From NCBI GenBank assembly GCA_964023275.1, contig OZ029913.1, positions 52,220,144 to 52,284,143 of the forward strand: 64,000 bases of DNA, given 5' to 3'. The position numbers and the translations under genes were made by a program. This DNA comes from Norana najaformis. Lineage: Eukaryota; Annelida; Clitellata; Crassiclitellata; Hormogastridae. The notes below the pieces were generated by a model, which was not told the origin of the DNA, ran no database searches, and saw nothing but the letters and a program-made list of their open reading frames with translations. This document shows, in pieces, positions 1 through 64,000 of the stretch. Each line of letters starts with the position of its first letter. The first letter of the stretch is position 1.

Positions 1-426
1 AGCAGTCAAGCCTTTGTGGCTGTTAAAGCACATGAGTTTAGTTTGCAGATCTCGGGATCAGCTGCTATTGATTGTGACTGTGAAGCAAATATAGTCAACC
101 TCTCACCCCATACCACATAGTGAATTTTTAGTATGACTGCACTAAATCAAAAAGTATCATGAAAACACACAGTTAAAGAGGCAAAGACTTATGTTGTCCA
201 GATGGTTTGGACTGTTGTCACGAGCTTCAACCAACAGACTAAGTGATGCCAGGAGCATAATAAAGACACTTACCTTACATTACGCTGAGGTTTTTCGACC
301 TGTATTGATTTGTCAACATCAGAATTTGGTTTTTTGACTGACTGCTGAGACATAATGAAACTGCTGCAGTCAGAGGAAAAGAATTTTAGCAGAATGCTGT
401 TTTACAATACTTCATCTAAAATCCAC

Positions 427-3400
427 CTGTTCCAGTGGTTCAATTTCCTTCCGGAGCTTTTCCAGTTTCTCTTTCAAATTCCGCTCATGTTCCAGTTGGT
501 GCTGTTCGACATTTAATGCACTGTACAAGTAGACGATAGAATTTTTCACCTCCGACAAATCACTCGCATGTTCAGCTGGCAGGTGACCTGACAGAGCACA
601 AAACTTTTGCAATATAAAATATTCAGACCATTATAATTATTAGAAGTACTATTCTTATTAATATTATTATTATTACTCTTATTATTATCATTGAAAGTAT
701 TAATATAATTATTAGAAATATTATTATTATTATTATTACTGCTACTACTACTACTACTACTCTTATTATTATCACTGCAAGTATTATTATAATTTTAATA
801 GAAATTTACTGCATAGTCAAGTGGTTTAAATTATAGACTGTTAACCCTGAGTTTGATGGTTCAAATCTTTCAAATCACCTACTATGACAATGGGTAAGCA
901 AACGCTGAGGCTAAGAAAATGGAGTTGCTAATATTCTGCCTCAGAACTGGCTTGAGGGACTGACATTCTTCTTATGACATGCACAAAGCCAGTCCTAAGT
1001 ATGCATCTGAGTAACAGAAATATGACAAATCATTCAGAGAGGATCTTAAGAGGCAATGCTGTAATCCATTAGACAGAATCTAGTCAAGATCTTAGAGGCC
1101 AGGAGGTCAGATAAATAAAACGTATGCTAAAGTCCATAAACAAATTGGAAAAGGCGAGTTTAAAGTCTAGACCCAGACAGCATTAGGAAACCAAGCAACA
1201 GACAGACAAAATCAGACTCTGAATTCATAAAATTCAGACCAGAAACACGTTACTGGTTCACGAGAACTATGCTTTCAGAAAATAATGTTACAGAATTAGA
1301 TCTTACTGATGTCAGGAACCTTTGCATAGTATTTCAGGTCATTGATGACAATATAAAAACTCTGTCTTAACAAGATATCAATCGAAGTTGATTTAGCAAT
1401 ACGCTCTCCATCTAGAAAAGAAAAACAGAAGGAAAACCATAAAATGACAAGAAGATCAAATAAGTTTGTCCTATCTAATTGAAATTAACTTAGAATGTGA
1501 TAAAATGAAGCCATCTACCACCTGTTAAACACCTTTTTCAGCAAAATATTATTGTCATTCTCAATTTTCCATGATCATGAATACAGTTTCAAGTCTGGGC
1601 CAAGTAATTAGCCAATTTCTTGCCTATCTTAATTAACAATTTTTACAATTTCACTTAGTTTTATGAAAGACCTAATATTGAATTATTTAATTCACAAGTA
1701 TTTTGATTGGCAATCTTACCTGTGCATCTTATCTTTAGATCGGACTCAGTTTGCTGATTAAGTGTATGTAACAAGAAAATCAAATAAAGAGAATAAAGAA
1801 ATAAATATCTATATTTTGAGCATAACTGAAACAAAGAAACGCTGTTACAAACCAAGTGTGTATATGGCGACACGGTCTGTTCCTTTGTCTTCCTGCTCCA
1901 TATAGGATATGAAATCCCCTAAGGTGTTGGTGACTGGACGAAGGCTAAACTGGCAGCGCTCCTTCCGAGATGGAAGCGGCACCGACAGCTTAACTAGGCC
2001 ATCCTCATATTTTATGCTGATCTCTAAAAGACAAATGACTCAAGTCAGAGTCTGCTCTTGACACCTGCCCACACATGCCCACAATTCCTTGCTCAGTCGA
2101 TGGACAAATGGCATGTTAACAAAAATCTGCATTGCTTACTTACTTAGTTACTTACTGCTTCGAGAAGTACTTCTTTAGACATAAAGCCAACAAAGCAGGT
2201 AATGTATGTATGTTTGTATCTAGCTATTTATATAGCACCGTTTAAGAACCTCACAAAGGTTAATACAGTATAGTATCATGTCATGTCATGTAATCATCTC
2301 TGGACTGGATCCAGTCGTTGATTTCTCTATGACATCCCTCCACAAATCTCGTTTTCCGGCCATCTCCTCAAGGGTCATTCTCCGTCTGCCCTCCGTTTTC
2401 CCATAGATAGTAACTCCGGCACCTTTCAGATCCTCTTCAAGGCAGTCTATCCATCTTCTTTTCGGTCTTCCCACTGCCCTCTTTCCGTCCGGTTTGTATT
2501 TAAAGATTTTCTTTGGATTACGGTTCTCCTCCATCCTCAGGATATGTCCTGCCCACTTCATTCTTCTTTTCTTAATCACATTGTTTATCAATGGTTGTTG
2601 TGTTCGTTGTCTAATACTTTCATTCGTTACATGGTCCTTATAGCTAGTATAGTATCCATATAAATATAACAATATAATACAAAGTAATTCAATGGTGGTA
2701 TTACATGAGATGAACAAAAACTGCCAAACTGTCATCCAAAACAGAGGTATTATAGTTGGACGTTCACCTCTGCATCCTGAGTTCAAACTGCAGAGCAATC
2801 ATGAAAAATTCATAATACATTGCCAAGTCCTTTGGGAAGAAAAGTAGAAACCTTTCAATTGCTTTAGCCAAGTCCGTGTATCAGCCAACAGTTTTAACAA
2901 TATTATCAGAATAATTCATTACCACGATAGCATTCATCATTTAGGAGAATGACGACTCAACATTCCGAAATCGATGACTAGTAACGACGAAAGGTAATCT
3001 TAGGCAAAATGAACGATGAATCTTACCACCCGACTGCTCAAGTGCTGCGGCACAGAAATGGAGACGGCTACACAGAAATGGACTATTCACTCGCTGTAGG
3101 ACCTGAAGGAGAGATAAATACACAATTTAACATCAACCGAAAAATCCCTCCTTATGTGAAAGTGAAGTAAGTAAAGTGGGGTGATGTAAGGGAGCTACGA
3201 CAACATAACATTGATTGCTCACTAAACTGGAGGCTACCATTGCCAGTGGACCAGCTCATCTCTGACTGTAAGCTTAAGCTCTCAGATAAAAACAAATCAC
3301 TTAAAACTAAAAAAGCAAACAAGAGAGCGAGGCCTTACTCTTGTGGGACGGCACCCTGGAAATTCTATCAACAGTCAAAAAGCCAATAGTAGGCAAGGTA

Positions 3401-4605
3401 AGGTGAGGAAAGATAAATGGATGGTCCGCAAATTATATACTCTTTTCGCACATTATCAGGGTATAGTGTTCATCAAAAGCAGAATCCAGGAGTTAGCATC
3501 TTTTGGTATAAGTTCATACAATCAAACTGAGATTTAAACTGAGGATACAGGGATGAAAGAACGACTGCACAGTAGTCAGATATGCCCTTTGGTGTTGCAG
3601 ATACAATGCGGGCAGTTACAGCAAAGCTAAGCACCACTGAGCCCAATTAGTACTTGGGTCAGTGACCATCTGCGGAATACCATGCTACTTGTTGCCCAAT
3701 CAGCCCTTTATGAGGAATTTCTGTAGACAAGTGCGTTATCATTACCTTTTCAACAGTTTTAATATAAGTGACTATTTTAAATTCATTATCAAAAATAAAT
3801 TTTAGTTAAATTCATTTTGTTTATATCCAAGTGTAATCATTTACAAAGCCAACTTAGTTACTAAGACTGGAGTTTGTTTAATGCAGCTTCTTCCATGCAA
3901 GTCCGGCCACTTGTGGCTCCCTACCTACAGCTCAGCAGGAGGCTACTGACCCTGGAATGTACAATTACAGGCTTAAAATGCACGTTTTGCCAATTTCTAA
4001 ACTTTCTGATGACAAAATATGAGGGTTATTCGAATATAAAATGTAAACAAATGTAAGCCACGCCCTCTTCTGGAATCCTCTTCTGGCTTGATTTCAGAAG
4101 ATTTATGTACCTCTGCTGGAAGAGGAAGATCCCAACTAAACGATCAGAAGGTTGACGGTAGACCTTAAAAGCTTAGCCTCAGTACATGTAATTTTTGTTG
4201 CCCAAACTCTGACTTCTTCGATGTATTATCAAGTCGGCGGTATGAACAAGACTCTCGAATCGATATTTCATGTTTCCCTCATTGCACCACTATCTAAGTC
4301 CTTAATATCCCATTTCAATACAATCAGATGATCTGCTGATTACTATGCATATGTTCCATTTTAAAGCCAGGTTTTGTCTTTCGATTTCCACCGGTCTGAT
4401 TCTCAGGACGCCAATCTGATCATATCACGAACCCCAAGTAGCAAACTGGTACACAAGAACAATAAACACAGATAGCACAGATAAAACTTACACAAGTTCT
4501 AAGCATTGGCATATGATAACTATGAAGGTAACCACGACTTAAATTCGGAAGCTTTAATCCTAGTTTAACCACACCTAAACCCGTCCTTATCGCAACGGCC
4601 TCCAT
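427..4605 (-). CDS. MCU: Mitochondrial calcium uniporter pore subunit, 5' exons (partial)
   Basis: Five coding exons read on the minus strand: 4492-4605, 3027-3102, 1853-2023, 1307-1411 and 427-587, all with GT-AG borders. Phases chain without conflict (0, 1, 1, 1, 0) and give 209 aa from the ATG at 4605. Residues 1-38 form a basic, acid-poor leader (RTGLGVVKLGLKLPNLSRG), as expected for mitochondrial import. Exons 3-5 carry the conserved N-terminal matrix domain: SVPLPSRKERCQFSLRP, DKGTDRVAIY, IDILLRQSFYIVINDL. These are followed by the first coiled-coil region, YLYSALNVEQHQLEHERNL. The family forms the Ca2+ channel of the inner mitochondrial membrane. Its two membrane helices and DIME selectivity motif would be encoded left of position 1, so MCU cannot be separated from its paralogue MCUB here. 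The last donor (gtggat) is weak. Intron 2 holds a LINE fragment. Confidence 0.93.
640..775. repeat. Degenerate (ATT)n/(ACT)n microsatellite
   Basis: AT-rich trinucleotide runs (attatt..., then ctactactactact) inside the MCU intron between the exons ending at 587 and starting at 1307. No coding signal is seen. Confidence 0.8.
800..1020 (+). repeat. tRNA-derived SINE remnant
   Basis: A tRNA-like head with an A-box-like stretch (agtcaagtggtttaaa) and a B-box-like stretch (gatggttcaaatc) is followed by about 150 bp of non-tRNA body. It lies in an MCU intron. It is strongly decayed, and the 3' limit is a guess. Confidence 0.5.
2276..2645 (-). mobile_element. 5'-truncated RTE-like LINE, 3' end
   Basis: Minus-strand translation gives the C-terminal tail typical of RTE-like reverse transcriptases: KRRMKWAGHILRMEE, then GKRAVGRPKRRWIDCLEEDL, then KRDLWRDVI. 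The element ends in a short pentanucleotide run (acatg)n, visible on the plus strand as catgtcatgtcatgt around 2278-2292. Such short simple-repeat tails are usual for RTE elements. It sits in MCU intron 2 in the sense orientation of the gene. An upstream hydrophobic stretch in the same open frame is not recognisable as LINE. Confidence 0.8.
3600..3695 (+). repeat. 5S rRNA-like sequence (SINE3 head or 5S pseudogene)
   Basis: The stretch contains, in the right order and spacing, the internal promoter parts of a 5S rRNA gene. It has agctaagcaccac (box A region), then ttagtacttgggtcagtgacc (intermediate and box C region), then a degraded ggaataccatgct. Many positions deviate from a functional 5S gene, so this is a decayed copy or the head of a 5S-derived SINE. 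It lies within MCU intron 1. Confidence 0.6.
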
Positions 4606-4929
4606 TTTCTCTTGTTTTCAAGAGATTATATTGCCGCATTCCTTTGGTGTGGCGAAAAAGTGCTATAATAGTTGCGATTAGTAATCCATGATTGTAAAAA
4701 TATAATTTAAAATGTGTCTATTTCTCAGCAACATAATCGCAGGGACCACGTTATATTTATCTGCAATCAACTTATTCAAATCCGTAATTTTAGTATTCGA
4801 TCAGTTTTGGTATACAGAGGCTATAAATTTCGATTTGCCAACAGTTTTGGTATTACGTCACGGCGCCTATGTGGGTGTGTACGCCGGTTCGCTTACCGAT
4901 AGACTGATAATGGCTATATTTAAAAGATT

Positions 4930-5080
4930 TTAATATCGGGCTAGCAAGGTCCGACCACGGGGACCTTAAATGGCGTGGCGCCCATTCAAACGGTCAGCGG
5001 TGGTGAAGGCTTATCACCCGATAAATTCATTGAAAAATGAGCAGAGTCTTGGCCATATGATCGCTATAGAAAGACGTGTA
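4930..5080 (+). repeat. Dispersed repeat family R150, copy 1
   Basis: About 150 bp with the core gaccttaaatggcgtggcg, then cagcggtggtgaagg, then aaattcattgaaaaatgagc. The same block recurs inverted at 6000-6145, in direct orientation at 61868-62010, and as a degraded tail at 32230-32310. Copies end near a cgctatag motif. The family is unassigned; a SINE or short non-autonomous element is likely. Confidence 0.7.
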
Positions 5081-5999
5081 CATTTACATTTCTCGGGTAA
5101 TGGTTAAAGGCGGAGTTCACGAATCCTACGATTTATTTACGCTGACCAAGAGAGCTAGGCAGTGTTTTAAGGCAGGTTGAATATACACTTGCCTTATCCC
5201 ATGTTCGCACCGTATTTAAAACACAATGGATGACTAACCTGTAGCCTCCGACTCCATATGGCGAAACATTATTTGTCTTCGAATCATACTTGCGTCAGTA
5301 AACTTGCCAACATATCCTACACATAGTCCTACATGCCTACCGGGTATATAATTATTGTAACTGCTTTTTAAAATGGTCTAAGTCCAGATATTTTGGAGTT
5401 ATTTATAGCTTCCATTGCTCTTGCGAAGTCAAGTAACTTAAATTTTCCTGAGATTGCGACTTGCCAACACAACCTCACAAAGCGACGGCTGGAGTACAAA
5501 ATAGGCCTACTAGAAGGAATGGGCCTGGCGTGACATACAAGGTCCACACCTATAACTTACGCGCCCAAAGGATTGCCTCAACTGATCGTTGGCTGCATGT
5601 GAAGTGCTATGACTCTGACGCAGAAATAAAATTTATGCAGCGCCGGATTTTAAAGCATTTTAGTTTTTAGTAGATAAATCTAGGGGTGTTTTATAGTGTT
5701 TTGTATCGCCCTGCTATGTATCTATTTCATTTTTTGTTTAAACGCACTTCTTACGCGTACAATAAGTAAATCTTAATATTCGGTCAGAACAAAGGCATGA
5801 ACACGTAAACTTTTTAAAGATAATAATAATCTAATAATCCTTTGAGTTCTATAGCGCTGCTATCATAATTCCCAGCGCAACAGTCGATGGTCGCTTCAGG
5901 TAAGATTTTCAGTAAAAAAAAACCGTTGGAGAAGCTGGGTCGAATTCAGATAGGTCAGAGAAACCACAAGCCAGAATAAATGTAAATGTATTGGTTTTA

Positions 6000-6145
6000 T
6001 ATAGCGACCGTATGGCCTCGACCCTGCTCATTTTGCAATGAATTTATTGGATGAGATCCTTCACCACCGCTGCCCGTTTGAATGGGTGTCACGCCATTTA
6101 AGGTCCCGTGCACGACGGACCGTACTAGCCCGAGATTTAAATCTC
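6000..6145 (-). repeat. Dispersed repeat family R150, copy 2 (inverted)
   Basis: Reverse complement of the block at 4930-5080: cgccatttaaggtcc, ccttcaccaccgctgcccg and tgaatttatt are all present. The two copies face each other about 1 kb apart. Confidence 0.7.
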
Positions 6146-6439
6146 TAAGATAAGCCACGACCGGCACGCGAACCTGGGATCCTCACGCACAGAGGCTTCT
6201 TGGCGTACGCACTTACCTAGTGGGGAAGACATCTAGGCTAGGGACCCTGGACGATAAAGCTGGTACAAAACTTGACCACCGTGCAATATTGGTTTTAATA
6301 TATTTTCTTAATAACCCAGACACTACCTAAAAGCGCTGCAACCCTTGGCCCACTTTTTAGCGGGAGACTTAGAAAAGCCCGGGTCAAATACTTAAAATGT
6401 TCTTCTGTCAGATTAACGTATGCTCGAATCAATTCGACC

Positions 6440-6656
6440 TGGCTCTGGTATTGTTATAAAAGCGTGGAAAATTTCTTTAATTATGATGAAAAATCTATTA
6501 ATGCTTATTTGCCTGCATTACTCGATACTGTGTGCATGAAACCCCTTCCTCCTAAGTCACATAAACCAGTGAGAGGGATGGCACAGTGTGTCAGCAAAAT
6601 TTCAGAGGAAGAAAAGTCGATTTTGGGGAAAGAAAAATGCCAAGACAACAGTTTTC
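6440..6656 (+). other. Possible isolated exon, unknown product
   Basis: An open frame encodes a non-repetitive peptide (WLWYCYKSVENFFNYDEKS... SKISEEEKSILGKEKC) and runs into a good donor (cctaaag then gtgagt). No ATG lies at its beginning, no matching partner exon is seen, and no family is recognised. It may be an exon of an unmodelled gene or a chance frame. Confidence 0.2.
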
Positions 6657-7077
6657 CTAAAGGTGAGTTGCCTTCAACAGTGATAGACAACTGATGACGA
6701 TAAAAGGCATTTATAAGGCATCATGAAGGATCAGAGAATAATCCAATCATGACCTTCAAATGTGAAAAAAAATGTGTGAAAGCTTAAAAGCTTATCAGTA
6801 ATTTTGAGGACAGGAAATGATCGTTCAATGTCCCAATGACTAAAATAACAAAAACAAAAATTCCCTAAAAATTTCTCGACCAGTGGCTTTACGAACGAGC
6901 AATACTGGTGCCAAAAACATGCCCACAACTTGACCTTCACAGTGCACATCATAAGTGTGGAGGAAAACAATTAAATGTGCAGAACTATCTACATCCACAG
7001 GCTACTAGCCCATGGCCTGAGATGATAAGGCAGATCCTAGATTAATGACCTCATTGCTCTGGCTTATGAGTGATAAT

Positions 7078-7130
7078 ACATACATATATATATATATACA
7101 TACACACATATATATATATATATATTTTAC
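7078..7130. repeat. (TA)n/(CATA)n microsatellite
   Basis: Alternating catacatatatatatata and tatatatatatata runs. No other signal is seen. Confidence 0.85.
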
Positions 7131-8399
7131 GGTCGAGGTTTTTGATCAGTGACCACAACAATAAAAAAAGACAGTAGCAACGGGAATCTCAAGGGTTTTA
7201 GATGGACCTCAAGGGGGCAGTTTATGCTGTGTTGAGAAGTTCAGTGTGAAAAGATTCAAGTCACTTTGATATTTATGTTTCATTAAAATTAAAAGAAACT
7301 GAACTGGTCTTGGACATAACAATATCTCTCTCTCTCTCTCACTAAGAACTCTAACTCTGGAACACAGTGCAAAATAAACACAGTTGAAAAGCATTTCTCA
7401 TATTTATTGCTTTGTAACTGTGTAAATTAGTGCTAATTAGTAAAAATTGTTCCTAGAACATCATAAAATGCCAGAAATTTAACTTCTAAAAGTTCAAAAT
7501 TTTTACTGAAACTAAATGCAATACATGCAGTTTGCCAATGTTGTAAATGTTAAACTATGTTGCAAAAATTAAATCCTAGCATTGCATGGAAAAAACAGGA
7601 ACGTATTGTGCACAAATTGCTTATGTTATGGAATGAAAACACCATTAGGTAGCATTTCCAAAATATTCTGTTCTTACATTACTAGAGTACTCTCCCGCAA
7701 CAAATAAAACTAGTGCCAGCAACAAACACTAAAGTGAACTTAATTACATATAACATGTGATTGGTGCTCAATGAGGATCAACACAATTGAAACCCGAAAC
7801 AGCTGAATCCAGACAAAAATGATACTCTGAGTTCTGTTTTAAACTTTCTACTACAATTGTATATCATACAAGCGACACTGTAGTAGCTACCAAACGCTAT
7901 CCAATTGGCTAAAAGTTGTTACTGTGGTGCTATTCACAAACCCAAAGTAAAGGCACCTATGGACTGCAGTTTCCATGGCCGGTCCTTGTGGACTATTTCC
8001 GTTTTAAAATTCCAATGCAGTCCTTACATTCATAGTTTATTCATAGTCTACAAAACTCATTTCTTCTGCAGCACCTGTGCCTTGAACTCAGTGACACAAA
8101 GCGATCAAATAATCTGAAAAATTACAGAAACGCCTGTCACGCTTAGTAACCAATAAAATTTTAACTAACCAATCCAATAAATGCAAAGTAAAAACACAGT
8201 CACTCTCAAAAATAATTTCTGCTGTTTAATATCAGTTAAGGAAATCGAGTGAAAGTTGTATAGCTGTCTCTGAAAAACAGTTCAAAAGCTTTAAGAAGTG
8301 GTTAATTAAAACGAAAGCAATTGAAAAGTTACAATAAAAAACCAAGGAACATATCGACACAACTGACACTGGGCAAAACACTGAAAGAAAACATCTTCC

Positions 8400-8645
8400 T
8401 GAGTAAGAAAAATTCCCATGTCCCATGTGGAACATACAGGAGGCACTCATTTCTCACTCTTTGGTCCTGAGCCAGCAATGGAAGATCAAAAGGTCCTGGG
8501 CAGGCAGCCAGTGCATTGCAGACTTGCCGTTTACTTCTCAGCTTATGCCGGTACCAATTTATACTGTTTGGCGACAGACACGTGCACAAATAACTTGCCT
8601 GGGGTGGTTACACGGAGTTGAACCTGCAACCACATGATCATTTGA
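8400..8645 (-). repeat. tRNA-derived SINE, family A
   Basis: Read on the minus strand: a B-box-like ggttgcaggttcaactcc, then ccaggcaagttatttgtgcac, then gtataaattggtaccggc, then gagaagtaaacggcaagtc, then a tail with gagaaatgagtgcctcc. The same order of blocks occurs at 12660-12955, and partial copies occur at 37870-38020 and 56950-57110, which defines a family. It lies in the presumed CRLF3 3'UTR or flank. Confidence 0.75.
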
Positions 8646-9186
8646 CCAAGCATGTTTCCAACAGACAACAGTCTCAACCTAAATTTATGAACATTTATAA
8701 GTTAGTAAGTAGTGCATCTGTTAACACCCCATGTGTCCATCGGCTGAGTGAGGAATCGTAGGCATAATATATCTTAAACAAAAGCCAAAATCTTTGGCAC
8801 ACTTAGTATGTTCATTAAAAATACTAGGAACAACTTCGATATTTTGCAAAGCACGGAAATAATGTAAACAAAAAACCATTTTCAATGATAAGTAACCATT
8901 TACGGAAACGGCTGTAGCTCTATACCTAGAAAAAGTGGTCAACTTCTTTAGAAATTTAAGTTTACTAATTAGGTCAACACTTCATCAAAGAAGAAGTCTT
9001 TTCAAGATTTTACCTTCCTAAAGTTACTCAATCTACTCAACCTGTGCCTCAATCTACTCAACCAATTTTTGTAGCACCATTTTAATAATGCACCGTTACT
9101 GTGGTTGACAGGAATTAAACTTTACTGATGAAGCATATTTAAATATTTTAAAGCTCTACTCCACTTTAAGGTTTCACAGGTTAACA

Positions 9187-9196
9187 TTTATTTATT
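9187..9196 (-). terminator. Candidate CRLF3 polyadenylation signal
   Basis: Two overlapping AATAAA hexamers on the minus strand (tttatttatt on the plus strand) lie about 1.27 kb past the CRLF3 stop. Another AATAAA at 7403-7408 is a possible distal site. No transcript data are available to choose between them. Confidence 0.3.
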
Positions 9197-10457
9197 AGAA
9201 GAGCAAATTACAGTTAAATACCAGTATGTAATTCTGGACAACAGTCCACTGTATCACTATCAGATGTCAGTTAAACTTTTTCTACAGGTGCGACAGATCA
9301 ATAACATCAGCATACAAGAATTAACAAAATTAATAAGTCTTGAGTGCAAGATCACCCCACTCAGCTACAAAACCTAAGCAAAGATCCACATAAATCTGCT
9401 TTACACACAAAATGCAACTTTACAGAACAGTTGTGTCATATTTGATTTGTGTGGCATGAGTTCATCAAGGACAGTTGTTTAGCAGAAAAACCCGAGAATG
9501 ACAAATGTTCCGGTTTAAACTCTCAATAAGCAAAGCAGAGAAAAGGAGGAACAGTTCCAGCAGTGGTCACCAGCTCAATGATCATCTCCTAAAGTTGACT
9601 TCAAACTAATAAAACAGGACCAAGTGAATTAATCATTTTCAGAAATCACTTTCTAATGCAAGCAACATTACTTGACAGTGCAAAGTAATTTTATTCAAAG
9701 ACGTTTTAAAGGTGCAAAGAAACTGGGCATTTTACTGAGCTCATGCCTGCACACTCCACATCACAAGAGAAGCACTAATCCAACCAGTCAGAACATCATT
9801 CCAAGCTCATTTACCAATCTGTGATGCAGACTTCCCCTGTAGCTGGCTGGATGACGGAAAGGATTACCTGTCAGTTACTCATTAACGCAGAAAAACAAAA
9901 ACTTCAAACACAACAGACGCTGTAACTGAAATCAAGCAATGATAGTCAAAAATTGACAGTCACATTGACCTATGAGAGATGTCAGTACTGTTTAGAGTTA
10001 ACCTGGAAAAAACTGAAACCCTAGTTTGATTAACAGAAGCATTCATATGTGTACAAACCAGTCTGAACAAAGAAAGACGATAATTGCATCAGATACACAA
10101 CCAAATACACAGTTAAGAGAAAATCAGCAAATAACTGTTAAACAGGGTGTCAGCAGATTCAAGTGGCTTTTCTAAAATGAGAAAGAGTCCAACTGTCTTA
10201 CAGAGAAGCAGTGCCAAATATGAGATGACTGTAGTATATAAGGTGACTATTCAAAGTATTTAACAGGGAACCAATTGATCATTGAGAAATGTTGCATTAG
10301 CAAGATTTAAACCAGTAGGTTCCCACGACACTCAATTCAACAAGCCCGTACATAAAACGAAGCAATGCAAAGCACACGTAGAAACCTTAAATATGAAGAG
10401 CATAGTTTGACTGTACTACTTAACATCCATACAAAAAACCGAAAGAATTGAGAGTAG

Positions 10458-13400
10458 TTATTCAACACTGACCACCCAGCCAGGGGATGATAAGTTTGCA
10501 AGAAAATACAGACTGGCCTCCTTTCCTCCATCTAAGACACCAGCTGAGAGTGGAATGGATCCAGATCGTGGCCTATCCAGCGTCCAATCGAAGGTGACTA
10601 TGCGTTCGCTAACTTCAATAGTTACCCGGACCTTGTCAGGCTGAAGAACTTCAGTGTCAAAGGTCACAACCGAATCCTCAGTGACTGGCGGCAGCTTTGT
10701 AGTCTTCTCTTGACCATCAACAAACACCGAGCCTAAAACCACATCGTAATTTCTTTTTCAACACTCACAGAAATAAAGTGTACATGTGCATATAACTGGT
10801 TTGACAACCATTTTTCATTATGTATTCCAATTTCCTGGGTTAAACAAGTTGCTAAAGTGGAGCAACATAAACGCTCTTTAACATTTGCAAAGGTAAACAA
10901 TCTATTACAATTATAGAGATAAATGCCTGATTACAAATGCAAAACTAGATTTGGACAGAAAATGTTTGAATTGTTGCAAAAGTATTTTGAAATTAAAGGA
11001 AAGTTTGTTCTTAACAAATGAAAATCATTCTATTTGAATATCAATTATTTACGATATCGAAAGCAACAAGTAAAGAACATTTAAAAAACACATTAAGTAA
11101 GAAGGAAAAACATTGTGGTCTGCTTCAAGTCCTGGAAAAACAATAGGAAACATTCGAACCAAAGTGGAATCACAATGAACACACCGTAGACTGATTATTC
11201 TACCTTGGAAACTGACAAAGAAAATTCCTTTCTGCAGAGGATCTGTTTTGTTGGCATCGCTGACGGCCAATCCAAGGCCTTCGTCAAGTGACATCTTTCC
11301 GATCTTGTTGATCTTTATCATAACGGAATGGCCACAAGTGTAAGAACGATAGCGTGAATAAAGGATGCAGGCAGGTTCTCCATCTGATAGCACTGTGACA
11401 TTTTCATTGCTCAGTTTGTACCCCTCTGTGTCTGGTCTCCATTCTGTTTCAATAAAAATCAGAAAGAATACAAATTTTTAATGGGTTATTGAATAAACTT
11501 CATTTTGCCACAAAAGGGAAGCATAAAAAAATCAAAAATCAGTTAGTACATTTAGTTGGTAATTATTAACTAACCCCTAAGCAGATATGACAGAAAATGT
11601 TACATGCTGTACAATGCAACAACTAATTAAAGAATAATAATGGACCAAAGGTACTACGTGTCAGAACCAAAGGGTGGGCAGGGCCCACTTACGTAAATCA
11701 ATATATATGGGGACAGTCGAAGTTACGGTGGTATGAAAAGACACAACGAGAGAAGAAACTTGTGAAAATTTATTTAGGACTAGTCTCTGAACTTTGACTT
11801 AGCAACTAGCTTGCAACACTATGTATCTAGAGTTTTAAAAAATCAGGTAAAATAACCTCATAATTTTGAGATTTTATAGTACAAGTGCACAAGAATCACA
11901 CAAATCTAGCCTAAAACACAGAAGAGAATCATTAGCTTACACAGGTCATGTGCAGCAACTTAAATATCAGTTGAAATGTTTTCATATGTACCCTGCACAC
12001 GATAAATTTGTATCTAACGGTGAAAAAACTGCCTACATTATTAACTGCAAACACCACTCACTTCATTTTCCACTTCATGTCCAGTGAGTGTGAGTAGTAG
12101 TTCTGACAGTGCCCTTACCATGATGACGTTGTGTAGTCATAGCAGACATTGGAATGCTCCACGGGCTCCAGGACTGGGCACCTTCTGCCCGGCCAGCCAC
12201 CCGGAAAGAGTAGTGTATTCCGGGCTGGAGATGGCGCACAACATGGCTTGTTGCAGGACCCTCATACGCCTCGTTAAACTCAATGCTTTCGTGATCCCCG
12301 AAGCCATGGACGGTTCCAACACAATACTGCAGACGGAAAACGTCGAGGTCAAGGCCATGCTCTTCTGACTGTGCAGCCTGGTAAGAAAACGGTAAAGGTA
12401 ACACTTTGTTTAAACAAAGTCACGTGTTACCTACAGAAACTCCTCAGAAGCAAGGTTTCAAGGTCAAAGGAACATTTGGCTGAGGCACAAATACAAACAC
12501 AACAACCCAATAACAAGATATGTTTTTCATTATTCTCCATCAGCGTCCAGTGGATCTCACAGCTCATTTATAGTCAAGAGCCCATTGTCATTTAATCACG
12601 CTTCCAGAATGCTATTTGGGCTGTAACTGAATTTGAACATTTATATAGCACCTGTACAGCACCAGTGCAACACGATGGTCTATCGGTAATGCATCTGGTC
12701 AATGATCATACGGTCGTGGGTTCGACTGTGTAACAACCCAGGGCAAGTTGTTTGCGCACACATGCCTCTCTCACCAAATAGTATAATTTGGAACCAGCGT
12801 AAGCTGGGAAGTAAACAGCAAGTCCTATGATGCACTAACCCGTGTTCAGGACCATGGGATTCATCCCGTCAGCTTAAGGGCCTAGAAAAAGAGATGAGCA
12901 TCTCCTCGACATCTCGCTTGTGAGATATGGGACACACTTTACTTACTTTCACTGTCAAAATTAATTTGCTTTCAGAACTAAGTAGTACAGGGCACAACAC
13001 AGTCTTAGTTTAACTCTTTAATTTCTGAAGCTAGCCGTTGCAGAAATCAGTTGTAGCATATTCCATCAGACCACACAAGGTTTAAGCAACAGTGCAAACT
13101 TGTGTATACTTGTTTCATCTGCCAAATGTGTATATTTAACTAATTTATTGGTAGTTAGTCTTAAATAAGTTACTACATCAGAAGAAGCTAAATATATCCC
13201 TAATGTGTGCATGGCTACTCAAGAGGTTGCCAGGACACTGTTCACCTTTGCAGATAAAATTTCTAGTATAAAGGCTGAAATTTGTCAGTTTCTCTGCATA
13301 GGATCAATTTCTTCATCCTAATTCTTCACCTCCTGTCTTAGACTACTTTCAGCCAACAATTCTTGCAATGGTTTGCAGACTCATCTTGCGTTTAATACTC

Positions 13401-16400
13401 AAATTTACATTTTGTTTGACAGTTTGTCTTGTCATTCGTCTGTGCAGCTGTTGTCCATTGCCTGTGAGGAGGTGCAGTCTTAGACAGCGGCCAATAAACT
13501 ACTCCTTCACCCACAGACAAGTCAATTTCTACTACTGGGCACTCCACAGCAGATCAAGAAGTTCGAGTGGCTTAATCTTTAAAAATGGGTGACTCACTTG
13601 AGTTGGCTCATAATGCTCATAACTTTTTTTATTCCACTATGATCTCTCACCGACTACGTAAATGGTATTTGTAAGTCATCATATGCATATATTCATTAGG
13701 TGTTATGTCCCATGTCTTCAAGGATATCTCTGGCAAACTTACTGGTCTATAGTAGTCTTGATTGCTGTATGTGGATGCCTAGTAAACTAACCAGTATCAC
13801 AAAATCAAACATGCATAAAATCCAGAGTTCAGAGTTCTTTTGACTACAGCCATAACTGATATGTCAAAATATGAGCGTATAACCCCTGTACTTAAATATC
13901 TGCAGTGGTCTCCAGTTCAGCAAAGGCTTTGTTTCGTATTGGGGGTCATAGTATACATATGCTAAACTCTGACCAACCACAGTACTGTACGTAAAATCAG
14001 TTCTCACTCCCATACTTGTCATTATTCAACCAGGTCATCTGACTGACTTTCTCTGGTTTGGCCAGAAACTGGAATTTCTCTTGGTGGATGAGCTTTTGTG
14101 GTTGCTGGACTTAAAATTTTGGTATCCGGACGATCGCACATAGGACTTTCACACATAGGACTATCCCACATAGATTTTCGCTCATAGGTCTGTTGCTCAT
14201 AGGATCACCGCACATAAACCCTTCGCACATAGGATGTTTGCTCGTAAGACTATCGCTCATAAGACGTTAGCTAATAAATGAACGCTGGAGATACGTTCGC
14301 TTTGAAGTGAACTCAACAGATTTAAACACGGTACAGTATATAAAGGCATCGTAAGAAACCCTAATAGAAAAGTCGTGAAAAATTTAGGCATGGAAGGTAC
14401 ATATGGTATCTCGAAAACAGGAAAACAAACATTTATTTTGAATGGTTTCGAATATTATGTTTGCTCGTAAGACTATCGCTCATAAGACGTTAGCTAATAA
14501 ATATCATTAAATACTACGTGCAGTTAATAAAAATATGAATATGAATAACAATAACAATAGCCAATATTAATTTTTTTCATAATCGGTGTTCTATGTTTTT
14601 TATGTTGGAAGCTTAATAAATTGGTTCAAATAGTACAAATATGAGTGATCGTCCTATTAGCAAAAGCCCTATGAGTGAAAGCCCTATGAGCGAATGTCTT
14701 ATGTGCGATCGTCCTATGAGTCCCAGTCCTATGTGCGATCGTCCTATGAGTCACAGTCCCATGTGCGGAAAGCCTATGTGCTATAGTCCTAGAATCAAAA
14801 TTTTGAACCGTCTTCCTGCATCTGTTCGTTCTGTCCAAAACAGTCTCGTGTCACTTTGGTCTTGACTTAAGACTCACCATTTTCAGTTGACATATCTACC
14901 ACAAGCTGCCTTTGTTTCAGTGGCCTGCCTTTCTGGGTATTGATCTGATCACGGCTTGGTTTTGGTGTGCCATTGGTCGATGCCTTGTGGTTGATGACAA
15001 TGGCGCCATAGAAGTGGCCAGTTAATTAACCAATATAGCAACATTTTTGGTAAACTTTTCAGAAATGCTCAACATCTAAAACTGGTATCAAGCAAGAGCT
15101 ACTTCTGCTGTTGACGAAATGAAAGCAAAGAAGTTCCTGCCAAGTATAGTCACAGTTTCAAGGAACAAAACTATTAAACCTCCTACCTCAGCCCACTTGA
15201 CTAGGAGTGCCGCTGGTCTTTCTAGTATTTCTACAATCTGGACAGGTGCTCGAGCAATGACTCGTCCATAGTCCTTGATTGCATCAACCACCTGCTTCTG
15301 AATGTTTTCTTCATCTCGTGGCAGATCAACATTAATACATGCAGTCTCCCAGATCGAAGGAACTTCTGGAAGGCTGCAAGAATTACAGTAAAACATTTTT
15401 ACATGTGAGCACACAACTTAGTAAAATGCAAAAAGCCTTATTAAAATCAACAAGAACTGTTAATATGGCCTTTTACCATCACATTTTACCATCAAGTTAC
15501 TGGTTCAATTCCTGTCCATCACATTAGTAGTTCCATTCCTGAAGATCACATTTCTGACCAAGTCCCTGAAGGAGTGGTGGCTGAAGGATTGCTTGCATGG
15601 AGGGGCAAGAGCATTTCTAGAGGGGCACTACATCAGTACACCACACACGAATCTGGTTTGAGGGGCGCCTACATATCACCAAGACAGTTTTGGGGGCCGA
15701 ACGGCCCTCACGCCTATAGCTAAATCCACCACTGTGCTGAAGATCATGTTAAATGAGGCACACTAGTACTAAGCATGGAGTCGGAGTATCTCAGCTCACT
15801 TTAAACTTAATTATTCACAGCTACAAACTTTCACGCTTTAGTATTTTTTTATCTGAGCGACAACTGTTCAAATTTAATAATTAAAGAAAATGCAGTTAGT
15901 AACAACAAATATTATGTTATAATAATATATTACTATTTGATATATTAATATCATTTACCTTATACTCCATAGTTATTGTAAGAAAAAATATATTTATATG
16001 AAAGATTTTCAATTAATTCAGTTTCTGTTTTCAAATGTCAAATAAAAAGATGCAACAAAACAAAGTTATCATTACATCAGATACAACAGTAGAAAAGTGA
16101 CAGGTGAGTGGCCAAAATAAACTAGTTAATAATCACTAAAAACACGAAAAATAATAGATTCACAAGAGTTTTTATTCAATTTGATACGTTTGGTCACCAG
16201 TGGTAGGTTTCACACGATCAAATTAATCATGCGTTTTATGCATGGAATCCTTATTTGTCTAATCACAGCGCACACATGAAACAGAAATAATCTGACGATC
16301 TGATATAACATTTTATCACAGTTTAAAAGCAACGAACTAAAGCAAACAAGAGCTATCATCAGAAGCCTCTCAGTGTATCACATTCTGCAAAAGTCTGCAT

Positions 16401-18431
16401 CTTGTCTGACCACTGTTTTAAGTACTCGTCAGCTCCTACGAGCACTGTCAGCGTTGGTCAAATACTGTACTTCTGCAGAATTAAATCGCTACATCGCGAT
16501 GACAATAACTACATCTGTATCATCGCATGGCAGCAGAAGTGGTCATAGATTATTAGATGCTGAATTAGCAGACATCATATTTGGCTACAGATCATCACAT
16601 GACAGCTCGGGTATTGTAAAACTGAAGAAATACAAAACTTGTATTTAACAACCACGTGCATTACATCATAATTTTGGGAAAGAAAAATAAATTCAAAAAA
16701 ATTAGAGAATGCTGATTAATTAAGCAGACATACTGACAATAGTGAATGACTTAGAGTATATATAAAAAGATATTTCATTAACAGTACTGCAAGCACTATG
16801 ACAGCAAAACACTGTTTCTCTTGATTCTTCAAAATAATTTTTTAGGAATGCATCATCAACTGATGCACTGACAAAACAAAAGCCAACCAGTCAGACCTGT
16901 TTAGATCGAGGTCTTTGGACTTCTGCTTGAATACTGTCATCTCTCCATTTTTCGAGCCTTGTCCAGAATCCTCAGCCTCCAGCAATTCCTTCCCTGAAAC
17001 CACCAAACACTCTAAAACTAAACCTAACCTTCCTTGGAATCTCAATCACCATCCCTAGCAGCAATGGTGACTGCACTGAAAACAATAACAGAAACAGGAT
17101 TAGGGGAAAGCCTGGCACTAGCCCATGGTAATACCCTCGGGCCTCCAATAAAAATTCCGCCATCATCAACTCACAAGAAGCAACTACTCGTAAGCAAATA
17201 AGGCATGATACGTACCTTAATTTTTGCTCCATTTCAATCAGCTATAATTCTCCTGATTGCAGTTTCCGCTTGATGTGCCATCGGTTGATGCCATGTGCAT
17301 TAGACACTGGCAACACAGAAATTACTAATTACAATTACAACTACCTCTCTATAAAAGGGATCATCGGGATATTAATACTGATATATCACATTTACATTTA
17401 CTCATTAAAAAAAATGAACCATAAATTTATTTCGGTTTTAAAATATAGCATTGCTACAATACAATAGTTATAAAGCGGTTATTGAAATGCTTAAAAAGGA
17501 AGCACTGGAAGGATGGTTGATTGCAGTTCCTACAAAACACAGTACTCACTCTCCAATCCTAATTAAAAAGAAGAAATTCATTTTAAATCCACAAGACTAT
17601 GAGAAACAACAACAGCAAATCACAGTTCTAGCACAGGCTTTTCTAAGAAAAACAGATTTGCAAAACCACATTCTCAGCGTCTTCTGACCTTCTTTGAGAA
17701 CTCCGGCAGCAACATTAACTTTCTCCTGAAGCAGATCTTCACACTGACACAGCGGCTTAAGAGCTGCCTGTTCAGAAGACAGGACTTGCTGTCCCAGAAC
17801 CCGAAGCCTATCATCAAGTGCTTCGTTTATGCACAGCTTCAGATGTTCAAAGTGCGAACGCAGTTTGTTACGAGCCTGGCTGGAGCTCGTTATAACCTGA
17901 AAACATGCCACAACAAATGCAACAGCAAACATTTGCCAGAAAATCAGTAGTCTCCAAAATTTTTGTCTCTAATTTAAAATTGTATTCATCCTGTGATCCA
18001 GATAGCATTAGTGTCTACACCTCAATAAAATGCTATTACAATTTAACATTTAAGATAACGTTAGGAAGAAAATTGCTGTTATTGAATTTTGTAGTTTCCT
18101 TTCATAGTGAAATTTCATTTTGTTCATATAAAATTTAACAGAATCACTTTAATTAAAACATCATTGAGCTCACTGTTTCAATGTTCTGGCCAGTGCTGCA
18201 ATATTTTGGTACTGTTCAAATCAGCCCTCTCAAAAACGATGAAAGCTGACGAATCTGTTATTAGGCTCAGAATTCAAAACTATTGTGATTGAAACTTTAA
18301 AGCAATGTGAAAGTTAGAAATACTTGATTTTTGGCTTCATGTAGACTGTCTAGCAGCTGCGATAACTGAATGCGGTAGTTGATCGCTGCATCAACTGTCT
18401 CAATCACGCCCTGAACAACATCATCCCCCAT
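10458..18431 (-). CDS. CRLF3: Cytokine receptor-like factor 3
   Basis: Seven coding exons on the minus strand: 18324-18431, 17689-17896, 16897-16993, 15187-15373, 12119-12377, 11204-11443 and 10458-10732. All have GT-AG borders and agreeing phases, giving 457 aa with stop TAA at 10458-10460; the vertebrate protein is about 440 aa. The start MGDDVVQGVIETVDAAINYR matches the family N-terminus. Residues 1-130 are helical/coiled coil, and SLPEVP opens the next conserved block. An FN3 domain (about 190-285) carries the receptor hallmark WSPWS at 270-274. The C-terminus (HEWRPDTEGYKLS... VFVDGQEKTTKLPPVT... SSPGWVVSVE) is the SPRY-like domain. CRLF3 is an intracellular orphan class I cytokine-receptor-like protein. 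Exon 3 encodes a linker with little conservation. A noncoding 5' exon is likely because ttctttatag precedes position 18452. Confidence 0.95.
12660..12955 (+). repeat. tRNA-derived SINE, family A (near full length)
   Basis: Head with acacgatggtctatcggtaa (A-box side) and gtcgtgggttcgactg (B box). The body is cagggcaagttgtttgcgc, tataatttggaaccagcg, gctgggaagtaaacagc. The tail ends gtgagatatgggacac. It is the best-preserved copy in the window and lies in the CRLF3 intron between the exons at 12119 and 15187. Confidence 0.8.
13850..14890 (+). mobile_element. CR1/L2-like LINE fragment split by a later insertion
   Basis: The left half (13850-14112) translates to ITPVLKYLQWSPVQQRLCF. This is the decayed form of the common LINE motif in which ITPxLKxLHWLPV is followed by RIxFK. 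After the inserted element, the frame resumes at 14797 as KILNRLPASVRS, ending like the C-terminus of such reverse transcriptases. Joining the halves across one copy of the 9-bp target site restores continuous LINE sequence. It is antisense to CRLF3 inside an intron and carries internal stops. Confidence 0.75.
14122..14796. mobile_element. Foldback/MULE-like element with minisatellite inverted repeats
   Basis: A 675-bp insertion flanked by a perfect 9-bp direct repeat AAAATTTTG at 14113-14121 and 14797-14805. Both arms consist of degenerate repeats of about 15-17 bp. The left arm has cgcacataggac units (to about 14275); the right arm has gtcctatgtgcg units (14641-14790). The arms are therefore reverse complements. 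An internal direct repeat (tttgctcgtaagactatcgc) occurs at about 14231 and 14459. No transposase is encoded. The 9-bp duplication and repetitive arms fit foldback or Mutator-like non-autonomous elements. Confidence 0.75.
15575..15737. mobile_element. Short MITE-like repeat, copy 1
   Basis: Begins agtggtggctgaaggattgc and ends agctaaatccaccactgtg, so its ends are imperfect inverted repeats of the form CAGTGGYGG. The interior (gaggggcaagagcattt, tttgaggggcgcctacat) matches the copy at 58708-58860. The ends resemble those of hAT-type non-autonomous elements. Confidence 0.6.
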
Positions 18432-18452
18432 TTTTCACCACCAAGTGCTTCC
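18432..18452 (-). other. CRLF3 5'UTR segment with splice acceptor
   Basis: Twenty-one bases separate a good acceptor (tctgtgttctttatag on the minus strand) from the CRLF3 ATG. This suggests that transcription begins further right and that a 5'UTR intron contains the RTE element. Confidence 0.5.
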
Positions 18453-18689
18453 CTATAAAGAACACAGAAATGAGTCTGACTATATAACTCTGCAAGGAAT
18501 GACAAGGTAAATAAAGGTAAGTTTATTAGGCATCTACACCAGCTGCACTGTCCTTCGGAGACAAGGTCCTGGTGTTCTTTTCACCAGGATAATAATTCCA
18601 AATAAAATACATCCATGCTGGTTGCATGGTTTGTAAATGGATTTTCTATTTTAACTGACCTACTGGGATTTAAAGCCCAGACAAAAAAA

Positions 18690-21600
18690 GTCTGATGCAT
18701 TTATAAAAACGTAATTGCGGGTCGCAGGTGGCGGATAGCGAAAAGCCATCAGTACTGATGGTTAGCTGCGAAATAAGCAGGCTTCTGCCTGACGAATAAG
18801 CAGTCCCGGACCAAACAGCGGTGGCACTCAACAGGGCCAGGGTGGGATGTGAAGTGACACGCACACCCCTAAAAAATGCCCTGTAAAGCCTGAAGACGAG
18901 GCCATGTCGAGCGAATGGAGACCGCTTAAAGTCTTCGGTCAATAAGTACACCGGGCAGCAGCGGTGTGGAGGCGCGACTTTGGCGGAAGAATTCCACGTG
19001 GATCAACGGCAAAGATTTGCACAACAGTATCTACTGAACTGCGGTCAGAAGAGGATTTGGGGCCCACTGACTATACAATCCCAGCGCGTACCATGAAAAG
19101 ACGACGTCAGTTTAATGTTATGGGTGGTGGTTTTGATCCCTCCAGGAAATTGACCACCCTATGTGCTACTGGAGGAGGGAAGAGCAAGGCTCTGAGAGAC
19201 CTGGCAAGTGATGATGATGTCGGCCTAAACCCTGAGTCAGAAGGGCTGGCGTCGGACGATTGCCGGGGAAAACGGAGCCGAGTGAACCTACGTTACAACA
19301 TGCGGGTGGCAACATGGAACGTGCAGACGCTGTTCCAGGCCGGGAAACTGGCAAATGTCACTGGAGAGATGAGAAGGTGTGGGGTGGCGATAATGGGCAT
19401 CGCGGAGGCCAGATGGACAGGCAGGGGCTGTTTTACCAGCGAGTCGGATGAAGTGGTGGTGTACTCAGGTGGAGACACCCATGATAAAGGAGTGGCCATC
19501 ATTCTTTCTAAGGAGGTGAAGAGCGGACTGATGGAATACCGTACAATATCAAGCAGGATTGTATATGTCAGGATGAGAGCTTCACCGGTTAATATCTCCA
19601 TATATCAAATATATGCACCGACAATGGCGACGGAAGAAAATATAAGAGAGAGCTTCTATCTACAGCTGGAGGAAGAAATGGGTAAGGCACCTAGGAAAGA
19701 CATGATGGTAGTAATGGGTGATTACAATGCCAAGGTGGGAGATGAATTGACAGAGGAAGTAGGAGGAGGTTACGGACTGGGCGCTATGAATGACAATGGT
19801 GAAAGGGTTATAAACTTCTGCTTGGAGAACAAACTAGTCATCACAAACACTATGTTTAAGCACCACAAGCGTAGGAGATGCACTTGGAACTCGCCTGATG
19901 GACACACGAAGAACCAGATAGACTACATTATGATCTCAAAAAGATTCCGGAAATGCGTCACAAATTCCAGAGCCTATCCGGGAGCAGATTGTGGGTCGGA
20001 TCACAACATGGTGGGAGCGGATCTGAGACTGAGATTCAGGAGACATGGAAGAGCAGAGCATAGAACTGTATATGACCTGGACAAGCTCCAGGACAGCGTT
20101 GTCAGCGAACAGTACACAGTAGAAGTGAGCAACAGATTTGCGGCACTACTGGAATGTGTGGAAGAGAAGACTCCGGATGTACTGTGGGAAGACATCAAAA
20201 CAGAGACAAAGGCAACAGCAGATAGATGGCTGGGGAAAAAGAAGAAGAGTAAAAACAAACCCTGGATGACACTGGAAACTTTGAAACTGATTGAAGTAAG
20301 AAGAAATTTGAAATCAGAAAAGAATAGAACCAAAGAGGGCCAGAAAGCATACAAAGAGGCAAAAAGTGAAGTGCAGAGATACTGCAGGAGGGACAAAAAA
20401 GAGTGGATGGAACAACAATGCGGAGATATTGAAGACAACATGAAAAGAGGGAACACAAAGAGAGCTTACGAGGTTCTAAAAAAGCTCCGTCAAGATATGA
20501 CGGCTAAGCAAAGGAACATCGAGGATGAAAAAGGAAGGTTGCTGTCGGATATGGAGAGCATAAAAAGAAGATGGAAACAATACACAGAAGAGCTGTATAA
20601 GGATGAAAACCGGGAGGAAGGGGCGGAAGATAGCGCATTGGGAGATGATGGATATAGGGCGACTCCAATGGTGATACTGATGGATGAGGTCAGGGATGCA
20701 ATCAAGAGGCTCCCAAGAGGTAAGGCTACGGGAGTGGATGAACTGCCGGCAGAGCTATGGAAAGTGGACAGCGATGAGGTAGTGGCAGTCTTCTGTAGAC
20801 TGTGTAACAGGATATTGGAAAGTGAGGAATGGCCAGAGGACTGGGTTAAGTCAATTTTCATCACAATACCGAAAGTCAAAGGTACAACGAAATGCGAGGA
20901 ACATAGGACTATTGCATTAATCAGTCATGCAAGCAAAATAATGCTCAGAGTCTTGCTTTGCAGAATGCAGAAGACGGCGGATGAAGAGTTAGCGGATGTA
21001 CAGATGGGTTTCAGGAAAGGCGTGGGTACGAGGGATCAAATACTCAACCTGAGGATTATCATCGAAAAGGCAAGAGAGCATCAAACACCTTTATACATAG
21101 CTTTCATAGATTACAAAAAGGCTTTTGACTCAGTTAAACACGGGAAACTATGGAAAGTGCTAAAAGAAATGGGTATGAACAACCAAGTGGTGGAAACACT
21201 TAGAATCCTCTACGACAATCAACAGGCGGCTGTCCGCATAGAGAAGGAAATTACAGATTGGTTCAGAATTGGAAAAGGGGTGAGACAGGGATGCTTGATA
21301 TCGCCAATGTCGTTTAACAGCTACTCGGAGGAGGTGATGAGAGAATCTGCCGACGAACTTACGTGGATTGGTGTAACAATAAGCGGGAGAACGATAAATA
21401 ACTTGCGATATGCGGATGACATTGTGCTGATTGCAACGTCAAGAGAAAAGCTCCAACAGCTGCTGGACAGAGTCAACGAGGCGTCAAATAACTATGGACT
21501 GGAAATCAATACCAAGAAAACAAAGGTGATGGTAGTGGACAGAGAACATGAAAGAATTACGATCATGTGTAATGGTGCAGTCCTGGAACAGGTGGAGTCT

Positions 21601-22205
21601 TTCAGATACCTGGGTGCTGTGATAGAGCAATCTGGAGATGGGGGCAGAGAAATAAGAGCCAGATTGGGGATGGCGCGCACGATCATGAGCTCGCTTGCAG
21701 TGATCTGGAGGGACAGGGCTCTGGGAACCTGGCTGAAACTAAGGCTCGTAAGCGCACTGGTGTGGTCGGTGGCGCTGTATGGGTGTGAGACCTGGACACT
21801 GCGGAAGGAAGACAGAAGAAGAATAACAGCGTTTGAAATGACGACGTACAGGAGGATGCTGAGGGTCAGTTGGAGTGAGCACAGGACAAATGAGTCGATT
21901 CTGGAAGAGCTGAAGCCGGAGCGACGCCTGCTGGAGGTGGTGATGAGCAGAAAGCTGAGCTACTTTGGACATATGATTAGAGCAGACAATCTACCGGCCT
22001 TCATATGCCAGGGATATATGGAGGGAAAAAGACCTCGGGGAAGACCGAGAAGGCGCTGGAGGGATGACGTGACGGAGTGGATGGGGATGTCGATGGCGGA
22101 CTGCACAAGGAAGGCAAGAGACAGAACTGAGTGGAGAAGACTGACGTCGTTGGCCATGGTCTCCGATCCGCAGCAATGAGGATGGACAAGACAAGACAAG
22201 ACAAT
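18690..22205 (+). mobile_element. Near-complete RTE-clade non-LTR retrotransposon
   Basis: About 3.5 kb, comprising a short 5' region, one long intact ORF, almost no 3'UTR and a short (gacaa)n tail at about 22183-22202. This layout is typical of RTE elements. It lies in opposite orientation to CRLF3, just upstream of its ATG and within the likely 5'UTR intron. The 5' limit is approximate, and no clear target-site duplication was identified by eye. Confidence 0.85.
19093..22179 (+). CDS. RTE endonuclease/reverse transcriptase polyprotein
   Basis: An uninterrupted 1028-aa ORF from the first ATG (MKRRRQFNVMGGG); the open frame extends upstream without ATG to 18964. An AP endonuclease occupies about residues 70-316, with VATWNVQTL, IMGIAEARWTG, VVMGDYNAKVG, KNQIDYIMI and GSDHNMV. 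The reverse transcriptase core has FIDYKKAFDSV near 670, KGVRQGCLISP near 728 and the catalytic LRYADDIVLI near 772. The C-terminal RTE tail has SYFGHMIRAD, GKRPRGRPRRRWRDDV and ARDRTEWRRL. The protein nicks target DNA and primes reverse transcription of its own RNA. No stop or frameshift is present, so the copy may be young and possibly active. Confidence 0.93.
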   Translation: MKRRRQFNVMGGGFDPSRKLTTLCATGGGKSKALRDLASDDDVGLNPESEGLASDDCRGKRSRVNLRYNMRVATWNVQTLFQAGKLANVTGEMRRCGVAIMGIAEARWTGRGCFTSESDEVVVYSGGDTHDKGVAIILSKEVKSGLMEYRTISSRIVYVRMRASPVNISIYQIYAPTMATEENIRESFYLQLEEEMGKAPRKDMMVVMGDYNAKVGDELTEEVGGGYGLGAMNDNGERVINFCLENKLVITNTMFKHHKRRRCTWNSPDGHTKNQIDYIMISKRFRKCVTNSRAYPGADCGSDHNMVGADLRLRFRRHGRAEHRTVYDLDKLQDSVVSEQYTVEVSNRFAALLECVEEKTPDVLWEDIKTETKATADRWLGKKKKSKNKPWMTLETLKLIEVRRNLKSEKNRTKEGQKAYKEAKSEVQRYCRRDKKEWMEQQCGDIEDNMKRGNTKRAYEVLKKLRQDMTAKQRNIEDEKGRLLSDMESIKRRWKQYTEELYKDENREEGAEDSALGDDGYRATPMVILMDEVRDAIKRLPRGKATGVDELPAELWKVDSDEVVAVFCRLCNRILESEEWPEDWVKSIFITIPKVKGTTKCEEHRTIALISHASKIMLRVLLCRMQKTADEELADVQMGFRKGVGTRDQILNLRIIIEKAREHQTPLYIAFIDYKKAFDSVKHGKLWKVLKEMGMNNQVVETLRILYDNQQAAVRIEKEITDWFRIGKGVRQGCLISPMSFNSYSEEVMRESADELTWIGVTISGRTINNLRYADDIVLIATSREKLQQLLDRVNEASNNYGLEINTKKTKVMVVDREHERITIMCNGAVLEQVESFRYLGAVIEQSGDGGREIRARLGMARTIMSSLAVIWRDRALGTWLKLRLVSALVWSVALYGCETWTLRKEDRRRITAFEMTTYRRMLRVSWSEHRTNESILEELKPERRLLEVVMSRKLSYFGHMIRADNLPAFICQGYMEGKRPRGRPRRRWRDDVTEWMGMSMADCTRKARDRTEWRRLTSLAMVSDPQQ

Positions 22206-25200
22206 TGCACTAACCCATTTCAGCCGTTTACTTGTGATGTGCGTGAACATATGCAGTTAGCCAATGAAAATGCAGTAATTCCTATATTTAGCCAGATCCT
22301 GTTCAACAAGTGGCCAGAGGAAATGCAAGACAAAAAAACGTGCTGGATTTTAAGAGCTGTAGGTAAGAGAATTTTTGCATGATGCAAGTATCTAAAACTT
22401 TCCATGAAGGTATCTATAAAAACCAACTATGAACAGATGAGCTGATAGAAAAAGTTAGCCAGTGACAAGATGATTTATAACACGTGATTCTGCAGACTGC
22501 AAAATTTAGAAAAGCAGAATTTAAATAAGGTCTGCAACACATGAGATCATAAAAGGATAGAACTAAACTTTACGTTTATTTTTCTACAACTCTTGTCCAA
22601 AATAACTGAATGATGAAACAAATGTAAAAGGTAAGCAAAACAGTTCCGATGCTGAATTGTGCCCATTAGGAGTAACTTAGTTCTGACCATATTCCAAGTA
22701 TTATGTATATGTGACTGAGCCTGAGAAACAAAGTCAGAAAATTTAATTTGCAACAAATGTGCTCAGAAAGCAAGTAGGCATAAAGTGGTTCAAAATGAGT
22801 TCTTTGCATATTAATATTCATTGTTTTTAGCTGTCAAACTTTAAGTCCTCATGTAGAGTTTAGTTGTGTAAGTATTTTTACTTTCAATTTTTTCCTCATG
22901 CCCTGCACAGGAACTTAACTTGCATGTCCCCTTGATGCCCTAATTTGAAGTCATGTACATCAATTATCATGCAAATGACCGAGTAATGTAAATATTCATC
23001 TTAACCAGTTTTTTTATTGAAATTTAATTGGTGGCAAGAGAGACATATGAATATACTCCATTTGTCTAAAATCATAAACATTTACAACCCCAGACATAAA
23101 ACTTTAACTCACAATTGCTCAAAAGTAGTCGTGAAAGGCCTACACCTTTGAAAAATTGTAACTTTTTTACTATCTTATATAAATATACATTTTCACTTAA
23201 TTATTCATCAATTCCAGGCCAATCCAGTGCAGCACAAAATCCAGTTTGATTTTTCCAACTTCACAAGGGATTTCTCAGAAATGGTCAGATACGGCAGAAT
23301 GCATTTTAGGATAAGAGAAAACTAACTCAACAAGCACAGTCTTACCATGAAAGCGCTTTTTTACCTAGACTCTTACTGTAATGTCATTTAAACGATTCTG
23401 AAACTGAATTTTACCAAGAAAGTGGAAATGTACTTCTATACTAACAATCTACAAGACTTACAGTGCAAGCTGCAAGACTGAAATACACCACTGATTACAC
23501 CACTCAAAAGGAATTTTACTGAATTCATTTGTTCAGTGTTCAAACAAAATTATATGTCCAAGCCTAATACTATTGCCACTTCACTTCATTTTCCAACGTT
23601 ACCACAGCATTATGTAGGAAAATTTAATATGCAAAGCTGAGATTTTTCAGTTTATTTCAGTAGCAGACATTCCACTATCAAGCAGTTCTGATGGCTTCAT
23701 TCCCAACACCTGTGCATTACCTGCATTACTTTAGAACTGTTCAAAGTACAGGCCAGTGAGTCAGCAGGGGTAACACAAAGTTGTTAAAAAAGTCAATTAA
23801 GAACAGTCAAAACCTTCAAAGGGCTATAAATAAAAGTACATAGAAAGAAAGAAATATAAACTAAGCAGTTACAACCAGGTTTTGTGGGTTTGCATAAGCC
23901 TAAGAAGGTGAAAGTATCTGATGGGGTGCAGTTACAAAAAAATCAAATCTCAGACAATTATTTTAATATTTCTAAGGTTCTTTTACTACCAGATTCAGCA
24001 CATATTATTCTACAACTTTTATGCTAAAAATGTTGTTGCAGACTTGGAAAAGTAGAAATCACCCTATCCTACAGAGGGGGTGCATTTGGAGAAAAAAGTA
24101 CAACCCAATATTTTCTTCTCAAAAACTCATCAGAAAGTTTTTAAAAAATGCTGTAAGAAACATTTTACAGGTTGCAATTATCTTTACAATTAATAGAAAT
24201 ATTGTAAGTTTTGCACAAAACTGCTGGCTCTTTTAAAACACCATTTGTCAGGGACATATGTTCCTTATTTTATGTCCATTTAATGATTTAGAAAGTTAAT
24301 GAAAAATTTAAGAAGTGCCGTTTCAAATCTGTCTGAATGTTGGCTGTTTTGCATGATATTGTCGATGGTTGCTCAGTGAGGAAGTGGCTGCCACAAGAGG
24401 ACTGTAAAACCGGTTGTCCCAGACTGCAGCATGTCACTAAACACAATCCAACACAGCTAAACCTGACAGATGAGAAATCAATTAAGCAAGAGTTAGCTAT
24501 GAAACTCAGGACCTGCAATACTAGAGGGGCAAAGTCTATCAGAAAACAACTAACCACAACCCTCTATGACAACAAGTGGGTAGCATGACGGAGCACTTCT
24601 CAAGTGGTATACTAGAGCCCCTATCTCGAGATGACCCACACTGTCTGATGAGTGGGTGATCTTCTCACCATTGTTCCATCTCCAGCAGAACATGGACTTT
24701 CTATGTAGCACTAAACTGTGTACAGCTTGAATAGACCCTAACCTCTGCAAGGATTGGTCAGACATAAATCATTTAAAGTGAGTGCCATAAGCAATGTTAG
24801 AAGCAACTAGAGTGAGCTAGACTGGGCTTTCCTGTTACAGTTCTCTGTCGCAATAATTTTTAGAGTAACTTTAACTTTACCTACAGCTTTCTTCTAGCAG
24901 ACTTAAATTGCCTAATACAGGATAACAGTTTTAACACATAAACTAAGTTATTATGCTTAGAGTTAATTTGGCATACTTATAATATCGGGGACCACTCTGT
25001 TTTGGCCGCTGCTATTTGGCATCGCCCACCACAGTGGCGTTAATTATAGGCGTGGCTTCTGTAAGTGTCCTGGCAATGATTAGAGTAAATAAACATGGAT
25101 TCTAATGCCTGTTGTTAAATAAGGATTAGGGTTAAAGTTAGAGTTAGTTCACCTTTGTAAATATTGAATAGCGCTAAACTGATCTTTGCAAATAGTATTT

Positions 25201-25760
25201 AGCTCAAAGAGATTCATCTTAGCAGGAACTTAAACCAATCACAGTAGGCAGAAGCCAGGTCGCAAGGTATGCCCAAAATAAGACGGTCCCAGATACTATA
25301 AGTACGCCGTTAATTTTACTATAGCTCAAAGACTAAGATCAACATACTGAATAAAGAAGTCAAAGATACCTGCACATTATAATGCATGTGCCAACGTCAA
25401 CATCGCCGTGCTCCGGGTCTAAACAGCTATCAGCATCGCTACATATGGAATATTAGTCTCTACGACTTTCTGGACCCGTGTGGAATACAAAATATACAAA
25501 TTTAGTGATAAGCAAATAAGATGTGGAAAAGAATAGCAAAGAATGAGTGCCTTCGTTAGCATCTACATGTATCAAGTAAATGAGCAAATACGGCTGTACG
25601 GCGTGTTAAAGCGATTCGTGTTTCATGTGTCACTGACTCACAACAGGACAATACTACTCAATGTACACAGCAATACAGCTAATTCTGTTTAGTGGGCGTA
25701 ATATTTAAAAACTGTTTGGTTTTCAGAAAATTATTTTCGTGTTTAAAATAACTTAAAGCA
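22206..25760. other. Intron/intergenic sequence right of the RTE
   Basis: AT-rich, without any recognisable gene. A stretch around 24330-24770 is less AT-rich and may be a decayed repeat of unknown class. The interval is probably the distal part of the CRLF3 5'UTR intron. Confidence 0.4.
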
Positions 25761-25767
25761 AACTTAC

Positions 25768-25860
25768 AGCATTCAATCTCGCAAACTTCCAAACACCTCG
25801 ACTAACCATCTATATATGAATAGCGAAGAGTCCGCATTCTCTAACCGATTGCCGCCATAA
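25768..25860 (-). other. Candidate noncoding first exon of CRLF3
   Basis: The minus strand has a strong donor (gaatgct followed by gtaagtttgc) at the left edge and lies about 7.3 kb upstream of the acceptor at 18453. An alternative is the stretch 26006-26063, with a Kozak-like gccgccATG and donor gtaaaag. Its frame would meet a stop shortly after splicing to 18452. The upstream limit is unknown. Confidence 0.3.
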
Positions 25861-26418
25861 TTGTGCTGTTATTTGCCGAAGGCGCTTTGGAAAGTCTTCA
25901 GCTATTTGAGAAAACGCTAGTACAGTTCATACTAATCTTACAGAAAAATATAATTTTGCTTCTTTAATACAAAATAGCAATTCGTAATCTCCAATGTTCT
26001 TTTACCTGAATATACTTTCAGGATACAAATTTTATCAGTCATCGGGCACCAACAAACAGTCATGGCGGCAGCCATAGAAAGAAATTCTCACTACAAAAAT
26101 ATTATAGCATTATATGTGGGCAAAACATTTCTGTCGCGCTAACGTAATCGTAATCGTAAACTCGAAATTTCTAAAGCGCTACTCAAAAGCTAAGCGCAGG
26201 GCACCAGCTTATTCACCAACGCTGCGTCAAGTCAGTGGGGTTGTCCAAAGGTGCCATGTCAAGAACCAAGTCCGGTTGCCAGAAGACCAGACAGAGAGAA
26301 GGGGAAAGGAACTGTTAGGGTGGGTTGTGCTTAAGCTGGGACAAATAGGAAAGCAGCGGATTCACTGGATCAAGGTGGGCTTTCTTGAAAAGGTAAGACC
26401 AATTTTTAATGGAACGCC

Positions 26419-27050
26419 TCAGAAGACTAGATAGAGGGGCTTGAGACAGATGATGATGGGTGAACGACTGAAAGGATGGAGGAACAGAGGATTTGCGAAA
26501 TTCGGGAGGGAGATCGTTCCAGAGTGTAGGTGTATGAATCGGTTAGAGAACTTAAGATGAGTAGCTACAGAGGGACGGGCAAGAGTAAGGTCAAAGGATA
26601 AGCGAGTAGAGCGGTCTGAATGGATGGTAAAGAGTTTGCTAAAAGACAAGCAGGCTGGGAAAATTGGAGAGAGTTATAAGTTAGGCAGAGAACTTTGAAA
26701 TGAATGCGTTCAGGGACTTTCAGCCAGTGGAGTGATTTCAGGATAGGAGTGATATGGTGACGATTGAGTGTCCTGGTTGCAGCAAATGAATTTTGGATGA
26801 GTTGGAGACGGTTACTTTGAATGTATTCAAGGTTTAGGAGAAGAGAATTACAGTAGTCAAGTTTGGAGTGAACAACAGAGATAGCAAGGGTACAGGCAGT
26901 TTTAAAATCGAGCATGGGACGAATACGGCGAAGGTCATGAATATGAATGAAGCAGGTAGAGAGGTTGGAGATTGGATTTGAAAGGACAGTATCGGAGATA
27001 TCAAACGAGGGAGATAGCCGTTGAAAAAGCAAGTCACCATCAATGGTGTC
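26419..27050 (-). mobile_element. L2/CR1-like LINE fragment, C-terminal part
   Basis: Minus-strand translation gives the conserved RT/C-terminal pattern ISDTVLSN, CFIHIHDLRRIRPMLDF, SVVHSKLDYCNSLLLNL, HHITPILKSLHWLKVPERI and FKVLCLTYNSLQ. The frame breaks near 26570 and continues in another frame toward 26419. It is 5' truncated and no longer functional. Confidence 0.85.
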
Positions 27051-27474
27051 GAAAGCAGTAGAAATATCGAGAAGACAGAGCCAGGAGAGACTTGCTTCTG
27101 GCTAATGGCAGATACTAGTTATGGTATAGAGAGACAACCAGAATGTGTGTTCGAATTTGTGTACGACTTTGTTTGTGAATATGTACGAGATATGTACAGA
27201 AAATTTATATACCACATTCATATTACAGCGCACTCTATATATACTTCGTAAATACTTCTTGAAGGCCCGCCTCGCTTGCCTCAAAACTAAAACACTCCAC
27301 TTCCACAGATCCTGTTGTGATTCATCTTCTTCCCCTTATCGATCTTGCCGCTCCAATTCCAAACAGCATTCACCGTAGCCGTGTGACTACCGACCGCCTG
27401 GAACCACCGCTTCTGACCCTTCTGCCTAACGATTTTGACTGAGCGCCTGGGAATAAGCTGGTCCCTCTGACTTG

Positions 27475-27560
27475 GCTTTCGTTGGGCGCTGTAGAAATCT
27501 CGAGTTTTACAGTTACGATGTTCATCAAAAAACAAAAACTTCGTCTATAAACAAAAAATT
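27475..27560 (+). repeat. Dispersed 85-bp repeat, copy 1
   Basis: Contains gggcgctgtagaaatctcga, ttttac, cgatgttcatcaaaaa and aacttcgtctataaacaaaa. It is nearly identical to 52098-52172, which lies 24 kb away in the same orientation. The family is unknown. Confidence 0.75.
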
Positions 27561-27890
27561 CTCACGTAACTATAGTAGAAGTGCAACGAGCTGCCTCGCA
27601 CGTACAGTAGGTCCCACACGCTGAGCCAAACCAGAGCCGGCGTATTAAGCGTAAAACCTTTTAATGGTAAACTTCGAGAGAGTTAGTCTACAGTCTTAAA
27701 CTTCTTTAACGTATAAGCCTAAACTTCAGGCGAGCCCAAATCTTGAAAAATAGGGGAACCAAAACCTAAACTTCTTGAACGCCTATGCCTAAAATCTAGG
27801 AAAGTCTTAAGAGCCTATAAAACTACGAAAGCTTAAAAGTGAAAATCCAAGCCTGGAAAGAACAAGACAAGTTGTTTCCTCTTTTCAACT

Positions 27891-27896
27891 TTTATT
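27891..27896 (-). terminator. Polyadenylation signal, Arg-rich gene copy 1
   Basis: AATAAA on the minus strand (tttatt here), 172-177 bases past the copy 1 stop. It is embedded in a block conserved in all four units (cgaacaatagacttcatcg next to it). Confidence 0.75.
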
Positions 27897-28067
27897 TGAT
27901 CGAACAATAGACTTCATCGTTCTAAATTAAACCGCAGACGAAAGTTCATAGAAGACCGATCGCTTGGATCTTTTTCCTTTTCTTCTTCAAGTCAGCCGAA
28001 TGATGGACGGACGGTAGGAGAGAGGCAGGCCCCGTGTCTAGAGGGTGATCGTTACTCGCCGTCGTCG

Positions 28068-28646
28068 TCAGCGGCGGCGTCCATGGCTTGGGCGGCGTCC
28101 GTGGCTTCGGCGGCGGCGGCGCCGGCGACTCCCTCGTCCGCGGCCGCGTCTCCTTCTTCGTCGTGAAGGACTCGAACCCTCTCTATCGTCGTGGGCCGAT
28201 GATGTAGACACTCCCCGCCGAGCGCTGCGAGACCTCGCCCTTCGTCTCGCCTCTTCGAAGTCGTCTTCCAGTTCCTCTTCCTGCTCCACACAACAACAAC
28301 CAAAAAACCTTCCCTAAGAGTATGTCCCAGGATGACAACGTCCACCTAGACCTAATAATTTTCCGGCCTAGTGTCTGAGTCAAGGCCCAGTGTCTAAGCC
28401 GAATTTATATAGGGTTAATAATTCCAAGATAAATCTAAACTAATTCAATCAAATTAACCAAAGTTTGATTAATCTTATTAATAATAATAAAAGCTAAACT
28501 ATTTTAATCTAGCCTAATTCTGGGATCACCCTGTTCTCTTGTAAGTTTGACCTTATATTGGCCAAAGAAAGCTATCCGAAGACCGCTCTCTTCAGTCAAT
28601 ACAAGTGCAAGGTCAAACTTACCAGTTCGAGATCTTCGTCTTCCAT
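28068..28646 (-). CDS. Arg-rich protamine-like precursor, copy 1 (divergent)
   Basis: Two-exon model: exon 1 28623-28646 (MEDEDLEL, then donor gtaagt), exon 2 28068-28313 (acceptor actcttag). Both are phase 0, giving 89 aa. The N-terminal third is acidic with a Cys triplet (GRFFGCCCVEQEEELEDD), followed by an Arg/Ser stretch (RRRARSRSARR), a polar linker, and an Arg-rich tail that ends RRRSHGRRPSHGRRR. Compared with copies 2-4, this tail has Gly and Pro substitutions and lacks the final Arg run and Tyr. Arg codons are mixed (cga, aga, agg, cgc, cgg), which argues for selection on the protein rather than a simple repeat. The resemblance is to sperm nuclear basic proteins, which replace histones and compact DNA. 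The function is inferred from composition only. Confidence 0.65.
28541..28622. repeat. Intronic inverted repeat containing the splice donor, copy 1
   Basis: Arms gtaagtttgacctt (28541-28554) and aaggtcaaacttac (28609-28622) are perfect reverse complements separated by 54 bases. The right arm contains the exon 1 donor of the minus-strand gene. Confidence 0.85.
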
Positions 28647-28760
28647 GTTCTTCTTCTTCGGATCTTCTTGAAGCTTGGATGGGTTGAGGAAACTCAGTTG
28701 ACTCGGCCGCATTTACGCATTTCCGGTCCAAGAGAAACCGCCTCTAGCCAATCAGAACAC
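28647..28760 (-). promoter_or_regulatory. Promoter region of Arg-rich copy 1 with CCAAT box
   Basis: A CCAAT box (agccaatcag, 28746-28755) lies about 100 bp upstream of the ATG. A gtaaat element between them might serve as a weak TATA-like site. The CCAAT box is conserved in copies 2 and 4. No transcription start is known. Confidence 0.45.
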
Positions 28761-28799
28761 AGCTGCGGTCACAATGAGTTGCCATGACAACCAGATCTC

Positions 28800-30100
28800 A
28801 GGCCTGCATTTTGGCCCTTTTCCCAATTGTTAACATTATAATTATCATCTGAATTGAGAAAACTTACCTGAAAGACGGACCGTGAGATATTGTTTCGGGA
28901 GAGGTTTATGCTCCAGACGCTGACGACTTAGAGTAGAATATAAGAACAGAATAAGCGTAGAATATCAGAGAACTCGTTTATAAAAACGTTACTCAAAATC
29001 ATGGATTTTCATCGAAAAAATAAATAGGCCTACAGAGGAAAATTCGACGTTGCGAATAGAAATTATCCCAGCAGTTTCTCGGATGATGCTGAAGTCAAAA
29101 GATCTGCGTAGCTTAAAACTATCCGCAGAAACATAGACCAACATTTGGTCATTGAAATAAACTCGTCAATCCAGAATGTTTCCCCAAAGTTTAACATTTC
29201 TGGAGAGAAAACTGCTTTGTTTACACTTCGATTGCCATCTCACCTTATCTATGTTAATGGGCCATCTGTTTAAGCGGATGGGTCCGTAATTAAAAGAGAG
29301 GGTTTCTTTAGCAGAGGCGATCTATTTAAGTGGAACCTGGGCCCTTTCTGGATTTGCCGTTTGTATCCCGGCAAATTGTACACGATCTGTGAAAATGGGA
29401 TGAGCTAATGGGCCAGAGACAATTGGGCCCATATTCGGAAACGCTGGGGCGATTAGTACAATTTCACTGCAGGCGCACCATCATCGACCCAAATTTCATA
29501 TTTTTAGTATTTTACTCTGGATGAAATTCATAAAATGCTACAAAAATTTGTTCTGTTTGGCTGTAAAAATGCTTTCAGCTTCGTCCAAATCTATAAGTAT
29601 GGTCATTTCTGTGCATCAGCGTCCCCCATACTCCAGCATAGACCTATCTCGATGTAAATAGATACTATGTTGGCAACGTTTCCTTTTTCTTTAAGCCAGC
29701 TCAGTTACTCCTTTTTCCCGCCCTTACTGTAAGTCCTGTTCTTTATCTATTTGGAAATAAACATTAAGAAAGGACGTTAAGACCAGGGTTTAAGGAAACT
29801 AAGAATTCTGATTTAAGCACAGATGACTCGTAGTCTATGCCTAATTATGTATAAGTCAAGTTATTCTGGCCTGTCTAAAATTCTAGAAAGTCTGGGGGCT
29901 GAAACTTCTTGAACCCCTAAGTCTAAAGTTCTGGAAAATCTAGTTGTCTAGACTTCTGGAACGCCTGTCTAAAATTTTGGGAAGGCAAGAAAAGCCTGTA
30001 ACATGACCGAACGCTTAAGCATAAAATGTAGGCCTATAGGCAAGCCTAGGAAGCCTAAACTTAAGGAAAGCCTAGACTAAAAACAACAAGACAAGTTATT
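28800..30100. other. Spacer between Arg-rich units 1 and 2
   Basis: No gene is seen. The right end (about 29860-30100) is a degenerate run of cctaaa/agcctagg phrases that recurs in front of each unit (27690-27860, 32560-32690, 34860-35050). It is part of the duplicated block. Confidence 0.6.
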
Positions 30101-30112
30101 TCTTTTTCAACT

Positions 30113-30118
30113 TTTATT
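30113..30118 (-). terminator. Polyadenylation signal, Arg-rich gene copy 2
   Basis: AATAAA on the minus strand, about 136-141 bases past the stop at 30254, in the conserved 3' block. Confidence 0.75.
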
Positions 30119-30253
30119 GACCGAACAATAGACTTCATCGATCTAAATTAAACCGCAGACGAAAGTTCTTAGAAGACCGGTCGCTTGGATTTGTTTCCTC
30201 TTCTTCAGTCGGCCGAATGATGGACGGACGGACGACGGACGGAGGTTCGATGT

Positions 30254-30767
30254 CTAGTATCGTCGTCGTCGTCGGCGACGGCGTCGGTGGCTTCGGCGGC
30301 GGCGGCTGCGTCGTCGGCGGCGGCTTCCTCGACGGCGGCGTCTCCGTCTTCGTCGCGAAGGACCCGATCCTTCATCATCGTCGTCGGTCGCTGGTGCGGA
30401 CACTCCCGGCCGAGCGCTGCGAGACCTCGCCCTTCGCCTCACCTCCTCGATGTCATCTTCCAGTTCTTCTTCCTGCTCCACACAACAACAACCCAAAAAC
30501 CTCCCCTAAGAGAAAGCCTTATGTAACAACGTCTACCTATACCTTCTCGCAACCGATTGTTTAAGTTCATCAATAATCCTTGGACAAATATAGAATAAAA
30601 TGATCTTAATTATAATCTAAGCAGTCTAAACTCAATTATTCTACTCTATTTAATATTGATCAAAGCCAAGTAATCAGTTCTAAGATTTCCCTATTCTCTT
30701 GTAAGTTTGACCTTTTTCTAGCCGTAGTGTAGGTCAAACTTACCAGTTCGAGATCTCGGTCTTCCAT
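30254..30767 (-). CDS. Arg-rich protamine-like precursor, copy 2
   Basis: Exon 1 30744-30767 encodes MEDRDLEL before a gtaagt donor. Exon 2 30254-30505 follows acceptor tctcttag. Both are phase 0, giving 91 aa. The sequence runs from an acidic leader with three Cys (GRFLGCCCVEQ, EEELEDDIEEV), through RRRARSRSARPGVS and an acidic DDDDEGSG linker, to a tail of Arg runs broken by Ser, Gly and His and ending in Tyr. A later acceptor (gtggagcag) would also keep frame and would remove the Cys segment. No ATG exists in exon 2, so exon 1 must supply it. Exon 2 is nearly identical to copies 3 and 4, suggesting recent duplication or gene conversion. The likely role is chromatin compaction in sperm; other basic nucleic-acid-binding roles remain possible. 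Confidence 0.7.
30701..30743. repeat. Intronic inverted repeat containing the splice donor, copy 2
   Basis: Arms gtaagtttgacct (30701-30713) and aggtcaaacttac (30731-30743) with a 17-base loop. The right arm holds the exon 1 donor. Confidence 0.85.
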
Positions 30768-30880
30768 CTTCTTGTTGTTCTTCTGGTCTTCTTGAAGCTT
30801 GGATGGAACCGACGATATCACTCTTGACTTGACCGTATTTACGCATATTCGGTCAAGGAGAAACCGCCAGTAGCCAATCA
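30768..30880 (-). promoter_or_regulatory. Promoter region of Arg-rich copy 2 with CCAAT box
   Basis: CCAAT box (tagccaatca, 30871-30880) about 110 bp upstream of the ATG. A gcgtaaata TATA-like element lies nearer the ATG. Confidence 0.45.
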
Positions 30881-31689
30881 AAATGTGGCTCCGGACACAA
30901 TGGGTTTCCATGACAACCAAATCGAAATCTCAGTTTTTGCGTCTGTTTTGAGTAATAATGGCCTTTACTCAAAAACACGAGTTTTTTCACTGTAAGCAAA
31001 AGCAGTGTCATGTTATGTTTCGTCAATCATAGTAAAAACCATTTCACAAATTTTCTTAGTTTTTTTAAAAATGAACCAAGCCACCCTCTAGTAAAGCTGC
31101 TCTTAAGAGTTGTCGGAAGAAGACTTTATCTACTTGTACTGACATAGGAAGAAAGGCCTTCCAAAATGTATTCTGAAATCAGAATAGCCCAAAAACTCAT
31201 CCATAGTATTTTGTTCGTTCAGAATCAGTGGCAGTTTACACCGAAGATTTTAAGGAGGTAAGCTTGTTAGTTTTGTGTGCAGTAACGTTGAACCACTTCG
31301 AAGATGGGGTCCCGACATTTGATGATCGAGGACACGAGTCCATCATGGGTTCTAGGCTCGAAACCCGCTCTGAGGTCCACAGCCCGGGGGGATCAGAGGC
31401 ATAGCTTAAAACATTTCCACAGCAAAAACCGTTTTTGCATTTATTGTTTGTACGGTTTCGTGGATTTCAGAGGCAGTGATGTCAGTGTCATATGTGAATA
31501 AATTGAATGTATGCTTGAATTCTGTACAATAGTCTTATACTCGGTTTTAAAAATAGGAAAGTATGACAATTCTAATTAATGCACTGGGAAGATTAAATTT
31601 TGTATTCCAATCGAAATCACGTCGTTGTGAATTTAATTCCCATTTGTACTTTTCCTCAAATGTTGCTATACTTAATCTGTTGTGTACAT

Positions 31690-31990
31690 ACTTAGTTGAA
31701 TTTGTGCCAAGGGCAGAATTTAACAGTTTTATAATTTGGAGGTGGTTTAAACAGGGAGTCAAATTTTGAGAAAATTCCAACATGATAAATTATATAAATA
31801 TGATTCAACAGGAGTGACAGAATGAAGTGATTTCGAATCAGAATGAGTTATCAGGACATCCAAGGTGTGGTCTTTATTACGTGTAGGAAAGGTAACGAGT
31901 TGTTTCATGTCAAACCCTTCCAACACACACAAAGGCGGACAACAGTTATGTGCTTTTTGCAGGTAGGTCAACAGAACTGGGATTTTTGTC
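31690..31990 (-). mobile_element. LINE endonuclease-domain fragment
   Basis: Minus-strand translation contains LEGFDMKQLVTFPTRNKD, then HTLDVLITHSDS. This matches the usual non-LTR endonuclease pattern in which FDLxQxVxFPT is followed by HTLDLxIT. It is a short, isolated piece within the Arg-rich cluster. Confidence 0.7.
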
Positions 31991-32229
31991 GCTGACGTCT
32001 TCCTTTGACAATGCATTAATCTTTCTTGACCTCTCGTTTCAATTGCAGTCTGCTTTCAGTAACCGTCGGCTGAAGCTTAACAGTAATCTTACAGTCGGAC
32101 AAGATATCCTACTTCACCTTATTCTTAAGAAGATCAATCAGACCTATTTGTAAAATCTTGACGCAGTTGCAGTTTCACCTTTCAACTCTCCGTTGAATGT
32201 AAGAAGTGGTAAATGTAAAATGTACACGT

Positions 32230-32310
32230 TTTGATATAGCGACTGTATACATATATATTGGCCCTGCTCTTTTTTAAATGAATTAATCGGGTGGATCTTT
32301 GCCATGTGTG
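32230..32310 (-). repeat. Dispersed repeat family R150, degraded copy
   Basis: Tail part only: gatatagcgactgtat, ggccctgctctttttt, aatgaattaatcgggtgga. The order matches the 6000-6145 copy. Confidence 0.5.
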
Positions 32311-32711
32311 AGAAGTCTTTCTGCAAGTTGATATAGGGTTTAATGAAACGAGAATTCTGATTTCGTCATCGGTCAAGTTTATTCGTGGCATGGGCTTAAT
32401 TGGCCCATAAGTCAAATCCAGAAACGCTTCGGCTAAATTTATAGAGTGTCCTAGGATGAAATTCTGAAAATTCTGGGAAGATATGGGCAGGGCAAGGAAG
32501 GGAGATCAGCGATGGAAGAATAGGAGTTGAGTGGCATCAAGAAGTGTCTATAGTCAAGAGTCTATACTCCTGGAACGTTTTTTGTCTAAACTTTAGAAAA
32601 GCTTTAGTAATAAAATTCCCAAAACCGAAGCCTAAAATTCTTGAACACCCAAGCCTAATAGTTAGGAATCTAAGCCTAAAAATCACAAGGCAGGTTATTT
32701 CTTTTTCAAAT

Positions 32712-32717
32712 TTTATT
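32712..32717 (-). terminator. Polyadenylation signal, Arg-rich gene copy 3
   Basis: AATAAA on the minus strand, about 142-147 bases past the stop at 32859, in the conserved 3' block. Confidence 0.75.
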
Positions 32718-32858
32718 GATCGAACAATAGACTTCATCGATCTAAATTAAACCGCTGACGAAAGTTCGTAGTAGACCGGTCGCTGGTATCTTTTTCCTCT
32801 TCTTAATCTTCTTCAGTCGGTCGAATGATGGACGGACCGAGGGAGGGAGGTTCGATGT

Positions 32859-33371
32859 CTAGTATCGTCGTCGTCGTCGGCGACGGCGTCGGTGGCTTCG
32901 GCGGCGGCGGCTTCGTCGTCGTCGGCGGCTTCCTCGACGGCGGCGTCTCCGTCTTCGTCGCGAAGGACCCGATCCTTCATCATCGTCGTCGGTCGCTGGT
33001 GCGGACACTCCCGGCCGAGCGCTGCGAGACCTCGCCCTTCGTCTCACCTCCTCGATGTCGTCTTCCAGTTCTTCTTCCTGCTCCACACAACAACAACCCA
33101 AAAACCTCCCCTAAGAGAAAGCCTTAGAACAGCCTTCAATATAATAATAACCTATCATCTAGGAATAATGATGCTTAGGTAAATCTAATGCTATCTAAAT
33201 TCGCTCGAATGAACCTAAGCAAATGAATCAAATTATTATTAATTAAATCTAATTAACGTATTCTAATTCTACGCTTTCCCTAATCTCTTGTAAGTTTGAC
33301 CTACTAGCCAAAGAAAGCTAGTATAAGTGCAAGGTCAAACTTACCAGTTGGTGATCTTCCTGGTCTTCCAT
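32859..33371 (-). CDS. Arg-rich protamine-like precursor, copy 3
   Basis: Exon 1 33345-33371 encodes MEDQEDHQL before a gtaagt donor. Exon 2 32859-33110 follows acceptor tctcttag. Both are phase 0, giving 92 aa. The exon 2 product is the same as in copy 2: Cys-containing acidic leader, RRRARSRSARPGVS, DDDDEGSG linker, then Arg tail ending in Tyr. Exon 1 differs between copies in its middle residues but keeps MED at the start and the final Leu. The upstream CCAAT box is damaged in this copy (acctatcag instead of gccaatcag), so expression may be reduced. The introns of the four copies (234-309 bp) have diverged far more than exon 2. Confidence 0.7.
33290..33344. repeat. Intronic inverted repeat containing the splice donor, copy 3
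   Basis: Arms gtaagtttgacct (33290-33302) and aggtcaaacttac (33332-33344). An inner pair (actagc and gctagt) extends the hairpin. The right arm holds the donor. Confidence 0.85.
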
Positions 33372-33539
33372 CTTCTTGTTGTTCTCCTGATCTTCTTGAA
33401 GATTCGACAGAACTGAAGCAACGCGGTCTTATTTACGTATTTCAGACCGAGAAAAACCTCCAACTACCTATCAGAACTCAGGTCCAGGCACAATAAGTTG
33501 CTATGACAACAAAGTTTACATCTTACGGTTAGATTTCTG

Positions 33540-35050
33540 CCTCTTCCGAAATGTTAAAATATGTCACCTGAATCCAACAGAAAGGCTTCGAAGACGTTAA
33601 GAAATATCGAGCGGAAGGTTATGAGCGAGATGTTGGTAACGCAGACTAGAACACATACAAGACCAAGTGAACTCATTCTGACGATTTTTTAAAAATTAGG
33701 CTTTCACTATATATAAGCAGAACAGTTGTTGTAGTTCGTTTGTCGCCGCATGTATCATATCGATTTGTCATTTCGCGGTTTTTCTCAAATTTGTACTCTT
33801 GACAGAGGCAAATATATGCCACGCTGCCTTAGAAAACTGCTCTTGAGAGTTGTAGAAAGAAGTAACCTTCCGGTGCTCGTAAAGAAAAGCCTTCTGTATT
33901 CTGAAGATATGTGGCTATATATGCAAATCAGTTCATCTTAGACACGGGATATTCGTAAAATCAGCAAATTCCCTGGTTTCTAACCGACTTGACCACTGTA
34001 ACTTACTTAGTAGTATCGCTAAGGCAGATCTATACAAACTAAAAATGGTTCAAATTATTTTTGCAAGAGCCCTAATAACTGGCTGCCCATCGAACAAAGA
34101 TTCCAGTTTAAAATCAATCTTATATTTTAAAAGACTACATTTAAATCAGCCGACCTATCTGTTCTCCCTGCTCACTTCTCAAACCAACAAATAAAACAAC
34201 ACTTGATCAACAAACGACTCTAGTTGTACGTAGCTATAGCTCGCACCAGTTCGCTGTATCTCAGTAATTGAGATATTGACATAATTATAGTAACCCAAAA
34301 GTTATAGGCACCCAGCGTAATGTAAGGGCTTTCTGACATCGTCCTGGAGATCCTTAAGGAATACTTTGCCTTTAAATATGAGCAACTGTGCACTCTTTAT
34401 GCAGGCTTAATACAGAAACGCGGAGTTTACTTAACCCACAGACGGACAAATGTGCTTTTTGCAGTTAGCCTAACGAGATTTGGGAATTGTCGGTTACGTT
34501 CGCCATTAACAGCGCTTTACTCTGTATCGTCCTTTGAGTTCAAATGCTGCCTGCTTTAAACAAATGTCGTCTGCTTTCATTCGTCTGTTTTCTGTTATTT
34601 CTGCTACCAAATGCTCAATTTCATACCTACTTTCAGTAATCGCCGGCTGAAGCTTAACAGCCAGGCAATATCTCGTTCTAAATTTTATTCTTAATAGTAT
34701 TTAGGCCTATTTGCAAAAATCTGTATGCACTTGCAGTTTCGTCTTTAAACTGTCCGTTGAACCTAAGAAGCGGTCTTGTTTATCTGAGCAAATCGGTCAG
34801 AAAGTTGAAGCCAGGCTTTAAAGGTTTAAGGAAACTAAGAATTCTTGTAGTCTGGGCCTAGTTATATTTTCAAGTACAATTCTGTTAAGCCTGGACCGAA
34901 ACTGTAACAACTAAATATAAAATTCCCGAATCCTAAGTCCTAAATTCGAAAAGCTAAAGCCTTCTTGAACTTCTTTAATGCTTAAGCCTAAAAAATCTAT
35001 AGGAAAGCCCAGGAAGCCTAGAATTCAGGAAAGCTCAGCCTATAAAGAAC
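33540..35050. other. Spacer between Arg-rich units 3 and 4
   Basis: No gene is seen. It contains the related blocks at 33815-33910 and 34440-34775, a LINE fragment at 33985-34235, and the cctaaa-type degenerate run before unit 4. Confidence 0.6.
33985..34235 (+). mobile_element. CR1/L2-like LINE fragment
   Basis: Frame-broken translation shows LDHCNLLSSIAKADLYKLK, then NWLPIEQRFQFKINL, then LHLNQPTYL. These are decayed forms of the common LINE motifs LDYCNSLL, LHWLPI and PxYL. A deletion removes the segment between the first two. Confidence 0.7.
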
Positions 35051-35075
35051 AAGACAAATAAATTCTTTTTCAACT

Positions 35076-35081
35076 TTTATT
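35076..35081 (-). terminator. Polyadenylation signal, Arg-rich gene copy 4
   Basis: AATAAA on the minus strand, about 149-154 bases past the stop at 35230. The 3'UTR of this copy also carries an expanded (ggac)n run at 35181-35219. Confidence 0.75.
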
Positions 35082-35229
35082 GATCGAACAATAGACTTCA
35101 TCGATCTAAATTAAACCGCAGACGAAAGTTCTTAGAAGACCGGTCGCTTGGATTTGTTTCCTCTTCTTCAGTCGGCCGAATGATGGACGGACGGACGGAC
35201 GGACGGACGGACGGACGGAGGTTCGGTGT

Positions 35230-35790
35230 CTAGTATCGTCGTCGTCGTCGTCGGCGACGGCGTCGGTGGCTTCGGCGGCGGCGGCTTCGTCGTCGTCGGC
35301 GGCTTCCTCGACGGCGGCGTCTCCGTCTTCGTCGCGAAGGACCCGATCCTTCATCATCGTCGTCGGTCGCTGGTGCGGACACTCCCGGCCGAGCGCTGCG
35401 AGACCTCGCCCTTCGCCTCACCTCCTCGATGTCGTCTTCCAGTTCTTCTTCCTGCTCCACACAACAACAACCCAAAAACCTCCCCTAAGAGAATGTCACA
35501 GGATAGCAGCCAGACAATATCTCGTTCTAGACACCTACACCTAATAATCTTCCAGCTCAATGTCTAAACCTATCGATAGACAGGCTTACATATTGAGCTG
35601 GAAGATCAATAATCTTCAAATTAATCTAATTACCCTAATCTTAGTTTATCTTATCTAATCCTACGGTTACCCTGTTCTCTTGTAAGTTTGACTTTATGCT
35701 GGCCAAAGAAAGCTATCCGAAGACAGCTCTCTTCGGCCAGCACAAGTGCAAGGTCAAACTTACCAGTTGGAGGTCTTTGTGGTCTTCCAT
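35230..35790 (-). CDS. Arg-rich protamine-like precursor, copy 4
   Basis: Exon 1 35764-35790 encodes MEDHKDLQL before a gtaagt donor. Exon 2 35230-35484 follows acceptor attctcttag. Both are phase 0, giving 93 aa. The layout is acidic Cys-containing leader (residues 10-32), RRRARSRSAR, an acidic DDDDEGSG linker, then a 35-residue tail with 28 Arg in runs of 9, 5, 4 and 10, ending in Tyr. It has one more Arg than copies 2 and 3. Acidic leaders ahead of Arg-rich, Tyr-containing tails are known from protamine precursors of cephalopods, where the leader is removed in spermiogenesis. Homology is not shown here. This is the first gene of the visible cluster in transcription direction. Confidence 0.7.
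35682..35763. repeat. Intronic inverted repeat containing the splice donor, copy 4
   Basis: Arms gtaagtttgac (35682-35692) and gtcaaacttac (35753-35763). The stem is extended by an inner pair (tgctggcc and ggccagca), making this the longest hairpin of the four. The right arm holds the donor. Confidence 0.85.
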
Positions 35791-35903
35791 GTTGTTGTTC
35801 CTCTGACCTTCTTGAGGTTTGGGTAGTTCAACCTGAACAAACCTCTCGACCAAGCCGCTTTTTGCCAATTTTCGGTCCAAGAAAAACCTCTACCAGCCAA
35901 TCA
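35791..35903 (-). promoter_or_regulatory. Promoter region of Arg-rich copy 4 with CCAAT box
   Basis: CCAAT box (cagccaatcag) at about 35893-35903, about 105 bp upstream of the ATG, at the same position as in copies 1 and 2. Confidence 0.45.
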
Positions 35904-36539
35904 GAACACAGTTTCCAACACAATACGTTGCCATAGGAGAAACAGATCAAATTCTTGGGATACCATTTTTACGTCTTCCTAAATGTTACACAAAGTCATC
36001 TGAATTCGAAAGACGTCCACAAAGACGTTAAAAAAGTTAAAGCAATATATTACTGAACCATTTTCAACTTATACTACAACTCAAGACTCGGTTAACTCGG
36101 TTAAAAAAGGCTTTCATTCAAAATAAGCGTTTTTCGGTTGGATTTTAATTGTAATCTTATTTTAGGCAATTCCACAGTTTTTCTTAAACGGAGAAAAAGT
36201 CAAGCCATTTACTCTTAGAAAAACTGTTTTTAGGAGTATTTGAAAGAAGAAAGAGTTGATTATACTGTTCTGACAGAGGAAGAAAACCCTTCCAAAATCA
36301 TAAGCCTACGTTCTGAAATCAAAGTAGCCCAAAAACCTATCCAGAGTGTTTTCTTCTCAATCAATTTAATAGACCAATGGAAACGTTTTTCAATAAGTAT
36401 TGCCATGACAACTTAAAAAATAATTGCTTAATAATAAACAGTATATCTTGACGCAGTTGGGCCTATTTTAAAATAATTTCGTCATAATACAATAAGATAC
36501 ATTATAAAATACATTATGAAAAAGATCATACAAGGCACA

Positions 36540-36745
36540 GTTCCTGGATCCCTAGCTCGGGGAAGACCCAAGATGACATGGATGGACAACATCAAGTCGT
36601 GGGACTGAATAATCAACCAGTTATTGCCAGAAACGAGGAACAGAAACAACAGATGACACATGGGACATCAGATGACATCAGTGGTGCAGCCAATCCTCTG
36701 CTCGAACTCGGTTGAAGACAAGACAAGACAAAATACAGATTAAAA
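36540..36745 (+). mobile_element. 5'-truncated RTE-like LINE, 3' end
   Basis: Translation gives the decayed tail GSLARGRPKMTWMDNIKSWD, related to the GRPRRRWxDD tail of the element at 18690-22205. It ends in gaagacaagacaagacaaaa, a similar pentanucleotide tail. Internal stops show that it is dead. Confidence 0.75.
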
Positions 36746-37039
36746 TGACGCAGCTATTTTATTAATATTACCGGTTTCCTTTAAAGCCCACTGACAGCGC
36801 TATATAAATATTCTGCTTCATCACAATGCATCCATATCTATATCTAGATGCATTGAACATTGAACAATCTACACAGTTACAAGTTTCACCGAAACTATTA
36901 TTATATACAAGTGCCAGCAATCCAGAAGGGACAAATGTGCCGCTACAATATGGATTGCCCTTTCACATGATTGACATACAGGTGGTTAATCCAGTACGGC
37001 ATGTAAGCCCAAAGCTGCTTCAATGTCAAGTTTAATTTT

Positions 37040-37866
37040 ATACAAAATAAACCCAAACAGTGCAGTGCAAAGTGAAACAGCGATAAATCATGTGAACAAT
37101 TCAAATCTGCGAGGACAATAAGTGGCGTTTCAAGTGTGCCTTAAACAGACCAAGGCCAGGAACTTGGGTGAGGTCAGGTGGAAGAGTATTCCATAATTTA
37201 GGGCCAGAACATTTTATAAAGAACTTCATTACATTAGTACGAGCTCCATGGTAACGGTAATGCCTGGAGGACCTAGTGTTATGGCTGTGTATCGATGTAC
37301 CTTGCCGGAAGAAGTTATCAAAGGTCACAGGTAATAATCGGTGATGGTAGTGGTACATGAATAAACCAGTTTGGTACCTGGTGATGTTCTCTAGGTGTAA
37401 TATGTTGTGTGAATTAAGCATGGACTTAATACTTGCAAACCATGGTAGTAAATGAACAGTGTGCAGTGCACGTTTCTGGAGGACTTGCAAGGGCTTTAAA
37501 CGTGAGGCGTAATTGGACCCCCAGGATAGGTTACAGTATGACAAGTAGGGAAATATTAATGAATAGTACAATCCTTGTAAGGTATGCTTAGGTATACAGT
37601 GGCGGATACGTGACAGAATGCTTATATTTTTTGCAATTTTTCTCGATATATGTGCAATGTGCTCACTCCAAGTCAGGTGCTGATCTACATCCACACCAAG
37701 GAATTTGGATGATTTTGTACTAACTATTTCCTTGCCATCAATTTCGAGAAACAGGTTAGACACAGAAGCAGATTTGCGATGTGAACGGAATAATACATAG
37801 TTAGTTTTGTTTAAGTTTAAGGAAAGCTTATTTGCTACAAACCATGATGATAGTATTATCAATTCA
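37040..37866 (-). mobile_element. Jockey/CR1-group LINE, C-terminal fragment
   Basis: A 253-aa open frame (37101-37862) begins inside the reverse transcriptase: WFVANKLSLNLNKTNYVLF, then KFLGVDVDQHLTWSEHI. It continues through IFPYLSYCNLSWGSN, LQKRALHTV and GPKLWNTLPPDL to FKAHLKRHLL. The catalytic YADD part is missing, so it is 5' truncated. The frame is intact, suggesting a fairly recent insertion. Confidence 0.88.
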
Positions 37867-37869
37867 CGA

Positions 37870-38020
37870 TTCGCACGCTGGGAAGTAACGGTAAGTCCTG
37901 CGATGCACTGTCCTCGTATCCAGGACCTTGGGATTAGTCCATTGCCGGAACAAGGGCCTAGAATAGGAGATGAGTGCCTCCCCTACGCTTCAGTTGTGAG
38001 ATATTGGATACTTTACTTTT
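37870..38020 (+). repeat. tRNA-derived SINE, family A (3' part)
   Basis: Starts at gctgggaagtaacggtaagt and runs through gatgcactgtcctcgt, gggattagtcc and gatgagtgcctcccc to gtgagatattggatac. This order is the same as in the second half of 12660-12955. It directly abuts the LINE at 37866. Confidence 0.75.
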
Positions 38021-41000
38021 CAAGAACTAGTATAGGCCAGAGCATCTTGTCAGTTTAATTTATTTTTCAGCTATTCAAGCGCTTCGGCTTAAGAGAGCAG
38101 ATCTTTAATGACATGCAGTCGACTGTTAAAATTAGGTCTATTTATTTCAAAAGTTGAATTTCGGAAAAGGCTGGCTAATCCTGGAAAGCAAACAAGTCTA
38201 TAGCTGTCCGTTTGCAAAACAAACTGTTTAAGATTGCGACCTATATTATAAATGCTAGGCTTGTACATACAGTATTTTATGATTCGAACAGGTACATCTA
38301 TAAATACATAGACCTCATTCGAACATAGCATCTATTCTGTTTAGCCTACAAAATGAGACTGGCATTCAAATTCTTCATCTGAATTCTTTGTATTCGTTAA
38401 ATTGAGACAGGGCTGAATGCAATTTGCAGAGGAGCAATTTGGGAGACTGGTTCCTTTTCTTCACTGGTTCCCACTATTCTTACGCATTGGGATGCATTTT
38501 CCAGTCACATAGCTGCAGTCCACAAAAGCTGCTTCCACTTCTTCCAGCCACATATCGCATTGGGAACAGCGTATTTCAAAGCCTAAACAGACTAAACCCT
38601 GTTGGCCCTGAAATGTAAGCACACGCACACACACACACACACACACTCAAAGACAAAGTCACTTAAAAATACACATAAACAGACTATAAGGTATATATAT
38701 ATATATATCTGTATCGTAGATTTACTTATGAATATGTATATATGCCTCGTCCCGTCGTCGCTAAACAAACAATAGGCCTATTAATGTATACTTTTTATGG
38801 GCCTTGGATGTTAAATATTTATGCTTATAGACTCAGGGTTTTATACAAGGATACTGAGCAATACGCCTATAGTACTACATATATGTATATACCTGTAGAA
38901 TGTTTTTGTTTTTAAAGGGGTCTGAAATGTTTAATATTTAGGCCTACATCATGTTAAATAATCGTCTATGCGTCTACGTGTATATGTCTAGGTCTCTGGC
39001 TCTACCGAAATTCTACGTCATGTGTGTGAGATTGAATTAGTGAACCGTAGCAGCCAGTGATAGGCAATATAGCATATACAAATAGCTGGAATCTTTGGAC
39101 CGTAAAGGCGCCGCCAACCATGCACAGCCCAGTTGGCTGCTGGTGTCATAGAGGTCCAGGCCCGGTTACAGAATCGCTCGCTCGCTGTCGCTCTGAGTCA
39201 GTCTTATGCAATTCTGCGCTGTGACTGCTTTTTTACACTACTGTGTATTTTGACTATGGAAAGCCGTCGTCAACTAATTCAATTTCAAAATAATCTTCAT
39301 CTATGTACGCTGCCCAGTCAGGTTTGACGTCTGAGTAACGCGCACAGACTCAACTACGTTGCTTAAATGCAGCATAAGACATTGCATGCTCTGGATTAAT
39401 TGCAATAGTTGTCAGCTAATCTTGAGTTAACGCGAAACAACGGTTTCATGTATGTCTGTACTTTGCATGTATGTATATATGTATGTATGTATATATGTAT
39501 GCATGTGTGTATGTATGTATGTATGTATGTATATATGTATGTATGTAGGTATGTATATATGTATTTGTGTATCTGAGCATTTTTATCGTGTCTTTTAAAA
39601 CTCGTAAAGCATTTATTGACCAATGAATGGACGAATGGATGGATGAATGGACGGATGGACGGATTGACGTATGTATGGATGGAGAGACGTATACATACGG
39701 ACAGTTCAACCGGCAGACGAATTCATTGTCGGGGAGGTAAGTATCAGACGAATAGAGGTACCATACAACAGACAGACAGATAGACAGACAGACAGACATA
39801 CAGCTGATTAGGTATTCACCATGTTGCCTAAAGTGTCACCAATTAGACGACTGAGACACGTGCTGGCCATAACACTGGCTGGATGCGTGCTCCACCTTCA
39901 GGGACAATCTACCTCGTGCGTATAGACGTATACGGTTATACAGTACTACGTATTGACAAACTATGCGCATTTGTTTGCATGAAACTAGATTCAGAGCAAC
40001 AATTGCCGCATCTGTTTCAGTTCTAATCGATGTAGCGTTTGAATTGTCAGATGTGATTGGCACGTGGCCACCGCGTCTCACCTGCAGGGCCTTTTGGTCA
40101 TATGCCCCAAGAGAAAGGTATTCAGAGTCTCATATTGCTTTGCTTCAGTCATATTCTTCAGGCTAGCATGCAGTTAGACTCTTCGCTTGCACGCAGATTC
40201 TCCTGGTCGATATGTTGCCTGCTCGTGATCTGATGACGAATTTCTACAGCCTAGATATATCTCTCTCATAAAAACTGCAGTTTAGCTTTCAGCTCTGTGG
40301 ACAATTTCCAAGCAATGCGACTCGTCATTATTCTTTCCACTATTATAGAGACGTCCTCTCTGCTTCAAGGAAAAACTTCCCAATAGTATTCTTCTGAGGC
40401 GTCCTGCTTTTATATTTAGTAGATTAAAGCAGTCGGCTTATTCGTAGGACCGACTTACCGATATCGACCTGCGATCTGACTAAATCTTTGTTCTAGTGAT
40501 TCTTTTTGACTAAACACCTTTCGTGACGTCTTCACTTTCTGACTGTACCATTAAGATGGTGACTTTGCTAAATCTATGTATCTTCAGTTGTTAAGGTTTA
40601 CATGCAGCTTTGCTCCTATGTGAAGCCAGATTGTAACTGGACACAATGCCATTTATTAACCTTTCTTTAAAGATGAAGTTTTACGGATATTATCTTTTTG
40701 AACTCGTCTGTTTAGCCACAGCATATAGACACTCAGAATTTTAACTAAAACTTTTAAATCCTTGTATAATCGTATCTTAAAATTTTGGCTCACATATGAT
40801 TATTTATTTAACCCATCTGAGCCCTGCCCCTTATTGAACCAGGCTCTGAGCAGGTCCTCTCTCCCTTCAAAAGTGTCAGAGTTTGGGTCCGGGCCCAAAA
40901 CTTTGAGCCTTGCCACTGAGAAAACTACAACTTATTGTAAATTTGATGATTCCTAAGAGTGGGTAGAAAGTTTTCCTAGGGGAAACGGCGTACCTGCAGT

Positions 41001-41780
41001 CGCAAACTTTGACTTAACAAGGAAGACAATTACAAAATAAAAAACATTCACTTGGGACACAATTTGTGACGCAAACGGCTGTCCATAGTCTGCTAAGCTT
41101 CTCGTTCAGCTGGCTGGCTCAGCCGAACAACAGTAGTCTAACAGTTATCCCGTCGCCTACGTGACGACCCTAATTGCACGATTCTACTTAATATGGATTT
41201 AATCATTTCGGGGACACAAATCAGCAATTCTGCCACTCTGGAGCTGGCAATAAATTCATTCGCGTCCCGTATAAATTATCGTCTCAGGTAATAGCTCACG
41301 TGGATAATCAGGTGGATACCTGGATCAGGCCTCCTCCAGTCTGTACCGGCGTTAGTATGTCGAACGAAACAAACAAGCTTATGTTTAATTAAAAGGACTA
41401 TGCAAACAGGTGAGTCTCCTTTCAAGGTGGCCTGTTCGATGCTTTATGACTGCTCTTATGAATGCTTTTATGAAGTTGTTGAGCTTAGGTTCATTACATA
41501 TAGACGGTGAATATACTACATGTTGGTAGGTCTATGGTACCTTAATGCGACGCCCTAGAGCAGTTACAAAAATGGAGATACTCTTCAATGCTTGTTTATG
41601 TTTCCGTATTAGGCTGCTACGTATAACATCGTCAGTCGAACGTTGTACTGTCCAGTGTTTATGCTGGTTATCACGGTGCTAATTAATTCAATGTTTGCAA
41701 AAATTGTTAATGCTGTAAATGAACTTTCTATTATGTTGACAACATTGTTGTAATTTTGTTCTCTATAGGCTTACATAAGT
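38020..41780. other. Intergenic region without recognisable genes
   Basis: Contains (CA)n and (TA)n runs at 38626-38710 and (GTAT)n at 39462-39570, then degenerate (GGAT)n and (GACA)n to about 39800. The short frames seen are repeat-derived or lack support. Confidence 0.6.
39462..39800. repeat. Tetranucleotide microsatellite block
   Basis: (GTAT)n at 39462-39570, then degenerate ggatggacgg runs at 39625-39680, then (GACA)n at 39768-39800. Confidence 0.85.
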
Positions 41781-41781
41781 G

Positions 41782-41992
41782 AGACACGGTGGTGTAGTGG
41801 TATGGTCTGTGCCTCGTAACCGGAGGGTCGCGGGTTCAAATCTGCCTCAAGCCACTGCGAAGCGACCTTGGACAAGTTGCTCACCCACAATTGTCTGTGA
41901 GGAAGGCAACGGGAAACCACCTCACTCGTCTCATAAAGCCAAAGGACCTGCCTTCAGGCAGAGAACTCATCATCATCATCATCATCATCTAA
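41782..41992 (+). repeat. tRNA-derived SINE, family B
   Basis: The head has a good A box (gtggtgtagtggtatgg) and B box (gggttcaaatc). The body has aaggcaacgggaaaccacct and ccttcaggcagagaactc, and it ends in an (atc)n tail at 41969-41990. It is intact enough to show all three SINE parts. It differs from family A in body and tail. Confidence 0.8.
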
Positions 41993-41999
41993 TGACTAA

Positions 42000-42140
42000 G
42001 CATCAATTGATGGCGCTGAACAATTGCGAGTAAAGGACTTGCTTAAGGTCCCTACACAGTAAACGTCTCGGAGGAGGCTCGAACCCGTACTCTCCGCATT
42101 AGAAGCCGAGCGCTCTATCCAATATGCTACCATGCCCCGT
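42000..42140 (-). repeat. tRNA-derived SINE, family C
   Basis: On the minus strand: ggggcatggtagcatattgg (A-box side), gcgctcggcttctaatgcgg, gtacgggttcgagcctcc (B box), then gggaccttaagcaagtcc. The tRNA-like fold is imperfect and a SINE body follows, so it is not called a tRNA gene. Confidence 0.7.
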
Positions 42141-42814
42141 GACGTTGGAGAACCATGGTGGAAATCCGATGGGTCAGAGAAAGAGTATGAATGATGATGG
42201 CGGTGTTCCTTGCTAACGGGTCTGAAATGTTTAATATTTAGGCTCTTATATACTGTAGTCATTATATAATATAGGCCTACCGTGTTTCAAATATTCTTAT
42301 ATGTATCTATATCCGGGATATTCATAGCTGAGCATGTATAAGATTCACACGTTGAAATGTGAGTCGATTTCTTCACTTCGTCCAAATCTATTGTTGCAGC
42401 CTTAGTTCGTAATCTTGAAGATCTTCATTATTCTTCCTCTTTCGAAATTTTTGGGAAGCTCATCACGCGCTTATCTGACGACACGAACCATTGACTCACT
42501 CTTTAAAAGTCGCGAAGACTTCACGATTTCCTTGGCTGGCTTCGTGTAAGGTTTACTGTGCATGTATTTCTGTAAACTCCATTGCACCCACCCATATCCC
42601 GGTCCGTGCCTTACGTGTCTGCTGGCCTACGTACGCGCGAACTTTTCCGCTGTGTCTGCTTTTAAGTCCAACATAACCAGGTTGAACCAGGTACTTGCTT
42701 CTTAAGCGAGCTGTCATTCTGTTGTTCGCGCTTCAGTCACTGCCTTCGAATACTAACACTGCTTCAGTCTGTATGAAGTCTCATTTGTTCAATTAAGTGA
42801 CTTGATGAAGTACG

Positions 42815-42960
42815 GTACGGGAGGGGAATGTATGGACAGGTAAAGTAAGGTAAAGAAGATAAGGTAAGGTAAGGTAAGAGAAGGTAAGGGCAGCTAAAAC
42901 AAGGTATGGCAAGGTAAAGTAAGGTAAGAGAAGGTAAGGCAAGGTGAGTTAAATTAAGCG
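42815..42960. repeat. (GGTAA)n pentanucleotide repeat
   Basis: Degenerate aaggtaaggtaagg runs about 200 bp upstream of the membrane-protein gene's first ATG. Confidence 0.85.
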
Positions 42961-43160
42961 GATTATGGTAAGGTGAGGCAATATGTTTGTGTAACATAGA
43001 TGTTGAGGTACTCTGTTTATCATTGATGATGTAAGAGGCGGAAGAGGGATGCATTGATGTCTGCATGGAGTTGTCAGTCGATGTCTGTATGTTCCTGCTT
43101 TTCTTTGTAGTAGGTCTTTTGTCTCATCTGGTCGTTTAGTCGTCCTTCTGCATCCGTACA

Positions 43161-46100
43161 ATGCTGTCTGATCCAACTGAACCGGAATCAGTGAACGGCG
43201 CCACTCCCCAACTGCCCTCGGATACAAGGACCACCGATCCAGCCATCGAAGACGAGTCCACCGACACCGTCTACCGGCTGCCAGGCCGTCAGAGGGACCA
43301 TCTTCGTTCTTCGGGCCACCTGTCACAGCCTCCTCCTCCTCCGACGGGTCCATTGCTACTCGCACCGTCGCCGTTAATTCGGTCGGCGTCCGCCCCTCCG
43401 GACTACGTGCCTTCGCTACCCGCCTCCCGCCAACACCGAGCAACGCGGGGTCCAAGGCCCGTGCCATCAGACGATGACTTCCGGGCCTTTCAACCTATGC
43501 CACCGGAAGTGGTTGAGACTGGTCGCCGCGAGAAGGAGTGCTCGGCCTGTTGTCTGCGCTGCATCGTTGTCATGACGACGCTTCGCTGGATGTTTGTGTC
43601 GGCTGCTCTGCTGGGCGCCGGCTGCGTCGTCACGGGGATCGTGTTTGGGGTGATGTCGTCGACCCTCACCATGGACAAATTCTTCGTACTGGCCTTCATC
43701 TTCATCGGTAAGCTCTCGCCGATTAGCTAATTTATATAGCGCTATTTTGGGTAGGTAGATGTGCGCGTTAGTCTAGTGGTTAGCCTACTGAACTGCCAAC
43801 CGAGAGGCTGGGCTTCATCTTCCCCGGAAGGGCAGAAAGATGTTTCGAAATTTATGCTTCACTAGCGCCACCTACTGAACTCGTGTATAAAATGAATATT
43901 CTGAGTGTTCACTGACAGTGGGAAGACCAGGCGGCGAGGGAAAGGACTGATCATTGGTACTCAAATGCCGAGGCCAAGAAAATTAAATCGTTATACTGGG
44001 AAGAGAGAGAAAAGAAGGAAGGAAGGAAGAATTGAAGGAAAGAAGGAAGGAAGAAATTAAAGAAAGAAAGAAGGAAGGAAGGAAGAAATGAAGGAGAGAA
44101 GGAAGGAAGGAAGAAATGAAGGAAAGAAGGACGAAAGGAAGGAAGGAAAGAAGGAATTAACGAATGAAGAAAAGAAGGAAGAAAAGAAGGAAGAAAAGAA
44201 GGAAGAAAAGAAGGAAGAAAAGAAGGAAGAAAAGAAGGAAGAAAAGAAGGAAGAAAAGAAGGAAGAAAAGAAGGAAGAAAGGAAGGAAAGAAGGAAGAAA
44301 AGACGGAAGGAGGGAAGAAAAGAAAGAAGGACGAAAAGAAAGAAGGAAGGCATTTAGATAGGCTATGAAATTTGAGTCTGTGAAATTGGTATAACGAACG
44401 AACCGAACAATCAACGTTCCCTACAGAGCTATTGTGCAATGCAGGCCTGAATTGTCGGCAGCTCTTCATAGAGTTGGACTGATTGAAATTCAGCACACAA
44501 AGTAAAAAAACTCCGAATCACGCTCTCTCTATTTGTCAAAAAACACCAGAAAGGAAGACATGAAGCGACACGTTGGTTAATCATAACCAGTCGTTTTCAT
44601 GAAAGCACATGTCTGGCACTGTCAGCCATTCAGTCAAGGTGCCATCTCATGTGGCCTAAGGTAATGCGGTGTCCTGCAGCCAGAACACTGTATTCTGAGA
44701 AAGAGTATGCGTGTATGTGTGAGAGAGACAGACAGACAGAGAGACAGAAAGACAAAGAGAGAAAGAGAGAGTAAGAGAGAGAGAGAGAGAGTAAGAGAGA
44801 GAGAGAGAGAGAGAGTAAGAGAGAGAGAGAGAGAGAAAGACAGACAGACAGAATTAGCAGTTTGGGTTGATGGAATGACCGTTGAAATGACAGACGGACC
44901 ATTTGTGGTTGAAAGCAATTTGGTTGTGAAGACTTATGGACATGATCCAATCAACGTAAAGGGTTGGTTCCCCCTTCTCACTACCAGTCGAACCCTGGGC
45001 TTAGCAACAGATCATCTGACTCATTGACTAACCGACTGATTGACGGATGAACTGAACGAGCTAACGAGAGGCTTTTAAAAGGCGCTATATAAATATTCTG
45101 CTTCAAGCGAGCATACAAACTAAGAGACTAACGAGATGGACGAACGGAGTAAAATACAAAGATACGATGAAAGATCGTAGAAAGTGCATAATCGTATTCT
45201 GCCTACATTGGCCTACTTATGCCGAGGGCTGTAGTGCTTACGTCCGTAGGTTAACACCGGCTGTGGTTCGTCGTTCGTTTAGGTAAATATCCTTTGACCG
45301 GCTCCATTTTGCTGATCGCCATGACGTCAACTGCTTTAGGCTTCACGCATGACTGAACGCAGTCAACACTTTAAAAAGACACACAGTGTGAATTGCTTGC
45401 TATGAAATCGTGGCAAAAAAACAACCCGACTCTACATGTGTGCGAATTCTGTCAGCGATGACAAGTATAGGCAACCAGACACAGTCAACCTCAACCTGAC
45501 ACATTCAACCTCAACCAGACACATTCAACCTCAACCAGACACATTCAACCTCAACCAGACACATTCAACCTCAACCAGACACATTCAACCTCAACCAGAC
45601 ACATTCAACCTCAACCAGACACATTCAACTTCAACCTGACACATTCAACCTCAACCTGACACATTCAACCTCAAACTGACACATTCAACCTCAACCAGAC
45701 ACATTCAACCTCAACCAGACACATTCAACTTCAACCAGACACATTCAACCTCAAACAGACACATTCAACTTCAACCAGACACATTCAACCTCAACCAGAC
45801 ACATTCAACTTCAACCTGACACATTCAACCTCAACCTGACACATTCAACCTCAACCTGACACATTCAACCTCAACCAGACACATTCAACCTCAACCAGAC
45901 ACATTCAACTTCAACCAGACACATTCAACCTCAACCAGACACATTCAACCTCAACCAGATACATTCAACCTCAACCAGACACATTCAACTTCAACCTGAC
46001 ACATTCAACCTCAACCTGACACATTCAGCCTCAACCTGACACATTCAACCTCAACCTGACACATTCAACCTCAACCAGACACATTCAACTTCAACCAGAC

Positions 46101-47882
46101 ACATTCAACCTCAACCAGACACATTCAACCTCAACCAGACACATTCAACCTCAACCAGACACATTCAACTTCAACCTGACACATTCAACCTCAACCAGAC
46201 ACATTCAACTTCAACCAGACACATTCAACCTCAACCAGACACATTCAACCTCAACCTGACACATTCAACCTCAACCTGACACATTCAACCTCAACCTGAC
46301 ACATTCAACCTCAACCAGACACATTCAACCTCAACCAGACACATTCAACTTCAACCAGACACATTCAACCTCAACCAGACACATTCAACCTCAACCAGAC
46401 ACATTCAACCTCAACCAGACACATTCAACTTCAACCTGACACATTCAACCTCAACCAGACACATTCAACTTCAACCAGACACATTCAACCTCAACCAGAC
46501 ACATTCAACCTCAACCAGACACATTCAACCTCAACCTGACACATTCAACCTCAACCTGACACATTCAACCTCAACCAGACACATTCAACTTCAACCAGAC
46601 ACATTCAACTTCAACCAGACACATTCAACCTCAACCAGACACATTCAACTTCAACCAGACATTCAACCTCAACCAGACACATTCAACCTCAACCAGACAC
46701 ATTCAACCTCAACCAGACACATTCAACTTCAACCAGACACATTCAACTTCAACCAGACACATTCAACCTCAACCAGACACATTCAACCTCAACCAGACAC
46801 ATTCAACTTCAACCTGACACATTCAACCTCAACCTGACACATTCAACCTCATCATGATTCGATTCAAAGGCCGATCCAGTGGAATAAAATCCAACCATGG
46901 CACCCATTTGAGCTTAGGATGGCACGCCATTGAGTTAAAAATACAAATGTTTCTTCTAAGACTGCTAAACGAAAGTGTGCGAACGCGGAATGAAGGGACA
47001 TTAAGTCAAAAAATGAAGAGCGGAGACAGGGAGAAGTTGTGCAAATGGGGGAAATCAACCAAAATGGCAGAAGACCAGTAAAGGTCATTAGAAATTTGTT
47101 GCAAATGAAATCTTATAATCAGTTGCTAAACGGAGGAGGACTAAACAAAAGGTCGTCAGCTTTTTGTCCACTCAACTAAACTTGCAAGACCTCAACTATG
47201 GTTAAATTGCCCCCTCTTTCGAAACTCATGGATCCGCTGGAGCAACCTCTGACTGGTCACTGATCGTTGCCTTTCGATGATGCAACCTAAGCAGACTCGG
47301 CTGACGGGTGCTTTGGGAATATAACATGCGCTAAATATGAGGTTGAACCCCCAATACTTTAAGTTACCCACGACCCAACGAGAATCGATCTAACCTAAAT
47401 ATGGAAACTCCTATTTAGTGCCCTGATCATAACGCACAACGCGTCGATCAATCGATGGTCGCCTTCTAAGTAGAAACACATTCCAAGAACATCATCCAAC
47501 AAGTGAAACAAGACATTCTGAGGTGGGTGAGATCTTATTCTGCGAATGTCTCTCGTATATGAGAGTGAACAGATTTGTAAATAGCTTGAATATGTACTAA
47601 GGCGCACATACTGGAGTCCAGTATGCTCCAAAATTATACGACGACCTAGATATTATACGAGTAGCAACAGATCCATCCAGGTGAATGGATGTAAGCCAGT
47701 CGAACTTGTACTACTGTTGCGAGCTGGATTGAGCCCAAAAGAAGAAATTCAGTTTGAAATGGGTTCAAAAGAAGCTTCACTGAATGCCATTCAAGCCCGT
47801 ACATCTTCAAAAACCGTACATACGTACGTAAGTATGTATGTATGCAGGCATGTATGCATGTATGTATGTATAGATGCATGCG

Positions 47883-47914
<32 letters not shown>

Positions 47915-50416
47915 TGTATGTATGTATGTATATATATATATATATTTGCATGTATGTATGGATGTACATGTATTTAGCTATGTATATGATTTTGGCGTTT
48001 GTTATTAATATTAACACAAGTATTGCCATTCTGTTTGGCTGTTTGCTGTTAGTAGAACTGAAAAAGAAATTGTGAAGCAGTTTCTTTTGTTTTCCGCTCA
48101 GGACTTGGAATAGTTCTCGTTTTGGTCGTTGGCATCGGATGGCGCTGTACTCCTGTGGGTCGTGAACCCTGCCACGCCTTTCTTCACCTGACTGACACTA
48201 CGTCGGATAGGGATGGACCCATCAGCTACGATACTGGCACTCAGAGAGCTCCACGCCTCATGCAGCGCAGTCGCAATCAGTGGTACGGAGGTAGGTGTTC
48301 AATATTGTCAAGTTCAATCGCCAGAGGAGCCACATGAGCTGCGGCACAATGTACGAACAAACGAATAAGTCATTGAACAAATCACCGAGTCACTGAGTCA
48401 GTAAATGAATGAATGAGTGAGTTAGTCAGTCAGTCAGTCAGTCAGTCAGTCAGTCAGTCAGTCAGTCAGTCAGTCAATGAGTCGGTCAGTGAAAAGACTC
48501 TTCCGTTGAACAGAATTAAAGAACACGAATATAACTATTAGACTACGATTATGTTAAAGACGATAAGAGATGATGACGATGATGATGATGACGATGATGA
48601 CGACGTCTGATTTATTCTCGAATTGACTTTACAATTTATTATGATGACTATTTTGTTACGATGATGACAGTACGAATACTTGTGATCAGCAAGGTTGATG
48701 CCTTGTTATAATGACGTCGATTATAACGATTACGATAATGATGACGGTAATGACGCTGATGATGATGACGACGATGACCACTACGATGTGTAGACGACAA
48801 CATCAAGTGCCTTAGCCATGCATTAGGCCTAATATTTTGATAAACTCCTATCTTGTTTTGTTTTCTCGTTGATACTATTGCGTTCAGATTACTTCTGTAT
48901 GGGTCCGGTAAGCGCTTCTTTGAAGCGGTTCTTATGAGGCGCTAAACAAATTCTTAGATTCATACATAACAATGACGACGACTATGCTGGTGCATGCTTG
49001 ATTAAAATTGATTGCATTGATGGAACAAATCTGCAACGATGATGATGACGATGATGCGATTCTGATTAAGATGATGATGGTGATGCGTATTTAACTTCTG
49101 CTTCGTTGTTAGGTTTCTTATATCCGGAGTTTCGTTATGTCACTCCTCCACCGTCTTATTCGACATCAATGCAACAATACAGGCAACAGACGGTGCAGCA
49201 GGATACAGCGGACAGAGACAGGACCAACTTCGGCAACATCAGCATCAGCAGCCTCGACAACCTCAGCAGCTTGCCCAGCTCTCCTCCTCCAACCTATCGA
49301 TCAAGAGCCGCCGGTCGTATCCGACCGTCTCTCAGCGGGGTCATGGCCCTGTCATGCACGACCTCCGATGACCTGCCTCCGCCCTACCGCAACAGTTCTA
49401 CGGCGTCCAGCCTCGATCGATTGGCAGACGTAGAAGAAATCATGGAGTCTGGAGCCTCAGCGCCAGTCTCTACTACGCCTGCTACTTTTGAACCCACCAC
49501 AAGCGATGACCATTGTCAAGCGCCTGATCCTTCTTCTTACCCACAGGAGGGTGGAGTCGTCGCTGACCTGGCCACGCCTACAGCCCACGTGACCAATCAA
49601 ACAGAAGTAAAGATGAGGGCAAGTTTTTCATTGGTTCCAGAAGATGTACCTGAAGTGTTGCCTTCCGTGCGCAGTATTGTACAGAGTTTTGAATACCTTG
49701 CAAAAACTAAGAGTACAAAAGATCATTCGGAGAAGGTCGGTCAGTCGTCCAATGCCAATGACCACCTTCACAATTTCTGCAGTCTTTCTGGTGCTATTGA
49801 TTCTACAGATTTAGCATCTGATCAAAACTTCGACGATGAAGGTCAACTTCGGATTCACCAAAGATCTGCCAAACCTTTTCCAGCTGAACAGTCGCATTCT
49901 CAAAACAGAACAGACGACGACGACGATTTGTGTTCAGTCAGCCAATCGCCAAAGACTTCATTCAGTATCAACCAATCAAATGCTACAATTAGCGTTGAGG
50001 GGTTCTGTTCATTTGACCATTCATCTAACGTTCAATCTGATAACGACCAATCGCATGTTAGAATTTCAATGAGAGATGTAGATTCGTGTTCTGTCTATCT
50101 ATTCCCAGACAATCCATCCACAAGCAACCAATCACAAGCTAGTTCCACAGCATCTACCAACAGGTCAGATTTAGGTTGCCAATCACCACCGACTTCATCT
50201 GGCAACCTCACTACTAACGCATATGCTGTTAGCCAATCGCAAGCCGAAACAGCTGCTGCTTTCTGTTTTTGTGGCCAATCACGGAACAGCAGGCCTATCC
50301 AAATATTGCAAGCTGCCAATCATTTCCAAGTTTCGAGTAGCAGCAACCAATCATATCACGACTTCAGTAGAAGTCAATCATTAGACGATCATGAAATCGG
50401 TGAATCGGGCATCTGA
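43161..50416 (+). CDS. Two-helix membrane protein with four PPxY motifs
   Basis: Three exons, 43161-43707, 48102-48290 and 49113-50416, with GT-AG borders and phase 1 at both junctions, giving 679 aa. An in-frame TAG at 43137 precedes the first ATG. The N-terminal 130 residues are Pro-rich, with PPDY at 79-82. A Cys cluster (CSACCLRC, 127-134) suggests palmitoylation. Helix 1 is at about 142-165 and helix 2 at 174-196, spanning the exon 1/2 junction. PPSY (258-261), PPTY (304-307) and PPPY (334-337) follow. PPxY motifs bind WW domains, for example of NEDD4-type ubiquitin ligases, so an adaptor role at membranes is possible. Small two-helix PY proteins such as TMEM51 share the general layout, but no family assignment is made. 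The tail from about 400 on is Ser/Asn/Gln-rich, with recurring NQS steps. Confidence 0.85.
43755..43865 (+). repeat. tRNA-derived SINE fragment
   Basis: tRNA-like head (gcgcgttagtctagtggtta, then ccgagaggctgggcttcat) shortly after exon 1 of the membrane-protein gene. The B box is degraded. Confidence 0.5.
43990..44352. repeat. Purine-rich (GGAA)n/(GAAAAGAAG)n satellite
   Basis: About 360 bp of ggaaggaa and gaagaaaagaaggaag units in intron 1 of the membrane-protein gene. Long open frames in this stretch are repeat artefacts. Confidence 0.9.
44720..44852. repeat. (GA)n/(GACA)n microsatellite
   Basis: gagaga runs interrupted by gtaa at regular steps, flanked by gacagacaga. Located in intron 1 of the membrane-protein gene. 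Confidence 0.9.
45475..46852. repeat. 20-bp minisatellite array, about 69 units
   Basis: The unit acattcaacctcaaccagac is repeated head to tail for about 1.38 kb in intron 1 of the membrane-protein gene. Two positions vary (cctc/cttc and ccag/cctg). Their order recurs every nine units between 45601 and 46140. A 2-bp deletion shifts the register near 46660. Confidence 0.95.
47819..47968. repeat. (GTAT)n microsatellite
   Basis: Long tgtatgtatgta run ending in tatatata, just before exon 2 of the membrane-protein gene. Confidence 0.9.
48418..48478. repeat. (AGTC)n microsatellite
   Basis: About 13 uninterrupted cagt units in intron 2 of the membrane-protein gene. Degenerate gatgatgac runs continue to about 49080. 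Confidence 0.9.
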
Positions 50417-52180
50417 TGATTAACAAGTCAGTTCGGGCATTTAAACCAAAACCGACTGTTTGGAAGTTTAAATAAGGGTATTCAATGAGCTGTGACAAGC
50501 TTGATTCTCTTCCTATAACAAGTATAATTTGACACGTAAGCCTATAATTTTATCCTGTGTTCAATTTGTGCTTATATGCAGGTACACAGTTTGTCTACGA
50601 ATAGGCCTAAGTTCTTTCGATATTTTTATAGGTAGATTTTATGAAATAATTTTCATCAAAATCAATTTTTAAGAAAATTATCCTAAAGTCTGCGTTGAAC
50701 TAAGTTTATGGTGTAACTGTGCGTTGAAGACTAGTTTTATTGGCTTAGCCAATTATACAGGGCTAAATGGGAAGGTCCAAGCGCTGATATTTCCCAGTCT
50801 CCGTATCTTTCACGCCACTCAAACTGTTCCAAGGGTCACAGCGCTATATAAATCTGTGTATCGTCGGCGCACTAATCCAACCGGACTCAAAAGTGATCGG
50901 TTATGCGGCTGACTGGTGAAATGAAGATTGTACATAATATAGGCTGAACGCAAAAGACACGAGAATTCGTCCATCGTTTACATACGAAGACGTCGTCAAA
51001 TTATATCTATTCTTAATATTTAATTTATTCAGATTAATCTCTGTTTGCTTTTATAGTCAGGATCGAATATGAGATTAACCCAATTCATAACTAATATTAA
51101 TTTAATTGCATGGCTATCCTATAGCTATGCAATGCTTCTGCTCTACATAAATTTCAAACGAACAGTAGCGCAGTATAAGTAAGGCGGTGCCTGTTCCATC
51201 TATTCTTGTATTATTATGCAGGGTAGTGGTCGTCAAAAAATTGAGTGTCCATTACTTCTTGCAAAGGAAACTGCGTTACCATACTTCAGACGCAAGGTTT
51301 GCCGTTGACAAGAAGTCAACAATCCGAAAAAAAACAGAGCACTGGCTGCACAATTTAGCTGTTCAAGCGAACCATTTAAGATGCACTCCAGGCGCAATCA
51401 GCAACGATGCGAGAAGAAGAACTTCTTGGAAAGCTGTCGCGAAGACCCTGCGCCAAAAACACATGGCTCAATTTCTATTCAACTTCGTAGACTCCCGTGA
51501 ATGTCTCCTGATAAAAGAGAGAAGACTGCAGCCACAGATTCGCAGTCGCAGCAGACTTGTCACTGGCATCGATTGACTGGTCTTGCGTCAATTAATTATC
51601 CATGCATGACTGCAGGGGATTCTTTCCTCTTCACACGCTGAATGTTATGCATTTCAGATGCCAGTCAGTCAGTGGCACAAGGGAGCTTCGATTGTTATTG
51701 TTATTGTTAGCTATGCTGAAGGACGAACGAATATAAAGGAAGTTAATGGGAAATGTCGAGTGCAGGCAGAGAAACACTTTGTCTGTTAGCTGGAATACCA
51801 CTGAAGACAATTCCTGGTCAAGTGAGACTAAAGTCGAAATGAACTAGAGCTATAAATATCCAAGCAAGGACAGCTCTACAAGACGTCCGTTTTATGGCAC
51901 AGCAAGACTTTAATTTGCTTACGAGGCCTACATGTAGGTGATTGCGTCAACCCTTATTTAGACACTAAAACCAGCTTGTCTGAAAACAAGAACCATAGAT
52001 TTAATGTGGCCAAAGAACAGTATCTACTAGCAAACTTTAAGTTTTGGCGCCCACCATTAACTAAGTCAAAATAAGCGGTTCCCGTGACAGCTTTCGTAGG
52101 GCGCTGTAGAAATCTCGAGTTTTACGTTCACGATGTTCATCAAAAACAAAAACTTCGTCTATAAACAAAAGTGCTGATCA
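50417..52180. other. 3' flank of the membrane-protein gene
   Basis: No gene is recognised. A repeat scrap with agcgctatataaatc lies near 50845. The open frame 51187-51576 encodes a basic peptide of unknown kind without supporting signals. Confidence 0.5.
52098..52172 (+). repeat. Dispersed 85-bp repeat, copy 2
   Basis: Carries the same blocks as 27475-27560: gggcgctgtagaaatctcga, cgatgttcatcaaaaa and aacttcgtctataaacaaaa. It is followed at once by a minisatellite. Confidence 0.75.
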
Positions 52181-52187
52181 TTCATAC

Positions 52188-52325
52188 CCTCGAACGAAAG
52201 GCCAAAAGGGTCGTACGAAAGGCCAAAGGGTCGAACGAAAGGTCAAAAGGGTCGTACGAAAGGCCAAATGGTCGAACGAAAGGCCAAAGGGTCGAACGAA
52301 AGGCCAAAAGGGTCGAAAGCAAAAG
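52188..52325. repeat. 19-20-bp minisatellite
   Basis: About seven copies of ggtcgaacgaaaggccaaaa with gtacg/gaacg variants. Confidence 0.9.
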
Positions 52326-52539
52326 CCGGACTGACTTAGCATCACACACGTCTGGTTGAAGGTTGGCGTTTCCCGCTAGACAACTGACTCTCCGACTGTA
52401 GCCACAGATAGCATTCTAACCTTACTTCCAACATGTGACATTGCAACAATGTATGTATGTATGTATGCATGCATGAATGTATTCACATGTATGTATGCAT
52501 GTATATATGTATGTACACATGTATGTATATCTCCTTCTC

Positions 52540-53165
52540 TTCCTCAGTCCGTGATCTAGGAGTAATTTTGGATCAGGAACTTACTCTGAAGAAGCATGTG
52601 AATAATGTCTGTCGAACGTGTTTCTACCATCTGCGTCAACTGCGCACTATCCGCCACTCTCTCACGACCCAGGCTGCTACCATTCTGGTCCATGCATTTT
52701 TTATTTGTTCCAGGATTGACTACGGCAATGCTGTCTTTGCTGGCTTGAGTCTCTCCTGCATATCGCAACTGCAATCTGTCTTGCACGCTGCTGCTCGTCT
52801 GATCGGAGGTATCCCTAAGTTTGGCCACATCTCTTCTTACATTTCAGAGGAGCTTCACTGGCTGCCTATCCAGGAGCGCATAAAATTTAAAATCCTGGCT
52901 CTTGTACATAACTTCGTTCGGCGGTACGGGGTGACTTGCTTGTCCCATCGGTCCGAACACCTACGACCCAGCGCAGAAGTTTTGCTGTGGTTGGTCCCGC
53001 TTTTTGGAAAGGGCTTCCTAATGACCTACGCCAGGAACTTCTTAGTCTATCTCCCCCTCTTTTCCGCAAGCGCTTGAAGACCTTCCTATTTCCCAGTGCT
53101 TCTGGGTTGTCGGGCCGGGAGCGCCTCTGAGGAGTTTACCTCGAAGTGGCGCTTTATGCATTTTT
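52540..53165 (+). mobile_element. CR1-clade LINE, C-terminal fragment
   Basis: Translation shows the usual CR1 order: SVRDLGVILDQELTLKKHV, CRTCFYHLRQLRTIRHSL, HAFFICSRIDYGNAVFAG, LQSVLHAAARLIGG, ELHWLPIQERIKFK. After a frameshift near 52930, PAFWKGLPNDLRQ and FRKRLKTFLF follow. The 3' end (ggcgctttatgc, then attacattacat) is typical of such elements. It is 5' truncated and dead. Confidence 0.88.
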
Positions 53166-53375
53166 GATTACATTACATATGTATGTAGGTGTATTTATGT
53201 ATTTATGCATTTATGTACGTATACATGCTTATATACATATGTATGATAATGTATGTATGTATGTATGTTTGTATGCATGCATCTAAATACCTAATATAGC
53301 GCCTCTTAGGTAACTCACAAAAGCGCTGAATCATTCTTTTGCATTCATTCGCTACCAAATGGCTGACGTCAGGAA

Positions 53376-53410
53376 CTGATGATGATGATGATGATATCGA
53401 TGATGATATC

Positions 53411-53452
<42 letters not shown>

Positions 53453-53580
53453 ATCGATGATGATGATATCGATGATGACGATGATGATGATGATGGTGGT
53501 GGTGATGATGATGTTGATGATGATGATGGTGGTGATGATGATGATGTTGATGATGATGATGGTGGTGATGATGATGGTGT
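53376..53580. repeat. (GAT)n microsatellite
   Basis: gatgatgat runs with atatcgat and ggtggt interruptions. Open frames here are artefacts. Confidence 0.9.
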
Positions 53581-54604
53581 GGCTTTCTATAATATCAACA
53601 GCGAAAGGGAAGCAAATGGAAGGAGTTCTAAAACAGAGTTTGACGGAGTGATTGACCGAAGTGGATCATTGGCTGACCTATATTAGATGCTGGCTGGGAA
53701 GAGGGACTGAACGCCTACTACAGAAACCGGATCTTCAAGAAGGATGAAGCGGTGGAATACAATTCCCTTGGACCTGACATTTCCATTACGCTCTTCCGAC
53801 AAACACGGCTGCTGCTGCTGGAGTAGGAAGCGGAGTGGCTGGAAAAGACATGCTCGCTGGACCAACGGATGAGAACGACACCAACCTTATTGAAGTTTAA
53901 GAGGATAGGCTCAGGCCTACGTAAAATAGGGCCTACATTTCTTAGGTAGAACAACCGTTAATGACCCCTTAATCAATAGGCCTACTGTGGATTGTTATGA
54001 GTTCACTGGCCTCATAGATAGGGTCGCCTTGTGTGCACCGTGCAATCTTTGCTTCATGGAAACCATTTCAGGTTACAACAGCTGCACTGAAACAACTAAC
54101 CTGAGCATTTCAAAGCCCTCTCATACTATATGTGAAACCCATGCATCATATCGGAATACCATGTATCCGTATCGTATGGTGATGATCCTCGACTGCAATG
54201 AGAGCATATATAACCCGCTGCAGAGATCTTGATATGCGAATTCAGACAGTGGCCCATCGAACTGAACTTGGATTCAGCGGTTTGAACTGAAACTGAACTG
54301 AAACTGAAACCCGGTTGTGCATTTTTAGAAATAAAAATATAAATTTATGCAGTTTTGTTTACAACAGTGTAATTACGCAAAAGTGAATCCAGGGAATCCA
54401 GAAATGCAAGAGGCTAAAACAGTCAGCGAGACCTATAGACAAAAACCGGGCGCCGACGAATTCCTTGGCTTTGCTTCATCAAGGAACGCCGCCACCCCTC
54501 CTCCCCCGCCTCCAGACATTTCGTGCTGACTCTGACGCCACGAATGATTTTGCGTTATCATGTTCAAACGCGTGGAATTTATATATGTATGTATGTGTCT
54601 GGCT

Positions 54605-54840
54605 AGTTATATAGCGCCTTTGAAGAACTTCACAAATGTGCTAAGAATGGCTAACAGTTCTAAAAATGTGAGACTTAATATGAGAAATGAAAGTGTTTCT
54701 TGAGCTCTTCTTTGTGTAAAGTGCGTATTTCCAGAGGCAGAATGCTCCAGAAGTCCGGTCCGATGCACAATAAAGCACGGTGTTCCCTCGTCGTCGTCGT
54801 ATGGGAATGCACGACCAGCAGGTCTCCATGGACCACTGAA
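54605..54840 (-). repeat. Decayed retroelement tail with gcgctatata motif
   Basis: The plus strand shows tatatagcgcctttgaagaa, then cttcacaaatgtgc, then tccagaggcagaatgctcca. This is the inverse of the aggcgctatataaat tail that recurs at 36790, 45082, 50840 and 60973. Similar scraps occur at 2225 and 53290. Confidence 0.55.
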
Positions 54841-55482
54841 CGCATATATGTATGTACGCATCTATAGTAGCGCCTTCAACTTTGCCAGCATGCCCATGTG
54901 GAACCCATATAGGACCCATATTCCCACATGGGACCCTTATAGAGCCCATATGGTCCCAACAAACGTTTATGGGCATACTGGCAGGGAAAGAACCTCTCAA
55001 AGGATCTGGGCAGCGAGACCACCCGCACGGATAGGTGTGTTTTCTAAATGTATGATGTGTCGGTTATATAGGAAATATTTGTGCCTGAGAATAACATAAT
55101 TTACAGGCAAAATAATTGCATGCAGAAAATCAATTTCTTATAGATATGACTGGCAATTACAGATTGAAAAGTTTCGCAAAAGCGTGCATGCTGTCTCCTG
55201 AAGTCCCATTCAAGAAGCCGGGAATTATATTCCGTCCTTTTACAGACTTCACAAAAGAGACATCCCTGAAAGAATGAATAGTCGATTTTTACCTGCAGAA
55301 CTGCATTGGCTTTGAATTGCGATCGTTCGTGGCTTCGAATATAATAGGAAAACAGGAAGCTTCAAGACTTTCTATTATTAGTCTGTAAAATTGCCTTACG
55401 TTTGTGTAGGTCTAGGCCTATCGGCTGTCGATATTACTAGTCTTAGAGGAGCCCTACAGATGGCATAGTGTTAGGCCGGGAC

Positions 55483-55508
55483 CAAGGAGCCTCACGTGAG
55501 GCTCCTTG
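55483..55508. repeat. Perfect 26-bp palindrome with central CACGTG
   Basis: The half site caaggagcctcac is followed directly by its exact reverse complement, with no spacer. The centre is an E-box (cacgtg). Confidence 0.9.
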
Positions 55509-55854
55509 AGGCTCACAGGCCAAGGAATCGCAATAACCAATAACCGGATTGTTTGGGGATCTGTTTCGTTGTTACGAAGGCTGTGAAGCAACATCGGCAG
55601 CAAATCGGAGACTTTGGCGAGTGCTCTCAACACCTGGCTCTGGCTTTATCGATGCTTCACTGTTGATTACACTTAGTGCCTAGTGCCTCTGTTGTCTCCA
55701 GCAGCAGTGCCACGTTTTACAGTTACACTGATACAGAGGCAGCCAGTTCCAAATGTGTATCTTGAGTATTCGATACTCGAGTATTGATAGTCGATTATTT
55801 TTGAATTGATTCCGGGAGTAAACTACATGAAACGACGCAGGCAAATGACCAGAA

Positions 55855-55983
<129 letters not shown>

Positions 55984-56601
55984 AGAGAAACCACGGCTCC
56001 ATCTTACAGACAGTATTTACTTATAACTGAAAAGAGACCGTTTTGAAGGACTAGATGATTTATATCACAGAGAAAGTTACTTCGGAGACACATGGAACTT
56101 CAAATAAAAGAGTCGAGAAAATATCGAACCAAGTGGGAACATTAGCGGTCATTTTGTTCACTGTGGGGCTGAAAACATCAAGGGCAAAGGTGAAAGAGGA
56201 AGAGACACAAGAAATTGTGCCTAGGGAGAGCTAGGGACACGCAGCATACGGTAGCTTCATAACCTTCAGTATGGAGGAAGTTCACTGAATACACAAGAAA
56301 TCCTCATCCGAAAACGAAAGTCTTCATCAAAGGATAAGTTTGGAAGCAAAGCCTTCGTGTATGCATCTGCTTGCTATGTGGACCTGTAGGCTTTATCAAA
56401 ACGATCAATAAACACTGACAACATGGAGGCTTATTAGATCGGTCTTGTTGCATATGCTTCTATTTTAAACTGTTGTCTCTGAACTGCTGGATGGCGTAAT
56501 ATGCCTCTGTTGGTTTATACTTGCTCGTGTGGCCTGCAGACCTCCATCTGTTTATTCTCATTCTCTCTGTCTCTGCGTGTGTCTGGCTGAATTTCTCTTC
56601 A

Positions 56602-56632
<31 letters not shown>

Positions 56633-56949
56633 CCAGAACCTATTTTTGTTGGCCTAATATCTGCCCACAAGATTTAGGTGAGTTTCTCGCACGACATAAG
56701 AAATTCTCCTTTTACTTAGCGACGACATTTATCTCTTCACGAGACAAGGTCAAGGTGACACAGTCCGTGTGAACGAAACAGAGTTCAACCCTCGATTCCA
56801 GCAACACGTGGCAGCTCCTGATATTTCAATCTAAAATCATGTTGGAAGCTATGTCCGCGACTCCGCATGCATCAGATATATTATAATCATTATAATAATT
56901 TCTTGGACTTTTTGCATAATTGTTTTGTACCACCCGCACGGATAGGTCT

Positions 56950-57110
56950 AGATATGCGACACGATGGTCTATTTAGTTAGAGCGTCGGGTCTATAATCCA
57001 ACGATTACAGGTTCGAGTCTGCTAAGCGGACTTCGTGTAACGACCCTGGGCGAGCTGTTTGCGTACAGGTGCCTATGTCATCAAAGAGTAACATAGTTTT
57101 ATTAGTTTTC
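56950..57110 (+). repeat. tRNA-derived SINE, family A (5' part)
   Basis: Head gcgacacgatggtctattta, then gattacaggttcgagtctgc, then the family body ccctgggcgagctgtttgcg. It matches the first half of 12660-12955 and is truncated after about 150 bp. Confidence 0.75.
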
Positions 57111-59600
57111 AGTTTAACCATTTTATTGGCGGAACATAAGCACCATTTTATCTCAGTAGCAACAGTCAGTACAAACTCAAAATTCACAATGATTGATGTA
57201 GAAGTCTAAAGGTCAGCCCTTTACAAAATTACTTTTACATTAGAAATAGAAAACTACTTAATCAAATTACTACTTCATAGCGCTGACCATACTAACGACT
57301 TCTAATTTCTTTAAATCGTTTAAGGAATTTGCCCTGTCTGGCTTTTCACCTGAAGATGTGATTCGTTTGACGAAGACGATTCCTCATATCGTCCATGTTC
57401 CAACAAGTTTCTTGCTTTTCAAGAGGCGACGAGCTTTAGCAAATATCTACGCGTTATTCCTTCTTAAGTTTTCCTGGATAAAGGCTGGAGATTTTGTTGG
57501 CGAGGACAGGCGGTCGCGAAGCCTGCGCCATGTTTGGTAGACGTCATCCCTTAGGCAACGGGGAAGTGAAGCGGACAATGGTCGGACGAACTTTGTCGCT
57601 CTTTCCACGTGGAATCCGATGTGATGTAGAAATGTCCGCAGGGTTTACTTACCTCGACAGCCAGAGACTCCTTGCAGAGACCTCTGTTGATCTCCCTCCT
57701 TGCGACGGTGGCCTTCAGCCGGTGATGGAGTACCGGCGCCAGAATGGAAGCAACTCGCGGTTCACTGTCCCTGCGTCCGCGACTCCGCGGTGCCTTGGAA
57801 TTCGTCTATTGCCGACGCAAATGGCTAGGAAAAAGAAATGAGCCCCTTCTCTAAGTTCCACTTTGGGACACGAGATTTTTAAATTCACATATACATAGAC
57901 CTAGCGCATAATATGCCAATGTATATCTGAATAATAAAAACTCAGACTTTATTTAGCCTTGCATGTATGTGTAGGGCTCTGTACGCATAAACAGATCTAC
58001 CACTACATGTCTACACAATTAACCATACCTGATCTTGAAAGTCTATCGTAAGATGACGCTCTGTAGACAGCCCCCCACCCCAATCGCCCTTACTAACCCA
58101 CTGACTTCCGTCCCGATGTTCGTGCCTCGCCTCGAAACTACGAGTCGAGGCGGCTTGGGAGGGTATACTGGGGTCCTCGTCACTTTTTCTGTACGTTGAT
58201 CCAAGGAGTTTAACTTAAATTGTTCTGGAGATTCTTTTACGGAACGACATCCAAGAGAAGCCGCCATTTGCAGACCGTTACCTTTACCTGTCGACTGTCA
58301 TCTTCGCCTTTACCTCTGCATGACGTAACCTATCAAATCCAACATTAAGCAACCGAGCCACCCTAACCCAAAGAGACAACACCTCGACAAGCGTAGGGCA
58401 TCCGCCTTTAAATGAGGTAAATAAGGTCCTAATTAAAGCGATTGCCTGTTTATCAGCCAATTATCCCTCACATACAGACCCTTCTAATTATGCATCCGGT
58501 TCAATGTATCTGATCTTGAGTTTAAAGTCGAAAGGGCATGCCAAGCAATTTCCCATGACGCAAAGGGATTCAAAGCGTGGTCCCAGTGGCACCCGACAGA
58601 TAGAACCAGAACGGGATGATATAATGGCGTCTCTTATGTTGGCATGAATCTAATCACAAATATGGGATGTCTAGCCAAAACGGCTGCTTGGCGCTGTGGC
58701 TACGATGCAGTGGCGGCCCCAGGATTGCTTGCGTGGGGGCGAGAGCATTTCCAGAGGGGCGCCACATTCTGGCAGCTCACTAAACATGGGTCTGGTCTGA
58801 GGGGCGCCTGCATATAACCAAGAGGAGCGGGGGCCAAGCCCATAGCTATACCAGCAACTGCTACGATGTATTAGCAAGAACAGTGATTTCAAAATCCCTG
58901 AGAGAATGACGGCAGGTATGACATCTATGGAATAGCAGGTCATTTTGACCAGCTCAACCCACCATCACTTCAGCCTCGGTAAATGAGCATCAACAACGCA
59001 AGTTGAGAACTTAAACACAGTGGCCTGTGTATGGTTGGGTTGCTTTAGTCGTGTTTCCTCTTCAGCAGAATGATCCTTTAGTAGTAGTTCCTCAGTTTAA
59101 CGACATCTTATGGCATCAAAGGCGGTTGACGTCGCCCTCCTCCTTTATCCAGGCTTGGGACTGGCACTACCCCTAAACAAGGCAGAGGCGGAGTTCGAAT
59201 GATTCTTCACTTCCGGACCATTTATTTATGTATCTGAGAAATTCCTGCTGAACCGCGTAAACAGGTTTCAACTTTTGACTTTGTCTTCTACCTTTTTAAT
59301 TACATACATACACGAGTTAGCTAAGTCGAAAAACAAACATTACATGGCTAAAAGTTACATGGCTAACAGCGTTGCCTTCGTCCTCTAAACAATGCATTCA
59401 TGGCCATTTGTTGTGTGCATCTGACCTGACTTAAAGTCGTGTACAGGGAGGTGTTTGAGATGATCTAAAATGCGCTATACGGAGATTTTATTACAATACA
59501 ATACAACTATAATCCTTCCTCTCTTGAGTCCACGGGCTAATGCCAGTTGATGTCAATCGCACCCCTCCACTTATTTGACCATCCAGGTGTTATCCATCCC
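57110..59600. other. Intergenic region without recognisable genes
   Basis: The open frame 57494-57841 encodes a non-repetitive basic peptide but has no recognised family. A MITE-like repeat lies at 58708-58860. Nothing else could be supported. Confidence 0.5.
58708..58860. mobile_element. Short MITE-like repeat, copy 2
   Basis: Begins cagtggcggccccaggattg. The interior (gggggcgagagcatttcc, gaggggcgcctgcatat) follows the same order as the copy at 15575-15737. The right end is less clear. Confidence 0.6.
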
Positions 59601-59606
59601 ACAAAT

Positions 59607-59652
59607 ATCATCATCGTCGTCGTCGTCATCATCATCATCGTCGTCGTCGTCG

Positions 59653-59719
<67 letters not shown>
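59607..59719. repeat. (ATC)n/(GTC)n microsatellite
   Basis: About 35 trinucleotide units. It creates long Ser, Ile or Asp open frames in different frames, none of which is a gene. Confidence 0.93.
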
Positions 59720-59749
59720 TGCTTTCCGTATACACTGCACAATTAATCG

Positions 59750-60045
59750 TTTTCCTCCAGACCTTCAAACTGGCCTGTCTGACCAAGATAGTCATTACCA
59801 CGGGCACTCCTACCTGTCTTCAATCACTAGTCGCTTCTTACATCTCTCCCCGCAGCCTGCGATCGTCGGGTACGGGTCTCTTGGCTGATCCACGATGCAG
59901 AACTGTCCTGCATTCTACGCCGCTGCCCCAAGGTGTGAAACTGACTACCAATGTTTCTTCGAAGCTCAAACTCTTTTTCTTCCTTCGAAAACCCCTTAAA
60001 ACAGTTTTTCTCACTGGCTTTCAAACGTCTCGATATCCAACTGCA
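59750..60045 (+). mobile_element. CR1/L2-like LINE, C-terminal fragment
   Basis: Translation shows TGTPTCLQSLVASYISPRSLRSS (a decayed form of APxYLxxLxxPYxPxRxLRS), then GLLADPRCRTVL and LKTVFLTGF. The fragment abuts the (ATC)n tract on its 5' side. Confidence 0.75.
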
Positions 60046-60117
60046 TTTCACCTGGCGACTGACTAACCGAACCACAGATTCGCTTTTTTGTGTGACTTTG
60101 CGTGTTAAAAATGTTCG

Positions 60118-60190
60118 TAATGATGATGATGATGATGTTGGTGGTGGTGGTGGTGATGATGATTATGATGTTGATGGTGATGATAACAGT
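60118..60190. repeat. (GAT)n/(GGT)n microsatellite
   Basis: Degenerate gatgatgat and ggtggtggt run. Confidence 0.9.
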
Positions 60191-61867
60191 AATAATAAGC
60201 ATGCAATAGATAACCATAATCACTAATATCAAATAGCGGACTATGGGGCGTGCTCCGTGCATTTAATTTGGAAAAGAGAAAGTTATTAGGAAACTGGGCT
60301 TAAATCCGGTTAATGGCGAAACAGTAGCTAAGTCCATCAAATTTAGGATTCTATTCTGCCTATGTGCTCTTCACAAAGGAGCTAATAACGTCCGGATAGC
60401 TAGAACAATTGTCACATCGTTTTAAGAGACCTCTTCATGGGAGGAAGTATTGCGCTGGCTATTCTTTAGGATGTAAATACTGCGCTGGACACGGTTACCT
60501 GGAATCATGTTCATAAATCTAATGGCACCTCTAGCGTGGAATATTCACCTGCGTCTAAAATGGCTTTGCTTCCTCCTGTATTCATGAGTCGACGATGATG
60601 ACGGTTATAGACTCCGGCCACTTGACACGGGCACATGTCACTTCGGTGTCCCACAGGAATCTTCCATTCTCGGACGTCCCACACACTGTAGCATCTCCAT
60701 ATAATACTTTTAATAGATAGTAGGCCTATTGTCTGCTGGTGTTGGCAGGCATTTCCTATATATAAAATCCATCGAAGTTTGCTCAAATAGGTCCTCTGGT
60801 AAAAGTCCATAGTTTATCAGGCTCTGAGCGGGTCTTTATCATATTTGGCCCAGCCCCCTCATTTGAGGGCCCGGCGGTCGCATACAGTAGTTATGCTACT
60901 GCCTATGATTACAATTATGACAGTATTCGATCGCTGTCTGTGTTTACAGATCGGGGTTGCTTCTGGCGCATTTTCCCTGAAGAGGCGCTATATAAATGTA
61001 CACTTAAGATTACAATTACGAAGAATACACTACTGTGTTGCAGTAAGTAAGTAAGTAAGTAAGTAAGTAGGTAAGTAAGTAAGTAAGTAAGTAAGACATT
61101 TGTTAACACGCCATGCGCTAAATAATGTCTTACTTATGTCTTACAAATGTCTTGCTGCAGGCATTGCTAATGGCCCAACTTAATACCTGTCTGTTGCTTG
61201 TTTGATTTAAACGAGCGCAGGTGAATTAGATGACGTCTCTGGTGCAGCCTTCGTGCGTGTGAGGATTTTTGAAGATACTCACTCACTAAGGTTTTTGTCT
61301 GGGTCATCACAGCGGAAGTTTTAGCGGCTGCACAGATGTTATGAAATCGGTCAGGCCGCGATTCTCTGGTTCATTAAGAATTAAATACGGAAACATGACA
61401 TACGCGGGTAAAAACAGATGACAGCACGATAATCAAAACTGTATGTGGCGCAAGACATCACTTGTCATGAAGAGCCTAAATTGCTTTTCCGCCTAACGTA
61501 AGTAGCTGTAAATTATCTTCCATATAAGTCGTATGATTTTCGTTTGTTCAGCACAGGAGCAAAGTCCAGATGGTTTCGAATAGCGCTATAAAACTGCCTG
61601 ACTGCATGACGTCGTATTAGGTAAATTTTACCTAACTGGATGATGACGGACGGATACAACAGGCTGAAAGAAGAAGCTCAGCATCGACAGGAGTGGCGTC
61701 ATCGGACCTTTGAACCTGCCTGAGGGCAGATAACCAGAAGAAGAAGAAGAAGAAGACCTAATTGCAACGTAGATTCGTTAGGAGTCTTAATTATCCATAC
61801 TATTTCGTGGCCCTCAATTCTTTCAAATGCTGCAATAAAATTTCTCAACCTTCGTCCGCAGCATCGT

Positions 61868-62010
61868 CGAAGCAGCACGGTTCGTGCACGAGGACCTTAA
61901 ATGGCGTGGCGCCCATTGAAACGGGCAGCGGTGGTGAAGGATACACCCGATACATTCATTGAAAAATTAGCAGGGTCGATGCCATAGGATTCCTATAGAA
62001 AAACGTGTAA
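61868..62010 (+). repeat. Dispersed repeat family R150, copy 4
   Basis: Carries gaccttaaatggcgtggcg, cagcggtggtgaagga, acattcattgaaaaatt and agcagggtcgatgcc, in the same order as at 4930-5080. Confidence 0.7.
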
Positions 62011-63477
62011 ATTTACATGTTGCATTTACATAATCATATCACACAAGGAACGGCGTTGGGAACCAGAGAGCCATGCCTCCACTGGGTAAAGCACGGTGCT
62101 TTTGCACATACCCTTAATCCTAAAGGTAAGCATGTTTTGATATATAATTTTTCCATTAGGTTAGTAGGCTAGCCCGCAAATCTGCTGTGATAGAAAGAGG
62201 AACGTCAATCATTCAAGAGTGTGAACAGTAGGCCTACAGTGAATTATTCTGTAAAGAGGATGTGGAAGGGTTGACTGAGTACACCACGAAAACCGCGACG
62301 AGCAAAAATTGTCATAAGAAATTTCGGAGACTTTAGAAGTCTCGATGACTAAAAAACTTTGGTAACATAAAACTTAATCTTCCTTACTTGTCCACTCCTG
62401 CAAAACTTCCGGTTACTCCCATGCCCCCACTATCAAAATTACGTTGACTCTCAGGCTTAAAACATACTAGAATATATATAAATCGACATATTCTAGTATT
62501 CTATAAGCCTATATATATACGCAAATTAGTCTATATTTTTATATATTATATATATTATATATATATCTAAACCTAGTAAAAATGCCTGTTGCCTCAAATC
62601 TTTACGTTCTTAGTTCCATCTCTGGACCTTGGTAATGGCGAGAGCTTCCTCTGCAAGTGTGCGAAGACCTACACGCTTTGCATAGCACGTATCAGATGTT
62701 TAGCTTTTCTATGCATGCTATCTCTATGGTGCTGCATATATAATAGGCCTACGTGCTTATAGATATATGTGTTTATAGACTTATTGTGCATAACACTCTC
62801 GTATTATATACAGTCAAGTGTACACACAAACGCAGGAGCAAGCCTATAAGATAGTATAGGATATCATTTCAGGAGAATATAATGTATTTAGATACAGGAT
62901 AAGAATTTTCTTTTGTGTCTCGGCGTCGTAACTGACTCTTTAAGCGTTTGCAGTACGTTTTATAGGCATTAAATAATGCGTATATGTCGCCGTTCTATAA
63001 TCTGTATGTTTGAAATATGAGATTACTCTGCAGGCCTCTAATTGAACTGATATCAAACGGTTGGTAAATGAAAGTATCGTACTGAATCTCTTTAAATCTG
63101 CATAGACCTATCATGTTTTATAGGCGTCTAGTACTTCAAAAGCGCCTACATGTCGATGGTTGCATATGCTATAAGCTCAGCATGTATGGGGCTGTTTGGC
63201 AGTTGGAATTGTTTCATAATTGAACTGATATCGATAGATCTGTGAATGTTGGTTATTGACGTTTGATGACTGATCCGCTGCCAACAGATGAACGCGGTTT
63301 CAGTTGACCGGCTTTTCACTCGTCTTTAAACGAATCTTGTTCTGTAATAAATTTAACGAATTAGGGTGCGCTGGTCCTATTCAACGCCCTCTTTCGGACT
63401 GACCGAACGACCTACCGATAGGCCTACATCGACCGACCAACACACTGGCCGACACACAGACCGACATATCGGCCAAT

Positions 63478-63556
63478 AACCGACCGACCGACCGACCGAC
63501 CGACCGACCGACCGACCGACCGACCGACCGACCGACCGACCGACCGACCGACCGAC
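63478..63556. repeat. (CCGA)n microsatellite
   Basis: About 19 uninterrupted cgac units. Gly/Arg/Ser/Val open frames across it are artefacts. Confidence 0.93.
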
Positions 63557-64000
63557 GCTTCGGCCAGCCGACCGACATGCACACCGAGAGACAGTCCACG
63601 AGGGACTGAACGTCCATCCATTCAGCACGAGATGGGCCGCATGATCGTAACCCTGGAACTGCGTCATAAAATCGCCCGATCGCAGCGTCTTCGCCTTTAA
63701 TGGATTTTAAACAATAGGGTAGCCATCACTGGGCCGCGGTATTAACGAGTCAGCGACGCGTTGGCCTTCTGGCTATGGTATGCCGTCTGCATAATTACAG
63801 AGACTTAGGCGGTCGAACGCACCAGTCAATTGAGCAGCAAGTAGACACGCGCAACTTGCTCTGCTCTCACGCATCTCGCGACCTATTTCGCCGACTATTA
63901 ATTGCCGACGGAATTGCGGAAGAAAGCGTTTTGTGCGCTTGCGTCTGGTTACGGGAGAAGTGACGGCTGAAACGCCTATCCCCGGGACGCGTGGCATACG

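Follow-up and report, generated by a model that had tools for sequence, protein, structure and literature searches.

The window (the whole stretch of DNA that was analysed, 64,000 nucleotides of Norana najaformis) carries four two-exon units on the minus strand, U1 to U4, which were confirmed as real and coding in appearance. Each unit starts with an ATG mini-exon of 24 or 27 nt, which ends in phase 0 at a GTAAGT donor and is followed by an in-frame exon 2 and an AATAAA, as a sequence-only reading of this DNA had described. Its description of exon 2 as an acidic leader followed by an Arg-rich tail with mixed Arg codons was also borne out (U1 exon 2: CGA 16, CGC 9, AGG 3, CGG 2, AGA 2, CGT 2). 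The donor G+1 lies at 35763 (U1), 33344 (U2), 30743 (U3) and 28622 (U4), giving spacings of 2419, 2601 and 2121 nt; the claimed range of 2.2-2.6 kb was right at its upper end but not at its lower, the measured range being 2.1-2.6 kb. The parts of the four units are as follows.

35927..35940, minus: U1 X-box-like site TCTCCTATGGCAAC, 1 mismatch against RYYNYYATRRNRAC
35764..35790, minus: U1 exon 1 coding part, MEDHKDLQL, ATG context AACAACAACATGG
35682..35763, minus: U1 intron 5' hairpin, from intron +1, -52.0 kcal/mol
35452..35484, minus: U1 33-nt T/G-rich tract from CTTAG to the second acceptor, taken as intronic
35230..35451, minus: U1 exon 2 coding part with stop, EEELEDD...RRRY and stop
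35076..35081, minus: U1 AATAAA
33497..33510, minus: U2 X-box-like site GTTGTCATAGCAAC
33345..33371, minus: U2 exon 1 coding part, MEDQEDHQL
33290..33344, minus: U2 intron 5' hairpin, -25.5 kcal/mol
33078..33110, minus: U2 33-nt tract ahead of the second acceptor
32859..33077, minus: U2 exon 2 coding part with stop
32712..32717, minus: U2 AATAAA
30904..30917, minus: U3 X-box-like site GTTGTCATGGAAAC
30744..30767, minus: U3 exon 1 coding part, MEDRDLEL
30701..30743, minus: U3 intron 5' hairpin, -17.2 kcal/mol
30473..30505, minus: U3 33-nt tract ahead of the second acceptor
30254..30472, minus: U3 exon 2 coding part with stop
30113..30118, minus: U3 AATAAA
28778..28791, minus: U4 X-box-like site GTTGTCATGGCAAC
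28623..28646, minus: U4 exon 1 coding part, MEDEDLEL
28541..28622, minus: U4 intron 5' hairpin, -38.4 kcal/mol
28281..28313, minus: U4 33-nt tract ahead of the second acceptor
28068..28280, minus: U4 exon 2 coding part with stop
27891..27896, minus: U4 AATAAA

The donor block TGGTAAGTTTGACC, with up to 2 mismatches allowed, was found at 8 sites in the window against 0.57 expected, and none of 100 shuffles reached 8. All eight sites are inside U1-U4 (the four donors and four inverted copies). A tRNA-Pyl call at 42064 was taken as a false positive of the bacterial-code scan. For the LINE, the highest identity among the named matches was with Branchiostoma belcheri (61% over 76%).

U1-U4 belong to a larger family that is spread through the genome. 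It has at least 13 two-exon loci, dispersed over six contigs, and two 3'UTR remnants; nine of the two-exon paralogues lie elsewhere in the genome, beyond U1-U4, and were absent from the sequence-only reading. Loci L017 and L018 were left out of the family analysis, and L022 was left out of the per-locus hairpin folds, the structure-pair and covariation test, the codon comparison and the pairing-probability test. The copy set provides material for dating and comparing the duplication of such genes.

The Arg reading frame is under purifying selection. A comparison of synonymous and nonsynonymous changes in exon 2, which had been proposed as a check, gave a pooled pN/pS of 0.45 (45 pairs among 10 copies), and 77 of 77 exon-2 gap stretches were divisible by three (12 copies, counted row by row). 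Among U1-U3, exon 2 differs by 4 substitutions, all at third positions, and one 3-nt gap, and the tails of U1 and L009 differ by 14 synonymous and 0 non-synonymous changes. The codon alignment of the Arg tail shifts at length changes, and its counts for U1-U2 and U1-U3 exceed the direct count. Between U1 and U4, substitutions by codon position in the minus-strand Arg frame were 19/9/22, which is suggestive but by our own estimate not significant alone. Some copies appear unconstrained, because dN/dS was 1.03 for L010/L014. Antisense Arg-rich ORFs (30258-30509 on the plus strand and others alike) were put down to CGN runs and rejected. In the 3'UTR, the mini-stem GATCGA/TCGATC was in the lowest-energy fold of just some of 11 copies, and so we claim only conservation of its sequence.

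The predicted products of U1-U4 are charge-segregated proteins of 78-82 aa (78-85 aa over the 13 copies), in which an acidic leader is followed by a conserved RARSRS-like core, an acidic linker and, last, an Arg tail. A part N-terminal to the Arg tail is present in 13/13 copies and is strongly acidic in most. The DDDDEGSG linker of the sequence-only reading is present in U1-U3, but it varies among paralogues. The Arg tail is very Arg-rich, as expected for a mature protamine: 50-82% Arg over the 13 copies, 82% in U1-U3, 79-82% in seven copies and 61-82% in ten, with 50-56% in L014, L015 and L016. Whole precursors are 28-42% Arg with 0-4 Lys, and cysteine is absent from nine proteins and occurs once in four. 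An acidic pro-part ahead of a cationic tail would also be matched with a secreted antimicrobial peptide precursor. This is hardly credible here, since a hydrophobic signal segment is absent: over the 13 proteins, 9-residue Kyte-Doolittle means peaked at 1.16, and 11 of the proteins stayed below 0.5.

The earlier exon-2 start (CTCTTAG followed by GGGAGG) would add GRFLGCCCVEQ and had suggested a new protamine subtype with a Cys triplet. In L009, L013 and L022 the interval from CTTAG to the second AG is 32 nt, therefore the CTTAG acceptor yields frameshifted products; in L015 the counterpart is TTCTCAG, 31 nt upstream of the second acceptor and also out of frame. These frameshifts speak against the Cys-triplet subtype. 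With the second acceptor, 13/13 copies read as leader, core and Arg tail. So exon 2 most likely begins 33 nt past the CTTAG acceptor, and the Cys triplet would be intronic. It is quite improbable that CTTAG serves as an alternative acceptor which adds GRFLGCCCVEQ where in frame. In its favour, a short run of pyrimidines stands before CTTAG, and the Arg frame is preserved in 9/13 copies (33 nt in eight, 30 nt in L016); against it is the broken frame in the four copies above.

Upstream of most copies there are X-box-like (RFX) and inverted CCAAT sites, a block absent from the sequence-only reading. The X-box consensus had 11 matches in the window against 1.9 expected, and 0 of 100 shuffles had as many; with both strands counted these are 7 places, three at U2-U4 and four elsewhere in the window. 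The X-box is degenerate even with looser spacing in U1, L009, L012 and L022 (1 mismatch) and in L015 and L016 (2 mismatches), and U2 and L016 have lost their inverted CCAAT.

Arg-rich proteins that act in the nucleus or bind RNA in other cells, such as SR-like proteins, could explain the most conserved block, as RARSRS is an SR-type motif, and the tails of just 50-56% Arg in three copies. We consider this unlikely, because of the 79-82% Arg tails in seven copies, the X-box-like sites upstream, and the number of gene copies, as would suit a bulk structural protein. The Arg tail, the lack of a signal segment, the purifying selection and the X-box-like sites agree with the protamine-like reading proposed earlier, apart from its Cys-triplet subtype.

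Sperm nuclear basic proteins are rapidly evolving and poorly detectable by sequence search. The same difficulty is described for bees (PMC12216123). The protein searches gave no homologue. Pfam gave no protamine model at E<=1 for three sequences or for 9 of the 13 family proteins, with weak matches only to PH_35, DUF3042 and Spt5_N. Residues 1-50 had no database homologue at E<=1 (6 candidates), and the family profile had a single match, at E 5.9, among 7963 candidates scored. Against the PDB, the best E was 0.011 for U1, with no histone or protamine, and 0.14 for L015, with an H2B chain at E 1.3. NCBIfam, a prokaryote library, gave 0 families for 9 proteins. An H1-derived protamine-like (PL) type was not indicated, with no winged-helix match in 9 proteins and the low Lys counts.

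Likeness to H2A was seen by Smith-Waterman in all 7 tested copies of the 13 (score reached by 0 to 4 of 500 shuffles), in a comparison that was post hoc and on low-complexity sequence. The forward score exceeded the reversed one in 12/13 copies, by only 35 to 33 in L010 and L011, and not in L014. For H4, U1, U4 and L012 had 1, 4 and 0 of 500 shuffles as high. As a bolder addition, the core (RARSRSARAGVSSP in L015) may have come from the histone H2A tail (AKTRSSRAGLQFP); if true, it would mean a protamine lineage from H2A and not from H1.

The most unexpected feature is an intron hairpin, which was absent from the sequence-only reading. Intron positions +1 to +13, with the entire 5' splice site, can pair with an arm that lies 31-83 nt downstream in 11/13 copies, with 13 of 13 pairs in nine copies and 12 in two (U1 and L012). 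Among 2600 mononucleotide shuffles, 0 reached 13 pairs and 28 reached 12; the longer U2 stretch was equalled by 2 of 200 dinucleotide shuffles. As in a tau-type masking hairpin, the donor of these 11 copies is predicted to be paired in a local hairpin. The mean pairing probability of donor +1 to +6 was >=0.99 in 9 of 12 loci; for these nine, 0 or 1 of 40 shuffled introns matched it. Both basal arms are nearly unchanged among copies, and the remainder of the intron has an identity of 0.55-0.62 in U1-U4 (random mean 0.50, highest 0.56). In nine distinct hairpins (L011, identical to L010, was omitted), 95.1% of structure-pair cells were paired against 29.7-46.0% when slid, a biased control, as a structure derived from the same sequences tends to win. 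Two of five covariation measures were not above shuffles (both-side changes, 358/500 as high; further pair types, 493/500). L012 has a GC donor with position +2 mismatched in the stem. The hairpin is missing in L015 (9/13 pairs, the commonest shuffle value) and L016 (5/13), so the family as such does not depend on it. Rfam had no family at the gathering threshold. Pairing of AAGAGAA, 3' of the hairpin, with UCUCUUAG near the first AG was predicted for U1 alone, with a probability of 0 for U2, U3 and U4, and was rejected.

Genes for the same sperm proteins might carry the hairpin without any role in splicing, as a palindrome kept at the DNA level by template switching or concerted evolution, or as a source of dsRNA or small RNA. 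Template switching could also preserve a stem. Exon 2 of U1-U3 looks homogenised, being 97-98% identical against 56-62% in mid-intron, and conversion may thus be at work. U2, U3 and L012 have a far shorter apical part, and palindromes often lose their apex; the 24-bp apical stem of U1 resembles a small-RNA precursor. However, only the donor-covering basal stem is kept in 11/13 copies, always in the intron +1 register, while the apical stem varies. We regard such an origin as possible but doubtful.

We favour, at a probability of roughly 0.64, that the genes encode lineage-specific precursors of sperm nuclear basic proteins and that the hairpin at the 5' splice site gates their splicing; expression in sperm and an effect on splicing are what we infer. 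RFX-type factors would activate the genes in the male germ line via the X-box. The new transcript would fold during synthesis and the hairpin would mask the donor from U1 snRNP, therefore splicing would be slow or dependent on a helicase or RNA-binding protein. As the leader would be joined to the Arg tail solely in spliced mRNA, protein production would follow hairpin release. The acidic leader and linker may keep the polycation soluble and off RNA, until RSRS phosphorylation and leader removal, the latter modelled on other protamine precursors, free the Arg tail for sperm DNA condensation.

The late-spermiogenesis delay of sperm nuclear basic protein synthesis is mostly attributed to delayed translation. 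A predicted hairpin in exact intron register over the 5' splice site of 11 copies suggests a splicing-level brake. More tentatively, there may be a family-wide RNA switch on sperm-packing proteins, in which a U1-snRNA-like arm in each intron locks the donor; it would therefore allow early transcription and joint release by one unwinding or RNA-binding factor.

Vertebrate protamines P1/P2 are Arg-rich, come from small two-exon genes and have their own Pfam families; in contrast, the present proteins have no Pfam match to these, 0 or 1 cysteine and an acidic leader. P-type protamines are described with 60-80% Arg in the mature protein (PMC3073880). The precursors described for squid Loligo, honeybee P2 and Tribolium are likewise short with Arg clusters, and theirs have a cleaved N-terminal part, such cleavage being given as common (PMC12216123), though not universal; here there are a strongly acidic leader and linker and a 5'-splice-site hairpin, with no detected homology. 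In Drosophila, the copy number of sperm nuclear basic protein genes also varies between genomes, but those amplifications concern different proteins (PMC9917458). The RFX2 motif of mouse spermiogenesis promoters is described as a 14-bp inverted repeat near the transcription start, which resembles the X-box-like sites here; in mouse, protamine production comes after the Rfx2 arrest stage, whereas here the site stands on a protamine-like gene (PMC4498915). The tau exon 10 hairpin, a stem at the exon-intron junction, hides the 5' splice site from U1 snRNP with about seven stable pairs (PMC6720520). The predicted stem covers the donor in a similar way, but with 12-13 pairs counted from the first intron base, across 11 members of a single family.

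The four units U1 to U4, numbered from high to low coordinate, lie on the minus strand at 27.9-35.9 kb of the window, with their parts in the same order in all:

35763, minus strand: donor of U1
33344, minus strand: donor of U2
30743, minus strand: donor of U3
28622, minus strand: donor of U4
Each unit, minus strand, 5' to 3': upstream block, ATG mini-exon, GTAAGT donor, intron, exon 2, conserved 3'UTR, AATAAA

Mini-exon, GTAAGT, exon 2 and AATAAA were present in all four, which bears out the four minus-strand two-exon units of the sequence-only reading. The mini-exon is 24 or 27 nt long with CTG at its end, the intron is 267-342 nt, and the ATG is preceded by A at -3 and followed by G at +4 in 4/4 units. 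The window also carries a LINE-type long ORF (18946-22176, plus strand) with endonuclease and reverse transcriptase (Pfam RVT_1, 1.6e-38), whose top-identity named match among 120 matches listed was from Branchiostoma belcheri (61% over 76%), and an array of 69 copies of the 20-bp unit CAACCAGACACATTCAACCT (45472-46851, 95% matches).

The species' own genome (608 Mb, 17 contigs) was searched with the U1 protein in six frames, which matched 12 places (U1-U4 and eight others), and with the 3'UTR, which matched 13, three of them new. One of these, L022 on contig C5, is a further full gene; L020 and L021 retain the 3'UTR block alone within the fetched stretch, with poly(A) signal and 91% and 88% identity to U1. 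The total is at least 13 two-exon loci (four on C1, one each on C3, C4 and C5, four on C8 and two on C13) and at least two remnants, both lower bounds. The most diverged member, L015 (C4), has a protein that matches itself alone at the search threshold. L016 (C13), whose donor is lost and which shows no AATAAA within 640 nt past the stop, is probably decayed. In a tree of 12 loci U4 groups with L012 of C8 (support 100/99) and L010, L011 and L014 cluster (95/92); the remaining forks are weak or open. L010 (C8:33.76 Mb) and L011 (C8:33.48 Mb) are identical in coding sequence, in opposite orientation and about 276 kb apart, which indicates recent duplication or conversion.

Two candidate AG acceptors, 33 nt apart and each in frame, precede exon 2 in the window copies. 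In L009, L013 and L022 the two lie 32 nt apart and splicing to the first AG (CTTAG) would shift the frame; in L015 a TTCTCAG, 31 nt upstream, replaces that site and yields a 23-residue product without Arg tail. Because of these four copies, the T/G-rich stretch spelling Gly-Arg-Phe-Leu-Gly-Cys-Cys-Cys is most likely intron, and the Cys triplet earlier proposed for the protein would fall away. The upstream AG may be used in single copies, as it keeps the frame in 9/13 loci. With the second AG as exon 2 start, the U1 protein would read MEDHKDLQL-EEELEDDIEEVRRRARSRSARPGVSAPATDDDDEGSGPS-Arg tail.

A synonymous/nonsynonymous comparison of exon 2, suggested with the first reading, gave a pooled pN/pS of 0.45 (10 copies). 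dN/dS was 0.11-0.46 in 11 of the 15 pairs listed, 0.54 for U4-L012 and 1.03 for L010-L014, and was undefined in two, where synonymous change was absent or saturated. Row by row, the exon 2 alignment of 12 copies has 77 internal gap stretches, every one with a length divisible by three, and the Arg tails of U1 and L009 differ by 14 synonymous and 0 non-synonymous changes. L022, found later, was left out of dN/dS, pN/pS and gap counts. Exon 2 of U1, U2 and U3 differs by four substitutions, each at third position, and one 3-nt gap. Identity among these three is 97-98% in exon 2, 98-100% in the 33-nt tract and adjoining 11 bases, 56-62% in the intron middle and 51-56% in the far flanks (random mean 0.50); purifying selection and conversion restricted to exon 2 and 3'UTR would both fit this likeness.

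The first 13 intron bases, GTAAGTTTGACCT, recur inverted 31-70 nt downstream in U1-U4, with one mismatch in U1. The +1 to +13 arm forms 13/13 pairs in nine of 13 loci and 12/13 in two (U1, and L012 with GC donor); the hairpin is absent from L015 (9 pairs) and L016 (5 pairs). L012 (1494-1551, plus strand) has GCAAGT instead of GTAAGT, and its second hairpin pair is broken too. Among 2600 mononucleotide shuffles 0 attained 13 pairs and 28 attained 12. Ten hairpins fold at -17 to -54 kcal/mol, as low in 0/200 mononucleotide shuffles each, and that of L022 at -39.7 kcal/mol. Dinucleotide shuffles of a longer stretch gave z of -8.0, -2.9, -4.2 and -5.6 for U1, U2, U3 and U4, with U2 equalled in 2/200. 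For donor +1 to +6, examined in 12 loci, the mean predicted pairing is 0.99 or more in nine, 0.81 in L012, 0.63 in L015 and 0.34 in L016; shuffled introns average 0.51-0.57 (0.39 for L016) and reach the observed pairing in 0-2 of 40 cases for the ten copies with a hairpin, 16/40 for L015 and 21/40 for L016.

Aligning nine distinct hairpins, 95.1% of cells are paired versus 30-46% when slid, and changes on both sides occur in two pairs (AU/GC and CG/UA). Against shuffles the outcome for covariation was mixed: the paired cells and the covariation score (0.079) were each reached in 0/500 shuffles and the cells with both-side change in 2/500, but the counts of pairs with both-side change (358/500 as high) and of further pair types (493/500) were not above shuffles. 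The 3' arm includes ACUUAC, as at the start of U1 snRNA, ACUUACCUG; on paper, this arm could be a built-in competitor of that snRNA. No hairpin in a protamine intron was found in a literature search, most subscription journals being outside its reach.

Protein searches found no homologue: Pfam protamine models matched none of 3 sequences and 9 family proteins, residues 1-50 had no match at E<=1 in the protein database (listing nr and UniRef entries), and the family profile had one match (E 5.9) among 7963 scored candidates. To our knowledge protamines of different phyla share no homology, so missing homologues leave the function possible. The composition and size of the proteins, the sites upstream of the genes and the number of copies speak for precursors of sperm nuclear basic proteins. 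We consider it moderately probable (about 0.64) that they are such precursors with splicing gated by the 5'-splice-site hairpin, a confidence reduced because three copies have tails of 50-56% Arg. The conserved core RARSRSARAGVSSP (L015 and other members) bears a weak, post hoc likeness to the tail of histone H2A, AKTRSSRAGLQFP, and most copies share the same register.

With the X-box consensus, RYYNYYATRRNRAC, the window gave 11 matches versus 1.9 expected, in seven places, both strands counted; three belong to U2-U4 and four lie elsewhere, and U1's own X-box-like site has one mismatch. One of the four places outside U2-U4 (36399-36412) lies some 600 nt before the ATG of U1, close to flank sequence common to the region upstream of U3, and is perhaps a remnant of another unit. 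With spacers of 2-4 allowed, a looser form than the one behind the 1.9 expected, 7/13 copies have an X-box without mismatch, 4 with one and 2 with two. ATTGGC stands at -101 to -116 in 11/13 copies. The 3'UTR block is matched in 11/13 genes (L022 in part, 77%), with no match in L015 and L016.

The predicted gene structure, selection on frame and conserved complementarity are supported by the data. Beyond these we infer that the X-box would drive transcription, the hairpin would mask the donor and then release it, translation after release would give a charge-neutralised precursor, and leader removal would permit DNA condensation. In mouse, spermiogenesis is driven by RFX2, whose motif is a 14-bp inverted repeat close to the start site (PMC4498915). 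In that system protamines appear later than the arrest stage (PMC4498915), whereas here X-box-like sites lie upstream of the protamine-like genes themselves.
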